Assembly (NCBI RefSeq): GCF_003367475.1
Contig: NZ_QRHA01000001.1
Span: 186,001-250,000 of the forward strand
DNA from: Alteromonas aestuariivivens
Lineage (GTDB): Bacteria; Pseudomonadota; Gammaproteobacteria; Enterobacterales; Alteromonadaceae
Direction of reading: 5' to 3'
Length of the DNA stretch: 64,000 nt
Position numbers and translations under genes: made by a program
In this document: positions 1 to 64,000 of the stretch, one piece after another
Layout of the letters: every line of letters begins with the position of its first letter
Numbering within the stretch: position 1 is the first letter of the stretch
Notes under the pieces: model-generated
The model's input: the letters and a program-made list of their open reading frames with translations, nothing else
Told to the model about the DNA's origin: nothing
The model's database searches: none

Positions 1-2
1 AC

Positions 3-1637
3 ATTCCATGCCTGATTCGTAACACCCTGAACCCTTCTGCACCAGGTACGTTGATCAGTAATGAAGCCAGTGAAATCTGGACATCGGTGAAGGGGATCTC
101 GCAGCTGGACAACATCACCATGTTCAACGTCGCCGGACCGGGACTGAAAGGCATGGTGGGCATGGCAAGCCGTGTATTTGAAGTAATTTCTAACGCCAAC
201 ATCTCTATCAGCCTGATCACACAGTCCAGCTCTGAGTACAGCATCAGCTTCTGTATTCAAAGTAAAGATGCAGGCAAAGCTCTGAATTTACTGGAAGATG
301 CATTTGCCTTGGAATTGCAGAATCAGCTTTTGGACCCCATTGAAGTGCGTCACGACCTTGCGATTGTCACCCTGGTTGGCGATGGTATGCGCCATACCAA
401 AGGCCTGGCTGCACGGTTTTTCAGCGCCCTTTCCCAGGCCCGGGTGAACAATGTGGCCATTGCGCAAGGTTCCTCTGAGCGTTCCATTTCTACCGTTATT
501 GAAGCCAAGCGCGCCAAAAAGGCTGTACGAGTGGTTCATCAGAACTTCTTTTCCGATCGCCACACCATTGACGTATTCCTGATAGGGTGTGGAAACGTGG
601 GGCAGGAATTACTGGCTCAAATTGCCCGCCAGCAGGATGCATTGTTGCAACGCAATATTCAGCTTCGGGTATACGGGATTGCCAATAGCCGCAAACTTTT
701 GCTCGATGCACAGGGCATTGATGTGGCGAATGACTGGCAGTCTTTGCTCAATGACTCGGAACACAGTTTTTCCATTGAACGGGTACATCAGTTTGTTAAT
801 GACAACAGTCTGGTCAACCCGGTCATTGTGGATTGTACCAGCCATGCAGGCATCGCGGCGCAATACGTAGAGATGATGGAAAACGGTTTCCATGTGGTTA
901 CGCCGAATAAAAAGGCCAATACCGACACCATGGCCTATTACCGCAAACTGCGCAAAACTGCGCTGGATACCAACCGTCAGTATCTGTACGAAACTACGGT
1001 AGGCGCAGGGCTTCCGGTTATCGACAACCTGCAGAAGCTGTTCAGTGCCGGTGACGTGCTGCACCGATTCGAAGGTATTTTGTCCGGCAGCCTGTCTTAT
1101 GTTTTCGGTAAGCTGGAAGAGGGGATGACCCTTTCCCAGGCCACCACGCTGGCAAAGGAAAACGGCTATACGGAGCCCGACCCCCGGGACGACCTGAGTG
1201 GCATGGACGTAGCCCGGAAGCTTCTGATCATGGCGCGTGAGGCCGATTTAACGCTTGAACTGTCTGACATCGAGATTGAATCGGTGCTGCCCGCCGGTTT
1301 CGCCGAGTCCTGCAGCATTGATGAATTCATGCAGCAACTGCCACAGTTGGATGCGGATTTTGGTGCCCGGGTTGAAAAAGCGAAAGCAGAAAACAAAGTG
1401 CTGCGATACATTGGCAGCATTGAAGGAAACCGTTGTAAGGTTACGATTCAGGCAGTGCCCGCCAGTCATCCGTTGGCTGCGGTTAAAGACGGAGAGAATG
1501 CGCTGGCCATCAACAGTGATTACTATCAGCCAAAACCCTATGTTATCCGTGGTTACGGCGCAGGTGGAACAGTAACCGCAGCAGGTGTGTTTGCTGATAT
1601 TCTTCGTACCATGCCCTGGAAGCAATCGGCCCATTGA
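3..1637 (+). CDS. thrA: Bifunctional aspartokinase/homoserine dehydrogenase I, 3' part
   Basis: Cytoplasmic enzyme with the first and third steps of the aspartate-to-threonine pathway. The reading frame is open from the window edge, so the aspartokinase catalytic domain (about 275 residues, judged against E. coli ThrA of 820) lies outside. The visible 544 residues begin with the end of the kinase domain, then paired ACT regulatory domains carrying ITQSSSEYSISF and IAQGSSERSIS, which in this family bind threonine for feedback inhibition. A homoserine dehydrogenase half follows, with the nucleotide-binding stretch VFLIGCGNVGQELL and the signature GYTEPDPRDDLSGMDVARK. The stop is 16 bases before thrB, giving the classical thrABC order. 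An ATG or TTG start inside the visible part would be wrong because similarity continues upstream. Confidence 0.96.
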   Translation: MPCLIRNTLNPSAPGTLISNEASEIWTSVKGISQLDNITMFNVAGPGLKGMVGMASRVFEVISNANISISLITQSSSEYSISFCIQSKDAGKALNLLEDAFALELQNQLLDPIEVRHDLAIVTLVGDGMRHTKGLAARFFSALSQARVNNVAIAQGSSERSISTVIEAKRAKKAVRVVHQNFFSDRHTIDVFLIGCGNVGQELLAQIARQQDALLQRNIQLRVYGIANSRKLLLDAQGIDVANDWQSLLNDSEHSFSIERVHQFVNDNSLVNPVIVDCTSHAGIAAQYVEMMENGFHVVTPNKKANTDTMAYYRKLRKTALDTNRQYLYETTVGAGLPVIDNLQKLFSAGDVLHRFEGILSGSLSYVFGKLEEGMTLSQATTLAKENGYTEPDPRDDLSGMDVARKLLIMAREADLTLELSDIEIESVLPAGFAESCSIDEFMQQLPQLDADFGARVEKAKAENKVLRYIGSIEGNRCKVTIQAVPASHPLAAVKDGENALAINSDYYQPKPYVIRGYGAGGTVTAAGVFADILRTMPWKQSAH

Positions 1638-1653
1638 GGTCAGGAGAGCAGTT

Positions 1654-2610
1654 ATGAAAACAACCCGAGCATACGCACCTGCGTCTATTGGTAATGTCAG
1701 TCTTGGCTTCGACGTGTTGGGCGCTGCGCTGCAGCCGGTAGATGGTACTCCGCTGGGCGATGAGGTGGAAATAGTTGATGCTGAGCAATATCAGTTAACC
1801 GTTGCAGGGCCATTTGCACACAAGTTGCCGTCCGATCCGGACACCAACATCGTAACGCACTGTTACCATTATTTTATTGAGGAAATGGTTAAGGCCGGGC
1901 ACACAGTGTCTCCGGTTGCGGTTACCCTGTTCAAAAACCTGCCAATCGGTAGTGGACTGGGTTCCAGTGCCAGTTCCATCGTTGCTGCTTTTTATGGCCT
2001 GAACGAGCATTTCGGGCAGCCTTTCTGCGAAGATGTACTGCTACTGATGATGGGAGAACTCGAAGGTCAGATCAGTGGCAGTGTTCACTACGATAATGTT
2101 GCCCCCTGCTACCTTGGAGGCATGACCCTGATGACCGGGCAAGCTGCGCCTGTGACGGTTTCTTTGCCGGTAATTCAGGACTGGTACTGGGTGATTTGTT
2201 ACTCTGGGATCAGCGTTTCAACTTCAGCCGCCAGAAACATTCTGCCCAAAGAAGTACCAATGGCCACCGCACTTACGTTCGGCCGCCAGTTGGGCATTTT
2301 CGTGCATGCACTGCACAGTGGGGACGCAAAAATGGCCGCTGGTGTGATGCAGGATGTGATTGCCGAACCGTACCGAAAATCCCTCCTGCCCGGATTTGAT
2401 GACGCCAGGGATTTTGCCATGCAAAGCGGTGCACTGGCGTTTGGAATCTCAGGGTCCGGGCCAACAGTGTTTGCGGTTTGCAACGACCGTCATACAGCCG
2501 AAGCCGTAGAGCAATGGCTGACAGAAAACTATATACAAAACGAAGATGGCTTTAGCCACGTATGTCGCATTCCTTCACAGGGTGCCTGCCAACAGCAAGT
2601 TGAAGAATAA
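1654..2610 (+). CDS. thrB: Homoserine kinase
   Basis: Phosphorylates L-homoserine with ATP, feeding threonine synthase. The 318-residue product is close to E. coli ThrB (310). It starts MKTTRAYAPASIGNVSLGFD and carries the GHMP-kinase ATP loop LPIGSGLGSSASS near residue 95 and a C-terminal GISGSGPTVFA motif. The ATG at 1654 was chosen because CAGGAGA lies 6-7 bases upstream and the family N-terminus begins there. An in-frame upstream start at 1585 would overlap thrA and add residues the family lacks. It lies between thrA and thrC in an apparent operon. Confidence 0.97.
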   Translation: MKTTRAYAPASIGNVSLGFDVLGAALQPVDGTPLGDEVEIVDAEQYQLTVAGPFAHKLPSDPDTNIVTHCYHYFIEEMVKAGHTVSPVAVTLFKNLPIGSGLGSSASSIVAAFYGLNEHFGQPFCEDVLLLMMGELEGQISGSVHYDNVAPCYLGGMTLMTGQAAPVTVSLPVIQDWYWVICYSGISVSTSAARNILPKEVPMATALTFGRQLGIFVHALHSGDAKMAAGVMQDVIAEPYRKSLLPGFDDARDFAMQSGALAFGISGSGPTVFAVCNDRHTAEAVEQWLTENYIQNEDGFSHVCRIPSQGACQQQVEE

Positions 2611-2622
2611 GGTAAAAAAATA

Positions 2623-3912
2623 GTGGAACTGGTTAATTTAAAAGATGCGGGTGATACCGCCAGCTTCGCCGAGGCGGTGAAGCGTGGACTGGGTAAGAAT
2701 CAAGGGCTGTATTTTCCGACCCGCATCCCGACTCTGGAAAATATCGACGACTTATTGAGTCGGCCGTTTGCAGAGCGCAGTATCGAAGTCTTAAAGGCCC
2801 TGATTGGTGATGAACTTCCGCAGGGCATGGTTGAAGCTGTAGTGAATGAAGCATTCACGTTTCCCGCCCCGGTAGAAAAAGTCACTGACAGTATCTATAC
2901 CCTTGAACTGTTTCACGGCCCAACCCTCGCGTTTAAGGATTTTGGTGGCCGCTTTATGGCCCAGTGCCTTTCGCGATTGAGTGAAGGGCAACCTGTCACC
3001 ATTCTGACGGCAACTTCCGGAGACACTGGTGCAGCCGTTGCCCACGCTTTTCATGGTATCGAAAACATCAACGTAGTGATCCTGTTCCCAGAAGGTAAAA
3101 TCAGCCCGCTGCAGGAAAAGCTGTTTACCACACTGGGTGACAATATTCACACCGTTGCGGTAGACGGTGATTTTGATGCGTGTCAGGCGCTGGTAAAAAC
3201 CGCATTTGATGATCCGGATGTACGTGAAGGCCTGCACCTGAATTCGGCCAATTCCATCAACATAAGCCGTTTGCTGGCACAGGTGTGCTATTACTTTGAA
3301 GCCGTGAGCCAGGTTCCTGAAGAAGAGCGCAGCAATCTGGTGATTTCGGTTCCCAGCGGAAACTTCGGAAATCTGACCGCCGGCATGATAGCTAAAACCA
3401 TGGGGCTGCCGATCAAGCGCTTTATTGCAGCGACGAACCTGAATGATACCGTTCCCCGTTATCTGAAAACGGGTGAGTGGGCTCCAAAAGCTACGGTAGC
3501 TACCATGTCCAATGCCATGGACGTAAGCCAGCCAAACAACTGGCCACGGATTGAAGCACTGATTGAGCAGGGTTACCTGCCGGCGGATTGTCTGCGCGGC
3601 GAGTCGGTGGATGAAGAGTACACCCATCTGGCAATGCGCCAACTGGCTCAGTTGGGTTATACCAGTGAACCCCACGCTGCAGTGGCGTACCGTGCACTCA
3701 GTCACGATCTGAATGAGGGGGAAGTGGGGCTGTTCCTCGGAACCGCTCATCCGGCCAAATTCCGTGAAACGGTAGAGAATGTGCTTGGGCAGCCGCTCAG
3801 TCTGCCAAAGCCCTTGGCAGATGTTGCCGCCAAAACCAGTCTGGCAGTGCCGTTAAGCGCTGAATATGAAGATTTAAAGGCGCATATGCTGGCGTTGTTG
3901 AAAACCAAGTAA
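2623..3912 (+). CDS. thrC: Threonine synthase
   Basis: PLP enzyme converting O-phosphohomoserine to threonine, the last step of the pathway. The 429-residue length matches E. coli ThrC. The PLP lysine lies in the motif [14 protein letters not shown] (about residues 102-115), followed by the phosphate-binding [14 protein letters not shown] stretch. [14 protein letters not shown] and the C-terminal GTAHPAKF are also present. Translation begins at GTG 2623, 12 bases after the thrB stop. The Shine-Dalgarno is only a weak AAGGT, so coupling to thrB is plausible. Its stop overlaps the ung start by one base. Confidence 0.97.
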
Positions 3913-4571
3913 TGAGCAACTGGGCGCAGGTACTCGAAGCTGAACAACAGCAGCCGTACTATCAATCCATGGTTGAACGGATTGCACAGGAACGGCAACA
4001 GGGAGTAGTGATTTTCCCGCCTGCACCGGAAGTATTCAGTGCTTTAACGCTGACCCCTCTGGAAACGGTGAAGGTGGTTATTTTGGGCCAGGACCCGTAC
4101 CACGGGCCCGGACAGGCTCATGGATTATGCTTTTCTGTGAAACCCGGAATAAAGCCGCCGCCTTCGCTGGTTAATATTTACAAGGAATTGTCGACGGATA
4201 TCGACGGATTTAAGATTCCTCAGCACGGCTTTTTGCAGGATTGGGCTACACAAGGAGTGCTGCTGCTCAATACCGTGTTGACGGTTGAGCAGGGTAAGGC
4301 ACACAGTCACGCGAGGTATGGTTGGGAACGTTTTACCGACAAAGTCATAGATGCGGTAAACCAATACTGTGATGGTGTGGTGTTTCTGCTTTGGGGCAGC
4401 CACGCGCAAAAGAAAGGGCAGCACATTGACAGTGAGCGCCACCACGTATTGAAAGCGCCGCATCCTTCGCCGTTATCCGCGCACCGAGGGTTTCTGGGCT
4501 GCAAGCATTTTAGCAAAACCAACTCTATACTGCAGTCAAAGGGCAAAACCCCAATTAACTGGCAAGTATAA
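3912..4571 (+). CDS. ung: Uracil-DNA glycosylase, family 1
   Basis: Base-excision repair enzyme that removes uracil from DNA. The 219 residues contain the water-activating motif [14 protein letters not shown] (about residues 60-73) and the C-terminal minor-groove motif [11 protein letters not shown] (about 188-198), both diagnostic of family 1. The ATG shares its A with the thrC stop (TAATG), so ung is probably the last gene of the thrABC transcript. Transcription likely ends at the hairpin 62 bases downstream. No anomaly is seen. Confidence 0.97.
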
Positions 4572-4632
4572 AGGGCTATGCCTTAACTGGCTTGAGGCCC
4601 TGAATTCTGGCTTAAAGCGCAGATAAAACGTA

Positions 4633-4661
4633 AAACGGCCACCTATGTGAGGTGGCCGTTT
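4633..4661. terminator. Bidirectional intrinsic terminator between ung and the DUF3545-type gene
   Basis: A perfect 12-bp stem (4633-4644 with 4650-4661) closes a 5-base loop. It lies between two convergent genes, 61 bases after ung and 6 bases after the minus-strand stop. Flanking A/T runs are short on both sides, so it may work in both directions. Confidence 0.75.
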
Positions 4662-4667
4662 ATGTAT

Positions 4668-4844
4668 TTATCGTTGCATGGATTCCAGTTCGAACTCGAA
4701 CCCGCAGTCCAGTTCGGCCAATTCCTTTTCCAGCTTGTATCTATCCTGCAGCGCTTCAATCTCTCTCCACTTGCGTTTTTTGCTTTTGGTTTTCGCTGAG
4801 TTGCTTTCAATGTCGAGCATGGCAAATAGATCTGCTTTATCCAC
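4668..4844 (-). CDS. Small DUF3545-type protein
   Basis: A 58-residue, highly charged protein of unknown function, resembling the short DUF3545 proteins of Alteromonadales and Vibrionales. The core KSKKRKWREIEALQDRYKLEK (about residues 19-39) is basic, and a probable helix continues into an acidic tail. The start is set at GTG 4844 because AAGGAG (4856-4851 on the minus strand) lies 6 bases upstream; a longer frame from 4907 would ignore this site. It sits alone between ung and pgi on the opposite strand from ung and shares a terminator with it. The family assignment is from memory of the motif; no function is claimed. Confidence 0.7.
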   Translation of the reverse strand: MDKADLFAMLDIESNSAKTKSKKRKWREIEALQDRYKLEKELAELDCGFEFELESMQR

Positions 4845-5009
4845 GAGGATCTCCTTTTTGTTACCACTTACAACCGTGACAGATCGGCTGAACTTTCCTC
4901 TCTGCACATTTTTGTATCATAGCCACAAGCAAATTAAAATAACGTTATTTACTTTTAATTAACAAAGTGTGACATCTTGATGACAATTCAGTGGTACACG
5001 TCCAATGTG

Positions 5010-5034
5010 TAACGGCCAGCCAGCCTGGCCGTTA
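5010..5034. other. Hairpin downstream of pgi
   Basis: A perfect 10-bp stem (5010-5019 with 5025-5034) around a 5-base loop lies 44 bases past the pgi stop. It could end pgi transcription, but no T-run follows on either strand, so it is not a standard intrinsic terminator. Its stem contains AACGGCCA, as does the terminator at 4633-4661. Confidence 0.45.
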
Positions 5035-5077
5035 TCTGAATAGCGCTGTTTCCTGGCTATACAGCAAATTGCTTTCC

Positions 5078-6727
5078 TTATTTTGGTGCATTTGCCTTGC
5101 GGAAACGTGCAATCAATTGTTGGGTTGATGGGTCGAACTGATCGTGGTCAGCGCTCCCAACTATTCCGGCAAGAACCTGATTACCAAGTACTTTTCCTAA
5201 CTCTACGCCCCATTGGTCGAAGGAGTTAAGCTGCCAGATTACCCCTTGAACGAATACCTTGTGTTCATACATAGCAACCAGCGCGCCAAGTGTGAACGGA
5301 TCGAGTTTTTCAAATAAAATGGTATTCGAGGGTTTGTTACCCGGCATGGTTTTGTGTTCTGCCAGGCTGCGTCGCTGTTCTTCATCCAGGCCTTTACCTT
5401 CCAAATCCTTGTAGCAGTCTTCAAAGCTTTTGCCCTGCATCAGCGCCTGAGTCTGGCCAAAACAGTTGGATGCCAGCATGGCGTGATGGGTGTCATCCTG
5501 ATTGGGAACATTCAGGGGCATCAGGAAGTCTGCCGGAATAATGCCATGACCCTGGTGAATCAGCTGATGAAAGCTGTGCTGGCCGTTAGTGCCTTCACTG
5601 CCCCAGATAATCGGGCCGGTGGCGTAATCAACGCGCTGGCCTGCCTGGGTGACCTGTTTACCGTTACTTTCCATATCTAACTGTTGCACGTACGCAGGCA
5701 AGCCACGCAGATAGTGGTAATAGGGTAAAAGTACGTGGGACTGGGCGTCGAAAAAGTTTCGGTACCAAATGCCCAGCATCGCCATGATCACCGGAAGGTT
5801 TTGCTTGCTTGGAGCGGTTTTGAAATGTTTGTCCATTTCATGAGCGCCCTCCAGCAAGCTTTTGAAGTTGTCAAAACCTAAAGCCAGGGCAATAGGCAAA
5901 CCAATGGCCGACCACAGTGAATAGCGTCCGCCAACCCAATCCCACATCGGGAATATGTTCTCTTCCGCAATGCCAAATTCAGTGGCAGCAGCAACATTGG
6001 AGGAAACCGCGACAAAATGCCTGGCAATGTCCTGCTGACTGCCGCCCTGGCTGAGAAACCAGTCTTTTGCTGATAAAGTATTCTGCAGGGTTTCCTGGGT
6101 TGAAAACGACTTGGACGACATCACGATCAGTGTTTCTGTGTGATCCAGGGTACTGAGTACGTCGTGAATATGGCAACCGTCTACGTTGGCTACAAAATGC
6201 ACCTTTACCGCGTCATGGGTGTAAGGCTTTAGTGCCTCGGTCATGATTTTGGGACCCAGGAAAGAACCGCCAATGCCAATGCTGACAACCTGCCTGATTG
6301 GTTTGCCGGTGTAACCCACATGTGCACCTGAATGGATCGCATGGGTAAAGGCCCGGATTTTTTCCAGTGTTGCCAGTACTTCGGGCATCACATCCTGGCC
6401 ATCCACATACACAGGTTCACCACTGAAGTTACGTAACGCGGTGTGAAGCACCGCGCGATTTTCCGTGTTATTGATGTTCGCGCCACCGAACATTGCTTCC
6501 CGGTGTGCCGACAGCCCCTGGGAGTCTGCCAGAGCGAAAAGGGTATCAAGAACCTCCTGATCTACCCGGTTTTTGGAGTAATCCAGATACAGGCCACAGG
6601 CTTCTGTCTGAAATTTGCTGGCCCTTTGTGGGTCTTCAGCAAACCAGTCCCGCATGTGGGTGCTTTTAACCGATGTTGCCAGCTCCGTCAGACGTTGCCA
6701 TTCTGGTTGGCTTGTCAGTACAGTCAT
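5078..6727 (-). CDS. pgi: Glucose-6-phosphate isomerase
   Basis: Cytoplasmic glycolytic enzyme interconverting glucose 6-phosphate and fructose 6-phosphate. The 549 residues match E. coli Pgi in length. Both family signatures are visible: [16 protein letters not shown] (about residues 264-279) and [18 protein letters not shown] (about 503-520). The phosphate-binding [12 protein letters not shown] stretch near residue 150 is intact. The ATG at 6727 has AGGA 8 bases upstream. It follows tal by 50 bases on the same strand, so the two are probably co-transcribed, linking glycolysis with the pentose-phosphate pathway. Confidence 0.97.
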
Positions 6728-6777
6728 GATTCGGGTCCTACGTAATGGTTGAGTGTCAGAATATATTAATTATATTA

Positions 6778-7737
6778 TTATATGTCTAATTTTGCTTTCA
6801 ACATAGCTTCAAGTTTTACCTGGTCAGCGGCAAAGTTACGAATACCTTCCGCAAGTTTTTCCGTTGCCATTGCATCTTCGTTCATGTCCCAGCGGAACTG
6901 ATCTTCAGTGAGTGCCGCTCCAGGTGTTTTGGTTTCACCGGAATAGCTCAGTACTGCGGTAAGTTCGCCCGGTTCGTTGGCCAGTTCTTCCAGCAGTTGT
7001 GGGCTTATAGTCAGACGGTCACAGCCTGCCAGTGCCTGGATTTCGCCAATGTTTCTGAAACTGGCACCCATCACTACGGTCTTGTAGCCGTGCGCTTTGT
7101 AGTAGTTGTAGATACTGGTAACGGAAACCACACCTGGATCTTCTTCCTTGGTATATTCCGTTTTTCCTGTGCTGTTTTTGTACCAGTCGAGGATACGGCC
7201 TACGAAAGGAGAAATCAGGAATACCCCAGCCTCGGCACATGCTCTGGCCTGGGCAAAACTGAACAGCAGGGTCAGGTTACAGTTGATGCCTTTTTGCTCC
7301 AGCACTTCAGCGGCCCGAATGCCTTCCCAGGTGGATGCAATTTTGATCAGAATGCGTGACTTATCAACACCGGCGTCGCTGTAGAGTTGCACCAGACGTT
7401 CGGCTTTGGCGATGGTGGCCTCTGTGTCGAAGGAAAGACGCGCATCGACTTCGGTGGATACCCGTCCAGGTACAATGGAGGATATTTCCTTGCCGATCAA
7501 TACGGCGAGCTTATCTGCTGCGTCAATCAGTTGTTGCTCTGCATCGTTGGACTGCAGTTTGGCCCAGGCAACGGCATCATCGATAAAGGAGGCATACTGG
7601 GGCATGCTGGCTGCTTTGAGAAGTAACGAGGGGTTGGTAGTTGCGTCCACCGGCTCATACTTGCGAATGGCTTCAATGTCGCCGGTATCGGCAACTACGG
7701 TCGTGATTTTACGTAGTGATTGCAGTTGGTTACTCAT
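6778..7737 (-). CDS. tal: Transaldolase, TalB type
   Basis: Transfers a dihydroxyacetone unit between sugar phosphates in the non-oxidative pentose-phosphate pathway. The 319 residues align with E. coli TalB throughout. [13 protein letters not shown] near residue 30 and the Schiff-base lysine in [16 protein letters not shown] (about residue 132) are present. The substrate-binding stretch [21 protein letters not shown] is spelled the same way as in TalB. The start at 7737 is preceded by GAGAG. It is the promoter-proximal gene of tal-pgi and diverges from yaaA across about 360 bases. Confidence 0.97.
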
Positions 7738-7938
7738 AATACTCTCTGAATGATGGCCTTTGTCTAAGGGATGCCTGTCGATTACCGGGCAGACTTCCGC
7801 GAAATGTTGTTCAAACGCCCGCTGGCGTCATCTGAATTGTAGGGTTGTGACGGCTGGACAACGGCACCAGCCTGAATTTACTCATTTATACCAAACAGAT
7901 GATGGAATTTACACCTGTTCAGCAAGATTCCTCGCCGC

Positions 7939-7987
7939 TTATTATTGGGGAAAACCGATGGCCCGAATCGATTTTTCCCAACAATAA
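7939..7987. repeat. Long imperfect inverted repeat in the tal/yaaA intergenic region
   Basis: Twenty-one bases (7939-7959) pair with 7967-7987 in 19 positions, counting one G-U, around a 7-base loop. No T-run follows on either strand, so it is not an obvious terminator. It lies in the 359-base gap between the divergent tal and yaaA starts, where nothing else gene-like is seen. It may be a structured leader, a protein-binding palindrome or a small mobile-repeat remnant. Confidence 0.6.
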
Positions 7988-8011
7988 AGTCCCATGAGAC
8001 AGTTTGCTCAA

Positions 8012-8020
8012 TGGTATACT
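8012..8020 (+). promoter_or_regulatory. Probable extended -10 promoter of yaaA
   Basis: TGGTATACT fits an extended -10 (TGnTATAAT-like) about 77 bases before the yaaA start. No good -35 is seen at the standard distance, which is tolerated in extended -10 promoters. Prediction from sequence only. Confidence 0.4.
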
Positions 8021-8096
8021 TGCTCAACAAAATCAGTCATCGCCGAATAATTGCGCCGGCGGATGGCGTTTAGAATCAAGATACATTGGAGTATTG

Positions 8097-8873
8097 ATGT
8101 TAGTCGTTGTTTCCCCTGCCAAAAATCTCGATTATGAAACCCCGGTCCCGGAGTCAGATGCTACAGAGCCTGCATTACTGGAGAACACTCTTGAACTGGT
8201 TCAGGTTTGCCAGCAGTTGTCACCCGCTGAGTTGTCGTCGCTGATGAGTATCAGCGATAAGCTGGCAACACTCAATGCCAATCGGTTTGCAGAATTTCGT
8301 ACCCCATTTACCAAAAACAATGCACGGCCTTCGCTGTTTGCTTTCAATGGTGACGTTTATACAGGGCTTGATGCTTATACTCTGTCTGAGACGGATGTGG
8401 AGTATGCGCAACAGCATCTGAGGATCCTGTCAGGCCTGTATGGGCTGTTAAGACCACTGGATTTGATGCAACCCTATCGCCTCGAAATGGGAACAAAATT
8501 GCAGAACCCCAAGGGTAAAGATCTGTATGCGTACTGGGGAGAGCGCATTACGGTTGAGCTGAACAAGGCATTGCACAAGCAGGGCGATAATGTATTGGTG
8601 AACCTGGCGTCAAATGAGTATTTTAAGTCGGTGAAGAAAAACGCGCTCGATGGCATGGTAGTAACGCCGGTATTCAAAGACTTCAAAAATGGCCAGTATA
8701 AGGTGATCAGCTTTTTCGCTAAAAAGGCTCGAGGATTGATGGCGCGGTATATCATACAAAACCGGGTCAGTGAGGTTGCCGGGCTTGAGGCATTTGATTT
8801 GGCAGGCTATCGTTTTAGTGCACAACATAGCAAGGGCAGTGAGTTGGTGTTCCTGCGTGATGAACAACCCTGA
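8097..8873 (+). CDS. yaaA: YaaA family protein (peroxide stress response)
   Basis: A 258-residue member of the UPF0246/YaaA family (E. coli YaaA, 258 residues). In E. coli the protein lowers intracellular iron during peroxide stress. It begins [16 protein letters not shown]. Conserved blocks are [40 protein letters not shown] (about residues 97-125), [11 protein letters not shown] and [13 protein letters not shown]. The ATG at 8097 was chosen because GGAG lies 5 bases upstream and the family N-terminus starts there; the in-frame ATG at 8004 would add 31 unconserved residues. Confidence 0.95.
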
Positions 8874-8914
8874 CGGCTTCCACCTGGAGTCCGTCCAGTA
8901 ATCTGGATACCTGG

Positions 8915-9544
8915 ATGTATACACTTTATGGATTTCCCAAAACCCGCGCTTTCCGTGTTACCTGGGCGCTCGAAGAAATTGGTTTGCCTTATGAATACAA
9001 GCTGGTAAACCTGCTCAAGGGCGAACATCGCCGGCCGCCATTTTCCGAGCGTAACCCCTCAGCTAAAGTACCCTGGCTGGAATGTGAGCAGGGAGGGTTA
9101 TCGGAATCGGCGGCGATTCTCACTTATCTGGCGGACAAACACGGTCAACAGGAGTTCATTCCCAAGCCCGGGACGTTTGAACGCGCCCATTTTGAGCAAA
9201 TGATGTATTTTCTGATGACGGAGCTGGAGCAGCCATTGTGGTACCGGGCCAAGCATACCTTTATTCTGCCCGAAGAATACCGTATCAAACAGATGTTGGC
9301 CGTGAGTGACTGGGAATTTGAACGGGCTGCCGATGTCTTCTCTACCTTGTTAGGGGAGCAGGAATTTGTTTGTGGCGATACATTGACGGTGGCCGACATA
9401 CTGGCGACCCATATTCTGGTATGGGCTCAAGGGGAGTCGTTGCGGTTACCGGAAAACTTAAAGCAGTACGCAGATCGCATGGTTGAGCGCCCGGCATACA
9501 GGAAAGCCCGGGAGGTTGAAGCCAGCCAGATACCGCAGGGCTAA
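8915..9544 (+). CDS. Glutathione S-transferase family protein
   Basis: A 209-residue cytosolic GST. The N-terminal thioredoxin-like domain runs MYTLYGFPKTRAFRVTWALEE and includes KVPWLE followed by LSESAAILTYLAD. The latter carries the conserved cis-Pro context and the Glu-Ser pair that contacts the glutathione gamma-glutamyl group. The C-terminal helical domain has the folding motif GDTLTVADI (about residues 154-162). The substrate is unknown. It lies 41 bases after yaaA on the same strand and 66 bases before a VOC gene, so the three may share a transcript and a stress or detoxification theme; that link is inference. Confidence 0.9.
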   Translation: MYTLYGFPKTRAFRVTWALEEIGLPYEYKLVNLLKGEHRRPPFSERNPSAKVPWLECEQGGLSESAAILTYLADKHGQQEFIPKPGTFERAHFEQMMYFLMTELEQPLWYRAKHTFILPEEYRIKQMLAVSDWEFERAADVFSTLLGEQEFVCGDTLTVADILATHILVWAQGESLRLPENLKQYADRMVERPAYRKAREVEASQIPQG

Positions 9545-9610
9545 AATAAAAGCCATATTGTGTACCAACGATGGGTTCGGCTTGGACAACGATTACTTGG
9601 GGAGCAGCCT

Positions 9611-9946
9611 TTGGAACTAGGTCAGTTTTCGGTAAGTTTGGCAGTAAAAGATATCAGGGAGTCACTCACTTTTTATCAGGCTCTGGGGTTTCAGGCGTTA
9701 CAAGGGTGCGGGTCTGTCGAAGAAAAATGGCTGATCCTGCAGAATGGCAGCACTGTGATTGGTTTATTTGAAGGCATGTTCGAGCATAACATTCTTACCT
9801 TTAACCCTGCGGATGTGCGGGCCATCGAACAACAAATTAAAGCACGAGGTATTCGACCGGATGTTGCGGTGGAAGGCGACACCGGCCCCGGCCACTGTAT
9901 CCTGACCGACCCCGACGGCAACCGAATCATGTTCGACCAATTCTGA
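9611..9946 (+). CDS. VOC (glyoxalase/dioxygenase fold) family protein
   Basis: A single vicinal-oxygen-chelate unit of 111 residues starting MELGQFSVSLAVKDI, followed by SLTFYQALGF, NGSTVIGLFEGMFEHNILTFNPA and the C-terminal DPDGNRIMFDQF, a typical VOC ending. The start is assigned to TTG 9611 because GGGGAG (9599-9604) lies 6 bases upstream and recalled relatives begin at this point. A GTG at 9560 is in frame but has no ribosome-binding site. The substrate is unknown. It converges on the DUF4426 gene with a 22-base gap and no recognisable terminator. Confidence 0.85.
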   Translation: MELGQFSVSLAVKDIRESLTFYQALGFQALQGCGSVEEKWLILQNGSTVIGLFEGMFEHNILTFNPADVRAIEQQIKARGIRPDVAVEGDTGPGHCILTDPDGNRIMFDQF

Positions 9947-9968
9947 GTGATTTTCAGGCCGTTAATAT

Positions 9969-10412
9969 TCAGTCGTCAACAAACATCTGTTGTTGAAATT
10001 TTAGTGTCCTAATCTCGTTGCCTTGCTGGATGTCGATGGCAAAACGCAGCGTTTCTCTGTCGGTGAATGTAACTTCAGCCAGGTAATAGATTGCCGGCCC
10101 TTCTTCGACTTTCTGAAATGCCAGTTCTTTGGCATTACCCAGCAGGTTAGTCGCTGTGCCCATTACGGCAACGTTCTGCGCCTGCTGACTGGTATGATCC
10201 AATACGGAAACATTGATCAGCGCACTGTATTTACTGCGAACGATGCCATAGTTTTTGGCTACGTCGGGATTCAGAAATGCAGTATTCACAACCATATAGT
10301 GCACATCCCAGTTACCTAACTGGATTTTTTGTTCTGCGCGTGCAGACATGGCTGTCAGGCAAAGCAGCAGAGCCCACCACACAAAATAATGACGTTGTTT
10401 TAAGGTTTGCAT
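9969..10412 (-). CDS. DUF4426 exported protein
   Basis: A 147-residue secreted protein of unknown function. It starts at ATG 10412 behind a very strong GGGGGAGG site 5 bases upstream. The N-terminus is a standard signal peptide, with a hydrophobic stretch WWALLLCLTAMSARA and probable cleavage after SARA. The mature part has the family features GNWDVHYMVVNTAFL and GNEIRTLKFQQQMFVDD and is predicted to be beta-rich. It is the last gene of yggS-proC-yggT-DUF4426, 19 bases after yggT, a recurrent order in gammaproteobacteria. An in-frame upstream start at 10484 would run into yggT and lose the signal peptide. Confidence 0.88.
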   Translation of the reverse strand: MQTLKQRHYFVWWALLLCLTAMSARAEQKIQLGNWDVHYMVVNTAFLNPDVAKNYGIVRSKYSALINVSVLDHTSQQAQNVAVMGTATNLLGNAKELAFQKVEEGPAIYYLAEVTFTDRETLRFAIDIQQGNEIRTLKFQQQMFVDD

Positions 10413-10431
10413 AATTACCTCCCCCAAGAGT

Positions 10432-10974
10432 TTAGTAGAGGCCAAAGGTATCTTGTAGCAGAAGCTGTATAAATTGCAGTGCAATGATGGCTACCAGTAC
10501 GGAAAGATCCAGCCCTCCTAAGGGAGGAAGGATTTTGCGTATGGGGGCCAGAAAAGGTTCGGTCAGCTGATACAGCACGTATTCAATGGGGTTATTGCCC
10601 TGGGATACCCAACTGAGAATGGCCCGAAGGATCAGGACCCAGAACACCAGTGACAGGGATTCCTTGATGACATCTACCAAAGCGACAATTATCAGCCCAA
10701 CCGGGTTGAACGGGCCATTGCTGAAGAGCAGCATCAGGGTAGCCATTTTGGCAAAAGCGACAACAACGGCCAGCACAAACGTGGCCGTGTCAAAGCGCCC
10801 CAAAGAGGGGATAACCCGGCGCATCGGCCCCACCAGCGGGTGGGTGGCTTTGACAACAAACTGGCTGAGCGGGTTATAAAAATCCGCCCGCACCAGCTGT
10901 AACCACAATCGTAAAATCACCACCATCAGGTAGAGGTTGAAGAGGGTGCTGATCAAAAAAACCGATGCGCTCAT
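10432..10974 (-). CDS. yggT: YggT family membrane protein
   Basis: A 180-residue integral membrane protein made of two YggT repeats, each with a hydrophobic pair followed by a proline-rich loop: NPLSQFVVKATHPLVGPMRRVIP in the first and NPIEYVLYQLTEPFLAPIRKILP in the second. About four membrane segments are visible. Its role is not firmly known; the family has been tied to osmotic tolerance and to envelope or division functions. SD AGGGA precedes ATG 10974. It sits 28 bases after proC in the conserved yggS-proC-yggT group. Confidence 0.93.
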   Translation of the reverse strand: MSASVFLISTLFNLYLMVVILRLWLQLVRADFYNPLSQFVVKATHPLVGPMRRVIPSLGRFDTATFVLAVVVAFAKMATLMLLFSNGPFNPVGLIIVALVDVIKESLSLVFWVLILRAILSWVSQGNNPIEYVLYQLTEPFLAPIRKILPPLGGLDLSVLVAIIALQFIQLLLQDTFGLY

Positions 10975-11002
10975 TGTGATTAAATCCCTGGTAATGTTTT
11001 AA

Positions 11003-11824
11003 CTAAAGTTGTTTGGCCATTTCTTCTGCACGGGCAACGGCAGCCCGCATGGCTTTGGCAACCATGTCCGGCAGGCCTTGATCAATAAGGCTATTTACCG
11101 CCGCAGCCGTGGTGCCACCTTTTGACGTAACGTGGGCTCTCAGCTCACTTAATTCAAGCTGTGGATTGTGACAAACCATTTCAGCGGCTCCCAGCATGGC
11201 CTGCTGGACCATTTTACGGGCGTCATCATGGCTGAAACCCATGTTGATGGCTTCTTCCTGCATGGCCTGCAAAAACAGAAAGAAATACGCGGGGCTGCTG
11301 CCAGCCGCGGCAATTACGCCGTTGATGTCGTCTTCCTTATCAACCCAAAGGGTGTCGCCTACGCTGGCCATTACAGATTCAACATAGTGGCGATCGGCTT
11401 CACTCACCGAGGGTTGCGCGTACAGTCCAGACATTCCTTTGCCGAGCAGACTCGGGGTGTTGGGCATAATGCGTACTACTGGATAATCGCCACCCAGCAT
11501 GGCCTGAAGCCTGGCTACCGGTAAACCGGCAGCAATTGAAAGAAACAGTTTTCCACTCAGATCACAGCTGGCTTGAAGTGCCTGGCACATGTCACCCATA
11601 ATCTGCGGTTTCACTGCAAGTACAATGGCATCGGCAAACTGGCAAGCCTCTTCGTTCGACTGAGTTGTACGGATACCAAAGGCACTGCGAAGCTCGTCCA
11701 GCTTGGGTGTTGAGGGGTTACTTGCCAGAATAGAGTCTTTGTCATAACCGGATTGGACCAGGCCGCTGATGATACTGCGGCTCATATTTCCTGCACCAAT
11801 AAAGGCCAATTTTCTCTGTTGCAT
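11003..11824 (-). CDS. proC: Pyrroline-5-carboxylate reductase
   Basis: Catalyses the last step of proline synthesis, reducing pyrroline-5-carboxylate with NAD(P)H. The 273 residues begin with the Rossmann motif FIGAGNMSRSIISGL. AVKPQIM, RIMPNTPSLLGKGMSGLYA and the C-terminal signature AHVTSKGGTTAAAVNSLIDQGL are typical of ProC. AAGGG is about 6 bases before ATG 11824. Between yggS (43 bases upstream) and yggT. Confidence 0.96.
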   Translation of the reverse strand: MQQRKLAFIGAGNMSRSIISGLVQSGYDKDSILASNPSTPKLDELRSAFGIRTTQSNEEACQFADAIVLAVKPQIMGDMCQALQASCDLSGKLFLSIAAGLPVARLQAMLGGDYPVVRIMPNTPSLLGKGMSGLYAQPSVSEADRHYVESVMASVGDTLWVDKEDDINGVIAAAGSSPAYFFLFLQAMQEEAINMGFSHDDARKMVQQAMLGAAEMVCHNPQLELSELRAHVTSKGGTTAAAVNSLIDQGLPDMVAKAMRAAVARAEEMAKQL

Positions 11825-11867
11825 GAATACCCTTTTTGTTGAAGTTTAACGGTTGGCTGGCCGTGGG

Positions 11868-12554
11868 TTACTGCCGGGCACCGAAGATGGCGGTGCCGAT
11901 ACGAACCATGGTAGAACCATGGGCAATGGCCGGACCCAGGTCGCCGCTCATTCCAACTGACAGGGTATCAAAATTGGCCAGTTTTGTATGGTAGTGCTCA
12001 AAGATTTGTTGCAGTCGGCCAAGAGTTCTCTGTTGCTCTTCAACCGTGGGGCTTGCCTTTGGAATGGCCATCAGGCCCCGCAGAACAAGGCGCGGGAGAG
12101 CTTCAATTTGTTCAATTAATGCTTCCAGCTGTTTTGGGGTTGCGCCGGATTTGGAATCTTCATCATCAATATTCAGCTGAATTAATACCTGCAGAGGAGG
12201 CATGGAATCTGGCCGCTGGTCGTTAAGACGCTGGGCAATTTTGCTACGGTCAATTGACTGCACCCAATCAAAATGTTCGGCAACTACCTTGGTTTTATTC
12301 GATTGTAACGGCCCAATCATATGCCACTCAATATCAGCAAGTGCCTGAAGCTGAATAATTTTATCCACCCCTTCCTGAACGTAATTTTCGCCGAACAAAC
12401 GTTGTCCCGCTTCATACGCTTGGGTGATATCAGATACCGGTTTGGTTTTGCTAACCGCTAGTAATTGCACTGAATTTGGTGGACGATGTGCCAGAGCAGT
12501 CTCCTGATTGATACGCCCCTGCGCGGCTTTCAGTCGTTCTGCTATTGATTGCAT
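11868..12554 (-). CDS. yggS: Pyridoxal-phosphate homeostasis protein
   Basis: PLP-binding protein of the YggS/PLPHP family that maintains vitamin B6 and amino-acid balance without known catalysis. The 228 residues fold as a single TIM barrel. The PLP lysine lies in LLAVSKTKPVSDI (about residue 36), with GENYVQEGVDK, WHMIGPLQSNK and the C-terminal MGMSGDLGPAIAHGSTMVRIGTAIFG-type ending (here VGMSGDLGPAIAHGSTM). AGG lies 8 bases before the ATG. It diverges from pilT with only 29 bases between start codons, so at least one promoter must lie inside a coding sequence. Confidence 0.95.
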   Translation of the reverse strand: MQSIAERLKAAQGRINQETALAHRPPNSVQLLAVSKTKPVSDITQAYEAGQRLFGENYVQEGVDKIIQLQALADIEWHMIGPLQSNKTKVVAEHFDWVQSIDRSKIAQRLNDQRPDSMPPLQVLIQLNIDDEDSKSGATPKQLEALIEQIEALPRLVLRGLMAIPKASPTVEEQQRTLGRLQQIFEHYHTKLANFDTLSVGMSGDLGPAIAHGSTMVRIGTAIFGARQ

Positions 12555-12583
12555 GATTTACCTAAAGTTTTGGAGAAGTGGCT

Positions 12584-13627
12584 GTGGATATTACCGAACT
12601 TTTAGCCTTCAGTGTAAAGAATAATGCGTCGGATCTGCACTTGTCAGCAGGTCTGCCACCCATCATTCGTGTGGATGGGGAAATGCGACGGCTAAACGTT
12701 CCGGCGCTGGATCACAAGCAGGTTCATGGTCTGATTTATGAAATCATGAACGACATGCAGCGCAAAGAATACGAAGAGAATCTGGAAACTGACTTTTCTT
12801 TTGAAGTCAAAGACCTGTCCCGTTTCCGGGTTAATGCGTTTGTGCAAAACCGCGGTGCAGCGGCAGTACTGCGGACTATCCCCAGTAAAGTATTAACGTT
12901 AGAGGACCTCGGTGCGCCGGAAATCTTCAAGAAAATCATCAATCAGCCCACCGGTCTGGTATTGGTTACCGGAGCAACCGGTTCCGGTAAGAGTACCACC
13001 CTGGCGGCGATGATTGACCATATCAACACCCACAAGCGTGAGCACATTCTCACCATTGAAGACCCCATCGAATTCGTGCATGACAACAAGTTGAGTCTGC
13101 TTAACCAGCGGGAAGTTCACCGGGATACCCGCAGCTTTTCAAATGCCCTGCGATCAGCTCTGCGTGAAGACCCGGATGTAATTCTGGTGGGGGAATTGCG
13201 AGACCTGGAAACCATTCGCCTGGCGATGTCAGCGGCGGAAACCGGTCACCTGGTGTTTGGTACCCTGCATACCAACTCAGCGCCCAAAACCATCGACCGT
13301 ATTATTGATGTGTTCCCCGCGGAAGAAAAAGCCATGGTCCGTTCCATGTTGTCAGAATCGTTACGTGCGGTTATTTCGCAGACGCTGCTGAAAAAGATTG
13401 GCGGTGGCCGGGTGGCAGCACACGAAATCATGGTTGGTATTCCGGCTATCCGTAACCTGATCCGCGAAGACAAGGTACCGCAAATGTACTCGGTGATTCA
13501 GACCGGCCAGTCCCACGGTATGCAGACCATGGATCAATGCTTACAGCGTCTGGTTGCCATGGGGGTGATTTCTCAGGAAGATGCCGCCGCCAAGGCGGTG
13601 GACAAGCAGCCCGGTAGCAGTTTTTAA
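12584..13627 (+). CDS. pilT: Type IV pilus retraction ATPase PilT
   Basis: Hexameric motor driving pilus retraction, needed for twitching and DNA uptake. The 347 residues start MDITELLAFS at GTG 12584, with TGGAG 8 bases upstream. A GTG two codons earlier (12578) has too short a spacing. The Walker A is GATGSGKSTT (about residues 130-139). The Asp box is LTIEDPIEFVH, Walker B is DPDVILVGELRDLET, and the His box is GHLVFGTLHTNSA. The C-terminal AIRNLIREDK is the PilT-specific retraction motif. pilU follows after 13 bases. Confidence 0.97.
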   Translation: MDITELLAFSVKNNASDLHLSAGLPPIIRVDGEMRRLNVPALDHKQVHGLIYEIMNDMQRKEYEENLETDFSFEVKDLSRFRVNAFVQNRGAAAVLRTIPSKVLTLEDLGAPEIFKKIINQPTGLVLVTGATGSGKSTTLAAMIDHINTHKREHILTIEDPIEFVHDNKLSLLNQREVHRDTRSFSNALRSALREDPDVILVGELRDLETIRLAMSAAETGHLVFGTLHTNSAPKTIDRIIDVFPAEEKAMVRSMLSESLRAVISQTLLKKIGGGRVAAHEIMVGIPAIRNLIREDKVPQMYSVIQTGQSHGMQTMDQCLQRLVAMGVISQEDAAAKAVDKQPGSSF

Positions 13628-13640
13628 GGAGCGCTGAGTA

Positions 13641-14750
13641 ATGTTGGATTCATTTCTGGAACAAATGGTTTCCCAGTCTGCCTCGGACTTGTTTATCACT
13701 GCGGGATTTCCGGTCAGTGCAAAAATCAATGGGCAGCTGACCAAACTGACCGAGATGCCACTGACGGATGAAGAAGCCTTGTCGCTGGTGCACGAAGCCA
13801 TGAACGACAAGCAGCACGACGAGTTTCATTCCAGTAAGGAATGTAACTTTGCCATCGCCCGGGAGGGAGTTGGCCGTTTTCGTTGCAGTGCCTTCTGGCA
13901 GCGCGACCAGGCGGGGATGGTGGTACGTCGTATTGTTACCCAAATCCCTAAGGCTGACGATCTCGGGCTGCCGCCGGTGCTCAAGGATATTATTATGTCC
14001 AAGCGCGGGCTGGTGTTGTTTGTGGGTGGAACCGGAACCGGTAAATCTACTTCATTGGCTGCGCTGATCGGGCACCGGAATACCAATTCCCGGGGCCACA
14101 TTCTGACTATCGAAGATCCGATTGAATTTGTTCATGAGCACCATAACTGTGTGGTCACCCAGCGTGAAGTCGGTATCGACACCCAGTCGTTCGACGATGC
14201 GCTCAAGAGCTCCTTGCGTCAGGCCCCTGACGTGATTCTGATCGGTGAGATCCGTTCCATGGAAACCATGGAATACGCCATGTCTTTTGCCGATACCGGC
14301 CATTTGTGTGTGGCTACCTTGCACGCCAACAATGCCAACCAGGCCATTGAACGTATTATGCATTTGGCCCCCAAAGACATGCACGACAAGCTGCGTTTTG
14401 ATCTGTCGCTGAACATTCGTGCCATCGTGGCCCAGCAACTGGTGCCGACCAAAGACGGTAAGGGCCGGGTAGCAGCCATCGAGATCCTGCTGAATTCACC
14501 GCTGGTGACCGACCTGATTCAGCGTAATGAGATTGGCAGCCTTAAAGAGGCGATGAAAAAAGGTAAGGAAATGGGCATGCAGAGCTTTGATATGGCGCTG
14601 TACGACCTGTACAAAGCCGGTAAAATCGATCTGGATCAGGCCCTCCACCATGCTGATTCTCCGAACGATCTGCGTCTGATGATCAAACTGGACACCAACG
14701 AAGGCAGTGGGCTTGGCTCCTTGTCCGAGGTGTCCATTGACATGGATTAA
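13641..14750 (+). CDS. pilU: PilT-dependent accessory retraction ATPase PilU
   Basis: A PilT paralog of 369 residues that helps PilT retract pili under load. It has its own Walker A GGTGTGKSTS (about residues 131-140), LTIEDPIEFVHEHHNC, Walker B APDVILIGEIRSMETM and the His box GHLCVATLHANNANQ. It lacks PilT's AIRNLIRE motif (LVTDLIQRNEIGSLK replaces it) and has an extended acidic C-terminus, as PilU proteins do. SD AAGGAG is 9 bases upstream of ATG. Forms an operon with pilT. Confidence 0.95.
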   Translation: MLDSFLEQMVSQSASDLFITAGFPVSAKINGQLTKLTEMPLTDEEALSLVHEAMNDKQHDEFHSSKECNFAIAREGVGRFRCSAFWQRDQAGMVVRRIVTQIPKADDLGLPPVLKDIIMSKRGLVLFVGGTGTGKSTSLAALIGHRNTNSRGHILTIEDPIEFVHEHHNCVVTQREVGIDTQSFDDALKSSLRQAPDVILIGEIRSMETMEYAMSFADTGHLCVATLHANNANQAIERIMHLAPKDMHDKLRFDLSLNIRAIVAQQLVPTKDGKGRVAAIEILLNSPLVTDLIQRNEIGSLKEAMKKGKEMGMQSFDMALYDLYKAGKIDLDQALHHADSPNDLRLMIKLDTNEGSGLGSLSEVSIDMD

Positions 14751-14893
14751 GCCAGCAGGCCCCAGTGACAGGGGGGAGCCGTTACTCATGGCTCACTCCT
14801 TTTACGACTAAACCCGCGTCACCTATACTGAAAACCATGGTTTAAAAGTCTGCCAGTGCCGGAATAACTCGCGTTTATGAAAAGGATGGATTT

Positions 14894-15199
14894 ATGCGAA
14901 AACTGTTTGGCCATGATGATCGCTTCTTAGTCCAGAGCGTGCGCAGCGAACTGGATGCGCTCAACATTCCTTATTTGATGAAAAACGAATTCGTCGGCGG
15001 TGCAGTTGGGGAACTGCCCTGGCAGGACAGCCAGCAGGAGATCTGGTTACTGGACGAAGCATGGTACAAGCGCGCCTCGGAAGTGGTAGCAGCGCTGATA
15101 AATTCTGCCTCTCTCAATAGCGGCCAGGAGTGGTGCTGCGAACATTGTGGTGAGCAAAACGGTGCTGCGTTTGGCGTTTGCTGGCACTGCTACCGCTGA
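14894..15199 (+). CDS. DUF2007-type protein with C-terminal zinc ribbon
   Basis: A 101-residue protein. Its first 75 residues resemble the DUF2007 (putative signal-transducing) fold: QSVRSELDALNIPYLMKNEF, then a hydrophobic strand and a helix. The last 25 residues hold two CxxC pairs, WCCEHCG and VCWHCYR, which should bind one zinc ion. Function unknown. SD AAGGA precedes ATG 14894 by about 8 bases. It stands 143 bases after pilU and ends 4 bases before the convergent ruvX stop. The domain call is from recalled family patterns. Confidence 0.72.
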   Translation: MRKLFGHDDRFLVQSVRSELDALNIPYLMKNEFVGGAVGELPWQDSQQEIWLLDEAWYKRASEVVAALINSASLNSGQEWCCEHCGEQNGAAFGVCWHCYR

Positions 15200-15203
15200 A
15201 GCT

Positions 15204-15635
15204 TTACTGGTACTGGCTTTCTGCCCAGCCGGCGAAAATTACACAGGCAGATACACTGTCTACCTTATCCTTACTGAGTTTTTTGTAGCCGCCCAGTTCA
15301 AACAGGGTGGCTCGGGCGTCTACGGTGGACAACCGCTCATCGTAGGTTTCCACTGGCTTGCCGAAGCGGCTGAACAGGCGGTTGGCAAACTTGCGGGCCC
15401 GCTGAGTGACATCCTGCTCAGTGCCATCCATATTCAGTGGCAAACCAACCACCACCAGATTGGGTTGCCATTCTTGAAATACTTTACCCACCTGTTCCCA
15501 ATCGGGAATGCCGTCGCGGGCTTTCAGAGCCGCTAAAGGTGAGGCGGTGCCGGTAATTTCCTGGCCAACCGCGACACCGATGCTTTTGGTACCAAAATCG
15601 AATGCCAGTACGGTGCGTTTACCAACCTCAGGCAT
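15204..15635 (-). CDS. ruvX: Putative pre-16S rRNA nuclease / Holliday junction resolvase YqgF
   Basis: A 143-residue RNase H-fold nuclease of the YqgF/RuvX family, implicated in 16S rRNA 5' maturation and earlier proposed as a resolvase. The acidic catalytic positions are present in [26 protein letters not shown] and the C-terminal [21 protein letters not shown] and RARKFANRL are hallmark blocks. ATG 15635 overlaps the yqgE stop by 8 bases (ATGCCTGA), which argues for coupling. A longer frame from 15668 is possible but adds unconserved residues. Confidence 0.93.
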
Positions 15636-16194
15636 GACCAATTTCCGGACCCAGTTGCCAGACATCAATTCCCAGTTTGTTTACTGCAGCCTGCCAGCGC
15701 TGGTGAATGGGGGTATGGAACATAATGGTTTCGTCGGCTTCGACGGTCAGCCAGGAATTCTCCTGCATTTCCTTTTCCAGTTGCCCGGCGGTCCAACCAG
15801 CGTAGCCGAGCGCGATAATGGCATTCTCCGGGCCTGTTTTATTGCCAATTGCGGTGAGAATATCTTTGGAGGTGGTGACCGTAATTTCTGAGGTCAGCGC
15901 CAGGCTTGAAGCCCAGCTTCCCTGGGAGTTGTGCAGCACAAAACCGCGCTCCTGGCTAACCGGGCCACCGGCAAGAATGATCTGCTCGGCCCTGTCTTCA
16001 GCGACTTTGGCGTCTTTATCTGTCTGCTCCAGCAATTGCTGTAAAGTCATGTTCGAGGGCTGATTGATTACCAGCCCCATTGCGCCCTGGTCGTTATGTT
16101 CACAGATGTAGGTTAGCGAACGGGAAAAGTAGGGGTCTTCCATGGATGGCATGGCAATCAAAAAATGGTTCTGCAAACTGGTTAATTCGGTCAT
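15628..16194 (-). CDS. yqgE: YqgE/AlgH family protein (UPF0301)
   Basis: A 188-residue conserved protein of unclear role, homologous to Pseudomonas AlgH. Hallmarks are [53 protein letters not shown] and [15 protein letters not shown]. The start was placed at ATG 16194 (MTELTSLQ). An in-frame ATG at 16206 overlaps the gshB stop as ATGA and is an equally possible, coupled start giving 192 residues. The gshB-yqgE-ruvX order is widely conserved in gammaproteobacteria. Confidence 0.94.
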
Positions 16195-16202
16195 GGTATA
16201 TC

Positions 16203-17159
16203 TCATTGCCTTTCCGACAGCTTTGCCTCAATGGCTTCAAACAATTGGCTCAGAATATTGATGTCATAAGCTGCTTCAATTTCCCGCACACAGGTTGGGC
16301 TGGTGACATTGATTTCGGTGATCCTGTCGCCAATCACGTCAAGCCCAACAAACAGGAGTCCGTGGGCTTTGAGGGTCGGTGCAATGGCTTCTGCCAATGC
16401 CCGGTCTGAGTCGCTGATAGGCTGTGGCCTGCCGGTACCGCCGGCAGCCAGGTTTCCACGGTTTTCGCCTTTGCTTGGCAGGCGGGCCAGACAATAGGGT
16501 ATGACCTTACCGTCGACAATCAATACCCGCTTGTCGCCGTCTTTGATGGCGGGTAGAAATTCCTGCACCATCATTTGCCGTTTGCCATGGTCGGTCAGTG
16601 TTTCGATTATCACACCAAGGTTGTTGCCATCCGGTGTGACCCGAAAAATAGATGCGCCACCCATACCATCGAGTGGCTTGCATATGATGTCCTGATGCTG
16701 GCTGTGAAACTGACGAATCAGATTGCTGTTGCGGGTTACCAGGGTGGCCGGAATGAGTTCCGGGAACCAGGCCGTAAACAGTTTTTCATTGAAATCCCGC
16801 AATGCGCGGGGGCTATTAACCACCAACGCTCCGGCGTGTTCAGCCAGAGACAATATTTGCGTTGCGTACAAATATTCACTGTCGAAGGGCGGGTCCTTGC
16901 GCATCAGGATCACGTCCAGATCACCCAGAGCGAGCGTCCGGGATTCACCAAGCCGGTAAAAATCGTGCGCTTGGTCAATAACTTCAATATCCCTTGCCAG
17001 CCCCATGGGAACGCCATTGTCCAGATACAAATCCGCCATCTCCAGATAGCGTATTTTTGCGCCACGACGCTGTGCTTCCAGCATCATGGCAAAACTGGTG
17101 TCCTTGTGGGGTTTAACAGTCGTGATGGGGTCCATCACGATGCCAAGGGTATAGCTCAT
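16203..17159 (-). CDS. gshB: Glutathione synthetase
   Basis: ATP-grasp ligase joining gamma-glutamylcysteine and glycine, the second step of glutathione synthesis. The 318 residues compare with 315 in E. coli. Visible features are LGIVMDPITTVKPHKDTSFAM at the N-terminus, LMRKDPPFDSEYLYAT, KPLDGMGGASIFRV (ATP-grasp lid) and the metal-binding FVGLDVIGDRITEINVTSPT. The start at ATG 17159 has AGAGAA upstream; longer in-frame starts reach to 17228 but are not conserved. Located between rsmE and yqgE on the same strand. Confidence 0.96.
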   Translation of the reverse strand: MSYTLGIVMDPITTVKPHKDTSFAMMLEAQRRGAKIRYLEMADLYLDNGVPMGLARDIEVIDQAHDFYRLGESRTLALGDLDVILMRKDPPFDSEYLYATQILSLAEHAGALVVNSPRALRDFNEKLFTAWFPELIPATLVTRNSNLIRQFHSQHQDIICKPLDGMGGASIFRVTPDGNNLGVIIETLTDHGKRQMMVQEFLPAIKDGDKRVLIVDGKVIPYCLARLPSKGENRGNLAAGGTGRPQPISDSDRALAEAIAPTLKAHGLLFVGLDVIGDRITEINVTSPTCVREIEAAYDINILSQLFEAIEAKLSERQ

Positions 17160-17293
17160 GTTTGATTCTCTGGTATTGAATTGATTAATGCTAACTATGG
17201 CGCTGAATAGTGAGAATTCAAGCGCCACAGGCGCAACATGCTGCCAACAAAGACCGGATTTTCATTCAGTCCCGTTCACAGCAATTTAAAATG

Positions 17294-18022
17294 CTATAAA
17301 TCGCCGTGCAGGCCCTGTAACAGACTGAGGCTGGCAATGGCCGCAGTTTCAGTGCGCAGGATTCTTGGCCCTAAACTGGTTTTGGAGAAACCACATTCCT
17401 CGGCCTGGTGAATCTCGTTGTCTGAAAGCCCTCCTTCAGGGCCAATCAGCAGGCGGTAGCCGTGAGTGCAATAGGGGACTTGGGTTAAAGAGCTTTCAGC
17501 TCCCGGCGCCAGAACCAGTCTACAGGCCTTTGTTGAGGCTGCAAACCACTGGCTAAGTGGAAGCGGTTCGTTTAGAACCGGAATACGGTTCCTGCCACTT
17601 TGTTCACAGGCACTGATCAGAATTTTTAACCATTGCTGGTGTTTCTTCTGCCAGCGTTTCTCATCCAGTTTTACCGCACAGCGTTCTGTTATTAAAGGAG
17701 TAATTTCGGTTACACCCAATTCGACGGATTTTTGCAGCACAGTGTCCATGCGGTCGCCTTTGGAAATTCCCTGGCCCAAATGGAGCGGTAGCGGTGATTC
17801 CTTATTAAGGGTAAGGCAGGCATCGGCTTCCACTACTACCTGTTTACGGCTGACACTGATGAGTTGCCCGCTGTACTCATTGCCATCCCCGTTGAACAGT
17901 ACAACAGGGTGGTTTGCCTTCAGCCGAAGTACCGTTGCGACATGATGTGCAGCCTCGTCTGTCAGGGAAAACTCACAATCGAGAGGGATGGGATGAGGGT
18001 AATAAAGCCGGGGAATTCGCAT
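17294..18022 (-). CDS. rsmE: 16S rRNA (uracil-1498-N3)-methyltransferase
   Basis: SPOUT-class methyltransferase that makes m3U1498 in 16S rRNA. The 242 residues open with RIPRLYYPHPI and an RNA-binding PUA-like domain (LTDEAAHHVATVLRLK). The SAM-knot region follows: LLIGPEGGLSDNEI (about residues 193-206) and LGPRILRTETAAIASL, the family's C-terminal signature. SD is poor. The neighbour gshB is 134 bases downstream on the same strand, as in E. coli. Confidence 0.95.
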   Translation of the reverse strand: MRIPRLYYPHPIPLDCEFSLTDEAAHHVATVLRLKANHPVVLFNGDGNEYSGQLISVSRKQVVVEADACLTLNKESPLPLHLGQGISKGDRMDTVLQKSVELGVTEITPLITERCAVKLDEKRWQKKHQQWLKILISACEQSGRNRIPVLNEPLPLSQWFAASTKACRLVLAPGAESSLTQVPYCTHGYRLLIGPEGGLSDNEIHQAEECGFSKTSLGPRILRTETAAIASLSLLQGLHGDL

Positions 18023-18067
18023 GAACCGTATACAAAAAAGTTAACTGTACCCGGATCATAACTACAT

Positions 18068-18091
18068 CGGACCGTTATTAGCAACGGTCCG
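18068..18091. other. Hairpin upstream of rsmE
   Basis: A perfect 9-bp stem (18068-18076 with 18083-18091) with a 6-base loop. It lies between the small minus-strand gene ending at 18137 and the rsmE start. There is no T-run, so it may be a factor-assisted terminator of the small gene or a leader element of rsmE. Confidence 0.4.
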
Positions 18092-18136
18092 CACAAATTG
18101 AATGTCAGTCAGAGCCTCGTATCAGGGGAATAGTGT

Positions 18137-18325
18137 TCAGGCTGAGTGAGAGTATACCGACCCCTGTCCTGCCGTCGGCGGATGGGTAAAGTGGTGTATG
18201 GTTTGTTTGTAGGCAGGTGTGGGAGAGTTTTGCCGAGCGTGAACCGAGTTGGTGCCGGTGTCATTGCTCAGAGCATAGATAAATAAAACTAAAACAACCA
18301 GAAAAAGCACTGAAAGAAATAACAT
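18137..18325 (-). CDS. Possible small single-span membrane protein
   Basis: A 62-residue open frame starting MLFLSVLFLVVLVLFIYAL, one strongly hydrophobic membrane segment, then a polar tail rich in Ser, Thr, His and Pro. AAGGG (18338-18334 on the minus strand) is 8 bases before ATG 18325, which makes translation credible. No family is recognised. It lies upstream of rsmE on the same strand, separated by a hairpin. It may also be chance; conservation is unknown. Confidence 0.4.
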   Translation of the reverse strand: MLFLSVLFLVVLVLFIYALSNDTGTNSVHARQNSPTPAYKQTIHHFTHPPTAGQGSVYSHSA

Positions 18326-18766
18326 TTTCAGATCCCTTAAAAACATTAATACGTAACACATTGCTATATCGCAGGCATTCAGTTAACAAGCATCATTCCA
18401 TTACTGCTGCTGGTTGCAAACGGAATACCAGTACGACCAGGATGGCGGTCGAAAAACGCTCGACCATGAGCCACCATAGCTTCCGGGGCCTGGCGCCTCC
18501 TGACGGCCTGGCCCTCTCCCCGGGCCCGGAATTGGTAACCGGTTTCGAAGAGAATGAGAATATAGACCAATTTTTGGAATTTGTCAGTGACAGTTCGGTT
18601 ACAGTAAAACCCATTTGTTGGCCGATCAGCTTTGTATAAGCCGTTGCTGCAAAATGGAAAATGCTAATGCTGGTTTTTTATTGCACAATCACGGGAATGG
18701 CTGCTAACTTAAAAGTTCGGCCCTTTTTTCTACAACTTCGACAACGAGGCGGCTGTTGCCGCAAAC
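18326..18766. other. Intergenic stretch without a convincing gene
   Basis: About 440 bases between the small minus-strand frame and mscS. A GC-rich core (18478-18540) contains GCCTGGC twice and GCCTGGCC-like blocks. Open frames exist on both strands (for example 18361-18639 plus and 18393-18614 minus) but none has a good ribosome-binding site or recognisable similarity. The promoter for mscS is presumably in 18640-18766; no clear consensus was picked. Confidence 0.5.
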
Positions 18767-19624
18767 ATGCTTATGGAAGAAACGCTCTCACTGTTTACTG
18801 CTGAAGATATCGATCTCTACATCAACACCTATGCAATTCCCTGGGCAATCAATATTGCCATGGCGCTGGTCATCTTTTTCATTGGCCGGCTGCTCGTAGG
18901 CTTTATTGTTGGTCTGGTGGGTAAGCTTCTGGCCCGTTCAAAATACGATCAGATGCTGGTGAATTTTATTGAATCCATCGTCAGCGCGATTCTGATGCTG
19001 TTTGTAATTGTCGCATCGCTGGACCAATTGGGTGTAGATACCACATCGCTGGTAGCGATAGTTGGTGCAGCCGGCCTGGCCATTGGTTTGTCGTTGCAGG
19101 ATTCGCTCAAAAACTTCGCTGCCGGAGTGATGTTGCTGGTGTTTAAACCGTTTAAAGCCGGGGATTACGTGGAAGCAGGCGGAACCGCTGGTGTAGTGAA
19201 TGCTATCGGCATTTTTACTACCAATTTCACTTCACCGGACAACAAGGACATTATTGTCCCCAATGGGGCTATTTACAGTGACAACATTGTGAACTATTCC
19301 GCCAAGAAAACTCGCAGGGTGGATATGGTGTTCGGAATTTCTTACGGCGACGATTTACTTAAAGCCAAGCAAATTCTGGAAAGTTTGACCAAAGAAGATG
19401 AGCGCATTCTGGCAGATCCGGAACCTCAGGTGGCAGTAAGTGAACTGGGCGATTCCAGCGTTAATTTTGTGGTTCGCCCATGGGTTAAAACTGAAGATTT
19501 CTGGGCGGTGAAGTTTGCCTACACAGAAGCCGTTAAGCTGCGGTTTGACCAGGAAGGTATTTCCATTCCATTCCCGCAAATGGACGTACACGTATTCAAA
19601 GAGTCTGAGTCGCAGGAAGCCTAG
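18767..19624 (+). CDS. mscS: Small-conductance mechanosensitive channel
   Basis: Inner-membrane channel that opens under tension to release solutes after hypo-osmotic shock. The 285 residues match E. coli MscS (286). Three N-terminal membrane segments are seen. The third is the pore helix, VAIVGAAGLAIGLSLQDSLKNFAAGVMLLVFKPF, with the Ala/Gly packing pattern (about residues 96-130). The soluble vestibule follows with VNAIGIFTTNF, IIVPNG and the C-terminal SIPFPQMDVHV. Two ATGs (18767, 18773) are possible starts and neither has a strong SD. It ends 48 bases before an intrinsic terminator. Confidence 0.95.
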   Translation: MLMEETLSLFTAEDIDLYINTYAIPWAINIAMALVIFFIGRLLVGFIVGLVGKLLARSKYDQMLVNFIESIVSAILMLFVIVASLDQLGVDTTSLVAIVGAAGLAIGLSLQDSLKNFAAGVMLLVFKPFKAGDYVEAGGTAGVVNAIGIFTTNFTSPDNKDIIVPNGAIYSDNIVNYSAKKTRRVDMVFGISYGDDLLKAKQILESLTKEDERILADPEPQVAVSELGDSSVNFVVRPWVKTEDFWAVKFAYTEAVKLRFDQEGISIPFPQMDVHVFKESESQEA

Positions 19625-19672
19625 GTAATTCGTTATTCGCAAAGACTTTAACGGGATCGGTTTGACTTTGTT

Positions 19673-19699
19673 AACGCCACCAAAAAAGTGGCGTTTTTT
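19673..19699 (+). terminator. Intrinsic terminator after mscS
   Basis: An 8-bp stem (19673-19680 with 19688-19695), a 7-base A-rich loop and a T6 run. It lies between the convergent mscS and M48 genes. Confidence 0.85.
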
Positions 19700-19702
19700 A
19701 TG

Positions 19703-20497
19703 TTATTTGCAGCCTGGACGGTATGAAGACTGCTGAAAAGTTGCCTGCGCCTTCGGCATGCTGGCCTGAAGATTTTTAATTCGGGACTGCGGCGCTGGGT
19801 GAGTAGAGAGCAGTTCCAGTGGCTGCTCGCCGCTTGCAGCGGCCATGTTGTGCCACAGGTTTACCGACTGCTGGGGGTCAAAGCCGGCCTGTGCCATCAG
19901 GTCCAGGCCAATCAGGTCGGCTTCCGATTCGTGTGTGCGGCTGAAGGGCAATTGTACCCCCACTTCCATACCCAGGCCTATTGCTGCCATTATGGCACCA
20001 GACTGACTGATTTCCCCGGCGGCGAGAATTTGCCCGACGGTTTGCGTTCCGACGTTGATCAGAGCCCCCTGGGACATGCGTTCATTGCCGTGTTCCGCAA
20101 TGACATGACCCACTTCGTGACCAATTACGGTTGCCAGTTGATGCTGATTCTCAGCGACTTTGAGTAACCCGGTATAAACGCCAATTTTACCACCGGGAAG
20201 GGCAAAGGCGTTGACCTGATCGTCCTCAAACACCACTACTTCCCATTGACCATTAAAGACGGAAGCCGGAACCTGGGCAGTAATGGCATCTGCTACACAT
20301 TTAACGTAGGCGTTCTGAACCGGCTGGTTGGAAATTTTGATTTCAGCTTTCATCGAAGAAAACGCCTGATCGCCCATCTGAGCCAGTTCCTGGCTGGTAT
20401 ACAACAACATCTGGCTGCGGCCGGTTGGTGAGGTCGCACAGCCGGCAATGGTGAGGCCGGCAACAATGGCCAGGGCAAATCTGATTCTTAAAAACAT
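19703..20497 (-). CDS. M48 family metalloprotease, lipoprotein
   Basis: A 264-residue exported zinc protease of the LoiP/YcaL-like M48 group, probably acting in envelope quality control. The N-terminus is a lipoprotein signal with lipobox LTIAGC (Cys 19). The zinc motif is HEVGH (about residues 127-131), followed by a third ligand in SRTHESEADLIGLDLMAQAGFDP. The C-terminal STHPAPQSRI is typical. SD AAAGGA is 7 bases before ATG 20497. Convergent with mscS across a shared terminator region. Confidence 0.92.
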   Translation of the reverse strand: MFLRIRFALAIVAGLTIAGCATSPTGRSQMLLYTSQELAQMGDQAFSSMKAEIKISNQPVQNAYVKCVADAITAQVPASVFNGQWEVVVFEDDQVNAFALPGGKIGVYTGLLKVAENQHQLATVIGHEVGHVIAEHGNERMSQGALINVGTQTVGQILAAGEISQSGAIMAAIGLGMEVGVQLPFSRTHESEADLIGLDLMAQAGFDPQQSVNLWHNMAAASGEQPLELLSTHPAPQSRIKNLQASMPKAQATFQQSSYRPGCK

Positions 20498-20840
20498 AGT
20501 GGGTTCCTTTGTGCCTGATTGCAGTTTTCCGTAGTTGAGCCGCTTGTCGATAAGGCGTGCTTACCGTTAGTGTGCCGGAAACAACCCCATTTTACCTTTT
20601 TTGACTGTGTTTAAAATGCTTTCGTATTTAGGGCGTTACCATTGTACAGCAGTCTGTTTTGCTTCCCGGTCCCTCACAATACCGTAACCATAGCATCATA
20701 TTCCTGTCACAGTACCTCTCTAGAGTCGACAAGGCTTTCGGCGGCCAACGTGCCCCAATATTAAGGAGCACAACCTCCACTGTGCACCGGTCGCAACACA
20801 TTCAATACCAATTATCAGGATTAAGAAAAAAGGATAGGGC
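20498..20840. other. Intergenic stretch upstream of the decayed lipoprotein gene
   Basis: About 340 bases with no convincing gene. It should hold the promoter for the M48 gene (minus) and the former promoter of the lipoprotein remnant (plus). A good ribosome-binding site (AAAAAAGGA) ends it at 20834. A plus-strand frame over 20659-20955 only becomes protein-like where it enters the remnant. Confidence 0.5.
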
Positions 20841-21094
20841 ATGCTCATTTAAGATCAGCTCCGACTTGCGTTGGCTGCGTGTGTGGTTTTCAGCAGTGTT
20901 GTTCGGGTGCAGTCTGGACGGTGATGACGGAGAGCCTGGTGTTTGTCAGCCCTGAGGACAGCCCCAATGGCTCGGCCATATTAATTGCAGGGAATGTAGT
21001 GAGTGGAACTGTATCGGTATGGCAGATAACGGAGAAGTCGTTCGGCACTCTGTACCTGATATGGAAAACGGCGCCTTGTGGGCGCCGTTTTTGA
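20841..21094 (+). pseudogene. Remnant of an exported lipoprotein, possibly choice-of-anchor I (alkaline-phosphatase-like) type
   Basis: The three coding frames hold consecutive pieces of one protein. A start with a good SD at 20841 reads MLI, then TAA, then DQLRLALAACVVFSS, a signal peptide. One frame over, the sequence continues as a lipobox, VLFGCSLDGDDGEPG (20899-20940). In the third frame from about 20930 it reads ESLVFVSPEDSPNGSAILIA then GNVVSGTVSVWQI, resembling the C-terminal end of choice-of-anchor I proteins. An intrinsic terminator follows directly. This fits an early stop, a frameshift, and an internal deletion that joined the N-terminus to the last 40 or so residues; the full family is several hundred residues. 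Family assignment is from memory of the terminal motif. Confidence 0.6.
21065..21092 (+). terminator. Intrinsic terminator after the lipoprotein remnant
   Basis: A perfect 11-bp stem (21065-21075 with 21081-21091), 5-base loop TTGTG, and a T5 run. It is fully intact although the gene before it is broken. Confidence 0.9.
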
Positions 21095-21135
21095 TTGTGT
21101 TTCCAGTTCGCTGCATACTCGGCACAAGAATCCAG

Positions 21136-21141
21136 TATAAT
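21136..21141 (+). promoter_or_regulatory. Possible -10 element for the FabH-like gene
   Basis: A consensus TATAAT lies 115 bases before the start of the FabH-like gene, just after the terminator. The -35 at normal spacing is poor, so only moderate support. Confidence 0.35.
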
Positions 21142-21256
21142 ATGTGGGTGACGGTTGGTGAATTCTGCGCAGGATACCGGCCTTCATTCATTGGGTGCCG
21201 GAGCATTCCTGAAAATCAAAACCGCGCACCAGGACATAAATCAACAGAGTCAACTC

Positions 21257-22381
21257 ATGTCGCAACAAATTGTTATCAGTGGGGTAGGGGTGTGGAACCC
21301 TGAGCACACCATAACCAACGAAGAGCTGGTGAACAGCTACAATGCCTATGCCGACGCTTACAACCTGAAGCATCAGGCGCAAATCGAGGCGGGCGAGTTG
21401 CAGCCCAAGCCGCATTCCAGCGCCGAATTTATTGAAAAGGCCTCGGGAATCCGCCAGCGCTATATTTATCAGAAAGACGGCGCACTGGACATAAACCGAA
21501 TGCGGCCAAACATTCCGGAACGCGCTGAAGAAGAATTGTCTGATCAGGCTGAAATTGCGTTGCAAGCAGCGAGAAAAGCGTTGGCGGCAGCCAATAAATC
21601 CGCCAGCGAAATTGATGCGGTGATCGTATCATGTGCCTACACCCAGCGATCATATCCGGCGATTGCAATTGAGGTTCAGCATGAACTGGGTATCAAGGGC
21701 TTTGGCTTTGATATGCTGGTGGCCTGTTCGGCGGCGACATTCGGCATGCACCGCGCCTATGAAATGATTGCAGCTGGTAATGCCAGGGCGGTGCTGGTGA
21801 TAAACCCCGAGCTGGTTTCGCCGCAAATTAATTACTGCGACCGTGACAGCCACTTTATTTTTGGTGATGTAGCTACCGCCACGGTTCTGGAAACCGCCGA
21901 CACCGCCCGTTCAGAGCATGTATATGACGTATTGAGCACACAGGCTCTCACTCAGTATTCGAACAATATCCGTTCGAACTTTGGTTACATGAGCCGGGCC
22001 AATGACGTTGACCCCTATGGCGCAGACAAACTTTTCCATCAAGCGGGCCGTAAAGTGTTCAAGGAAGTATGCCCAATGGCAGCAGATCACATCGCCGCAC
22101 ATTTGTCCCGACATGAATTAACGCCGCAGGATGTAACCCGCTGGTGGTTGCACCAGGCCAACATCAATATGAATACGCTGATTTGCAAGCGGTTGCTGGG
22201 GCGTGATGCCAGTGCCCAAGAGGCACCGATTGTGCTGGATGAATACGCCAATACCGCTTCAGCTGGCTCGGTGATTGCTTTCGCCCTGCATCATACCGAT
22301 TTGGTATCCGGCGATATTGGGGTATTGTGCTCTTTTGGGGCCGGTTATTCCATTGGTAGCCTGGTTTTGAAGAAGCGGTGA
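21257..22381 (+). CDS. Beta-ketoacyl-ACP synthase III-like enzyme (FabH family)
   Basis: A thiolase-fold condensing enzyme of 374 residues, longer than classical FabH (317 in E. coli), so it belongs to an extended FabH-like subgroup. The catalytic triad is readable: Cys in MLVACSAATFGMHRA, His in WWLHQANINMN, and Asn in DEYANTASAGSVIAF. The C-terminal GVLCSFGAGYSIGSLVLKK is typical. Start ATG 21257 (MSQQIVISGVGVW) has a weak AGAG upstream; an in-frame start at 21155 would add 34 unconserved residues. Its substrate, starter acyl-CoA in fatty acid or another acyl product, cannot be told from sequence. No acyl carrier or other fab genes are adjacent. Confidence 0.88.
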   Translation: MSQQIVISGVGVWNPEHTITNEELVNSYNAYADAYNLKHQAQIEAGELQPKPHSSAEFIEKASGIRQRYIYQKDGALDINRMRPNIPERAEEELSDQAEIALQAARKALAAANKSASEIDAVIVSCAYTQRSYPAIAIEVQHELGIKGFGFDMLVACSAATFGMHRAYEMIAAGNARAVLVINPELVSPQINYCDRDSHFIFGDVATATVLETADTARSEHVYDVLSTQALTQYSNNIRSNFGYMSRANDVDPYGADKLFHQAGRKVFKEVCPMAADHIAAHLSRHELTPQDVTRWWLHQANINMNTLICKRLLGRDASAQEAPIVLDEYANTASAGSVIAFALHHTDLVSGDIGVLCSFGAGYSIGSLVLKKR

Positions 22382-22403
22382 TGAACTGAATTGCTACAAT
22401 CTG

Positions 22404-22459
22404 GCAGTAAGCAGTAAGCAGTAAGCAGTAAGCAGTAAGCAGTAAGCAGTAAGCAGTAA
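22404..22459 (+). repeat. Eight tandem copies of the heptamer GCAGTAA
   Basis: Eight perfect copies of a 7-base unit occupy 56 bases between the FabH-like stop (22381) and the prsK ribosome-binding site (22461-22466). Because the unit is not a multiple of three, TAA appears in all frames, so the array cannot be coding. Identical copies suggest recent slippage. It sits in the prsK leader or promoter. Confidence 0.97.
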
Positions 22460-22469
22460 AGAGGGAACT

Positions 22470-24497
22470 ATGATATCGGATATCGGATATGCGTTAAACA
22501 GCCTGGCCTACCTGGTTTTGCTGCTGTTGCTGTTTACGGTCCGCAAGGCAGGGTTAGCGAAGTACCTGCTAATGATTGCCACCATGGCCACGCTGGCTTG
22601 GTCCCTGGGTTACATTTCTCTGCTGTTCGGCCCTGCTACGCCTAACTATATGCTGACAGCAGATGCGCTCCGTCAGCTGGTCTGGCTGCTGTTTATTGCC
22701 AGTTGTCTGCGTGACGATTTTACCGACCTGTGGCAGGTGCTGAGAAGACCAGCCACTCACTTCATTCTGCTACCAGCCCTGTTGGCTTTGATACTGCCGC
22801 AATTTATGTACTTTTCTGCCACCTGGCGCTATCTGTTTCAGACCGTTTTGGCGCTGGAGGGTTTGATCCTGCTGGAGGTGTTGTATCGTCAGTCCGGTGG
22901 CAATCAGTGGTCATATAAACCGCTGGTGGTTTATTTAGGGGCGACCCAACTTTTTGAGTTTGTGACTTACGCCAACGCGACCATGATCAACCAGATAGAG
23001 CCGGGTTACCTTGCTGCCAGAGGGTACATCTATGTGTTGCTGCTGCCTTTGCTGGTGGTGGCAATCCGGCGAATACGCCACTGGGGGGTTGATATTTTTA
23101 TCTCCCGCGATGTGGTACTGCACAGTTCGCTGCTGCTGGTTGCCGGCGCTTATCTGTTTATCATGGCGCTGATTGGGTATGTGATTAATTACCTGGGCGG
23201 AAACTGGGGTGCCACAGTGCAAATTGTATTGATGGTGTTGTCGTTGGCTTTGCTGGCTTCTCTGGTTCTTTCAAACAGCCTGAGAACCCGTATCAAGGTT
23301 TTTATTACCAAACATTTCTTTGCCAACCAGTACGACTACCGGGTTGAGTGGGTCAAGCTGACCCAGTCGCTTTCGGTTTCCACCAACTCAATGCCTGAAG
23401 TATACCGGGCCGCGCTTGACGGTATGTTGGGCGCAATCAGTTATAGCGAAGGCAAGCTGGTAAAAGTGGCCGGCCATGAACTGGATGTATTGGCGTCGGT
23501 GGGAAGCCGTGTGCTGACCGATGCTGAGCGAACCATTCTTAACCAGCTCAAGCCCTACTGCGGCCAAACCCAGTGGCTGATCGACATCGACGAATATCAG
23601 GTCAAACCCTTTAGCTACAACGGATTGCAACTGGACAGAGCGTTGTTGCAACAATGCGAGTTTCAGCTGGTGTTACCGGTTTTTAATGAAGGGCAGCTAT
23701 GGGGATTTGTCTGCATGCGGGCGCTCGAAGCTGAGGCGGTGTCACTGAACTGGGAAGTCAGGGATTACCTGACCGCGGTGACGGATCAGGTAACAACCTA
23801 TATATTGCATCACGAAGCGGCACAGACTGTGGCCGAAAATGCCCAGTTTGCGGCGTTCAGTCGTATGTCGGCATTTATCCTTCACGATCTTAAGAATGTC
23901 ATGGCCCAAATTGATCTGATACTCTGCAATGCCGAACAGCACAAAGACAACCCTGAGTTTATTGAAGATACCTTTGAAACGCTGCATTATACCAAGGCGC
24001 GGATGGACAAAATGCTTCGCCAGCTTACCGAGAAAAAGGTGCAGCAACCGGGGGCTAATTCGGCGCATTCTCTCAAACCCCTGATAGAAAAAGTGGTCGC
24101 TGAGAAGTGCCAGGCAATGCGGCCAGAACCGCAAATTTGTGGTCATGACGACCCTGAGGTAGTGGTTGATCCGGAAAAGTTCAGCAACGTGATATATCAC
24201 CTGGTCAGCAATGCTCAGCAGGCAACTGAAGATGAAGGTGATGTGCGCATAGAATTGCAGCTAGACCCGCTAACGAACCGTCAGCTGGTGCACATACGGG
24301 ACAGCGGCTGTGGCATGGATCAGGCGTTTATTCAGGAGCGCCTGTTCAAGCCCTTCGATACCACCAAAGGCAACGCAGGTATGGGGATTGGGGCTTACGA
24401 TGCCAGGCATTATATGGAGTCAATAGGTGGGCGCCTGAGTGTTGACAGTGAGCCCGGAAAAGGCAGCTGTTTCACTTTGGCGTTTCCACTGGATTAG
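22470..24497 (+). CDS. prsK: Sensor histidine kinase PrsK (PEP-CTERM/XrtA system type)
   Basis: A 675-residue membrane kinase. The first 280 residues hold about eight to ten hydrophobic helices. A GAF-like domain follows (about 300-440). The phospho-acceptor His is in FILHDLKNVMAQ near residue 472, and the ATPase domain shows HLVSNAQQA, RDSGCGMD and GMGIGAYDARHYMESIGGR. This architecture and the HDLKN box match PrsK, the kinase associated with exosortase A and exopolysaccharide loci. GAGGGA is 4 bases before ATG 22470, immediately after the heptamer array. prsR follows after 78 bases. Confidence 0.92.
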   Translation: MISDIGYALNSLAYLVLLLLLFTVRKAGLAKYLLMIATMATLAWSLGYISLLFGPATPNYMLTADALRQLVWLLFIASCLRDDFTDLWQVLRRPATHFILLPALLALILPQFMYFSATWRYLFQTVLALEGLILLEVLYRQSGGNQWSYKPLVVYLGATQLFEFVTYANATMINQIEPGYLAARGYIYVLLLPLLVVAIRRIRHWGVDIFISRDVVLHSSLLLVAGAYLFIMALIGYVINYLGGNWGATVQIVLMVLSLALLASLVLSNSLRTRIKVFITKHFFANQYDYRVEWVKLTQSLSVSTNSMPEVYRAALDGMLGAISYSEGKLVKVAGHELDVLASVGSRVLTDAERTILNQLKPYCGQTQWLIDIDEYQVKPFSYNGLQLDRALLQQCEFQLVLPVFNEGQLWGFVCMRALEAEAVSLNWEVRDYLTAVTDQVTTYILHHEAAQTVAENAQFAAFSRMSAFILHDLKNVMAQIDLILCNAEQHKDNPEFIEDTFETLHYTKARMDKMLRQLTEKKVQQPGANSAHSLKPLIEKVVAEKCQAMRPEPQICGHDDPEVVVDPEKFSNVIYHLVSNAQQATEDEGDVRIELQLDPLTNRQLVHIRDSGCGMDQAFIQERLFKPFDTTKGNAGMGIGAYDARHYMESIGGRLSVDSEPGKGSCFTLAFPLD

Positions 24498-24575
24498 CCA
24501 AAGGCACAGGCCTGAGGCAGGCTGGCGAAGATCAGTCAGTAGTTAAATAATATTAAAACAGGAAGTAGCAGGATT

Positions 24576-25934
24576 ATGGATACCATTCTTGTAGTTGATG
24601 ATGACTTAGGCATCCAAAAACAATTGAAGTGGAGCTTTACCAGTTATCAGGTGGTATTTGCCGACGATCGCGCTTCTGCGATCGCACAACTCCGCAGGCA
24701 TGAGCCCAAGGTGGTAACGCTCGATCTTGGCCTTCCTCCCGATCCGGCCAACGCATCGGAAGGCTTAAAAACCTTGCAGGAAATTCTGGCGCTGGCACCG
24801 CAGACAAAAGTGATTGTGGTAACCGGCAACAACGATCGGGTTAATGCGCTTAAGGCCATTGAATTGGGCGCTTACGATTTCTATCAGAAGCCCATAGACT
24901 CAGACACCATCAAATTGCTGGTACAGCGCGCATTCAATCTTGCCAATCTGGAACAGGAAAACCGCATTCTTGCCCGCACCAAGCCAGGTATGGGGAGTGT
25001 CATTGGCAATAGTGAAGCGATTCTGGCGGTTACCCGCCGGGCGGAAAAAATTGCCGGTACCGATATCAGCACCCTGTTACTGGGCGAGAGTGGCACCGGT
25101 AAAGAAGTATTTGCCCGCAGCATTCATGAGCACAGCCCCCGAAAAGACAGGCCGTTTGTAGCGATTAACTGTGCCTCCATTCCGGAAAATTTGCTCGAAA
25201 GCGAGTTGTTTGGTTATGAGAAGGGCGCCTTTACCGGTGCAAATAAGACCACCATCGGAAAAATTGAAACGGCGCAGGGCGGAACCCTGTTTCTGGATGA
25301 AATTGGTGATATGCCCATTGGCTTGCAGGCGAAGATGCTGCGCTTCCTGCAGGAGAGGGTGATTGAGCGGGTGGGCGGCCGAACGGAAATTCCGGTAGAC
25401 ATCCGGGTTATCTGTGCAACCCACCGGGATTTACAAAGTATGGTGGCCGAGGAGACATTCCGCGAAGATCTTTACTACCGGATCGGTGAAATCCCCATTA
25501 ATATCCCACCGTTAAGAGACCGTGATGAGGATATCATTCTCATTGCCAGAAACTACCTCAATCAGTACCGTGAAGATTTCAAAGCCAAAGCGAAGTCTTT
25601 TTCCGATGGTGCCATTCAGGCCATGCTGGCCTACCCCTGGCCGGGCAACATTCGTGAGTTGCAAAACAAACTGAAGTCCGCTGTTATCATGGCTGAGGGC
25701 AGCGTTGTGCAAGCCGAGGATCTGGGGCTGGAGTCCTATGAAAATACCCGCGCGCCAGAATCGCTTAATTTGCGGGAAGTACGCGAGCAGGCTGAGAGCA
25801 GGGCAATCAGACGGGCTTTTCAGACCGCAGAGAAAAACATGTCAAAAACCGCAGAATTGCTCGGCGTTACCCGCCCGACACTCTATTCACTGATCGACAA
25901 GTATCAACTGGAAGACGTTAAAACCGGCGCCTGA
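24576..25934 (+). CDS. prsR: Sigma-54-dependent response regulator PrsR
   Basis: A 452-residue NtrC-type activator. The receiver domain (residues 1-125) carries the acidic pair at 8-10, phosphoacceptor D50 in VVTLDLGLPP, and K in FYQKPID. The AAA+ domain has Walker A GESGTGKE (about 172-179), the sigma-54 contact loop GAFTGA, and Walker B GTLFLDEIGDM. The C-terminal Fis-type helix-turn-helix is AELLGVTRPTLYSLIDKYQ. It should be phosphorylated by PrsK and activate RpoN promoters, in known systems those for PEP-CTERM and exopolysaccharide genes. Its 3' end overlaps the minus-strand GGDEF gene by 31 bases. Confidence 0.94.
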   Translation: MDTILVVDDDLGIQKQLKWSFTSYQVVFADDRASAIAQLRRHEPKVVTLDLGLPPDPANASEGLKTLQEILALAPQTKVIVVTGNNDRVNALKAIELGAYDFYQKPIDSDTIKLLVQRAFNLANLEQENRILARTKPGMGSVIGNSEAILAVTRRAEKIAGTDISTLLLGESGTGKEVFARSIHEHSPRKDRPFVAINCASIPENLLESELFGYEKGAFTGANKTTIGKIETAQGGTLFLDEIGDMPIGLQAKMLRFLQERVIERVGGRTEIPVDIRVICATHRDLQSMVAEETFREDLYYRIGEIPINIPPLRDRDEDIILIARNYLNQYREDFKAKAKSFSDGAIQAMLAYPWPGNIRELQNKLKSAVIMAEGSVVQAEDLGLESYENTRAPESLNLREVREQAESRAIRRAFQTAEKNMSKTAELLGVTRPTLYSLIDKYQLEDVKTGA

Positions 25935-28081
25935 TTTTCATTATTTGCGTTTTCATCTGGCCAGTTAATACTGGCCAGATTGTTTAGCGAAGTTGCAATC
26001 TCCAGATGGGGAAGTGCAAACTTTTGCTCAATATGATGTGTGGCCCGTGTTGAACCTTGCTGCTCCATTAATCCTTCAATCACTCCTACCCAACAATTCT
26101 TGCCGGAATTTTTAGCTGCGTAGAGGCAGTAATCCATGATTGAAAATGTGCGTTGCCAGTCGAGCTTGTAAGGATGGTGACGGTACAGGGGCAGGCTGCA
26201 AAAACCAATGCTGCAACTGCCTTTTATCGACAGTTCGTCGGTGAGGTAAAAGGTTTCCTCTGTCACCGCGGCCCGGAACCGTTCTGCCAGCATACACATG
26301 TCATAACGGTTGGCATTGCGGCAGATCACCAGAAATTCTTCGCCTCCCCATCGGATCAGTAAATCGGTCTGGCGGAATACGTCGCGGATAACCTTGGTGA
26401 ACTGCATGAGAAAACGGTCACCAGCCAGATGTCCGTAATCATCGTTGATGCGCTTGAAATTGTCGATGTCGAGGACAAAACACAGCAGATCCTGATCTTG
26501 CGCATGAGTATGGGCGGTTTGCACGAAACTGTGCTGACAGCGCTGAATTTCGCCGGGCAGTTGGGCTTCCAGGTAGTGCCGGTTGTATAAGCCTGTGAGT
26601 GGATCGCGCAAGCTGACCTGTTCCAGGGTTTGGTAGGCGTCCTGTAACTGGCGGTTTTTTTCTTCCAGTTCCTGGGTACGGTATTTCACTTCCCTTTTAA
26701 GCACAATGTTTTGATGACGCTGTGTAAAGCGGCTCCACAGCAGAAAAATAAACAGCAGGATGGCCACAATGCTGCCGAGAAACAGCGTAGTTCGCAGGTT
26801 TTTCTGCTCAGCTTCAGCCAGTGCAATGGCCTTGTTACGCCGCAATGCGTCAATGGATTTGGCTTGCCGTTCGACTTCAAGTTCCGATTGCAACTGGGCC
26901 ATGCTCATTGCGCTGTTTTTATCTACAATCAGGGCTTCCAGACGGGTCTTTCTGGCTAAAGCTTCAAAGGCTTGGCGGAAATTCTGCTGGGCAGTAAATA
27001 CAGAGACCTTAACGGCCAGAAACTCAGTTTGACGACTAAGCTCGTCACGTTTTTCCGCTTCGATAAGGCCTTTGTCTGCGTGGTTCAGTGCCAGCTCAAG
27101 GTTGTTAAGCCGAAGGAAAGCTTCAGCGATTGCAAGATGGATATGCGTAAGTAATGAGGCAAAATTATGCTCTTTGGCGCGGCCAAGAGCTTCTGTGAGG
27201 TAAGTGAGCCCCAACTGCGTATTACCCTGTGCAAGCTCCACCTGCCCCAACGTAGTCAGAGCCCAATCGTGATCAAGGGGGGCATCGAGGGCTGAAAAGC
27301 GGGTGATTGCTTCGTTTAACTGAATGCGGGCCTGATCGTAGTGTTGCATGTTCAGGTATAACTCTCCCAGAACACTGTGGCTTTTCGCAATGCGTTGCTC
27401 AAGGGCAAGCTTGGTATTGATGGCAAGTGCGTCCTGCAGGTAGCTGAGCGCATCCTCATGTTGCCCCATCGCCAGGTAAATTTTGCCAATTTCCGTTAAG
27501 GCGTCCCCTACCAATGCCTGATCCTGGTTTTGGGCATCAGCAGAGAGCGCCCGCTGCAACGATTCAAGTGCCGGCCCAAACTGGCCCAGTTCCTTAAGCA
27601 CAATCCCAATTCGCAGTTGCAGTTTGGCAATGCCCTGTTGATCGTTTAAGGACTGATAGAGCGTCAACGCCCGGTAGAGGTAATCGAGAGCGTCACTGTA
27701 ACGTGACTGAATGCTGATGTTGGCACCCAGGTCTGCCAGCAGTACCGCAATTTGCTGTAACAGTTCCTGTTCGGTAAAGATTTCCAGTGAATTCTGAAAG
27801 GCTCTCTGGGCGAGGTCGTATTTGTTTTGCTGGGAACTGATATGCCCCAGTTCGTGAAAAGCGGCTGCGACATCAGCCGGGGAATGTTGGCTGCGGGAAC
27901 GCTCCAGCAGCAGCAGAGTGGCTGCTTCAGCCTGCTGCAGTTCACCGGCATCCCGCAAGGTCTGAATGTTTTCCAGCTGCTGCCTGGCTCGTTCGGAGGT
28001 CACATCGAGTATTGCGCCATCCTGGCCGTAACCGGTTGCGCTCAACAGGCAAAACATCAACACCAAGGGGCGTGCAGTCAT
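25904..28081 (-). CDS. TPR-repeat membrane diguanylate cyclase (GGDEF)
   Basis: A 725-residue protein that should make cyclic di-GMP. Order of parts: signal sequence (MTARPLVLMFCLLSATGYG), a periplasmic array of about eight TPR units (about 30-370, with repeated patterns such as GDALTEIGKIYLAMGQHEDALSY), a membrane helix TLFLGSIVAILLFIFLLWS near 425-447, a short coiled coil, and a GGDEF domain. The active site is WGGEEF. RQTD five residues before it is an intact RxxD inhibitory site, so product feedback is expected. The start is ATG 28081; a longer in-frame start at 28159 lacks a signal peptide. It is on the same strand as, and 236 bases after, the RHH gene. Confidence 0.93.
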   Translation of the reverse strand: MTARPLVLMFCLLSATGYGQDGAILDVTSERARQQLENIQTLRDAGELQQAEAATLLLLERSRSQHSPADVAAAFHELGHISSQQNKYDLAQRAFQNSLEIFTEQELLQQIAVLLADLGANISIQSRYSDALDYLYRALTLYQSLNDQQGIAKLQLRIGIVLKELGQFGPALESLQRALSADAQNQDQALVGDALTEIGKIYLAMGQHEDALSYLQDALAINTKLALEQRIAKSHSVLGELYLNMQHYDQARIQLNEAITRFSALDAPLDHDWALTTLGQVELAQGNTQLGLTYLTEALGRAKEHNFASLLTHIHLAIAEAFLRLNNLELALNHADKGLIEAEKRDELSRQTEFLAVKVSVFTAQQNFRQAFEALARKTRLEALIVDKNSAMSMAQLQSELEVERQAKSIDALRRNKAIALAEAEQKNLRTTLFLGSIVAILLFIFLLWSRFTQRHQNIVLKREVKYRTQELEEKNRQLQDAYQTLEQVSLRDPLTGLYNRHYLEAQLPGEIQRCQHSFVQTAHTHAQDQDLLCFVLDIDNFKRINDDYGHLAGDRFLMQFTKVIRDVFRQTDLLIRWGGEEFLVICRNANRYDMCMLAERFRAAVTEETFYLTDELSIKGSCSIGFCSLPLYRHHPYKLDWQRTFSIMDYCLYAAKNSGKNCWVGVIEGLMEQQGSTRATHHIEQKFALPHLEIATSLNNLASINWPDENANNENQAPVLTSSS

Positions 28082-28317
28082 AGCAATTCCATAACCGGAC
28101 AATACGTCCGGAAAACAGGCACCGAAACTACCTGCACATGCCATCGGTGCGGATTCCAACAGTCATTTCTGCCTATCCCGTGGGATGGGTAGTAGCTATT
28201 GTGTATAAAATGATCAAATAATCAAAGCGGTATTTACAACTCAAGGGTATTTAGCCGCACCAAAAGGTATTGAGAGGGCAAACCTGCGCAGTTGAGGTGA
28301 GAGCAAGGCGCCCCGGT

Positions 28318-28680
28318 TCAGGGCACCGTACTGCACAGAAGATTGGTGTGCTGTTTCTGTTTGGCTTGCTGGTCAGCCCAAATGCGGATCAGCCGTGAGC
28401 GGGGAATGCCAGTTTGTTCAGCCAGTTCAGCCAGTTTGTCAATGCAGGACTCGGTTAAGGTAAACGTGGCCCGACGCATAGGTTTGGTACCTTCCTGTTG
28501 ATTGAAAAATGGAATGATCTCTCCCAGTTCAAAATCGTCAGGCCAGGCGTGTGAGGCGGCTTTTTTTGCCGCTCCCTGATAGCCGCTGGCGTAGTGGATG
28601 GCATCTTCAATGAATTCATCCACGGATACTGCATTACGATTATCGGTAGGCCTGGACTTTCTGAGGTTGTACAAACTCAT
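28318..28680 (-). CDS. Ribbon-helix-helix-like DNA-binding partner of the ParA-type ATPase
   Basis: A 120-residue protein starting MSLYNLRKSRPTDNR at ATG 28680, behind a strong GGGGGAG 5-6 bases upstream. The C-terminal half, MRRATFTLTESCIDKLAELA then EQTGIPRSRLIRIWAD, has the strand-helix-helix pattern of CopG/Arc-type proteins. The N-terminal half is basic and then acidic and could hold a ParA-interaction segment. It overlaps the 3' end of the ATPase gene by 41 bases, so the pair is almost surely co-expressed. By analogy with plasmid ParG or ParB-like partners it may stimulate the ATPase and bind DNA or cargo; this is inference and the fold call is from sequence pattern only. Confidence 0.7.
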   Translation of the reverse strand: MSLYNLRKSRPTDNRNAVSVDEFIEDAIHYASGYQGAAKKAASHAWPDDFELGEIIPFFNQQEGTKPMRRATFTLTESCIDKLAELAEQTGIPRSRLIRIWADQQAKQKQHTNLLCSTVP

Positions 28681-29335
28681 TCGACTCCCCCTTACCTCTG
28701 GCGAGTAATTCTTCAATGATACTGCGGATCTCTATGGATGCCTTGCCATTGGGCTCACTTTCGATCACTGACATTCCTGATTCTTCGGAGTCGTCGTACA
28801 TATTACGGCTGTAGGTAACCGAATTGAGTACCGGAATGTCAAACGATCGGCAAACTTCTTTGGCTTCAATAATTCGACTGGACAAAGAAGGCAATGAAGG
28901 GCACTGGGTAATAACAAAGGCCGCATTCATCTTGGGGTTGACCATTTTACAGGTAGAGAGAATGTCTTCCATGTGTGGCACGGTCTTGAGATCCCGGCGT
29001 TTTGGGCGCAGGGGTATCAGTATGTGGTCGGCTACAGCCATCGAAGAACGCAGTGCCAGATTGTCCTGACCGCCGCAGTCTATGACTACATAACCATAGT
29101 GCTCGCGCAGACTCAGCAGTTCATTACGAATTTTTCCATACAGCTGAATGCAGTTAATGTCCGGCAATGCGTCGTTGGCTTTGCGTTCCTGGATCCAGTC
29201 TGAGGTGGTGCGTTGGGGATCACAATCCACCATCAATACGCTGTCGCTTTTTTCTCTTCGCAGATAAACAGCGATATTTTGTGCAAGACAGCTTTTACCG
29301 CTGCCGCCTTTTTCTCCACCAACCAAGATAATCAT
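28640..29335 (-). CDS. ParA/MinD-family partition-type ATPase
   Basis: A 231-residue ATPase beginning MIILVGGEKGGSGKSCLAQN. The deviant Walker A has the signature lysine K9 and P-loop K14. LMVDCDPQRTTSDW (D37, D39) is Walker A', and YVVIDCGGQD (D86) is Walker B-like. There is no N-terminal DNA-binding domain, so it is the short, ParA type Ib/MipZ-like form. ATG 29335 has GAGGA 8 bases upstream. It is not the chromosomal parA next to gidAB/parB; it pairs with an RHH-like gene and is preceded by a c-di-GMP riboswitch. The cargo is unknown: partition of an element, or placement of a surface structure, are both possible. Confidence 0.9.
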   Translation of the reverse strand: MIILVGGEKGGSGKSCLAQNIAVYLRREKSDSVLMVDCDPQRTTSDWIQERKANDALPDINCIQLYGKIRNELLSLREHYGYVVIDCGGQDNLALRSSMAVADHILIPLRPKRRDLKTVPHMEDILSTCKMVNPKMNAAFVITQCPSLPSLSSRIIEAKEVCRSFDIPVLNSVTYSRNMYDDSEESGMSVIESEPNGKASIEIRSIIEELLARGKGESNEFVQPQKVQAYR

Positions 29336-29445
29336 CGGTACAGTCCTCAATTGTTAGAATAGCGGTGTTGTTGTGCCGCCAGATAACTTGTTGTTGACTG
29401 AAAAAGTGAACCTTGATGTGACCTGCCAGGCAGGTTTCCTTTAGT

Positions 29446-29547
29446 TCGGTAGCCCCGCTGTCATATCGTTGGTATCTGTTTTGGGGGCCAGAACCTATAC
29501 GACACAGACCGGTGGCTTTGCGTCACGGACTTTCGAACCGCTTTGCC
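29446..29547 (-). promoter_or_regulatory. Class I cyclic-di-GMP riboswitch (GEMM-I)
   Basis: Read on the minus strand the leader has the GEMM-I core. It begins GGCAAAGCGGTTCGAAAG (GNRA-capped P2 hairpin, from 29547) and continues GACGCAAAGCCACCGG (tetraloop receptor side, about 29524-29509). It ends with AGCGGGGCTACCGA (29459-29446). The P3 stem pairs 29504-29497 with 29466-29459 (7 Watson-Crick pairs and one G-U). These match the Vibrio Vc2 sequence as remembered. The ATPase start is 111 bases further on. A 6-bp stem with a triloop (29434-29420) and a T5 run at 29405-29401 could form the expression platform; whether ligand switches expression on or off cannot be told. Confidence 0.9.
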
Positions 29548-29771
29548 TTTTTCAACTGTTCAGGGCAAACTTGCCCCCATCGTCCGGATCCGGTTCCGAA
29601 CGGGTATCGGAGCACTAACTAATTATTCCAACTGGAGTTATTTCCCCGATAGTGCCCATCCTAGCTACAGATTGTGATTGGCTCAGCATGACAACTTATA
29701 TGTAAGGATGAAATGCTATACCTTTGTATCAGGGCGTGTCGATCAACAGGCAATTAACCAAGGAGTGAAGC

Positions 29772-30803
29772 GTGCGAATAATAACCTTTTTGATGGTTTG
29801 GCTGGCTGGGGCCTTGTGCCAGATACAGGCTCAGCCGCTGGACCCATTACTGGACAAGTTTGCAGAGTTGTATACCAGTGAATGGGGGCAGGTGAAGCCG
29901 TGCCCGGAACCTGCCGCTCATCGTTTCCGTGTATGTTCTGACAAATTGCGCAATGAGGGTAATGCGCCTTTTATTCTTCATCATGGTGTGCCAACGGCCA
30001 ACACCGCCATTCTCATCCATGGCCTGAGTGATTCGCCGTTTTTTGTCAGCGGTATAGCCCAGGTACTCTACGAAAAAGGATTTACTGTTATCGCACCGCT
30101 GCTGCCTGGGCATGGATTAAAAGTTGCTGATGCAGACATGGAAGATAAACAGCTGGCAGAGCGCTGGCAGCAGCATGTTGATCAAGTTGTCGCGCTGACG
30201 GATGGGATTGATACCAAGGTGTTTCTGGGCGGCTTTTCCACAGGAGGAGCGCTGTCCGTTGAGCAGTATCTGGATTCCCCGGCTCAGATCGACGGTCTGA
30301 TGCTGTTTTCCGGAGCGCTGGCACTGACTGATAATGCGGAAAGTATGTCAAAATTCTGGGGCATAAAATGGGTAGCCAAACTGATTGATGGTCACTATGA
30401 GACTGACGGGCCAAACCCATATAAGTATCCCAGCGTGGCAGGCTTCGCCGGTCTCGAGCTGATGGATGTGATCAACCAAATCCGGGATCAGCTTGAGGCG
30501 GGTAAGCGTATTGAAGTGCCTTTGTTTGCCGCTCACTCACAGGCTGACAGAACCACCCCAATTCATGGCATTGAGGGTTTGCTGGAATTTACCCGTGGCA
30601 GTAATACGGTGTTTATCATCGATGAAAGCTATAACCTGTGCCATGCCGACCTGGTGGTCAGTGAAGCCATGATACGGGCGATGCAGTTTGATAAATCCAG
30701 GGTGAATGGAATTGAAGAATGCGCAGTGCCAAAGGCAAACCCTTTGTATCGGCAGATGACCATGATGCTGCAGAGTTTTGTGGATGAGCATCAGGGCCGA
30801 TAA
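29772..30803 (+). CDS. Exported alpha/beta hydrolase (serine hydrolase)
   Basis: A 343-residue protein with a signal peptide (MRIITFLMVWLAGALCQIQAQ) starting at GTG 29772; AAGGAG (29759-29764) is 7 bases upstream. The hydrolase core shows the oxyanion region LIHGLSDSPFF, nucleophile elbow GGFSTGG, acid HSQADRTTP and catalytic His in NLCHADLV. It resembles periplasmic lipase/carboxylesterase-like S33 relatives; the substrate is unknown. Its promoter must lie in 29560-29770, back to back with the riboswitch leader. Ends 8 bases before a terminator. Confidence 0.85.
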   Translation: MRIITFLMVWLAGALCQIQAQPLDPLLDKFAELYTSEWGQVKPCPEPAAHRFRVCSDKLRNEGNAPFILHHGVPTANTAILIHGLSDSPFFVSGIAQVLYEKGFTVIAPLLPGHGLKVADADMEDKQLAERWQQHVDQVVALTDGIDTKVFLGGFSTGGALSVEQYLDSPAQIDGLMLFSGALALTDNAESMSKFWGIKWVAKLIDGHYETDGPNPYKYPSVAGFAGLELMDVINQIRDQLEAGKRIEVPLFAAHSQADRTTPIHGIEGLLEFTRGSNTVFIIDESYNLCHADLVVSEAMIRAMQFDKSRVNGIEECAVPKANPLYRQMTMMLQSFVDEHQGR

Positions 30804-30810
30804 AATAAAA

Positions 30811-30834
30811 AAAGCCCGCATGATGCGGGCTTTT
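30811..30834. terminator. Bidirectional intrinsic terminator
   Basis: A 10-bp stem (30811-30820 with 30824-30833) around a TGA triloop between two convergent genes. T4 follows on the plus strand. On the minus strand an uninterrupted run of seven or more T follows (A-rich 30802-30813), so it is stronger for the dipeptidase gene. Confidence 0.88.
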
Positions 30835-30844
30835 CTGTTCTCAC

Positions 30845-32059
30845 TCAGTGAGTGGCTGCGTAAGCCTCCACTTCAGACCAGACTCTCAGTACGTTGCCGC
30901 TGAGAATTTTTTCGATGTCTTTGCGGGCGTAGCCTCTATCCAGTAGTCCCTGAACAAAATTCGGGAAGGTTGAAACATCCTTAAGGCCAATTGGCAAGGA
31001 GTCGCCCACACCGTCAAAGTCCGAACCAATTCCAACGTGATCAACGCCCACCAGTTCTACCACATGGTCAACGTGGTCGAGTACTTCATCCAGAGTGGAA
31101 TACGGATACGGGTTCTGTTCCTTATAACGCTCTTCAAAGCCTTCCAGTTCAGGGCTGTCCGCTCCCACTTTCTTAATCAATGCGTTGCGGGCTTTGCTCA
31201 GACCATCGCGCCAGTCACGGGCGGCTTTGGTGACAAAGCCGGAACCGAAGTTAATCATAATCACACCCCCGTTTTTGCCCAGCGCTTTGACCATGTCGTC
31301 GTTCATATTGCGTTCAAAGCCAGGGGTAAAGGTACGAAGCGAGGAATGTGAGGCAATGACCGGGGTTTTGGTCAGTTCAATCACTTGGTAAAACGCGTCG
31401 TCGGAAACATGGGAAATGTCGATAAGAATGCCGATATTGTTCATTTCGGTAACCAGTGTTTTACCGAACGGGCTTAAACCCTTCCACTGGCGGCGCAGGT
31501 CATAGGAGGAATCGCTAATGTGGTTGGACTGGCTGTGTGCCAGGGTAATATAACGAATGCCGCGTTCATAAAACGCTTCCAGATTGGCCATGTCGCCCTG
31601 TAACGGTGAACCGTTTTCCATGCCCATAGGCAGGGAAATCAGCCCTTTTGCAAACTGGCTTTTAACGTCAGCGACGCTTTTGGCGATCGCAAATTTGTCC
31701 GGGGCCCTGGCAACAATGGCTTCAACGGAGTCAATCAACTGATGTGCCAGTTGGGTAGACTGGGGAGAGTTGTCGAGGCTGGCTGGCACATAGATAGACA
31801 TAAACGGCGCGTTCAGACCGCCCGCTACAGCGCGAGGGTAGTCAAACTCACCGTCTTCGGTGGCTTCAGAAACATCAACCCATTTTTCATGGACCCGGTA
31901 GGGGACATCAATGTGACCGTCAACGATGATGGTTTGTTGGGCAATATCGTGAGCCTGCTGGGACACGCCAGAAGAGGTTGCGGCACAGGAAAATGTCAGG
32001 CTGCTTAACGCCGCGATGACAGCGGCTGAAAGCCGGGTACCCAAAAATGTTGTTTGCAT
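30845..32059 (-). CDS. M19 family membrane-type dipeptidase
   Basis: A 404-residue exported zinc dipeptidase of the renal-dipeptidase family. The signal sequence is MQTTFLGTRLSAAVIAALSS; a Cys follows (LTFSC) but the lipobox is poor, so it may be periplasmic rather than lipid-anchored. Metal ligands are in DGHIDVPYR, PMGMENGSP, VIASHSSLRTF and the C-terminal HVGIGSDFDGVG. AAAGGAA is 9 bases before ATG 32059. An alternative ATG at 32092 overlaps the upstream S9 stop as ATGA and would couple the two genes. Likely to hydrolyse dipeptides released by its neighbour. Confidence 0.92.
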   Translation of the reverse strand: MQTTFLGTRLSAAVIAALSSLTFSCAATSSGVSQQAHDIAQQTIIVDGHIDVPYRVHEKWVDVSEATEDGEFDYPRAVAGGLNAPFMSIYVPASLDNSPQSTQLAHQLIDSVEAIVARAPDKFAIAKSVADVKSQFAKGLISLPMGMENGSPLQGDMANLEAFYERGIRYITLAHSQSNHISDSSYDLRRQWKGLSPFGKTLVTEMNNIGILIDISHVSDDAFYQVIELTKTPVIASHSSLRTFTPGFERNMNDDMVKALGKNGGVIMINFGSGFVTKAARDWRDGLSKARNALIKKVGADSPELEGFEERYKEQNPYPYSTLDEVLDHVDHVVELVGVDHVGIGSDFDGVGDSLPIGLKDVSTFPNFVQGLLDRGYARKDIEKILSGNVLRVWSEVEAYAATH

Positions 32060-32088
32060 AATAAGTGTTCCTTTGTTTGTCGTTGTTA

Positions 32089-34011
32089 TCATTGTGTTGT
32101 GGTCAGGTGGCGCTCGAGAAACGCGGCCAGCTGACGGTAGAAAATAACTTTGTTTTCCAGCTTGGAGACACTGTGGCCTTCGTCTGGAAAACGCAGATAG
32201 GTTACGTCAATACCCTTGTCCCGCAAGACCTTGACCATATTATCGGATTCGGTGACCGGATCCCGGGGGTCATTTACCCCGTGCTGGAATAACATTGGGG
32301 CCCTGATTTTATGTACGGTATTGATTGGCGAGTTTTCGGCATAAAATGTCTGCCATTTTTGTTCCCGAATGTCACCGTATTCAATTCGGTCAGATGCTTT
32401 AAGGCGCGGTGAGGCGGTCTGAAGCGCCCGCACCCAGTTGGAGACGCCGACAAAAGAGGCTCCCGCTTTGAATGCACCCGGATAAAGCCCCATGACGGCA
32501 TTGACCATATAACCCCCGTAGGATCCGCCCATTACCGCTGCATTGCTGGCATCGATACGCGGATCCTTGTTGAGAAAAGCCAGGGCGTCAACCAGGTCGC
32601 GCACGCTGTCCAGCCGTTTTTCCTGATTGTCCAGCCGCGCAAATGTTTTGCCATAACCGGTTGAACCGCGCACATTAACGTCGAGTACCGCTATTCCTTT
32701 TCCAACCAGATACTGGGTAATTGGGATCCAGCTTGCGCGGGCCTGGGCAGTTGGTCCGCCGTGTACATCAACCACAACCGGGGCCGGGGAGGTCAGGTTA
32801 CGTGGCACATATAATAAGCCGTGCAGGGTTACACCATCTTGTGCGGTAAAGCGAACGGGTTCGGGAGTAACCAGCTCGGAAGCGTCGATACCAGCCATGG
32901 TGGCAGAGGACACCTGTTTGACATCCTTACCATCGGCGCTAACCAAATACAGTTCAGCGGGCCGGGTTGGTGCGGATATCTGTACCAGGATCTCGGAACT
33001 GGATTGAGCGCAACTCAGGGAGTACATGCCGGAAGGTAATTCTACGGCTCTGGCGTTTTCGGAATCGAGCGCCCGAACCCACAGTTGATCAAAGCCCAGC
33101 CGGTTTTCTTTCCAAATCAGGGTACTTCCGTTGTTACACAAGGCGACACTTTCCAGATCGTAGTCACTGGTCGCAAGCACATTCAGGCTGGCCGTTTTGG
33201 GCTGATAGGAAAAAACCGCCGACATTTCTCTGTCCAGATTGGAAGTGAAATACAGGGTATTGCCATCGGGAGCCCAGTTAAAACTGGAGAATGCGGCAGC
33301 AATTTCCGGTTTGAACCAGGGGGTGAGTGATTTTGCTTCCAAATTCAGCAGATAGACATCCTGGGCGTCTTCCCCCCGGGTTTCAGTGACGACTACCTGG
33401 TTGCTGTCAGGCTGCCAGGCCGATGGGAAGTAGCCAAATTCCGCTTGCCAGACAAGAGTGTTGCCGCCTGTGTTCAAATCATGCAGGTAGATGTCGAAAT
33501 CGCGGCCGTTTCGCTCGGTTGAAGCATAGGTAAATTGCAAGCCGTCCGGAGAAAAGCCGCCGAACGCTCTGAAGGCGTCACTGTGAGGCAGGATAAGCTG
33601 CTCCGAAGTACCAGAAAGGTGTATCAGGTAAAAAGCTTCCCGTTCATTGCCGTCATTGTCAGCGCCGTAAAGAAGCTGGTTGCCTCCGGGATGCCAGGCA
33701 TAGAAAGAGATACCGTTTCCAAATGTAAGCTGAGCGGGTGCCTCCCCATCCAGGCTCTGCACCCAAAGCTGGCGACGCCCGGTAACGGAGCTGATAAAGG
33801 CTACGTGGGTGCCCTGGGCATTAATGCTGGCCCGGGAGACACCCCGTGCAAGCAGGAATCGTGACACATCAACGGGTTTTTGCCCGGCTAATCCCACCTC
33901 CATAGAGCTTGCCTGAGGAATATCCTCAGGGTAAGGCCAGTCTGTGGCAGCATAGCAGGCTGTGGCTATTGATAAACAGCTTAAAAGAATCAGTTTTGAT
34001 AGAACTTTCAA
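32089..34011 (-). CDS. S9 family peptidase (prolyl oligopeptidase-like)
   Basis: A 640-residue exported serine peptidase. A signal peptide (MKVLSKLILLSCLSIATACYA) is followed by a beta-propeller built from TolB-like repeats (about 40-370). The C-terminal alpha/beta hydrolase domain has nucleophile GGSYGGYM, acid in HGVNDPRDPV and His in PDEGHSVSK. The start is set at TTG 34011, with GGGGAG 8 bases upstream, because the resulting signal peptide is clean. ATG 34035 with a weaker GGA is an alternative that adds eight residues, including a Glu. Operon with the M19 dipeptidase: together they would degrade peptides to amino acids. Confidence 0.92.
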   Translation of the reverse strand: MKVLSKLILLSCLSIATACYAATDWPYPEDIPQASSMEVGLAGQKPVDVSRFLLARGVSRASINAQGTHVAFISSVTGRRQLWVQSLDGEAPAQLTFGNGISFYAWHPGGNQLLYGADNDGNEREAFYLIHLSGTSEQLILPHSDAFRAFGGFSPDGLQFTYASTERNGRDFDIYLHDLNTGGNTLVWQAEFGYFPSAWQPDSNQVVVTETRGEDAQDVYLLNLEAKSLTPWFKPEIAAAFSSFNWAPDGNTLYFTSNLDREMSAVFSYQPKTASLNVLATSDYDLESVALCNNGSTLIWKENRLGFDQLWVRALDSENARAVELPSGMYSLSCAQSSSEILVQISAPTRPAELYLVSADGKDVKQVSSATMAGIDASELVTPEPVRFTAQDGVTLHGLLYVPRNLTSPAPVVVDVHGGPTAQARASWIPITQYLVGKGIAVLDVNVRGSTGYGKTFARLDNQEKRLDSVRDLVDALAFLNKDPRIDASNAAVMGGSYGGYMVNAVMGLYPGAFKAGASFVGVSNWVRALQTASPRLKASDRIEYGDIREQKWQTFYAENSPINTVHKIRAPMLFQHGVNDPRDPVTESDNMVKVLRDKGIDVTYLRFPDEGHSVSKLENKVIFYRQLAAFLERHLTTTQ

Positions 34012-34195
34012 AAGGTTGATCTCCCCAGGAAGCATGGTTCCAGACTACGCAATCTGAAGCCAATGAACAATGTGCAATTTTATTGGCGGGCAATAATTCT
34101 CCCTAACCTTCATGAAAACTGCTGAAATACCCGCCAGACGCGCTTTTGGGACTTGTAACAAAAACTTAAAAATTGTTATGGTGTAGGTACGTGAC

Positions 34196-34351
34196 TTGTA
34201 CAAATAAATGAGGGATACTGCCCGACGCCCTAAGTACAGGTGTACTTACACGTAATATCAATATTTGTGGTAATCCTCGTTTGATTCCGTGCACGGATTG
34301 TTTCCGGGCTGTTTGCACCAGACGTCAAAACGTTAATGGCTGGTTGTACAA
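34196..34351. promoter_or_regulatory. Candidate operator cluster upstream of the SapC-family gene
   Basis: Three GTAC-centred palindromes lie in the 380-base gap between the S9 peptidase and the SapC-family gene. They are TTGTACAA at 34196-34203, TAAGTACAGGTGTACTTA at 34231-34248 (8-bp perfect arms), and TTGTACAA at 34344-34351. A possible promoter (TTGTAA near 34153 with TTATGG-like -10) precedes them, and TAACAA/TTGTTA arms flank its spacer. The rest of the gap shows no gene. Confidence 0.45.
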
Positions 34352-34415
34352 GCCCCATCTTCGATTTCACGCAGAGAATTGCGGTCACCACGTTAACCTA
34401 GTATGAGAAAAAGCT

Positions 34416-35198
34416 ATGGCGATTAATTACATCCCGCTCGATAAAGAAAAACATAAAGACATAAAAATAGCGGCGAAAAGCACATTTTCCTACGCGAAAA
34501 ATACTCACCTTGCTGCAGCGTCTATCAAAGAATTCGCCCAATTGGCCGGAACCATGCCAATTGTATTTATTCAGGATCCCAAGTCATTGCGTCACCACGT
34601 TGTGGCAATGCTGGGTATTGAACAAAGCCAGAACCTGTTTCTGACCGGTGAAAGCTGGCAAGGCCCGCACATCCCAATGAACATTCTGCGCTATCCGTTT
34701 GACGTGCGTCCGGATGGTGACAAGCTGGGTGTTTACATCGACGAAAACAGCGAACTGATTTCAGATGACGGTCAACCTCTGTTCACCGAAGCAGGTGAAG
34801 CCAGTGACTTTTTGAAAAACCGTCAGCAGTTTCTTGCTGATCTGGCAAACAGCGAAATGCTGACTCAGCGTTTTGTGAACAAAGTGGTTGAGCTGGACCT
34901 GCTGGAGCAAATTCAAATTCGTTTGATGTACCAGGATGGCCAGCAACGTAATGTAACAGGCATGCTGAGCATCAACGAGAAGAAAGTACTCGAATTGTCT
35001 GATGAGCAGGTGCTGGAACTGCACAAGTCAGGTTTCCTGGGCGCAATGTACGCCATCATGATGTCTCTGGGTCAGTTGAATCGTCTGGTTGAGCTCTCTA
35101 AAGAAACCGCCAATCCGGTTCGTACCATGCAACTGAGCGTGGTGAGACCCGAAGCGGAAAAAGCGGACGCCGCAGAAGTGGAAAAAAGCGACGCTTAA
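34416..35198 (+). CDS. SapC family protein
   Basis: A 260-residue protein matching the SapC-like family (PF07277 type, despite the name not an ABC permease). Visible landmarks are MPIVFIQDP, HHVVAMLGIEQSQNLF, WQGPHIPMNILRYPFDV, LFTEAGEASDFLK and SGFLGAMYAIMMSLGQLNRL. It is soluble, with no signal peptide or membrane helix. Function unknown; in Alteromonadales and Caulobacterales these genes often accompany TonB receptors and tryptophan halogenases, which are not seen here. Three palindromes and a long leader suggest regulated expression. Followed by an intrinsic terminator. Confidence 0.88.
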   Translation: MAINYIPLDKEKHKDIKIAAKSTFSYAKNTHLAAASIKEFAQLAGTMPIVFIQDPKSLRHHVVAMLGIEQSQNLFLTGESWQGPHIPMNILRYPFDVRPDGDKLGVYIDENSELISDDGQPLFTEAGEASDFLKNRQQFLADLANSEMLTQRFVNKVVELDLLEQIQIRLMYQDGQQRNVTGMLSINEKKVLELSDEQVLELHKSGFLGAMYAIMMSLGQLNRLVELSKETANPVRTMQLSVVRPEAEKADAAEVEKSDA

Positions 35199-35225
35199 CG
35201 CGCGGTAGCTAAATTAAATCAGCAT

Positions 35226-35250
35226 AAAACGGGCCAATGGCCCGTTTTTT
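35226..35250 (+). terminator. Intrinsic terminator after the SapC-family gene
   Basis: An 8-bp stem (35228-35235 with 35239-35246), triloop AAT, and a T6 run, 28 bases after the stop. Confidence 0.9.
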
Positions 35251-35382
35251 GTTCTGAACTCTCTTTTCACTCGCCGGATCACATGTTGAGCCAGCGACCT
35301 GTACTCTTTGTGTCTTGCTAAATCGCTGTTTTAAGTCTATAAAATGGCTTTCTTGTATATGGATATCCAATTGGAGTATTAC

Positions 35383-36213
35383 ATGGAGCCAAAAGGCAGA
35401 CTGGCCCGTTTTGCAGTGTTGGGGGCTGGATTTACGTTTAACGTTGCGGCTGAAATGAATAATGAAATCAACCTTGGGATCATGGACACCCAGGACCGGG
35501 ATGACCAGTTCATCGGTGTCGAATACAAACGCTATCTCACACCGATTGAAAGCAGCAAATCTCCCTATCTGATCAGGCCCTATATTCAGCGCGCCAATGA
35601 TGTGTCTGTAAGGTACTTTCAGGCTGACAACGACAGTCGCTATCAGGTTGGTGCTAACTGGTATGTAAACCCATCGTGGGTAGTCAGTGGTGACTACACC
35701 TTTGTAAATCGTGAAAACGACAGATCGTTTTATTCTGATAATCACTATCAGGCTCTGGATTTGAACCTGGGTTACTTCTTTCAGCCGAACTGGCATGCAG
35801 GGGTCGGCGTCTACTACACAAGACGCACTTGGGAATCGGCCTTTGGCGATATCACTGAAAGCTACCGGGACAGCGACTGGTCGCCGAGCGTGTTCAGTCG
35901 TTACACTTCGCTGGATGGGGGAAGTGGCTGGGATGTCCGCGGGGAGTACACATTTTCCGATACCCAGAACTTTGAGCTGGACGGTCGCTACTTTTTTAAT
36001 CAGAAACTGAGCCTATCCGCCACCTACACCTACATAGAGCAGGATGAGCGCTTTGCACCGGTGGATGATATTATTGCCGGGCAACATCTGCTGGAACTGG
36101 GTTTTGATTACTGGTTCAGTTCACATTTTAATTTTAGGTTTGGCCTGGGAACGGATCTCGAACAGGGCGACGGAATCAGTTCACTCACCTTATTAACGTC
36201 GATACGCTTCTGA
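35383..36213 (+). CDS. Putative outer-membrane beta-barrel protein (porin-like)
   Basis: A 276-residue exported protein starting MEPKGRLARFAVLGAGFTF at ATG 35383, with GGAG 7 bases upstream; an upstream ATG (35344) is less likely. After a short signal sequence, alternating hydrophobic/polar strands rich in Tyr, Trp and Asp run to the end: YQVGANWYVNPSWVVSGDYTFV, HAGVGVYYTRRTW, NFELDGRYFFNQKLSLSATYTYI. The final residues LLTSIRF end in Phe, the usual beta-barrel assembly signal. It resembles putative porins of Alteromonadales; the solute is unknown. A 7-bp hairpin (36225-36243) follows without a T-run. Confidence 0.78.
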   Translation: MEPKGRLARFAVLGAGFTFNVAAEMNNEINLGIMDTQDRDDQFIGVEYKRYLTPIESSKSPYLIRPYIQRANDVSVRYFQADNDSRYQVGANWYVNPSWVVSGDYTFVNRENDRSFYSDNHYQALDLNLGYFFQPNWHAGVGVYYTRRTWESAFGDITESYRDSDWSPSVFSRYTSLDGGSGWDVRGEYTFSDTQNFELDGRYFFNQKLSLSATYTYIEQDERFAPVDDIIAGQHLLELGFDYWFSSHFNFRFGLGTDLEQGDGISSLTLLTSIRF

Positions 36214-36432
36214 AAATTTGCCAGTGCCCGAGTTGTTCGGGCAGCAGGCCCTTTACGAGTTAATACTCACTTCGCTGAAAGCCTCAGTAACTTCCCTATT
36301 TTTTATTTTCAAATCTTCTTCCTTTACAGGCGGTCTCGATTTCTACCCGTTATTCAGCAACTTTTCTTTTAACTACTGTATAAATACTCAGCTCAATCCC
36401 AATAGACACGCGGGTTTCAGGGCTTTTTTTGC

Positions 36433-36462
36433 TTGACAGTGGGGATCAATGCTACCTAAACT
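36433..36462 (+). promoter_or_regulatory. Promoter of the dcw cluster (mraZ)
   Basis: TTGACA (36433-36438) and TAAACT (36457-36462) with an 18-base spacer lie about 110 bases before mraZ. Transcription would begin near 36469, just before the MraZ boxes. The preceding 220 bases after the porin gene hold only a weak hairpin. Confidence 0.6.
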
Positions 36463-36470
36463 GACGGTAA

Positions 36471-36494
36471 GTGGGTAAAAGTGGCAAATTGTGG
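36471..36494 (+). promoter_or_regulatory. MraZ operator: three GTGG boxes with 10-base period
   Basis: GTGG occurs at 36471, 36481 and 36491, that is GTGGG-N5-GTGGC-N5-GTGG. This matches the TGGG-type direct repeats at 10-base spacing bound by MraZ in E. coli and other bacteria. The boxes lie at or just after the predicted start of transcription, which fits autorepression. Confidence 0.75.
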
Positions 36495-36570
36495 ATCATA
36501 TAATCAACGCTTTGCAGATCAGCACTCAAACAACAACAAGAATACGAGCAAAACTAAGAAGGCTAGGGGA

Positions 36571-37029
36571 ATGTTCCGCGGCGCTAATGCAATCAATCTG
36601 GATACCAAAGGGAGGCTGGCCATACCAACAAAATACCGCCAGCCCCTTCTGGATGATTGTAACGGACAACTGGTCTGTACCGTTGACACTCAACAAAGCT
36701 GTTTGCTGCTTTACCCACTTGCTGAATGGGAAGAAATTGAGCTCAAGCTGAGCAAGTTCTCCAGTATGATACCCTCTGAAAGGCGCATGCAGCGCCTTTT
36801 GCTGGGGTACGCCACCGAATGTGAAATGGACAAGAGCGGCCGCTTGTTACTTGCAGCTCCTTTGCGGCAGCACGCCAGGCTCGAAAAGGAAGTGATGTTG
36901 GTGGGGCAACTCAATAAATTCGAAATATGGGATGCAAACGTCTGGGCTGAGCAGATTTCCGCAGATATGGAAACTGAGCGCAGTGGCAACTTTGAGCTTA
37001 CGGAACGCCTTCAGGACTTCTCTCTATGA
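36571..37029 (+). CDS. mraZ: Transcriptional regulator MraZ
   Basis: A 152-residue AbrB-fold DNA-binding protein, the same length as E. coli MraZ. It represses its own dcw operon. The two half-domains start [23 protein letters not shown] and [21 protein letters not shown]. The start is ATG 36571, with AGGGGA 2-3 bases upstream; the in-frame upstream start at 36481 would fall in the operator. The stop overlaps the rsmH start (ATGA). Confidence 0.96.
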
Positions 37030-37964
37030 CCGACTCTGCGTTTTCCCACACCTCTGTACTCCTACAGGAAAGCGTGGACGCATTGGCGATCCAGCCAGAC
37101 GGTATTTACATTGATGCCACTTTTGGCCGTGGCGGCCATTCCTCCTCCATTCTTGAGCAACTGGGCCATAATGGCCGCCTGATCGCGTTTGATCGCGATC
37201 CCCAAGCCATAGAATCAGCCAGGCGTTTCGAGAACGATGCCCGGTTCAGCATTGTGCATGAACCTTTTGGTGAAATGGCAAAGGTGATTCAGGACAAAGG
37301 GCTGAGCGGAAAAATCAACGGCGTTTTGATGGACCTGGGTGTGTCTTCCCCACAACTGGATGACGCCAGCCGGGGCTTCAGTTTTTTGCGGGATGGCCCC
37401 TTGGACATGCGCATGGACACCACTCGCGGTGTGAGCGCCGCACAGTGGCTGGCCGAGGCCGAAGAACAGGACATCGCTCAGGTTATTAAAGAGTTTGGAG
37501 AAGAAAAATTTGGCAAACGCATTGCCCATGCAATCGTGAACCAGCGTCAGGTTTCTCCCATTACACGCACCTCACAACTGGCGCAAATCATCGATCAGGC
37601 CGTTCCGGTCAAAGACAAGTTCAAGCATCCTGCTACACGGGCATTCCAGGGTATCCGCATCTACGTAAATGCAGAGCTTGATCAGCTTCGAACCGGCCTT
37701 AAAGCGGCGGTTGAAGTGCTTAAACCGGGTGGGCGATTGTCGGTCATATCCTTCCATTCACTGGAAGATCGTCTGGTTAAACGCTTTATGAAGGAGCAGA
37801 GCAAAGGCAAGGATCTTCCGCCAGGCTTGCCTGTTACCCAGGCTCAGATTGATGCAGACAAAGTACTCAGGCTGATTGGCAAAGCCATAAAACCGAGCAG
37901 GGAGGAGGTCGAGCACAATGTGCGGGCCCGAAGTTCGGTGTTAAGGGTGGCGGAGAAGTTATGA
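37026..37964 (+). CDS. rsmH: 16S rRNA (cytosine-1402-N4)-methyltransferase
   Basis: SAM-dependent methyltransferase (formerly MraW) that modifies C1402 in the 16S P site. The 312 residues compare with 313 in E. coli. SAM-binding motif [11 protein letters not shown] near residue 33, then [28 protein letters not shown] and the C-terminal [16 protein letters not shown] are diagnostic. It overlaps mraZ by 4 bases and ftsL by 4 bases. Confidence 0.97.
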
Positions 37965-38299
37965 CCAATCGAAAAACGTCGCCGCCACAGACAACCCACT
38001 TCAGTTTACTGCATATTTTGCTTGCAGATTTGACCCGCTACAAGATGCGGGTTTTGTTGTATTTAATGGTTATAGGTAGTGCGATGGCGGTGATCCTCAG
38101 CAGTCACCACAATCGTCAGCAACTGATTGCGCTGGAAGAACTCATGCAGGAGAAAGACGACCTGGATGTGGAATGGCGCAATCTGGTGCTGGAGCAGCGG
38201 GCCTTGACGGAACACAACCGAATTGAAGCCCTGGTTGAAAAGCAACTCGACATGCACAGGCCCACCGCCGAAGAAGAAGTGGTGGTGAAGCTCAAATGA
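37961..38299 (+). CDS. ftsL: Cell division protein FtsL
   Basis: A 112-residue bitopic inner-membrane protein. A cytoplasmic N-terminus of about 30 residues precedes one membrane helix ([18 protein letters not shown]), then a periplasmic coiled coil with leucine-zipper pattern ([22 protein letters not shown] split over heptads). It forms the FtsQLB complex and activates FtsWI. Identity rests on size, topology and position between rsmH and ftsI, with 4-base overlaps on both sides. Confidence 0.93.
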
Positions 38300-40077
38300 C
38301 AACCCTGACGATGAAGCCCAATTACAACAAATCAAAGCGTGGTGCGAAGCAGAACGTTAAGCCCAGCCTGGTGCATTGGCGGTTTGTGGTTGTGCTGGTT
38401 GTGGTGGTAATGGTGTTTGTAGTGCTGGCGGTCCGGGCGGCGTACATTCAGGTGATTGCGCCCGACAATCTGATTGAGCAGGGTGACAGCCGCACGTTGC
38501 GAACCCGCAACATGCCCAGCTATCGCGGCCTGATTACCGACCGTAATGGTGTGGAACTGGCCGTCAGTGTGCCAGTCAGAGCGATTTACGCTGACCCAAA
38601 AATTATTCATCAGAAAGATGGCCTGTCGCTTACCCGCCGCTGGCAGGCGCTGGCCGAAGTGCTTGGACAGGACGCAGACAAGCTGCGTTCCATGGTAACC
38701 AACCCCAAACGACGTTTTGTGTACCTGCAAAGGCAGGTATCCCCGGCAATGGCAGAATACGTTGAGCAGCTCGATATTCCTGGTATTTACCTGCGCAATG
38801 AAAGCCGGCGTTATTACCCTACCGGAGAGGTGGCGGCGCAAGTTATTGGGATCACCGACGTCGACGATAATGGCATTGAGGGTATGGAACGCCTTTATAA
38901 CGACTGGCTGACGGGCACACCGGGCTCCCGCGTAATCCGCAGGGATGCCAAGGGGCGTCAGGTTGAAATTCTTGAGACCAAGGACGGTGAGGCGGCAGGT
39001 AACCTGCAACTGACCATCGATCAGCGTATTCAGGCACTGGCTTACCGGGAAATCAAGGAAGCCATGCTGTACTACAAAGCAACCTCAGCCTCTGCGCTGG
39101 TAGTGGATGTTAAATCTGGTGACATTCTGGCGATGGTTAATGCTCCCTCGTTTAACCCCAATGACAGGGATGATGTGTCACCTCATCGTATGCGTAACCG
39201 TGTATTTACCGATGCGTTTGAGCCGGGGTCATCACTCAAACCTCTGGCCGTACTGGCAGCGCTGGAATTTGGCAATGTTAAGGTGGGAGACGTTATTGAT
39301 ACGTCGCCGGGCAGAATGCGACTGGGTGGCAGTCTGGTTAAGGATGAACGCAACTACGGCCCGCTGACGCTGGAAGAAATCATTCAGCACTCCAGTAATA
39401 TGGGAACGTCGAAACTGGCACTGGGCGTACCCAAAAATTTTCTGCTCGATACCTACTACAATATGGGGTTGATGACGGATACGGGCTCGAACATTCCCGG
39501 TGAAAGCAGCGGTATCTTTCATGAGCGCAGCCGCTGGTCTGACTTTGAACTGGCTACCCTGTCATTCGGTTATGGTATTTCCGTTACCACCGCTCAGCTG
39601 GCCAGAATGTACGCTACCATTGCTAATGGCGGGGTGCGGCGCCCCCTTAAAATTGTGCAGCAACCTCAATCCTCAGGTTGGCAGCCGCAGCAGGAACAGG
39701 TGGTCAGTGCAAAAAATGCCAACGCTGTGATGACCATGATGGAAAGTGTGACCCAGGAAGACGGTACCGCGAAAAAAGCACAGGTGCCGGGGTATCGGGT
39801 TGCTGGCAAAACCGGGACCAGCCGGAAAGCCATTGCCGGTGGTTACGGCGAAGAGTACGTAAATATCTTTGCCGGAATTGCGCCGATTTCTGATCCCAGG
39901 CTGGTAACCGTGGTATTGATAAATGAACCCGGTGGCGATCTTTATCACGCTGGTGACACTGCAGCGCCTACGTTTTCAAAAATCATGGGCGGTGCCCTGC
40001 AACTGCTTAATATTGCCCCGGATGACCGACAGGTAACGTCCACCTTGTGGATGAAAGGAGCGCAAAATGGTAGTTAG
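38296..40077 (+). CDS. ftsI: Peptidoglycan D,D-transpeptidase FtsI (PBP3)
   Basis: Septal class B penicillin-binding protein, 593 residues (E. coli 588). A single N-terminal membrane anchor (HWRFVVVLVVVVMVFVVLA) precedes the pedestal with RTLRTRNMPSYRGLITDRNG. The catalytic motifs are SSLK in EPGSSLKPLA (about residue 312), SSN in QHSSNMGTSK and KTGT in VAGKTGTSRKA. It cross-links septal peptidoglycan with FtsW. Overlaps ftsL by 4 and murE by 11 bases. Confidence 0.97.
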   Translation: MTTLTMKPNYNKSKRGAKQNVKPSLVHWRFVVVLVVVVMVFVVLAVRAAYIQVIAPDNLIEQGDSRTLRTRNMPSYRGLITDRNGVELAVSVPVRAIYADPKIIHQKDGLSLTRRWQALAEVLGQDADKLRSMVTNPKRRFVYLQRQVSPAMAEYVEQLDIPGIYLRNESRRYYPTGEVAAQVIGITDVDDNGIEGMERLYNDWLTGTPGSRVIRRDAKGRQVEILETKDGEAAGNLQLTIDQRIQALAYREIKEAMLYYKATSASALVVDVKSGDILAMVNAPSFNPNDRDDVSPHRMRNRVFTDAFEPGSSLKPLAVLAALEFGNVKVGDVIDTSPGRMRLGGSLVKDERNYGPLTLEEIIQHSSNMGTSKLALGVPKNFLLDTYYNMGLMTDTGSNIPGESSGIFHERSRWSDFELATLSFGYGISVTTAQLARMYATIANGGVRRPLKIVQQPQSSGWQPQQEQVVSAKNANAVMTMMESVTQEDGTAKKAQVPGYRVAGKTGTSRKAIAGGYGEEYVNIFAGIAPISDPRLVTVVLINEPGGDLYHAGDTAAPTFSKIMGGALQLLNIAPDDRQVTSTLWMKGAQNGS

Positions 40078-41596
40078 CGCATTTATTCAAAGTACCCGCG
40101 CCTGGCTGGCAAAATTTGGGCTGGACGTTCCCGACATTCGGATTGAAGGGCTGACGCTCGACAGCCGTGAGGTAAATACACGAGTGGCCTTTCTCGCTGT
40201 AAAAGGGCATGAGCGTGACGGCCGTGAGTTTATTCCCCAGGCAATCAGCCTTGGGGCACGGGTAGTAGTGGCGCAAACTGACGACAGATCCCAGCATGGA
40301 GCCCTCGAAATGCGGGGGAATACCGTCATAATCGCGTTCTACGAACTGCAATACGTACTGTCGTCGCTCGCTGCGGCTTTTTATGATTATCCGGCCAATA
40401 AAATGTCGACCATTGCGGTTACCGGAACCAACGGCAAGACTTCGGTGGTGCAACTGGTGACTCAGTTGAAAGCTCTGTTGGGTACTCGCAGTGCGGCGAT
40501 TGGCACGCTGGGCAGCGGCGTGTATGAAGGGCCTCAAACAGAGTGGGTGCAGTCCCCGGCGGCCAACACCACACCCGATGCAATTAACTTTCAGTGCCTG
40601 TTGGCAGAATTTGTGCAACAACAGGTTCAGCAGGTAGCGTTTGAAGCGTCATCTCATGCTCTGGTGCAGGGCAGGTTACATCAGGTCAACACGGACATTG
40701 CGGTATTCACTAACCTGTCCAGGGATCATCTCGACTACCACCAAACCATGGAAGAATATGCCAAGGCAAAACGGGGTTTGCTCAGACAGCCCGGATTGCG
40801 CACGGTGGTGGTCAACGGTGATGACCTGGAGAGCCAGAACTGGCTGGCCGAAGCACCTGAAACGATGAACAAGGTTTGGGTATCGTGTCAGGGAGCCCCC
40901 GCAACTTTGCCTGAATGTCGCCATTGTTTGGCCACAAAGGTGGCCTACCATGAAGGCGGATGTGAATTTTATCTGCAATCTTCATGGGGAGCTTCTGTGG
41001 TGAAAATACCATTATTGGGGGCATTTAATGTCAGCAATGTGTTGCTGGCGGTTGCAGCCTTACTTGCGCAAGGAGAACGGTTTGATGATCTGGTTCGGGT
41101 ATTACCCGCCATTCAGCCGGTGCCAGGGCGCATGGAAGTTTTTGAGTTTACTAGTAACGCCAATATTGTGGTGGATTATGCGCACACACCGGATGCGCTC
41201 GAAAAGGCGCTGCATGCCGCTCGTCTGCATACTGGTGCGGAAGTTTGGTGTGTGTTTGGCTGTGGCGGAGACAGAGACAAAGGCAAGCGGCCTCTTATGG
41301 GCAAAGCCGCAGAGTTGGGGGCAGATCATGTCATTGTTACCACGGACAACAGCCGCTCTGAGGCCCCGGATGCCATTGCGGCCGATATCCTCGCTGGGAT
41401 GAAAGAGCCGCAGTTGGCCTTTTGTGAGCCGGATCGGGAATCGGCCATACGCTACTGCCTGGACAAGGCCGCCGGCCACGATCTGATTGTGGTTGCCGGC
41501 AAGGGCCATGAAGACTACCAGATTATTGGTAACACCAAGACAGATTACAACGAGCGCGCTTTGGTAGCGCGGTTACAACAGGAGTACAGCATATGA
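40067..41596 (+). CDS. murE: UDP-MurNAc-L-Ala-D-Glu--2,6-diaminopimelate ligase
   Basis: Adds the third peptide residue to the peptidoglycan precursor. The 509 residues have the P-loop VTGTNGKTSVVQL (about residues 120-132), the UMAG-binding SSHALVQGR and the C-terminal GKGHEDYQ. The acid-selecting motif reads DNSR, where E. coli MurE has DNPR; the Arg that contacts meso-diaminopimelate is kept, so mDAP remains the expected substrate. AAGGAG is 6 bases before ATG 40067. Overlaps ftsI by 11 and murF by 4 bases. Confidence 0.96.
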   Translation: MVVSAFIQSTRAWLAKFGLDVPDIRIEGLTLDSREVNTRVAFLAVKGHERDGREFIPQAISLGARVVVAQTDDRSQHGALEMRGNTVIIAFYELQYVLSSLAAAFYDYPANKMSTIAVTGTNGKTSVVQLVTQLKALLGTRSAAIGTLGSGVYEGPQTEWVQSPAANTTPDAINFQCLLAEFVQQQVQQVAFEASSHALVQGRLHQVNTDIAVFTNLSRDHLDYHQTMEEYAKAKRGLLRQPGLRTVVVNGDDLESQNWLAEAPETMNKVWVSCQGAPATLPECRHCLATKVAYHEGGCEFYLQSSWGASVVKIPLLGAFNVSNVLLAVAALLAQGERFDDLVRVLPAIQPVPGRMEVFEFTSNANIVVDYAHTPDALEKALHAARLHTGAEVWCVFGCGGDRDKGKRPLMGKAAELGADHVIVTTDNSRSEAPDAIAADILAGMKEPQLAFCEPDRESAIRYCLDKAAGHDLIVVAGKGHEDYQIIGNTKTDYNERALVARLQQEYSI

Positions 41597-42996
41597 TAAC
41601 TACAACGCTGTCCTGGATCGCTGAACAAGTTGGCGGTCAGCTTCAGGGTGAAGACTTAACCATTGAGGGAGTCAGCACCGATACACGGACCATTAAGCCG
41701 GGTGATGTATATCTCGCTCTGATTGGGGATAACTTCAATGGACACCACTTTGCAGAAGCCGCCGAAAAGGCCGGTGCCGCTGCGGTTATCGCCAGTGAAC
41801 CTGTAAATTCTGCGGTGCCGGTGATTCGGGTGGAGGACACTCGAATTGCGCTGGGCTTGCTGGGGGCCGCGGTGAAACGACAGGTCGCGCCCAAAACGAT
41901 TGCCATTACCGGCAGCAGCGGTAAAACCACGGTCAAGGAAATGACCGCAGCGATTCTGGCACGACGCGGCACGGTTTTGGCCACGGCCGGCAATTTCAAT
42001 AATGAAATTGGAGTGCCCCTCACTCTGTTGCGTCTGGAGCCACAACACGATTTTGCGGTGATGGAACTGGGTGCCAATCATCTGGGTGAAATTGCCTATA
42101 CGGTAGATTTGGTTAAACCCGACGTAGCGACCATTGTGAACGCTGCAGCTTCGCACCTCGAAGGGTTTGGAAGCCTGTTGGGTGTGGCACGGGCAAAGAG
42201 TGAAATATTCAAGGGGTTGGACAAAAATGGCGTCGCCATCGTCAATGCCGACTCCCAGTTTACCAATTTCTGGCTGGGTAAGTTACGCCATACCAACGTG
42301 CTGACTTTCGCTCCTAAGCAGGAGCAACCGGCAGATTTTTATGCTGAAGACATCTGCATTGGCCTTGATGGCTGTGCCGAGTTTCAGCTGGTGTGTCCGC
42401 AGGGCCAGATCGGGATTCAGCTGGTTATTCCTGGCAGCCACAATGTGGGTAATGCACTGGTAGCCGCAGCACTGGCGTTACAGGTTGGAGCCACGCTGGA
42501 AGATGTGCGGGACGGACTGCTCTCCATGACCCAGGTAAAAGGCCGGTTAAATGTAAAGCGCCTGACCGATCAGGTGCGTTTGCTCGACGACACCTACAAC
42601 GCCAATGTGGCGTCGGTGAATGCAGCAATCGATACCCTGGCCGGGTTTTCCGGCAAGCGGGTGCTGGTACTGGGGGACATGGCTGAACTGGGGGAAAAAT
42701 CCCGTTACTACCATGAACAGGTTGGCCAATATGCGTTGGAAAAAGGCATAGACGCGCTGTTCACTCTTGGCGTACTCAGCCAGAGTGCCAGTGCGGTATT
42801 TTCAGACCAGGGCCAGCATTTCAGCAGCGTTGAAGATTTGGTAGCTCAGTTGGAAACAACCTTGATGAGCGAGCAGCGGGACATTTCCATTTTGGTGAAG
42901 GGTTCCCGAAGTTCGAAGATGGAACGAGTGGTTGCCGCGATCGAGGCGTCACCGCTGGGAAAGCTTGATAGCCGTCGGGAGCGCATAGCATGTTGA
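41593..42996 (+). CDS. murF: UDP-MurNAc-tripeptide--D-Ala-D-Ala ligase
   Basis: Completes the UDP-MurNAc-pentapeptide by adding D-Ala-D-Ala. The 467 residues have an N-terminal substrate domain ([18 protein letters not shown]), P-loop [13 protein letters not shown] (about residues 103-115), [11 protein letters not shown] and the C-terminal [16 protein letters not shown] and LGDMAELGE. Supplied by Ddl, encoded downstream in the same cluster. ATGA overlap with murE; 7-base overlap with mraY. Confidence 0.97.
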
Positions 42997-44072
42997 TATG
43001 GCTGGCCGACTGGCTGACTCAGTTTGAGACCGGGTTTAACGTATTTTCCTATCTGACAATGCGGGCCATTCTCAGTACCCTCACCGCGTTGCTGATAGCC
43101 ATTGTTATCGGGCCGAAAATGATCCTGGGTTTGCAGCGTATGCAAATCGGTCAGACGGTTCGCGATGACGGCCCGCAAAGCCATCTTTCCAAGGCCGGGA
43201 CACCGACCATGGGAGGCTTGCTGATACTCGCAGCCATCGTCACCAGCGTTCTGTTGTGGGCTGATTTGGAAAACCGCTATGTACTGGTAACCCTGTCGGT
43301 CGTGATCGGTTACGGAGTGATAGGCTTCGTGGATGACTATCGCAAGGTTATCCGCAAAGACTCCAAAGGCCTGATAGCCAGATGGAAATATTTCTGGCAG
43401 TCGGTGATCGCGCTGGGCGTGGCATTTTACCTGTATTCCAGTGCGTCCATTGCCGCCGAAACCTCATTACTGGTGCCCTTCTTCAAAGATGTGTTGCCAC
43501 AGCTTGGAGTGTTTTACATTGCGATTGTGTATTTTGCGGTAGTGGGGACCAGCAATGCAGTGAATCTGACCGACGGTCTGGATGGCCTCGCCATCGTACC
43601 AACCATTCTGGTAGCAGGGGCTCTGGCAATATTTGCGTACGTTACCGGCCATGTGAATTTTTCCAGTTACCTGAATATCCCCCATATTCCCTTAACCAGT
43701 GAACTGGTCATTGTGTGTACCGCCATTGTCGGTGCTGGCCTCGGGTTTCTGTGGTTTAACACCTATCCTGCACAGGTTTTTATGGGCGATGTGGGCTCGC
43801 TGGCGCTGGGAGGCACGCTGGGCATTCTGGCGGTACTGGTACGGCAGGAAATCGTGCTTATCATCATGGGCGGCGTGTTCGTGATTGAAACTCTTTCGGT
43901 CATTCTGCAGGTCGGCTCATACAAGCTGCGTGGCAAACGTATTTTCCGTATGGCACCGATTCACCACCATTTTGAACTTAAAGGCTGGCCGGAACCACGT
44001 GTGATTGTGCGGTTTTGGATCATCTCACTGATCCTGGTGCTGGTTGGACTGGCGACACTGAAGCTGCGGTAA
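42990..44072 (+). CDS. mraY: Phospho-N-acetylmuramoyl-pentapeptide transferase
   Basis: Polytopic inner-membrane enzyme forming lipid I from UDP-MurNAc-pentapeptide and undecaprenyl phosphate. The 360 residues equal E. coli MraY and contain about ten membrane segments. Key motifs are [19 protein letters not shown] (catalytic Asp pair), [10 protein letters not shown] and [14 protein letters not shown]. Overlaps murF by 7 bases; murD starts 2 bases after its stop. Confidence 0.97.
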
Positions 44073-44074
44073 CT

Positions 44075-45385
44075 ATGACACAGACACTAGAGAGTAAAAC
44101 CGTAGTTGTTGCAGGGCTTGGCCTTACCGGCCAGGCCTGCGTGCGGTTTTTGTGTCAGCATGCCCGTTGTGTCAGTGCATGGGATACCCGTGCTGATCTG
44201 ATGGTGCCTGAAACTGTGCAAGTGCCGGTGTGCCTTGGCGAGCCGGAAGCAGCGTTCTGGCAAGGTGTGGATTTGCTCGTTTTGAGCCCGGGTATTGCAA
44301 CGGACTTACCCGCCATCCTTCAAGCCAGGAAGGCAGGGGTTGAAGTGATAGGCGACGTCGAACTGTTTGCCCGCATGAACACCACTCCCGCACTGGGCAT
44401 TACCGGATCCAATGGTAAAACCACCGTAACCATGCTGGTGGCTCACATTTTACAGCAGTCGGGTTTCAACGCCTGTGCGGCGGGCAATGTCGGCACTCCT
44501 GTACTGGATACGCTGGAAGAGAGCTGGGATGCTATCGTACTGGAGTTGTCCAGTTTTCAGCTTGAATCGACTTCATCACTTGAGCTGAAAGCAGCGACCA
44601 TCCTGAATTTGTCCGATGATCATTTGGATCGCCACGGTTCCATGCAGGCCTACCGCGCTGCGAAACAGCGGATTTTTGAACATTGCGAGCGTGCAGTGGT
44701 ATGGCGGGCGCAGCCGGACACTTGGCCTGAAGGCGTTAACGTCCCGAAGGTAACGTTTGGTCTTGACACCACCAGTAGCGATTTTGGCATGGACGGCCGC
44801 TGGATCACCTGGCAGGGTGAACCGGTAATCGATATGGACAAAACCCAGTTATTAGGCAGTCACAATGCCCTCAATGTTCAGGCCGCACTGGCACTGGCAA
44901 TGACGATGGGGGTTGAGCCCTCTAAAGCCGCAGCGGCGGTATACTCGTTCAGGTCGGCTGCGCATCGGTGTGTTGAGGTTGCTCTGACCCAGGGGGTGCG
45001 TTGGATTGATGATTCCAAGGCCACCAATGTGGGCGCCACAGAAGCGGCGCTCAAGGGAATTGGGCCAGGCAGGCAGGGCAAGCTGATTCTGATTGCTGGC
45101 GGTGATGGTAAAGGGGCGGATTTGAGCGCATTGCAGCCAGCCCTGGATGCCTACGTCGACAACGTGATTGGGCTTGGCCGGGACGGCAGGAAAATTTGCG
45201 CGTTAGCGAAGAACGCTGTTTATGTCGATTCTATGCTTGACGCGGTTAAACAGGCCTGGAAGCAGGCCGAAGCAGGCGATACGGTGCTGTTGTCACCAGC
45301 CTGCGCGAGCCTGGACATGTTCGATAATTATGCCCATAGGGGTGAGGTTTTTGCCCAATGCATTCACGAGGTAACCCGCCAGTGA
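44075..45385 (+). CDS. murD: UDP-N-acetylmuramoylalanine--D-glutamate ligase
   Basis: Adds D-Glu to UDP-MurNAc-L-Ala. The 436 residues (E. coli 438) start MTQTLESKTVVVAGLGLTG. The P-loop is GITGSNGKTTVTML, and NLSDDHLDRHGS and WIDDSKATNVGATEAAL are conserved. The in-frame start at 44015 would overlap mraY by 58 bases, so ATG 44075 is preferred; its SD is weak. Overlaps the beginning of ftsW. Confidence 0.96.
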   Translation: MTQTLESKTVVVAGLGLTGQACVRFLCQHARCVSAWDTRADLMVPETVQVPVCLGEPEAAFWQGVDLLVLSPGIATDLPAILQARKAGVEVIGDVELFARMNTTPALGITGSNGKTTVTMLVAHILQQSGFNACAAGNVGTPVLDTLEESWDAIVLELSSFQLESTSSLELKAATILNLSDDHLDRHGSMQAYRAAKQRIFEHCERAVVWRAQPDTWPEGVNVPKVTFGLDTTSSDFGMDGRWITWQGEPVIDMDKTQLLGSHNALNVQAALALAMTMGVEPSKAAAAVYSFRSAAHRCVEVALTQGVRWIDDSKATNVGATEAALKGIGPGRQGKLILIAGGDGKGADLSALQPALDAYVDNVIGLGRDGRKICALAKNAVYVDSMLDAVKQAWKQAEAGDTVLLSPACASLDMFDNYAHRGEVFAQCIHEVTRQ

Positions 45386-46674
45386 TAAGTGCAGCCGGTA
45401 AACTTACCCAGTTGTTCAGTGAGCGCCACGGTGAGGTGCGCCAGCGTTCGGCATACGATTCGGGCCTGATTCTGGTGTCTTTGGCGCTGATGTCTATCGG
45501 GCTGATTATCGTCACTTCCGCCTCCATGCCGGTTGCAGACCGGCTGTTTGATAATCCGTTCCATTTTGCCATTCGTCATGGAATTTACCTGACAGCGGCA
45601 ACTGCAACCGCACTGGTTGTGATGCAGTTGCCGATGTCGTTTTGGCGCATGAGTAACCCCTACCTGCTGCTAGTGGGTTTGGGTATGCTGATAGCCGTGT
45701 TGCTCATAGGCCGCAATGTGAACGGCAGTACCCGCTGGCTGGTGCTAGGCCCGATTACCATTCAGGCAGCCGAGCCCGCCAAGCTGTTTTTCTTTGCCTA
45801 TCTGGCTGGCTATCTGGTGCGCCGTTACGAGGAAGTCACCGAGAACATTAAAGGGTTTATAAAGCCGCTGGCGGTGTTTCTGATCTTGGCTGGCTTACTG
45901 CTGCTGCAACCTGACCTTGGTACCGTGGTGGTAATGTTTGCTACCACCATAGGATTATTGTTTCTGGCTGGGGCCAAATTGTGGCAGTTCTTCGCATTGG
46001 TGTTTGGCGGTCTGGTACTGGTTGTTGGGCTAATAGTGTTCGAAGAATACCGGATGCAAAGGGTGATATCATTTCTCGACCCCTGGGCCGATCCGTTCGG
46101 CAGTGGATACCAGTTGACTCAATCACTGATGGCCTACGGGCGAGGAAACTGGTTCGGTCAGGGGTTAGGTAACAGTTTGCAGAAGCTGGAGTTTTTACCT
46201 GAGGCACATACCGATTTCGTTATGGCAATTTTAGCCGAAGAACTGGGTTTTGTTGGTGTCATGACGGTATTGATGTTGATTCTGTGGATGGTGGTGCGGG
46301 CATTGCAACTGGGTAACCGGGCACTGCAGGCTGAACGCCCCTTCGACGGCTACATGGCCTACAGTATAGGTATTTGGTTCAGTTTTCAGACTGCGGTCAA
46401 TATTGGTGCCAGTGCGGGTATCCTGCCAACAAAAGGGTTAACCCTGCCTTTGGTCAGTTACGGTGGTTCAAGTCTGATCATTATGGCCTGTGCGGTTGCC
46501 ATATTATTGAGAATTGATTTTGAATTGCGCATGGACGGTGTCCAGGCCATAGACCGCGGGAGAAAACCCCGCCTGTCCCACAAACCCTCCACTCACAGCG
46601 GTGCAACCGAATCGGCCAAAAAGAAGGTCAAAGGCATGCTGGATGACGTAGCCGGAGGGGCGGAAGATGACTAA
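45358..46674 (+). CDS. ftsW: Peptidoglycan glycosyltransferase FtsW
   Basis: Septal SEDS glycosyltransferase polymerising lipid II with FtsI. The product is 438 residues from ATG 45358, or 430 from GTG 45382, which overlaps the murD stop as GTGA; both have a GAGG about 10 bases upstream. About ten membrane segments are seen. Conserved blocks are VTSASMPVADRLF, QPDLGTVVVMFATT, DPFGSGYQLTQSLMAYGRG, LPEAHTDFVMAI (catalytic-Asp loop region) and PLVSYGGSSLI. A basic cytoplasmic tail of about 45 residues follows. Overlaps murG by 8 bases. Confidence 0.96.
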   Translation: MHSRGNPPVISAAGKLTQLFSERHGEVRQRSAYDSGLILVSLALMSIGLIIVTSASMPVADRLFDNPFHFAIRHGIYLTAATATALVVMQLPMSFWRMSNPYLLLVGLGMLIAVLLIGRNVNGSTRWLVLGPITIQAAEPAKLFFFAYLAGYLVRRYEEVTENIKGFIKPLAVFLILAGLLLLQPDLGTVVVMFATTIGLLFLAGAKLWQFFALVFGGLVLVVGLIVFEEYRMQRVISFLDPWADPFGSGYQLTQSLMAYGRGNWFGQGLGNSLQKLEFLPEAHTDFVMAILAEELGFVGVMTVLMLILWMVVRALQLGNRALQAERPFDGYMAYSIGIWFSFQTAVNIGASAGILPTKGLTLPLVSYGGSSLIIMACAVAILLRIDFELRMDGVQAIDRGRKPRLSHKPSTHSGATESAKKKVKGMLDDVAGGAEDD

Positions 46675-47740
46675 GCGCTGCCTGGTAATGGCCGGAGGAA
46701 CCGGCGGGCACGTGTTTCCCGGGTTGGCGGTGGCAAAAGCCCTGCGGGCAAAAGGGTGGGATATTCAGTGGCTGGGCACGGCTGAGCGCATGGAGGCTCA
46801 GGTGGTTCCAGCTAACGGATTCCCTATTCACTTTATCCCGGTGAAAGGTTTGCGGGGCAAAGGTCTCAGTGCCCGCCTGGCGGGTTTAACGGCGTTGGTC
46901 AAGGCTCTGATGGCGGCCAAAAAACTTATCCGCGAACTGAAGCCGGATCTGGTGATTGGTTTAGGTGGGTATGCCAGTGGTCCGGGGGGCCTGGCTGCCT
47001 GGCTGGCGGGTGTACCGGTTGTTATTCACGAGCAGAACGCTGCTGCGGGTATGACCAACCGACTGTTGGGCCGGATAGCACGGCGTATACTGCTGGGTTT
47101 CGACGATGCCCAATCCCAATTTTCAGCCAGGGCAGCAAATTGTGTGGTGGTGGGAAATCCGGTTCGGGCGGAATTTTTGGCAATGCCGGCGCATACCAGC
47201 ATAGCTCTGCCAATGAATATGCTGGTAGTAGGCGGAAGTCTGGGGTCAGCACCACTGAATGAAATCGTACCGCAGGTATGCAGAGGTATGAGTGGTTTGA
47301 GTGTGTGGCATCAGACCGGAAAAGGTAATCAGCAGCAGGTTGAAGCGCGTTATCAGGGCGGTGTGTGCGACGTGCGGGTGACGGAATTTATTGATGATAT
47401 GGCCGGTGCTTACGAATGGGCCGACTTTGTTGTTTGCCGTGCCGGTGCGCTTACCGTTGCCGAAGTTGCCGCATCTGGCAGAGCCGCGATTTTTGTTCCT
47501 CTGCCCCACGCCGTGGACGATCATCAAACCAAAAACGCTTTGTCGCTGGTGAAGCACAAAGCAGCTATTTTGATACCCCAGCCTGAGTTGCAAAAACGGC
47601 TGGGTAAAGTAATAAACGACTGGCTGGATTCGCCCGAGCAGTGCCTGATAATGGGGCAGCACGCACGGGAACAGGCCAGATTGGATGCAACCATACAAGT
47701 AGTAACCCAGTGCGAAGCATTGGTAGGAGAGGCGGCCTGA
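46667..47740 (+). CDS. murG: UDP-GlcNAc:lipid I N-acetylglucosaminyltransferase
   Basis: Membrane-associated GT-B enzyme making lipid II on the inner face of the membrane. The 357 residues (E. coli 355) open with the GGTGGH loop in [46 protein letters not shown], and the donor-binding [16 protein letters not shown] with HQTKNA follow. Starts 8 bases inside ftsW; its stop shares one base with the murC ATG. Confidence 0.97.
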
Positions 47741-49185
47741 TGGTTTTAGAAACGCCATTTCAAAGCCCGCAAATGCGGAAGGTCAGACAAATATTTTTTA
47801 TCGGCATCGGTGGTGCCGGAATGGGCGGCATTGCTGAAGTGCTGCTCAATGAGGGCTATGACATTCATGGCTCCGACATTCAGGCCGGCGCCATGACGCA
47901 AAGGCTGACCCAACTGGGGGCTCAAATCACCATTGGGCATGCCGCCGCCAATGTGCGCGGTGCAGATGTGGTAGTGGTGTCCAGTGCGATTAATGAAGCC
48001 AACCCGGAAATCCAGTATGCCCGGGAGCACCGCATACCCATCATTCGCCGGGCGGAGATGCTGGCGGAACTGATGCGGTTCCGCCATGGTATTGCGATTG
48101 CAGGAACCCACGGTAAAACCACTACTACCAGCCTGATCGCCACCATTTTTGGCGAGGCTCAGCTGGACCCCACGTTTGTGATTGGTGGCCTTTTGAACAG
48201 TGCAGGTACCAATGCCCGCCTGGGCAGCAGCCGTTACCTGATTGCCGAAGCCGACGAAAGTGATGCCTCATTTTTGCACCTGCAACCCATGGTGTCGGTG
48301 GTAACCAACATCGAGCCGGACCATATGGCTACCTATGACGGTGACTTCGGCAAGATGAAAGACACCTATGTAGAGTTTTTGCATAACCTGCCGTTTTACG
48401 GCCAGGCTATCGTCTGTGGTGATGATGACAATATTCGCAGTATCAGCGACCGTATCGGGCGCAGCCTGACAACATACGGGTTGCAGGATCACAACGATTT
48501 TCGTGCACTGAACGTGGAATTTTCTTTTGGTCAGTCACGTTTTGACGTACTTCGCCCTGACCACCCAAGGCTGTCGGTTACGCTGAATTTGTCGGGTATG
48601 CATAATGTGCTTAATGCGTTGGCGGCGATTGCAGTGGCAACAGACGAAGGTATTGAGGATGAAGCGATTGTGCGCGCCTTGGCCGGCTTTGGCGGCATCG
48701 GGCGCCGCTTCGAGCTACTCGGTGAGTTTGATACCAGCCTGGGTAAGGTGTGTCTGGTGGATGATTACGGCCATCATCCCACTGAAGTGAAAGCCACCAT
48801 TGAAGCGGCGCGGGCCAACTGGCCGGGGCAGCGGCTGGTGATGATTTACCAGCCACATCGCTATTCCCGCACCCGCGACCTGTATGAAGATTTTGTTGAA
48901 GTGTTGTCTCAGGTGGACGTGCTGTTGCTGCTGGATGTGTATGCGGCCAGTGAACAACCGATTGAAGGGGCGGACAGTAAGGCCCTGTGTCGGTCAATTC
49001 GTCTGCGCGGGCAGGTTGAGCCCATTTATGTTGGGGAACACGGAGAGCTGGGCGAAATCCTTTCCGGTGTGATGGCTTGCGGAGATGTGATCATGACCCA
49101 GGGGGCCGGAAACATCGGGCAGATTGCTCGAACGCTGGCGGCGGCACAGTTGTCGCCACAGGTTTTGAAAGGTGAGAACCGTTAA
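47740..49185 (+). CDS. murC: UDP-N-acetylmuramate--L-alanine ligase
   Basis: First Mur ligase, adding L-Ala to UDP-MurNAc. The 481 residues have the N-terminal [22 protein letters not shown]-loop [13 protein letters not shown] (about residues 124-136), [23 protein letters not shown] and [17 protein letters not shown] 47740 shares one base with the murG stop, and AGGAGAG lies 10 bases upstream. An in-frame upstream ATG (47641) would overlap murG by 100 bases. Confidence 0.97.
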
Positions 49186-50147
49186 TGAGCACTGAAAACA
49201 ACGTGCAGAATTTTGGCCGGGTGGCCGTCATGTTTGGAGGAGAATCTGCCGAGCGGGAGGTTTCACTGAACTCCGGTACAGCGGTACTCAATGCCTTGCT
49301 GAGGCAGGGCGTAGATGCGTTCAAATTTGATCCGGCCGAGCGACCATTGACGGAGCTACTGGCGGAGAAAGTTGACCGTGTTTTCATCATGTTGCATGGC
49401 CGCGGCGGTGAGGATGGTTCCATGCAGGGAGCCTTGCAGCAGCTCAAAATCCCTTACACAGGAAGTGGTGTGCTGGGGTCAGCACTGGCGATGGATAAAA
49501 TCCATACCAAACAAGTGTGGCAAAGCCTTAATTTGCCTACGGCAAAATATCAAATTGCTGATAAAAGTGGCTTTGAAGCTGGATCATGCAGCGCTATAAT
49601 GCGTCAATTGGGGAATGAGGTCATGGTCAAACCGGCTCGTGAAGGTTCGAGTATCGGAATGGCCAAAGTGACAAGCGCTAAACAACTCGAAACTGCCATT
49701 CAGGACGCCTTTAATTATGATAATCAGGTCCTGCTGGAGCAGTATATCAACGGGCCGGAACTGACAGTCGCTGTACTGCAGGGCAAGGCATTGCCGTCGA
49801 TCCGCATGTCTACCCCCCATACTTTTTACGATTACGCAGCAAAGTATCAGGACAACACCACTGAGTATTTTTGTCCCAGTGGTTTGTCTGAGCAACAGGA
49901 AACCGAACTGGCCGAATTGTCTGTAACTGCGTTTAACGCGCTCTCTGGCAGTGGCTGGGGACGGGTTGATGTGATGCAGGATGCCGATGGTAATTTTTAT
50001 TTGCTGGAAGCCAATACGGTACCTGGCATGACTGAAAAAAGCCTGGTGCCTAAAGCGGCCGCAACTGCAGGCATGAGTTTTGATCAGTTGACCTTGGCCA
50101 TTCTGTCGACCAGTTTCGACTCGGCCGGAGTGTCTGAAGGAGCCTGA
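49185..50147 (+). CDS. ddlB: D-alanine--D-alanine ligase
   Basis: ATP-grasp ligase producing D-Ala-D-Ala for MurF. The 320 residues (E. coli DdlB 306) have VMFGGESAEREVSLNSG, IMLHGRGGEDGSMQG, VMVKPAREGSSIGMAKV, the Tyr/Ser-loop region and the Mg-binding EANTVPGMTEKSLVPKAA. One-base overlap with both murC and ftsQ. Confidence 0.97.
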   Translation: MSTENNVQNFGRVAVMFGGESAEREVSLNSGTAVLNALLRQGVDAFKFDPAERPLTELLAEKVDRVFIMLHGRGGEDGSMQGALQQLKIPYTGSGVLGSALAMDKIHTKQVWQSLNLPTAKYQIADKSGFEAGSCSAIMRQLGNEVMVKPAREGSSIGMAKVTSAKQLETAIQDAFNYDNQVLLEQYINGPELTVAVLQGKALPSIRMSTPHTFYDYAAKYQDNTTEYFCPSGLSEQQETELAELSVTAFNALSGSGWGRVDVMQDADGNFYLLEANTVPGMTEKSLVPKAAATAGMSFDQLTLAILSTSFDSAGVSEGA

Positions 50148-50890
50148 TGGTGAGCACGGATTCGTCAGGCGCGCAGTACACCCGTTACCAGTTGTGGTCC
50201 GGGGTGGTTTTTCTGCTGCTGGTGTTGGCCGGTCTGATTGTTGGCGGCGTCAAAACCTATGCCTGGATGCAGGATGAACAGCGCATGCCTGTGCAGGTAG
50301 TGGATTTTTCCGGCGAGTTCCAGCATGTGGATATCACCCGTCTGGAACGCCTGATCCGACGTTCACAACCTGGCAGTTTTTTTGCCCTGGACGTAAACGA
50401 AGTGTATCGCTTGGTTGAGGCACAACCTTGGATTTATCGTGCTTCGGTGAGAAAGCAGTGGCCGAACCGTCTGAAGATTTATTTGGTGGAACAGACACCA
50501 GTAGCGAAGTGGAACGAAGATTTGTTGTTGAACCCTTACGGGGAAACCTTCAGCGCCAAAGCGGACGATTTGGATTTGCCGCGTCTGTATGGCCCCGGTG
50601 GCAGTGAGAAGACAGCGCTGGAAGGTTACAACGCCATGCAGACATTGCTGGCAACCACGGATATGCCGATTGCAGAGTTGTCTTTGAGTGAGCGGTTTGC
50701 CTGGCAGCTGCAGTTAAAAAACGGCATCGAACTGAATTTGGGCAGGCAGGAATTCATAGACCGTCTGCAACGTTTTATTGATATGTATCCGCTCCTGGCA
50801 CAGCAGTCAAAGCCGGTACGATACGTTGATTTGCGCTACGACACAGGGCTGGCCGTTGGCTGGAATACTGACGACGATGAACAGAGTTAG
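50147..50890 (+). CDS. ftsQ: Cell division protein FtsQ
   Basis: A 247-residue bitopic protein of the FtsQLB complex. A short cytoplasmic part precedes one membrane helix (LWSGVVFLLLVLAGLIVGGV). The periplasmic POTRA domain includes ITRLERLIRRSQPGSFFALD, and the FtsQ beta-domain has QPWIYRASVRKQWPNRLKIYLVEQTPVAKWN and RYVDLRYDTGLAVGW. Position between ddl and ftsA is canonical. Confidence 0.95.
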   Translation: MVSTDSSGAQYTRYQLWSGVVFLLLVLAGLIVGGVKTYAWMQDEQRMPVQVVDFSGEFQHVDITRLERLIRRSQPGSFFALDVNEVYRLVEAQPWIYRASVRKQWPNRLKIYLVEQTPVAKWNEDLLLNPYGETFSAKADDLDLPRLYGPGGSEKTALEGYNAMQTLLATTDMPIAELSLSERFAWQLQLKNGIELNLGRQEFIDRLQRFIDMYPLLAQQSKPVRYVDLRYDTGLAVGWNTDDDEQS

Positions 50891-50909
50891 TTGAGAGAGA
50901 AAAGGAAAG

Positions 50910-52139
50910 ATGTCTAAACCCGCTGAACGAAATCTGATTGTAGGCCTGGATATTGGCACCAGTCAGGTAAAAGCCGTAGTTGGCGAGTTACTCGATAACG
51001 ATCAGATCAGCATCGTTGGTGTTGGCACTCACGCATCCAAAGGGATGGACAAAGGCGGGGTAAATGATCTCAACCTGGTGGTGAAGTCGGTACAACGGGC
51101 AGTTAATGAAATGGAGTTGATGGCAGATTGCCGGGTTTCATCGGTACTGATGTCCATTTCTGGCCGCCACGTCAAATGCCAGAACGAAAACGGCATGGTG
51201 CCGATCAACAATCAGGAAGTGACGCAGGAAGATGTGGATAACGTGATCCATGCTGCGCGTTCGGTTCCAATTGCCGCAGAGCGCAGGTTACTGCATGTGT
51301 TGCCGCAGGAATTTACCATTGATGTGCAGGAGGGGATTAAAAATCCGATTGGCATGTCAGGGGTGCGAATGGAAGCGGATGCGCACATTATTACCTGTGC
51401 CGATGACATGGCCAAGAACCTGGTCAAGTGTGTGGAGCGCTGTGAACTTAATGCTGATCAGCTGATTTTTTCGGCACTGGCTTCCAGCTATGCGGTACTC
51501 ACCGATGATGAGCGTGAACTGGGCGTTTGTGTGGTGGATATTGGTGGCGGCACCATTGATATTGTGGTGTACACCGATGGCGCCATTCGTCACACCGCAG
51601 TTATCCCGGTGGCGGGCAACCAGATCACCAGTGACATCGCGAAAATTTTCCGTACGCCAATCAGTAACGCGGAAGAAATCAAGGTGAACTACGCCTGTGC
51701 GCTGAAAGACATGGTCAGCATGGAAGAAAGCATTGAAGTGCCCAGTGTAGGTGGACGGCCTGCGCGGGTGATGTCCCGTCATACCCTGGCCGAGGTGATC
51801 GAGCCCCGGTATCAGGAATTGTTTGAACTGGTTCATGATGAGATTCGGGCCAGTGGTTTGGAAGAACAGATTGCAGCAGGTCTGGTGCTTACCGGCGGTA
51901 CCGCCAAGATGGAAGGGGCGGTTGAGTTTGCCGAGGAGATTTTCCAGATGCCTGTAAGGGTGGGGAAACCCATCAATGTGCGCGGCTTGTCGGAATATAC
52001 TGACGATGCCAGTTTTGCTACCGTAGTGGGCTTGCTCCAGTACGGCAAAATGCAAGCAGAGAATAAGAAATCCAGCAAGCAGAGGCACGGTGAGAGTTTG
52101 TTTCACCGGGTGCAAAGCTGGTTTAAAGGTGAATTTTAA
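50910..52139 (+). CDS. ftsA: Cell division protein FtsA
   Basis: Actin-like ATPase tethering FtsZ to the membrane. The 409 residues start with LIVGLDIGTSQVKAVVGE (phosphate-1 loop). CVVDIGGGTIDIVVYTDG (phosphate 2) and GLVLTGGTAKMEGAVE (adenosine loop) follow. The C-terminal amphipathic membrane helix is LFHRVQSWFKGEF. AAGGAA precedes ATG 50910 by 4-6 bases. ftsZ follows after 107 bases, which may hold a further promoter. Confidence 0.97.
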   Translation: MSKPAERNLIVGLDIGTSQVKAVVGELLDNDQISIVGVGTHASKGMDKGGVNDLNLVVKSVQRAVNEMELMADCRVSSVLMSISGRHVKCQNENGMVPINNQEVTQEDVDNVIHAARSVPIAAERRLLHVLPQEFTIDVQEGIKNPIGMSGVRMEADAHIITCADDMAKNLVKCVERCELNADQLIFSALASSYAVLTDDERELGVCVVDIGGGTIDIVVYTDGAIRHTAVIPVAGNQITSDIAKIFRTPISNAEEIKVNYACALKDMVSMEESIEVPSVGGRPARVMSRHTLAEVIEPRYQELFELVHDEIRASGLEEQIAAGLVLTGGTAKMEGAVEFAEEIFQMPVRVGKPINVRGLSEYTDDASFATVVGLLQYGKMQAENKKSSKQRHGESLFHRVQSWFKGEF

Positions 52140-52246
52140 TTTTTGGGGGCGCTACAGCTTAGGCATGACGATTAACATGGATTCAGTAAATCGGTTGTTT
52201 GTGACCTGGCTTAGTGTTGAAAGACGTACAAATCCGGAGAGTAAGT

Positions 52247-53413
52247 ATGTTTGAGTTAATGGATAGTCACGGCGAAGAAGCCGTAATTAAAGTCATAGGC
52301 GTTGGAGGTGGCGGCGGCAATGCGGTTGAGCACATGGTGTCTCAAAGCATTGAAGGCGTTGAATTCATCGCAGTCAACACTGACGCACAGGTATTACGCA
52401 GTTCAAGTGCCGATGTCACTTTGCAAATTGGTTCTACCGTAACCAAAGGTCTGGGTGCAGGCGCCGATCCGAATATTGGTCGTGAGGCAGCCCAGGAAGA
52501 TCGCGAAACCATTCGCCAGTCGCTGGACGGTGCCGATATGGTGTTCATCACAGCCGGTATGGGTGGTGGTACCGGAACCGGTGCCGCGCCTGAAGTGGCC
52601 AAGATTGCCCGTGAGATGGGTATTCTTACCGTTGCTGTGGTCACCAAACCTTTCCCGTTTGAAGGCAAAAAGCGTACTGCGTTTGCTGAGCAGGGTATTG
52701 AAGAATTGTCGAAGCACGTCGATTCTCTGATCACCATCCCGAACGAAAAGTTGCTTAAGGTAATGGGCCCAGGTACTCCATTACTGAAAGCTTTCAGCGC
52801 TGCAAACGATGTATTGCGTGGTGCCGTTCAGGGCATTGCCGAGCTTATTACCCGCCCGGGCCTTATCAACGTCGACTTTGCTGACGTGCGTACGGTAATG
52901 TCTGAAATGGGCAAAGCCATGATGGGCTCCGGTTCGGCGTCTGGTGCGGATCGTGCGGAAGAGGCAGCAGAAGCGGCAATTGCCAGCCCGTTGTTGGAAG
53001 ACATCGATCTGTCCGGCGCGCGTGGCATCCTGGTTAACATTACTGCTGGCCCCGATTTCGCCATCGACGAGTTTGAGACCGTGGGTAACGCCATTAAAGC
53101 GTTTGCGTCCGAGAATGCCACCGTGGTGGTGGGTACGGTTATCGATATGGAAATGACCGATGAGTTGAGGGTCACCGTGGTTGCTACCGGTATTGGTGCG
53201 GAGCGTAAACCGGACATCTCTCTGGTCAGTACCGAAGGCGCCCGATTGTCGGCCTCTGCCCGTGAATTCGGCAGCAGTCATTCAGTGTCGGAAAGCCGCA
53301 GCGTTGGTTCTACCGACGGTAATCAGGCTCTGAAAGTCGACGATGACGCACAGCCAGGCACTGATTTGGAATATCTCGATATTCCAGCGTTCCTGCGCAA
53401 GCAGGCTGACTAA
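52247..53413 (+). CDS. ftsZ: Cell division protein FtsZ
   Basis: Tubulin-like GTPase forming the Z-ring. The 388 residues start [20 protein letters not shown] at ATG 52247, with GGAGAG 5-6 bases upstream; the GTG/TTG-type start at 52214 is not needed. The tubulin signature [12 protein letters not shown] lies near residues 103-114, and the synergy loop includes [11 protein letters not shown]. The conserved C-terminal peptide [15 protein letters not shown] binds FtsA, ZipA and the ZapD product encoded near 60.4 kb. Confidence 0.98.
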
Positions 53414-53498
53414 CGGCGAATTATCGGAATTTTGACTCCAACTGAAGGTCAAAAGCCCAATAAGCTGCGGTGAAACAGGTCATGAATATGACACTTTT

Positions 53499-53527
53499 TT
53501 GACAAGTGAGCGTATACTCACTATAAT
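53499..53527 (+). promoter_or_regulatory. Consensus sigma-70 promoter of lpxC with a palindrome in its spacer
   Basis: TTGACA (53499-53504), a 17-base spacer and TATAAT (53522-53527) are exact consensus, 38 bases before lpxC. The spacer contains AGTGAG-N6-CTCACT (53505-53522), a perfect 6-bp dyad that could bind a repressor. The ftsZ-lpxC gap also has a 7-bp hairpin (53430-53454). Confidence 0.88.
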
Positions 53528-53565
53528 CCGCGGCCGCTTTTAGCAATAGGTGGAAGCTTCGAACC

Positions 53566-54477
53566 ATGATTAGACAACGTACCATTAAGCGCCCGGTGCA
53601 GGAAACAGGCATTGGGCTGCACAAAGGTGAAAAGGTCACCATGACTCTCCGGCCTGCGCCTGCGAACACAGGAATTGTGTTTCGGCGTATTGACCTTGAA
53701 CCTTTTGTGGACATTCCTGCGCGTGCAAATGCAGTGGGCAATACCATGCTGTGTACGTGTTTGAACAACGAAGAAGGTGTGAGCATTCACACGGTTGAGC
53801 ATTTGGCATCTGCTTTGGCGGGGCTGGGTATCGATAACATCATCGTTGAAGTGGACAGCAATGAATTGCCAATCATGGATGGTAGCGCCAGCCCGTTTGT
53901 CTTTCTTCTGCAATCGGCAGGTATTGAAGAACTGAATGCGCCCAAGCGCTTCATTCGAATCAAGAAGCCTGTTCGGGTTGAAGACGGCGACAAGTGGGCA
54001 GAGTTGGTACCTCACGATGGTTTCCGGGTCGATTTCAAAATTGATTTTGACCATCCTGTGATCAGCCAGACCCGTCAGCATATGGTGATGGACTTTGACA
54101 GCTGTTCGTTTGTAAACGAAGTTAGCCGCGCCCGTACTTTCGGTTTTATGCGCGATTTGGAATACATGAATGCCAACAACCTGGCATTAGGCGGCAGTAT
54201 GGAAAATGCCGTTGCGCTTGACGAGTTTCGTATTCTGAATCCGGAAGGGCTGCGTTATGAAGATGAGTTTCTCAAGCATAAAATTCTCGATGCGGTAGGC
54301 GACCTGTATTTGGGCGGCCACAGCATTATCGGTGAGTTGCGTGCTTACAAAACCGGTCATGGTCTGAACAACAAGCTGCTCAATGCGGTGTTGGAACAAG
54401 CTGATTGCTGGGAATACGTGACTTACGAGTCCCAGGACGAAGCGCCGATTCAGTACGCTTCTCCGGCGCTGGCGTGA
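53566..54477 (+). CDS. lpxC: UDP-3-O-acyl-N-acetylglucosamine deacetylase
   Basis: Zinc deacetylase, the committed step of lipid A synthesis. The 303 residues (E. coli 305) show the zinc and catalytic residues in [17 protein letters not shown] (about residue 79), [14 protein letters not shown] (His and Asp ligands near 238-242) and [13 protein letters not shown] (His 265). The N-terminus [19 protein letters not shown] is standard. Own strong promoter directly upstream, terminator downstream. Confidence 0.98.
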
Positions 54478-54510
54478 GCCCAGCTGAAGGCCCAGTCCTT
54501 ACCGTACCTC

Positions 54511-54537
54511 AAAAGCCGCCTCATCAGCGGCTTTTTT
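54511..54537 (+). terminator. Intrinsic terminator after lpxC
   Basis: A 9-bp stem (54511-54519 with 54527-54535), 7-base loop and T6 run. Confidence 0.9.
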
Positions 54538-54735
54538 GTTTTCATTAAGCATATTAAAAGCCTTATAAACGCAAAGTACGCTCATAATTCCTTAGTTGCA
54601 TTGAATTTCCCATTGCCGGCAAACTTTGCCGGTGTGTACAATAGTTGTTCAAATGAAAACCCTGGTATCGTTTGTGGTTTGTTCCACAGTGGAATCGAGG
54701 GTAAACTGAGCAACGTTTTTTCTTCGAGTTGAATT

Positions 54736-55614
54736 ATGAGACTGACCATTACCCTGGCGGGTAAACAGCGAAAATACCGGCAGAGCATCAGTGTGCGAAC
54801 ACTGGTGAGCGTTACGGTATTGTCTTCGCTGTTCATGTTGGTCTCCAGCCGTTCGACCGAGTCCGTATCTGAAGACCTTGCGAGGGTAAAACTGGCGCAG
54901 GAAAAAGTGTCGGAAGACCAGGCCCGGATCACCGAACTCAGAAGCCATACACAGGCCCAGTTGAGTCAGATGGTTGCCCGGCTGGCGGAACTGGAAGCCA
55001 AGCTGCTTCAACTCGACGAACAGGGCAATCATATTGCCACAGAATTGGGAATGGAAGCGGCCGACCTGGACGCTTTTGTTCATGAATCGATGTCTGATTC
55101 TGCAGCAGATAACCCACTGATACAGCAAATCAATGCCATGCAACAGTCGCTGGAAATCAAGTCCCAGCAATTATCCATGCTTGAAAGTCTGGTACGCGGG
55201 CACCATATCCAGCAGCAGAGTCAATTAACTGGTCGTCCTATTGAATCAGGATGGTTGTCTTCTTATTACGGAATGCGTGCAGATCCCTTTACCGGTGAAC
55301 CTGCAATGCACCATGGTCTGGACTTCGCAGGTAAGTCCGGAGAAAAAATCGTCGCAACCGCAGCAGGCATTATTACCTGGGCGGGAGAGCGATTTGGCTA
55401 TGGCCAGCTGGTAGAAATTGACCACGGTGATGGTCTTATCACCCGATATGGTCATAATCAATCCATTGAAGTGCGTGTTGGTGAGGTGGTGACCAAGGGT
55501 CAGCAGATTGCCAGTATGGGCAGCACTGGGCGTTCAACCGGTGCCCACGTACACTATGAAGTAATAAGAAACGGACAACACATCGATCCTCTGCCATTCG
55601 TTTATCGCAAATAA
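54736..55614 (+). CDS. M23 (LytM) family peptidase
   Basis: A 292-residue membrane-anchored murein endopeptidase or EnvC-like activator. An N-terminal basic stretch and hydrophobic segment ([19 protein letters not shown]) precede a long coiled coil (about 45-160). The LytM domain has [40 protein letters not shown] and [15 protein letters not shown]. The HxxxD and HxH zinc ligands are present, so it may be catalytically active. It sits where E. coli carries secM, between lpxC and secA, with its own terminator on each side. Confidence 0.92.
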
Positions 55615-55686
55615 ACAGGCAGCAGCCCAATCTGACACCAGGTAAGTTAATTAATACTGGTTTAATTAGCGCAACAGGTTACGATA

Positions 55687-55724
55687 CCAGCCCGCAAGTA
55701 AATTGCAGGCTGGCATTATTTTTT
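55687..55724 (+). terminator. Intrinsic terminator after the M23 peptidase gene
   Basis: A 10-bp stem with one mismatch (55687-55696 with 55704-55713), 7-base loop and an interrupted T-run ending at 55724. Confidence 0.75.
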
Positions 55725-55781
55725 ATAACGAAGAGACCCCGCCTGGTGGTGTGTCTCGTAAAGCAGTGGAACCTCAACCAA

Positions 55782-58490
55782 ATGTTTGCAAGCATCCTGA
55801 GAAAAGTATTCGGTAGCCGCAATGACCGACTCTTAAAAAAACTACAAAAATCTGTTGATGCCATTAACGCACTGGAATCTCAGTTCGAGGCTTTGTCGGA
55901 TGAGGAACTTAAAGGCAAAACAGCCGAGTTTCGTACTCGCATCGAAAAAGGTGAATCCCTGGAGGCGCTGCTGATTGAGGCCTTTGCAACCGTGCGTGAA
56001 GCCAGTAAACGGGTGTACGGTATGCGTCACTTCGACGTTCAGATGTTGGGTGGTCAGGTACTGCACGAAGGCAAAATTTCTGAAATGCGCACCGGTGAAG
56101 GTAAAACCCTTACGGCTACGTTGCCTACCTACCTGAATGCTCTATCGGGTAAAGGTGTGCACGTGGTGACGGTGAACGATTACCTTGCCCGCCGTGATGC
56201 GGACTGGAGCCGGGCTCTGTTCGAATATTTAGGTATGACCGTAGGCTGCAACGTGCCCGGTATGCCACCAGAGCAGAAGCGTGCCGCGTATCAGGCTGAT
56301 GTTACATACGGTACCAACAACGAATTCGGATTTGACTATCTGCGCGACAATATGGCGTTCAGCCCTAAAGACAGGGTGCAACGGGAACTTAATTTCGCTG
56401 TTGTGGATGAAGTGGACTCCATCCTTATCGACGAAGCCCGAACTCCGTTAATCATCTCCGGTGCTGCTGAAGACAATTCAGAGCTGTATCGACAAATCAA
56501 CCTGATCATACCTGAGCTGGTTCAGCAGGATAAAGAAGACGAAGAAGATGCGCCTGGTGACGGTGATTTCACCGTGGACGAAAAAGGCAAGCAGATTCAT
56601 CTGACCGAACACGGCCAGATCCACGTAGAAGAAATCCTGCAGCAAAAAGGCATTCTGCCCAAAGAGGAATCCCTGTTCGCCGCCGGTAACATTTCCCTGT
56701 TGCACCACATTAACGCGGCGCTGCGGGCGCATAAACTTTACCACAAAGACGTTGACTACATCGTTAAAGACGGTTCCATTGTCATTGTTGACGAGCACAC
56801 CGGCCGCACAATGGAAGGCCGCCGCTGGTCGGAAGGCCTGCACCAGGCTGTGGAAGCCAAAGAAGGAGTGCGGATCCAGAATGAAAACCAGACCCTGGCA
56901 TCCATTACCTTCCAGAACTATTTCCGTCTTTATAACAAGCTTGCCGGGATGACGGGTACAGCCGATACCGAAGCGTTCGAATTTAACCATATTTATGGGC
57001 TGGAAACGGTGGTTATCCCAACTAACCGTCCGATGGTCCGTAATGATATGGCCGACCTGATTTACCTCACTGCAGAGGAAAAGTACGAAGCCATTGTTGA
57101 AGATATCAAGGCCTGTGTTGAGCGCGGCCAGCCAACACTGGTGGGGACCATTTCGATTGAAAACTCTGAGTTGCTGTCCCGGGTTCTCAAGAAAAACAAG
57201 ATCAACCATAAAGTTCTGAATGCCAAGTTCCATGCCCAAGAGGCTGACATCATTGCCCAGGCAGGAAAACCCGGGGCCGTGACCATTGCTACTAACATGG
57301 CAGGGCGCGGAACCGACATCGTGCTGGGTGGTAACTGGCAGGCAGAATTGGAAGCGCTGGAGAATCCAACAGAAGAGCAGGTTGCCAAGATCAAGGCGGC
57401 ATGGAAGGAGCGTCACGATGCCGTTCTGAAAGCCGGTGGTTTGCACATCATTGGAACCGAGCGCCATGAGTCCCGCCGGATTGATAACCAGTTGCGTGGT
57501 CGTTCCGGTCGTCAGGGTGACCCGGGCTCAAGCCGTTTCTATCTGTCTTTGGATGATGCCCTGATGCGTATTTTTGCATCGGAAAAAATGGCCGGCATGA
57601 TGAAGCGTCTGGGCATGGAGCGTGGCGAGGCCATCGAGCATCCGTGGGTAACCCGTGCCATTGAAAACGCTCAGCGTAAAGTAGAAGGGCGCAATTTTGA
57701 TGTACGCAAGCAGTTGCTGGAATACGACGACGTTGCTAACGATCAGCGTAAAGTAATTTATGAACAGCGTAATGAATTACTCGATGAAGGTGATATCAGC
57801 GAAACCATCACGGTAATTCGTGAAGATGTGGTTTCCGGGGTTGTTGACGAATACATTCCTCCTCAATCATTGGAAGAAATGTGGGATGTGTCAGGGCTTG
57901 AACAGCGCCTTAAGGCCGATTTCGCTGTCGATTTACCGGTTCAGAAATGGCTTGATGATGACGACAAGCTTTACGAAGAAAAGCTTCGGGAGCGAATTCT
58001 TGGCGAGATTGTACAGGCATACAAGGCTAAAGAGGATGTGGTTGGCCCAGAAGTCCTGCGCCAGTTTGAAAAGGCTGTAATGCTGCAAAACCTCGACAGC
58101 CACTGGAAAGAGCATCTGGCAGCGATGGATCATTTGCGTCAGGGAATCCACCTGCGTGGTTACGCGCAGAAGAACCCCAAGCAGGAATACAAGCGGGAAT
58201 CGTTTGAACTCTTTTCCGCCATGCTTGAAGCCTTGAAGAGTGAAGTGGTAATGATCCTAAGCCGGGTGCAGGTGAAAGCCGAGTCCGATGTGGAAAAAGT
58301 TGAACAGCAGCGACGTCAGGCCGACGAGGTGCCTAAAAACTATGAGCACCAGGATGCGTCAGCCGCCCCTGAAGAGTCAGCAGGCAGTGCACGGGCAGTT
58401 GTGCGTGAAGGGCCAAAAGTTGGCCGAAACGACCCATGCCCTTGTGGTTCAGGGAAAAAATACAAGCAATGCCACGGTAAGTTAACCTGA
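55782..58490 (+). CDS. secA: Preprotein translocase ATPase SecA
   Basis: Motor of the Sec export pathway, peripheral on SecYEG. The 902 residues (E. coli 901) start [20 protein letters not shown]. Walker A is [11 protein letters not shown], the DEAD-type box is [18 protein letters not shown], and [14 protein letters not shown] is motif VI. The C-terminal zinc finger [17 protein letters not shown] binds SecB. The upstream in-frame start at 55746 is not conserved. No SecM-like arrest gene precedes it. The leader has a small hairpin (GAGAC at 55733-55737 with GTCTC at 55753-55757). Confidence 0.98.
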
Positions 58491-58492
58491 GC

Positions 58493-58882
58493 ATGAAGGA
58501 AGTGCATGTCGCTGTGGGCGTGATCCTCAAAGACGGGAACGTGTTTGTATGTTTACGGCCGCAGCAGGTTCATCAGGGCGGAAAATGGGAATTCCCAGGT
58601 GGTAAGGTTGATGCCGGAGAAACCGTCGAAGAGGCTCTGACAAGGGAATTGGCCGAAGAGATTGGCATCACCGTTGAGGCCAGCCAGCCCTTTATGGTTA
58701 TTCAGCATGACTACGGTGATAAGCGGGTCAGACTGGACATTCACACTGTGACCGGGTTTGTCGGTGAGCCGTACGGCCGGGAGGGGCAGCGCAGCCGCTG
58801 GTGCCCGGTGAAGGAATTGCTGGAATCGGACTTTCCGGAAGCCAACCGGGCTATCATTCAGCATTTGCAGAATGCTTTGTAG
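58493..58882 (+). CDS. mutT: 8-oxo-dGTP diphosphatase MutT
   Basis: Nudix hydrolase cleansing the nucleotide pool of 8-oxo-dGTP. The 129 residues equal E. coli MutT. The complete Nudix box runs GGKVDAGETVEEALTRELAEE then IGI (about residues 36-59). Starts 2 bases after the secA stop, so it is probably co-transcribed with secA, as in E. coli. A terminator follows at once. Confidence 0.95.
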   Translation: MKEVHVAVGVILKDGNVFVCLRPQQVHQGGKWEFPGGKVDAGETVEEALTRELAEEIGITVEASQPFMVIQHDYGDKRVRLDIHTVTGFVGEPYGREGQRSRWCPVKELLESDFPEANRAIIQHLQNAL

Positions 58883-58906
58883 AAAACCGCCAAAAGGCGG
58901 TTTTTT
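58883..58906 (+). terminator. Intrinsic terminator after mutT
   Basis: A 9-bp stem (58883-58891 with 58896-58904), AAAA loop and T6 run, starting at the base after the stop codon. Confidence 0.9.
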
Positions 58907-58939
58907 GATTTCATCAAATTGATATTTAGGTATTTCTTT

Positions 58940-59160
58940 GCATGCAGGCGCTTTTATCCGTATCTGGCCGGCCAGGCAACCAAAGGGCGCAGTGCGGCGC
59001 CCTCTGGACTCCCCGCAGCCCCTGAAACGCTCGAAGCATAAAACGCCGGGGTAGACAAAATCGACCAAGCCAACAGGCCATCCTGGCCTGGATGGCTTTG
59101 GCTCGACGTCCTGTCTCGCCTCGATTTTGCTTTTCCTGCCCCGGCGTTTTATCTCGCTTT
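58940..59160. repeat. Highly structured intergenic element with a nested palindrome
   Basis: In the 324-base gap after the mutT terminator there are three dyads. CTGGCCGGCCAG is at 58964-58975. A 7-bp hairpin AGGGCGC/GCGCCCT lies at 58984-59003. The main element is a nested one: 14-bp perfect arms (59038-59051 with 59139-59152), a 9-bp inner pair (59056-59064 with 59121-59129), an 8-bp pair with one bulge (59065-59072 with 59093-59101) and a 7-bp apical hairpin (59074-59080 with 59084-59090). About 38 base pairs form in 115 bases. No ribosome-binding site or protein-like frame fits. It may be an interspersed palindromic repeat or a non-coding RNA. Confidence 0.7.
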
Positions 59161-59230
59161 AAGGGGCCTCTTTTAACTTTCTTCGATTGACCGTCTCTAG
59201 ATTCAGAAGCGAATAGCTATATTAGCGGCA

Positions 59231-60097
59231 CTAAAGCGTAATCAAATCGGCGGTAGCAAATGCCACATGCAACTTGTGATAAGCCGCTTCATTGATAAAA
59301 TGCGGGTACGTTGGAGTATCCCCCCACCAATTGATATCGCTGCCATCAAAGCTACGAAAAACCGGCTGGCCGGGCATCAGAGGTACAAAATCAGCATCCT
59401 GCAGGTGGTGATGGATCATGGCGGTACGTTCGCCATTATCATCCAATGGAAAATGGATATTCTCTCCCAACCGAAACGCTTCACATGCGGGGAGCGCTGG
59501 TACCGATTGTTGATTCCTGCAAACGCAGAAATCCAGAATGGCTTCGGCCATGGTTAGGGTAAGCTGATACACGTCTTCCCTCAGCACACCCTGTGGCTGC
59601 GCTCCAACTTCAATCATCACGCCGCGCTTGCCAACCGTACAAAGGTAGCCATGTTCCTCGTAAGGCTTTTCGTCTTCCACCAGAATGTTGGCTTCCGGCA
59701 TGGCCTGTTTAACAAAACGCGCCAGCTGAATGTGAAATTCATCCAGTTGCAGAATGATAAGGGTCGCCCCCATGCTGCTGGTGGTATTGTGCACGTCAAT
59801 AACCAGGTCAGTGTGTGCGTTGCCTTTTGGCCCGAGCTGCGAATTGAGACCTATGGCAAGATGCGATTCCAGGTTGTCGGCGGGACTGGTCAGGTTGGCT
59901 GGGGTAAACTGGCGATTGAGATCCTGTTCAACAAAGCGAACGTTGGCTTGCATGGCCGCCTGGTTTGCGAGCAAAAGATTGACATTCAGAGGGCGAAAGC
60001 GTTCCGGTAAACCGCTCTGTCGCCAGTTTTTTACCAGCTGTATGCCGCTTAATTCATTGCCATGTGTTGCGCCTACCAGAGCAATTGAGTTGATCAT
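59231..60097 (-). CDS. Aspartoacylase / succinylglutamate desuccinylase family amidohydrolase
   Basis: A 288-residue zinc carboxypeptidase-fold enzyme of the ASPA group, predicted to cleave N-acyl amino acids such as N-acetylaspartate. Zinc ligands are His and Glu in VGATHGNELSG (about residues 9-19) and a His in DVHNTTSSMG. DLNRQF supplies the conserved Asn-Arg pair, and GVMIEVGAQPQGV carries the catalytic Glu. SD GGAAA is 5-6 bases before ATG 60097. It starts 11 bases after yacG and is the last gene of the pilC-pilD-coaE-zapD-yacG series. The true substrate is unproven. Confidence 0.88.
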   Translation of the reverse strand: MINSIALVGATHGNELSGIQLVKNWRQSGLPERFRPLNVNLLLANQAAMQANVRFVEQDLNRQFTPANLTSPADNLESHLAIGLNSQLGPKGNAHTDLVIDVHNTTSSMGATLIILQLDEFHIQLARFVKQAMPEANILVEDEKPYEEHGYLCTVGKRGVMIEVGAQPQGVLREDVYQLTLTMAEAILDFCVCRNQQSVPALPACEAFRLGENIHFPLDDNGERTAMIHHHLQDADFVPLMPGQPVFRSFDGSDINWWGDTPTYPHFINEAAYHKLHVAFATADLITL

Positions 60098-60108
60098 TCG
60101 GTGTTTCC

Positions 60109-60333
60109 TTACGGCTTAAAAAAATCGTCGGGCTGTTCGCTCAACATGGCTTCAATTTCTTCTATATCCAGCTGAGACGGCGTTTGATTCTGGCTTTTGT
60201 CTGCAATACTGCGTTCTTCACTGGCCCATTCACCCAGGTCAATGAGCTGGCATTTCTTGGAGCAGAAGGGGCGAAATGGGCTTTGCTGTGACCAGGTCAC
60301 AGGCGCTGAACAAATCGGACATTTTACAATCAT
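60109..60333 (-). CDS. yacG: DNA gyrase inhibitor YacG
   Basis: A 74-residue zinc protein; in E. coli it binds GyrB and blocks gyrase. The four zinc ligands are CPICSAPV and [15 protein letters not shown] (CxxC, CxxxC). The acidic, helical C-terminal tail is characteristic. ATG 60333 follows a GGGGG site 6 bases upstream. The pilD-coaE-zapD-yacG order is common in gammaproteobacteria. Confidence 0.95.
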
Positions 60334-60395
60334 GGGAGACCCCCACTAAAAAGTTGCGGCTGAACCTTGCGCATGGTTGCGCTGAAAACAGGATT

Positions 60396-61148
60396 TTAGC
60401 AGGCTGCGAGGTCGAAAGTCACATCGTTGTCTACGCCTGTGATCTGATTGTCCTTAGGTTCGAACCAGATAAAACGCAGGGCGAAACGGTATTTGTTGCC
60501 ACTCAAAGTAGGGTAATACCCCTGGTCGGACTGATAGCGAATCCGAATCAGTTCATTTTTGTCTTCGGCCACATCCTGATAAAAGCCATTTACCGCGGTG
60601 GTGGTATGAAAATGCCCGCGTTCGCGCAGAAACGAAAGGCTGGTGGCAATGGCTTCTTCCAGCACAGAAAGGTTGTCGAGCCAGCCTTTCATAATGGGCT
60701 GCCGTTCAGTTACCGGCAGATGAAGCCAATAGTGCAGGTTGGGTAAGTCAAACCCGCAGGTGCCGCCGGGGATGGCAAAGCGCTGGCGGATACTGCTGAG
60801 AAGCTTGTCGTCCTTCAGCAGAGAGCCAAATTTTCTGCTGTCTTTGAGCCGTTTGCGCAGGTCGAGTATGGAGTTCAGAGCCTCTTCCAGCGCACTGCTG
60901 TCGATATTCGGGTGGCGCGACCAGTAACGCAGGTTTTTTTCGTGACCGTCGAGATCTTTGAGTACATCACTGCGTACATCGATGCGATCAAACAAATCCA
61001 GTAAGGTAAACAATTGCTCAAAAAAGTACATGTGGATGGCACTCTGGGAGTTGCCACTGGCGGTTTTGAGCTGCACCAGCAATTGTTCGATACGCAGATA
61101 ATTGCGTACTTTTTCCTTTAGTGGAAACTCGAAAACGGTAGTGGTCAT
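60396..61148 (-). CDS. zapD: Cell division protein ZapD
   Basis: A 250-residue cytoplasmic Z-ring-associated protein (E. coli 247) that cross-links FtsZ filaments. It starts MTTTVFEFPLKEKVRNYLRIE with GAGGGA 5 bases upstream of ATG 61148; a longer frame from 61241 is not conserved. Landmarks are LLDLFDRIDVRSDVLKDL, GTCGFDLPNLHYWLHLP and GYYPTLSGNKYRFALRF. Its partner FtsZ is encoded at 52.2 kb. Confidence 0.95.
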   Translation of the reverse strand: MTTTVFEFPLKEKVRNYLRIEQLLVQLKTASGNSQSAIHMYFFEQLFTLLDLFDRIDVRSDVLKDLDGHEKNLRYWSRHPNIDSSALEEALNSILDLRKRLKDSRKFGSLLKDDKLLSSIRQRFAIPGGTCGFDLPNLHYWLHLPVTERQPIMKGWLDNLSVLEEAIATSLSFLRERGHFHTTTAVNGFYQDVAEDKNELIRIRYQSDQGYYPTLSGNKYRFALRFIWFEPKDNQITGVDNDVTFDLAAC

Positions 61149-61312
61149 GTATTCCCTCTGTGGTGCGGCGTGGTTGCCTGCTCCTGTTTGCCCGGAGGGT
61201 ACCCCGGGAATATCCCTGTGTATATGAGTAATTATACCCAAGGATTTGCTGGCATACGCACTACAACGTAAAAGCGGGGAAATTTCAAGTGTCAGGCAGA
61301 ATTAGCCGGCTA

Positions 61313-61936
61313 TTACAGCCGGGCTGAGAATTCAATATAGGCTTGGTGCAGTTTCAGTACCTGAGGAGCGATTGCAGACAGTGGGCCGGAGTTGTCGATG
61401 ACGTCATCGGCTTTGGCCAGGCGTTGTTCACGGCTGGCCTGTGACGCCATAATACCGCGGATGGTTTGTTCGGTGCTGCCATCTCGGGCAAGTGCCCGTT
61501 CAAGCTGAATGTGTTCGGGGCAATCAACAACCAGCACTCGATTAACCATGCCGTCCAGCCCGTTTTCAATCAGAAGCGGTACAGCGAGAATACAATAGGG
61601 GGAGCGGGATTGATGGATGGCTTCTTGCATGGCCAGGCGAATGGCAGGGTGGAGTAATTTGTTCAACCATTGGCGACGCTGCTCGTCTGAAAAAATCCGT
61701 TGCCGCAATGCTGCACGGTCCAGCCGCCCGTCTGCATCAATGACGGCCGCACCAAAGTGTTCTGTTATGGCCTTTAGCGCGGGAGTACCGGGTTCAACAA
61801 CCTGCCGGGCAATGATATCGGCGTCAATAATATCAATACCCAATTCGGCAAATTTGTCGCTGACTGCGGTTTTTCCGCTGCCGATGCCACCGGTCAGGCC
61901 GACCACATAAGGGCGCTGGCCTGTGGCAGACATCAT
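61313..61936 (-). CDS. coaE: Dephospho-CoA kinase
   Basis: Last enzyme of coenzyme A synthesis. The 207 residues have P-loop GLTGGIGSGKTAV (about residues 14-26), IIDADIIARQVVEPG, RLDRAALRQRIF and the lid with LLIENGLDGMVNRVLVVDCP. The ATG at 61936 overlaps the pilD stop as ATGA; a second ATG follows at once (61933). Confidence 0.96.
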   Translation of the reverse strand: MMSATGQRPYVVGLTGGIGSGKTAVSDKFAELGIDIIDADIIARQVVEPGTPALKAITEHFGAAVIDADGRLDRAALRQRIFSDEQRRQWLNKLLHPAIRLAMQEAIHQSRSPYCILAVPLLIENGLDGMVNRVLVVDCPEHIQLERALARDGSTEQTIRGIMASQASREQRLAKADDVIDNSGPLSAIAPQVLKLHQAYIEFSARL

Positions 61937-62811
61937 GCGCCGAACACCCAGGTCATGTAACCGGTGATAATATTATCTTTGTACAGCAGAGTCAGCCAGC
62001 CAGCTATGGCCAGATAGGGGCCAAATGGGATGGCCAGAGTTGAATCTTTCTTTTGCACAATCATCAATGTTATGCCGATTACTGCACCTACACAGGAAGA
62101 CAGGATAATAATAATGGGTAAGCCTTGCCAGCCGGTGAATGCACCCAGAGCCGCCAGCAGCTTGAAATCCCCATAACCCATCCCCTCTTTGCCGGTGACC
62201 AGTTTGAATAACCAGTACACTGACCACAGGCTCAGGTAGCCGACAGCCGCTCCCCAGATGGCATCTGACGTGCCAACAAATAGCGCCTGGGTACTTACCA
62301 GCAGGCCCAGCCACATTAAAGGCAGGGTCAACTGATCAGGCAGTAACATTTTATCCAAATCAATAAAAATACAGGCTATTAGAATGTAGGTGATAAATAC
62401 CGCACATACCCCTTGAGCAGTAGGGCCAAAGTGCCAGGCGGCCAGGGTACAGGCAAGCGCTGTAAAAAGCTCAACCAGAGGGTAGCGCACAGAGATAGCG
62501 GTACCACAGCCCGAACAGCGGCCCCTTAAAAACAGGTAACTGATAACGGGGATGTTTTCCCAGGCACGGATTTTATGCTGGCATTTCGGGCAGGTGCTGT
62601 CGGGTTTGATGAGGTTGAAGGTTTCATTTTCGCCAACTTCGGTGTCGGGGTCAAAATACCCCTGGTATTCCTGTTGCCAACTGCGCTCCATCATAATAGG
62701 CAGGCGGTAAATAACTACATTCAGGAAACTGCCCACCATCAGGCTGACAACAAACACCAGGCTTAGATAAAAAGCGCTGCTTTGAAGTGCTAAATCAACT
62801 ATTGCGGTCAT
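61933..62811 (-). CDS. pilD: Type IV prepilin peptidase / N-methyltransferase
   Basis: Bifunctional inner-membrane protease that cleaves type IV prepilin and type II secretion pseudopilin leaders and methylates the new N-terminus. The 292 residues include the cytoplasmic zinc site CPKCQHKI and CSGCGTAI, and about eight membrane segments. The catalytic aspartates are in DLDKMLLPDQLT and GYGDFKLLAALGAF (GxGD). Follows pilC after 96 bases that contain a 9-bp hairpin (62846-62880). Confidence 0.96.
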   Translation of the reverse strand: MTAIVDLALQSSAFYLSLVFVVSLMVGSFLNVVIYRLPIMMERSWQQEYQGYFDPDTEVGENETFNLIKPDSTCPKCQHKIRAWENIPVISYLFLRGRCSGCGTAISVRYPLVELFTALACTLAAWHFGPTAQGVCAVFITYILIACIFIDLDKMLLPDQLTLPLMWLGLLVSTQALFVGTSDAIWGAAVGYLSLWSVYWLFKLVTGKEGMGYGDFKLLAALGAFTGWQGLPIIIILSSCVGAVIGITLMIVQKKDSTLAIPFGPYLAIAGWLTLLYKDNIITGYMTWVFGA

Positions 62812-62907
62812 GGTAATACTAAACTTTGCAGAATACAGCGGGAACTGAGGTCAGACTGCCAGAATGTCAGCCTGACCTCAACGAAAAGTAATGGTGCAAC
62901 GGGCAGA

Positions 62908-64000
62908 TTAAACGACGTTACCCATCTGGAAGATTGGCAGGTACATGGCAATGATCAAACCGCCGATTACCACACCGAGTACGGCCATGATCAATGGCTC
63001 CAGCAAGCTGGTCAGGCCGTCAACCATGTCGTCAACTTCCGCTTCATAGATGGTCGCGATTTTACTCAGCATTTCGTCCACCGCACCGGACTCTTCACCG
63101 ATGGCGATCATTTGGGTGACCATATCCGGGAACACACCGGTAGCTCGCATGGCGGTGTTCATTTGCATACCACCTGCTACTTCTTTACGAATGAACAGAA
63201 TGGCGTCGCGGAACACGGCATTTCCTGAGGCTCCGGCGGCCGATTCAAGGGCACCAATCAATGGTACACCTGCTGCAAACGTGGTCGAAAGGGTGCGGGT
63301 AAAACGGGCAATACTGGCCTTTTTAAGAATTTCACCAATCACCGGAATTTTAAGCACCTGAACATCCACCTTGTCACGCAGTTTCTGGGATTTTTTGTGC
63401 GCCCGGGCGAAAGCGTAGCCAGCACCAGCCATTCCCAGGCCTATAAATACGCCGTAATTCTGCACGAAAGCAGAAATGGCCAGTACCAGTTGGGTAAAGG
63501 CGGGCAGCTCAGCACCAAAGCTGCTGAAGATCTCTTCAAACTGAGGTACCACGAAAATCAGCAAAATTACGGTTACTACGAAGGCCACAACCACAACGGC
63601 AATGGGGTAAAACATGGCCTTTTTGATTTTGGATTTCAGCGCTTCGGCTTTTTCTTTGTAGGTGGCTATGCGGTCGTAGATGGTTTCAAGGGCACCGGAT
63701 TGTTCACCAGTAGCGACAAGGTCGCAGTACAGGTCGTCAAAGTATTCGGGGTGTTTGCGCAGTGCTGTTGATAATTGGGTTCCGGCCTTGACTTCATTAC
63801 CGATGGAATTCAGCAGATTACGCATCGAGGCATTGGCGTGGCCCTGGGCGATCATTTCAATTGACTGGATAAGCGTTACACCAGCGCTGAGCATGGTGGC
63901 CAACTGTCGGGAAGTTACTGCAATGTCTGCCGGGGTAATTTTTTGTTTTTTCTTCAGCAGGGGGGTGGATTGCTTTTTCACTTTTTTGGCAGAAATGCCT
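62908..64000 (-). CDS. pilC: Type IV pilus inner-membrane platform protein PilC, 5'-truncated
   Basis: Polytopic platform protein of the pilus machine, on which the PilB and PilT motors act. The frame is open through the window edge: GISAKKVKKQSTP precedes the internal GTG at 63981, and the PilC N-terminal part (about 45 residues judging by 405-residue relatives) lies outside. Two T2SS-F domains are visible: TSRQLATMLSAGVTLIQSIEMI with GEQSGALETIYDRIA, and FTRTLSTTFAAGVPLIGALESAA with GEESGAVDEMLSKIA. Three membrane segments are present, the last LLEPLIMAVLGVVIGGLIIAMYLPIF. pilB is expected just upstream. Confidence 0.95.
   Translation of the reverse strand, partial: GISAKKVKKQSTPLLKKKQKITPADIAVTSRQLATMLSAGVTLIQSIEMIAQGHANASMRNLLNSIGNEVKAGTQLSTALRKHPEYFDDLYCDLVATGEQSGALETIYDRIATYKEKAEALKSKIKKAMFYPIAVVVVAFVVTVILLIFVVPQFEEIFSSFGAELPAFTQLVLAISAFVQNYGVFIGLGMAGAGYAFARAHKKSQKLRDKVDVQVLKIPVIGEILKKASIARFTRTLSTTFAAGVPLIGALESAAGASGNAVFRDAILFIRKEVAGGMQMNTAMRATGVFPDMVTQMIAIGEESGAVDEMLSKIATIYEAEVDDMVDGLTSLLEPLIMAVLGVVIGGLIIAMYLPIFQMGNVV

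Follow-up and report, generated by a model that had tools for sequence, protein, structure and literature searches.

A c-di-GMP-I riboswitch aptamer ahead of a chromosomal ParA-RHH operon in Alteromonas, and a PilZ gene at the same place in sister lineages

Cyclic di-GMP (c-di-GMP) is a biofilm signal that bears on the choice between swimming and settling, and the targets of its riboswitches show what such a signal controls. What, then, would a c-di-GMP riboswitch control in front of a partition-type ATPase gene? An initial annotation of the window (the whole 64-kb stretch of Alteromonas aestuariivivens DNA analysed here) had placed a GEMM-I riboswitch on the minus strand before a ParA-like gene with a ribbon-helix-helix (RHH) partner, and had named as checks a covariance search with RF01051 and an examination of parA homologues for a matching leader. 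Our main reading, to which we give a probability of roughly 0.6, is that a c-di-GMP-I riboswitch governs whether a chromosomal ParA-RHH operon is transcribed, most likely as an ON switch, the ligand response, the direction of the switch and the cargo of the pair being inferred. The features concerned, in the order of transcription, are the following.

29706..29722, minus strand: motif GGTAT-N8-ATCC upstream of the aptamer, seen in the alignment; candidate promoter part or RHH operator
29445..29557, minus strand: c-di-GMP-I (GEMM-I) riboswitch aptamer (RF01051, 68.8 bits, cutoff 35)
29401..29447, minus strand: predicted intrinsic terminator (leader alignment, folds and permutation test)
29341..29348, minus strand: Shine-Dalgarno-like GAGGACUG before parA; the 25 aligned leaders show something similar
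28640..29335, minus strand: parA, encoding a 231-aa ParA/MinD-type ATPase (AAA_31 2.8e-16, CbiA, MipZ)
28318..28680, minus strand: rhh, encoding a 120-aa RHH partner (RHH_3 2.8e-7, RHH_1 6.3e-6)
25904..28081, minus strand: TPR and GGDEF gene, a predicted diguanylate cyclase (GGDEF 1.3e-35), 236 nt after rhh

The presence of a c-di-GMP-I aptamer ahead of the ParA-RHH operon is confirmed. When the whole window was scanned against Rfam with cmscan, the RF01051 match at 29557-29445 (minus strand) reached 68.8 bits against a gathering score of 35 (E 2.2e-11), covered model positions 1-87 of 87 (i.e., the full length) and was the only RNA family match above cutoff in 64 kb; the same element was found again in a scan of 25500-30000 with permissive filters. 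The covariance search named by the initial annotation is therefore positive, and both the riboswitch class with its strand and the ParA-RHH operon behind it (AAA_31/CbiA/MipZ and RHH_3/RHH_1 matches) are borne out. The extent first given, 29446-29547, designates the same element but stops 10 nt short at the 5′ end, and the spacing of 111 bases to the ParA-like gene has to be corrected to 109 nt, from the aptamer 3′ end to the parA start codon (29335). The aptamer itself is a member of a known riboswitch class: like other RF01051 riboswitches it matches the model over its full length above the cutoff and is followed by a terminator-like hairpin, and it differs from them in its target, the ParA-RHH operon. 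Its core columns and GAAA loop (a GNRA tetraloop) are identical across an alignment of 21 aptamers, among them that of the window; the two G of AAGGCAAA, one of which presumably corresponds to position G20, are unchanged in all 21. Related cGAMP aptamers do exist, and a G20A mutant of GEMM-I binds cGAMP (PMC6274999), but the match here is to RF01051, both of these G are invariant, and one Ferrimonas locus is best matched by RF03167, another c-di-GMP-I family; that the aptamer senses a different cyclic dinucleotide, e.g., 3',3'-cGAMP, is thus very improbable.

The linkage of aptamer and parA was then followed over a genus sample of 59 genomes, scanned for RF01051 with Infernal's stricter filters. 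RF01051 occurs in 27 of these genomes and a close parA orthologue in 44 (a 45th match, 33% identical and with internal stops, was left out of the count). Directly before parA, at a distance of 72-143 nt, the aptamer was found in 25 of the 44 orthologues; a 26th locus (G056) is inferred, riboswitch and parA each lying at a contig end, and the other 18 parA-bearing genomes have no RF01051 match anywhere in their genome scans. A covariance model built on 21 of the 25 aptamers was searched against 979 kb of sequence covering 80 parA loci from named records and detected 29 aptamers, each directly upstream of parA and on its strand, plus a single further match of 18.8 bits. Note that the model recovers its own source sequences by construction, and that the 80 loci include many from the genus-sample genomes, filed under their public names. 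The second check of the initial annotation thus found the same leader before 26/44 genus orthologues and 29/80 named-record loci. The Ferrimonas, Paraglaciecola, L098 and L104 loci were left out of the model; tblastn detected at them no nearby relative of the hydrolase gene or of prsR, which flank the operon in the window (L107 being a short locus), and no close relative of the GGDEF gene. Since the linkage is kept in loci without these other neighbours, the conserved unit is the aptamer with parA and rhh. Rfam searches on 11 of the 80 loci matched RF01051 in L104 and L108 and the sister family RF03167 in L106, and gave no aptamer in the other eight. The L108 record, labelled Marinobacter nauticus, has several flanking gene families in common with the Ferrimonas loci and groups there in the ParA tree, and so its label may be wrong.

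Other c-di-GMP-I riboswitches were observed in the genus. The source genome has one more RF01051 match besides the parA leader, at contig C33 143645-143721 (L002, 57.2 bits), preceding a 228-aa protein that by eye has a signal-like start and a PEP-CTERM-like tail; the arrangement at L025, from a genome without a parA orthologue, looks similar. Further strong matches are L004 1501-1587 (81.6 bits), L005 1501-1587 (81.0 bits) and L029 1501-1589 (75.0 bits), followed on the same strand by frames of ~475 aa (L004 and L005) and ~300 aa (L029) with exported-protein-like starts.

Loci without the aptamer frequently carry something else at its place. PilZ proteins are common c-di-GMP sensors, and at 27 of the 80 named loci (Colwellia, Thalassotalea, Shewanella colwelliana, Pseudoalteromonas denitrificans and others) a small PilZ gene lies directly upstream of parA on the same strand, with no aptamer; the four PilZ proteins tested match PF07238 with E 1e-7 to 6e-9. 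A PilZ profile made from 25 of the 27 and searched in the 1000 nt before parA matched 112 of 270 loci (with loci of one genome counted more than once), in all 112 cases on the strand of parA and 2-169 nt away. The strict motif RxxxR...[DN]xSxxG, which we take to be the PilZ ligand motif, is present in 93 of these 112 proteins, and in 17 of the other 19 the S is replaced by A. Over the 979 kb of the named loci, the family gave 26 matches before parA and a 27th at L124, outside the position filter because this locus ends short, and no others. The named loci divide into 29 with aptamer, 27 with PilZ, 23 with neither and 1 too short; the 124 genes of the family sample into 9, 65, 49 and 1, respectively; and the 41 further genes of the order sample into 20 with PilZ and 21 with neither, with no aptamer, so that in the wider samples pooled PilZ precedes 85/165 genes. 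No locus of the named, family or order samples has both an aptamer and a PilZ gene. In the order, some genomes carry parA twice, once behind a PilZ gene and once with neither sensor, e.g., L178 and L283 (G663), L193 and L292 (G709), and similar pairs.

The ParA tree (109 rows) bears on how these arrangements are related, with the limits that its bootstrap had not converged and that several of its long branches are uncertain. All 30 aptamer rows fall in one supported clade of 58, alongside 28 rows with neither sensor, and the PilZ rows lie outside the aptamer clade; Ferrimonas ParA copies nest among Alteromonas, as expected of transfer. This layout suggests that sensors were gained only a few times and lost several times, rather than arising repeatedly by convergence. 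Control by c-di-GMP is also dispensable, since 18/44 genus orthologues have no aptamer and 49/124 family-sample genes have neither sensor. An Rfam search on 20 of the 70 loci with neither sensor in the family and order samples gave only two CsrB matches; these are CsrB/RsmB RNA genes downstream of parA (L185 2805-3101 and L188 2805-3099), from two genomes in one family of the order. That the partition-type ParA-RHH pair, fixed in Alteromonadales chromosomes, is a c-di-GMP output system with a lineage-specific sensor, either a cis RNA aptamer or a PilZ protein of the same operon, is a hypothesis that we regard as evenly balanced between true and false.

The leader between aptamer and parA indicates how the RNA could act. 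The hairpin is composed of a 5′ arm GAACU (29447-29443), an inner hairpin and a 3′ arm GGUUC (29412-29408), followed by AC and a U5 tract (29405-29401). The proposed P1, the closing stem of the aptamer, would pair AGUU (29557-29554) with AACU (29446-29443), and the terminator 5′ arm overlaps this 3′ strand; because the two share a strand, an ON switch is suggested. A simple terminator scan did not report the 29401-29447 hairpin. We submitted the pairings to a permutation test with the 14 leaders left of 25 once near-copies were removed (5000 permutations): terminator arms pair with a mean of -13.3 kcal/mol within loci against -9.1 between loci, a value reached in 0/5000 permutations, and P1 (sequence just upstream of the aptamer with the terminator 5′ arm) with -5.4 against -4.5 (215/5000). 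P1 may therefore be considered modestly supported, on sequence comparison alone, and it is weak (-2.0 kcal/mol or weaker) in 4 of the 25 loci (L016, L020, L030 and L031). CUUUUUC precedes parA in all nine distant leaders examined, most of which show by eye a hairpin beginning at or near the aptamer 3′ end (L104 is unclear); the minimum-energy folds of these leaders, with downstream sequence included, often show other pairings. In several folds CUUUUUC pairs with GAAAAAG at the aptamer 5′ end, which could be functionless since a U tract and an A tract would give such a pairing anyway. A translation switch was set aside: the pairing that it would use, between CAGUC in the leader and GGACUG at the ribosome site, was noticed by eye and is absent from the group with UUUUUUAUUACG.

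Forced folds bear on the direction of the switch. The window transcript up to the U tract, forced into the terminator stem, gives -56.4 kcal/mol, with the U tract also pairing with the A tract of the aptamer; the leader gives -53.5 with the aptamer core, -50.6 with core and terminator, and -47.7 with core and P1. The unconstrained fold (-57.8) adopts a third pairing with neither P1 nor the proposed terminator stem. As the terminator fold is better than core and P1, these energies fit an OFF default without ligand, either termination or another inactive fold; core and terminator together being also better than core and P1, only the energy of ligand binding could favour P1. That core and terminator can coexist on paper (-50.6 vs -47.7) equally leaves room for an OFF switch, or for translational action, in which the ligand favours the hairpin and parA-rhh is made at low c-di-GMP. 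Indeed, in Cd1 of C. difficile, a related aptamer, aptamer and terminator coexist and the switch is OFF (PMC9262584). Nevertheless, in the leaders examined the terminator 5′ arm begins inside or at the aptamer 3′ end, as in the pilM riboswitch of Geobacter metallireducens, an ON switch described in the same paper (PMC9262584), and a separate antiterminator strand was not noticed in these leaders, although no systematic search was made; we therefore hold the OFF or translational alternative to be unlikely, without dismissing it. In pilM, aptamer and terminator are mutually exclusive (PMC9262584), as we propose for the window; pilM differs in that it senses cGAMP and precedes a pilus gene, while the ligand and direction in the window are predicted only.

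According to the ON reading that we prefer, the RNA without ligand would fold the terminator, whose 5′ arm begins at the aptamer 3′ end; binding of c-di-GMP would stabilise P1, which uses the strand of this arm, and the polymerase would then read into parA-rhh. From the terminator/P1 layout, the conservation and the PilZ gene of sister lineages, we conclude that c-di-GMP likely sets the amount of the ParA system, its dependence on the ligand being inferred. A ParF-like ParA with its RHH partner would then form a nucleoid-based positioning or DNA-binding pair in cells with high c-di-GMP (surface, biofilm), with a cargo left open: a chromosomal site, another complex, or promoters only.

What, then, is the pair itself? 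The ATPase exceeds the Pfam cutoffs of AAA_31, CbiA and MipZ, that of ParA only barely, and its NF041546 match (140.6 bits) is under the cutoff of 180. It has a deviant Walker A motif (KGGSGKS, residues 9-15) and is 68-88% identical to 14 aligned relatives; its nearest solved structures are 5u1g (a ParA, E 2e-14), which we take to be pNOB8 ParA, and 4dzz (the plasmid protein ParF, E 4e-14). The rhh gene starts 41 bases within parA, and in the alignment its product shows a conserved N-terminal segment, a variable linker and a C-terminal ribbon-helix-helix. This partner lies downstream of parA in 79 of the 80 loci, the 80th ending at a contig end after the first residues, by a profile built from 55 of the same 80. 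The AlphaFold model of the RHH protein is weak (mean pLDDT 68.5), and its best Foldseek match, CopG (E 1.4), is not significant. PADLOC, run for a defence role, gave one weak Csx3 match for ParA. ParG is an RHH protein, and the ParF-ParG and small-ParA plasmid modules resemble the window pair in the ATPase match to ParF and in a small downstream RHH protein with an N-terminal tail; the window pair differs by its large chromosomal contig, its upstream c-di-GMP-type sensor and the absence of centromere repeats in 29400-29790, the only stretch searched (direct repeats of at least 8 nt with a 7-nt seed).

The parA gene is not plasmid-borne, given its place on a contig of 683 kb in a genome of 3.85 Mb. 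Its family occurs in 123 of the 246 family-sample genomes (124 genes), in 36 of the 197 order-sample genomes and, class-wide at E 1e-40, in only 4 of 369, the window's own included and one of them only 35% identical; this distribution indicates a concentration in Alteromonadales. Beyond this family, the closest relatives encountered are partition proteins of plasmids; they reach 57% identity, the highest being on Acinetobacter plasmids. As an example, the ParA of NZ_CP076808.1 is 57% identical over 86% of the query and has a 95-aa downstream partner with an N-terminal segment similar by eye and an RHH_3 match below cutoff; it differs in being plasmid-borne, in having repM, on the other strand, as the annotated upstream gene, and in lacking an annotated PilZ gene within the 5.6 kb inspected. 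A plasmid-derived leftover, kept by drift or by its own stability, for which riboswitch and PilZ are lineage accidents without regulatory weight, would account for this identity, for the adjoining repM and small partner of the Acinetobacter ParA that was examined, and for the many lineages without a sensor. It would not account for the strong conservation of ParA, for an aptamer core invariant in 21 sequences, or for two unrelated c-di-GMP-type sensors each kept at the same place over several genera, which leaves it quite improbable. We still read the pair as a partition-type module that became fixed in the chromosome and came under c-di-GMP control, its cargo not being shown.

The surroundings of the operon raise another possibility. 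Within 700 nt of parA, GGTAT-N6-10-AT[ACT]C is present at 18 of 29 loci with the riboswitch, at 13 of 15 Alteromonas loci that lack the aptamer, at 4 of 8 Bowmanella-type and other loci and at 1 of 27 PilZ loci, against 6.75% of random 700-nt windows; these frequencies are descriptive only, since the pattern was picked after the alignment had been viewed. Its distance to parA is 281-390 nt in the 18 riboswitch loci, and 148-157 nt in 12 of the 15 Alteromonas loci without aptamer, with 95 nt in one more; judging from sequence, the promoter region may have been retained where Alteromonas lacks the aptamer. Downstream, the TPR-GGDEF gene possibly belongs to the parA operon, co-transcription not being shown, and if co-transcribed it might close a c-di-GMP loop; 33 of the 80 loci have a relative (at least 36% identity) behind rhh in the same orientation. 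Beside the operon lie prsK (histidine kinase) and prsR (sigma-54 regulator) of the PEP-CTERM/XrtA system (22470-25934, plus strand), and the other flank is a divergent hydrolase gene; near parA, prsR is absent in most other genera of the 80 loci. An exosortase match lies ~180 kb off on the same contig as parA; a link between exosortase and riboswitch was rejected, since an EpsH-type exosortase is found in 59/59 genomes of the genus and discriminates nothing.

RHH proteins are often repressors. The pair could be a regulator in which RHH binds promoters and ParA tunes RHH, comparable in role to FleN with FleQ, a possibility favoured also by the conserved motif upstream of the aptamer, by the lack of centromere-like direct repeats in 29400-29790 and by the nearby genes of PrsK, PrsR and the GGDEF protein. 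We nonetheless find it somewhat unlikely, since ParA keeps its deviant Walker A and its identity across the 14 relatives, its nearest solved relatives are partition ATPases, and the pair persists without PrsR and GGDEF neighbours; none of these observations excludes regulation, and the positioning system that we prefer remains a reading. A link between c-di-GMP, an RHH DNA-binding protein and chromosome organisation has a precedent in CdbA of Myxococcus xanthus, which is an RHH protein, binds c-di-GMP and has a role in organising the nucleoid (PMC7156744). By analogy, CdbA shows that such a link is possible, but its design is different: it binds c-di-GMP itself, whereas in the window control is proposed to pass through an RNA or a separate PilZ gene.

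Among open-access papers only, which makes the absence weak, we found no study of a ParA operon as target of a c-di-GMP-I riboswitch, and no description of a PilZ-ParA operon or of an RNA-or-PilZ sensor before one effector. That different genera place either an RNA sensor or a PilZ gene before one and the same ParA-RHH pair points to a need for c-di-GMP to govern what this pair does. Comparing the two arrangements would naturally set a sensor at the transcript level against one at the protein level, both acting on one effector, and the system allows a direct test of c-di-GMP acting on the positioning of DNA or of a complex, beyond motility and matrix. If the hypothesis of a c-di-GMP output system with a lineage-specific sensor is true, c-di-GMP would control intracellular positioning or chromosome organisation in these bacteria.
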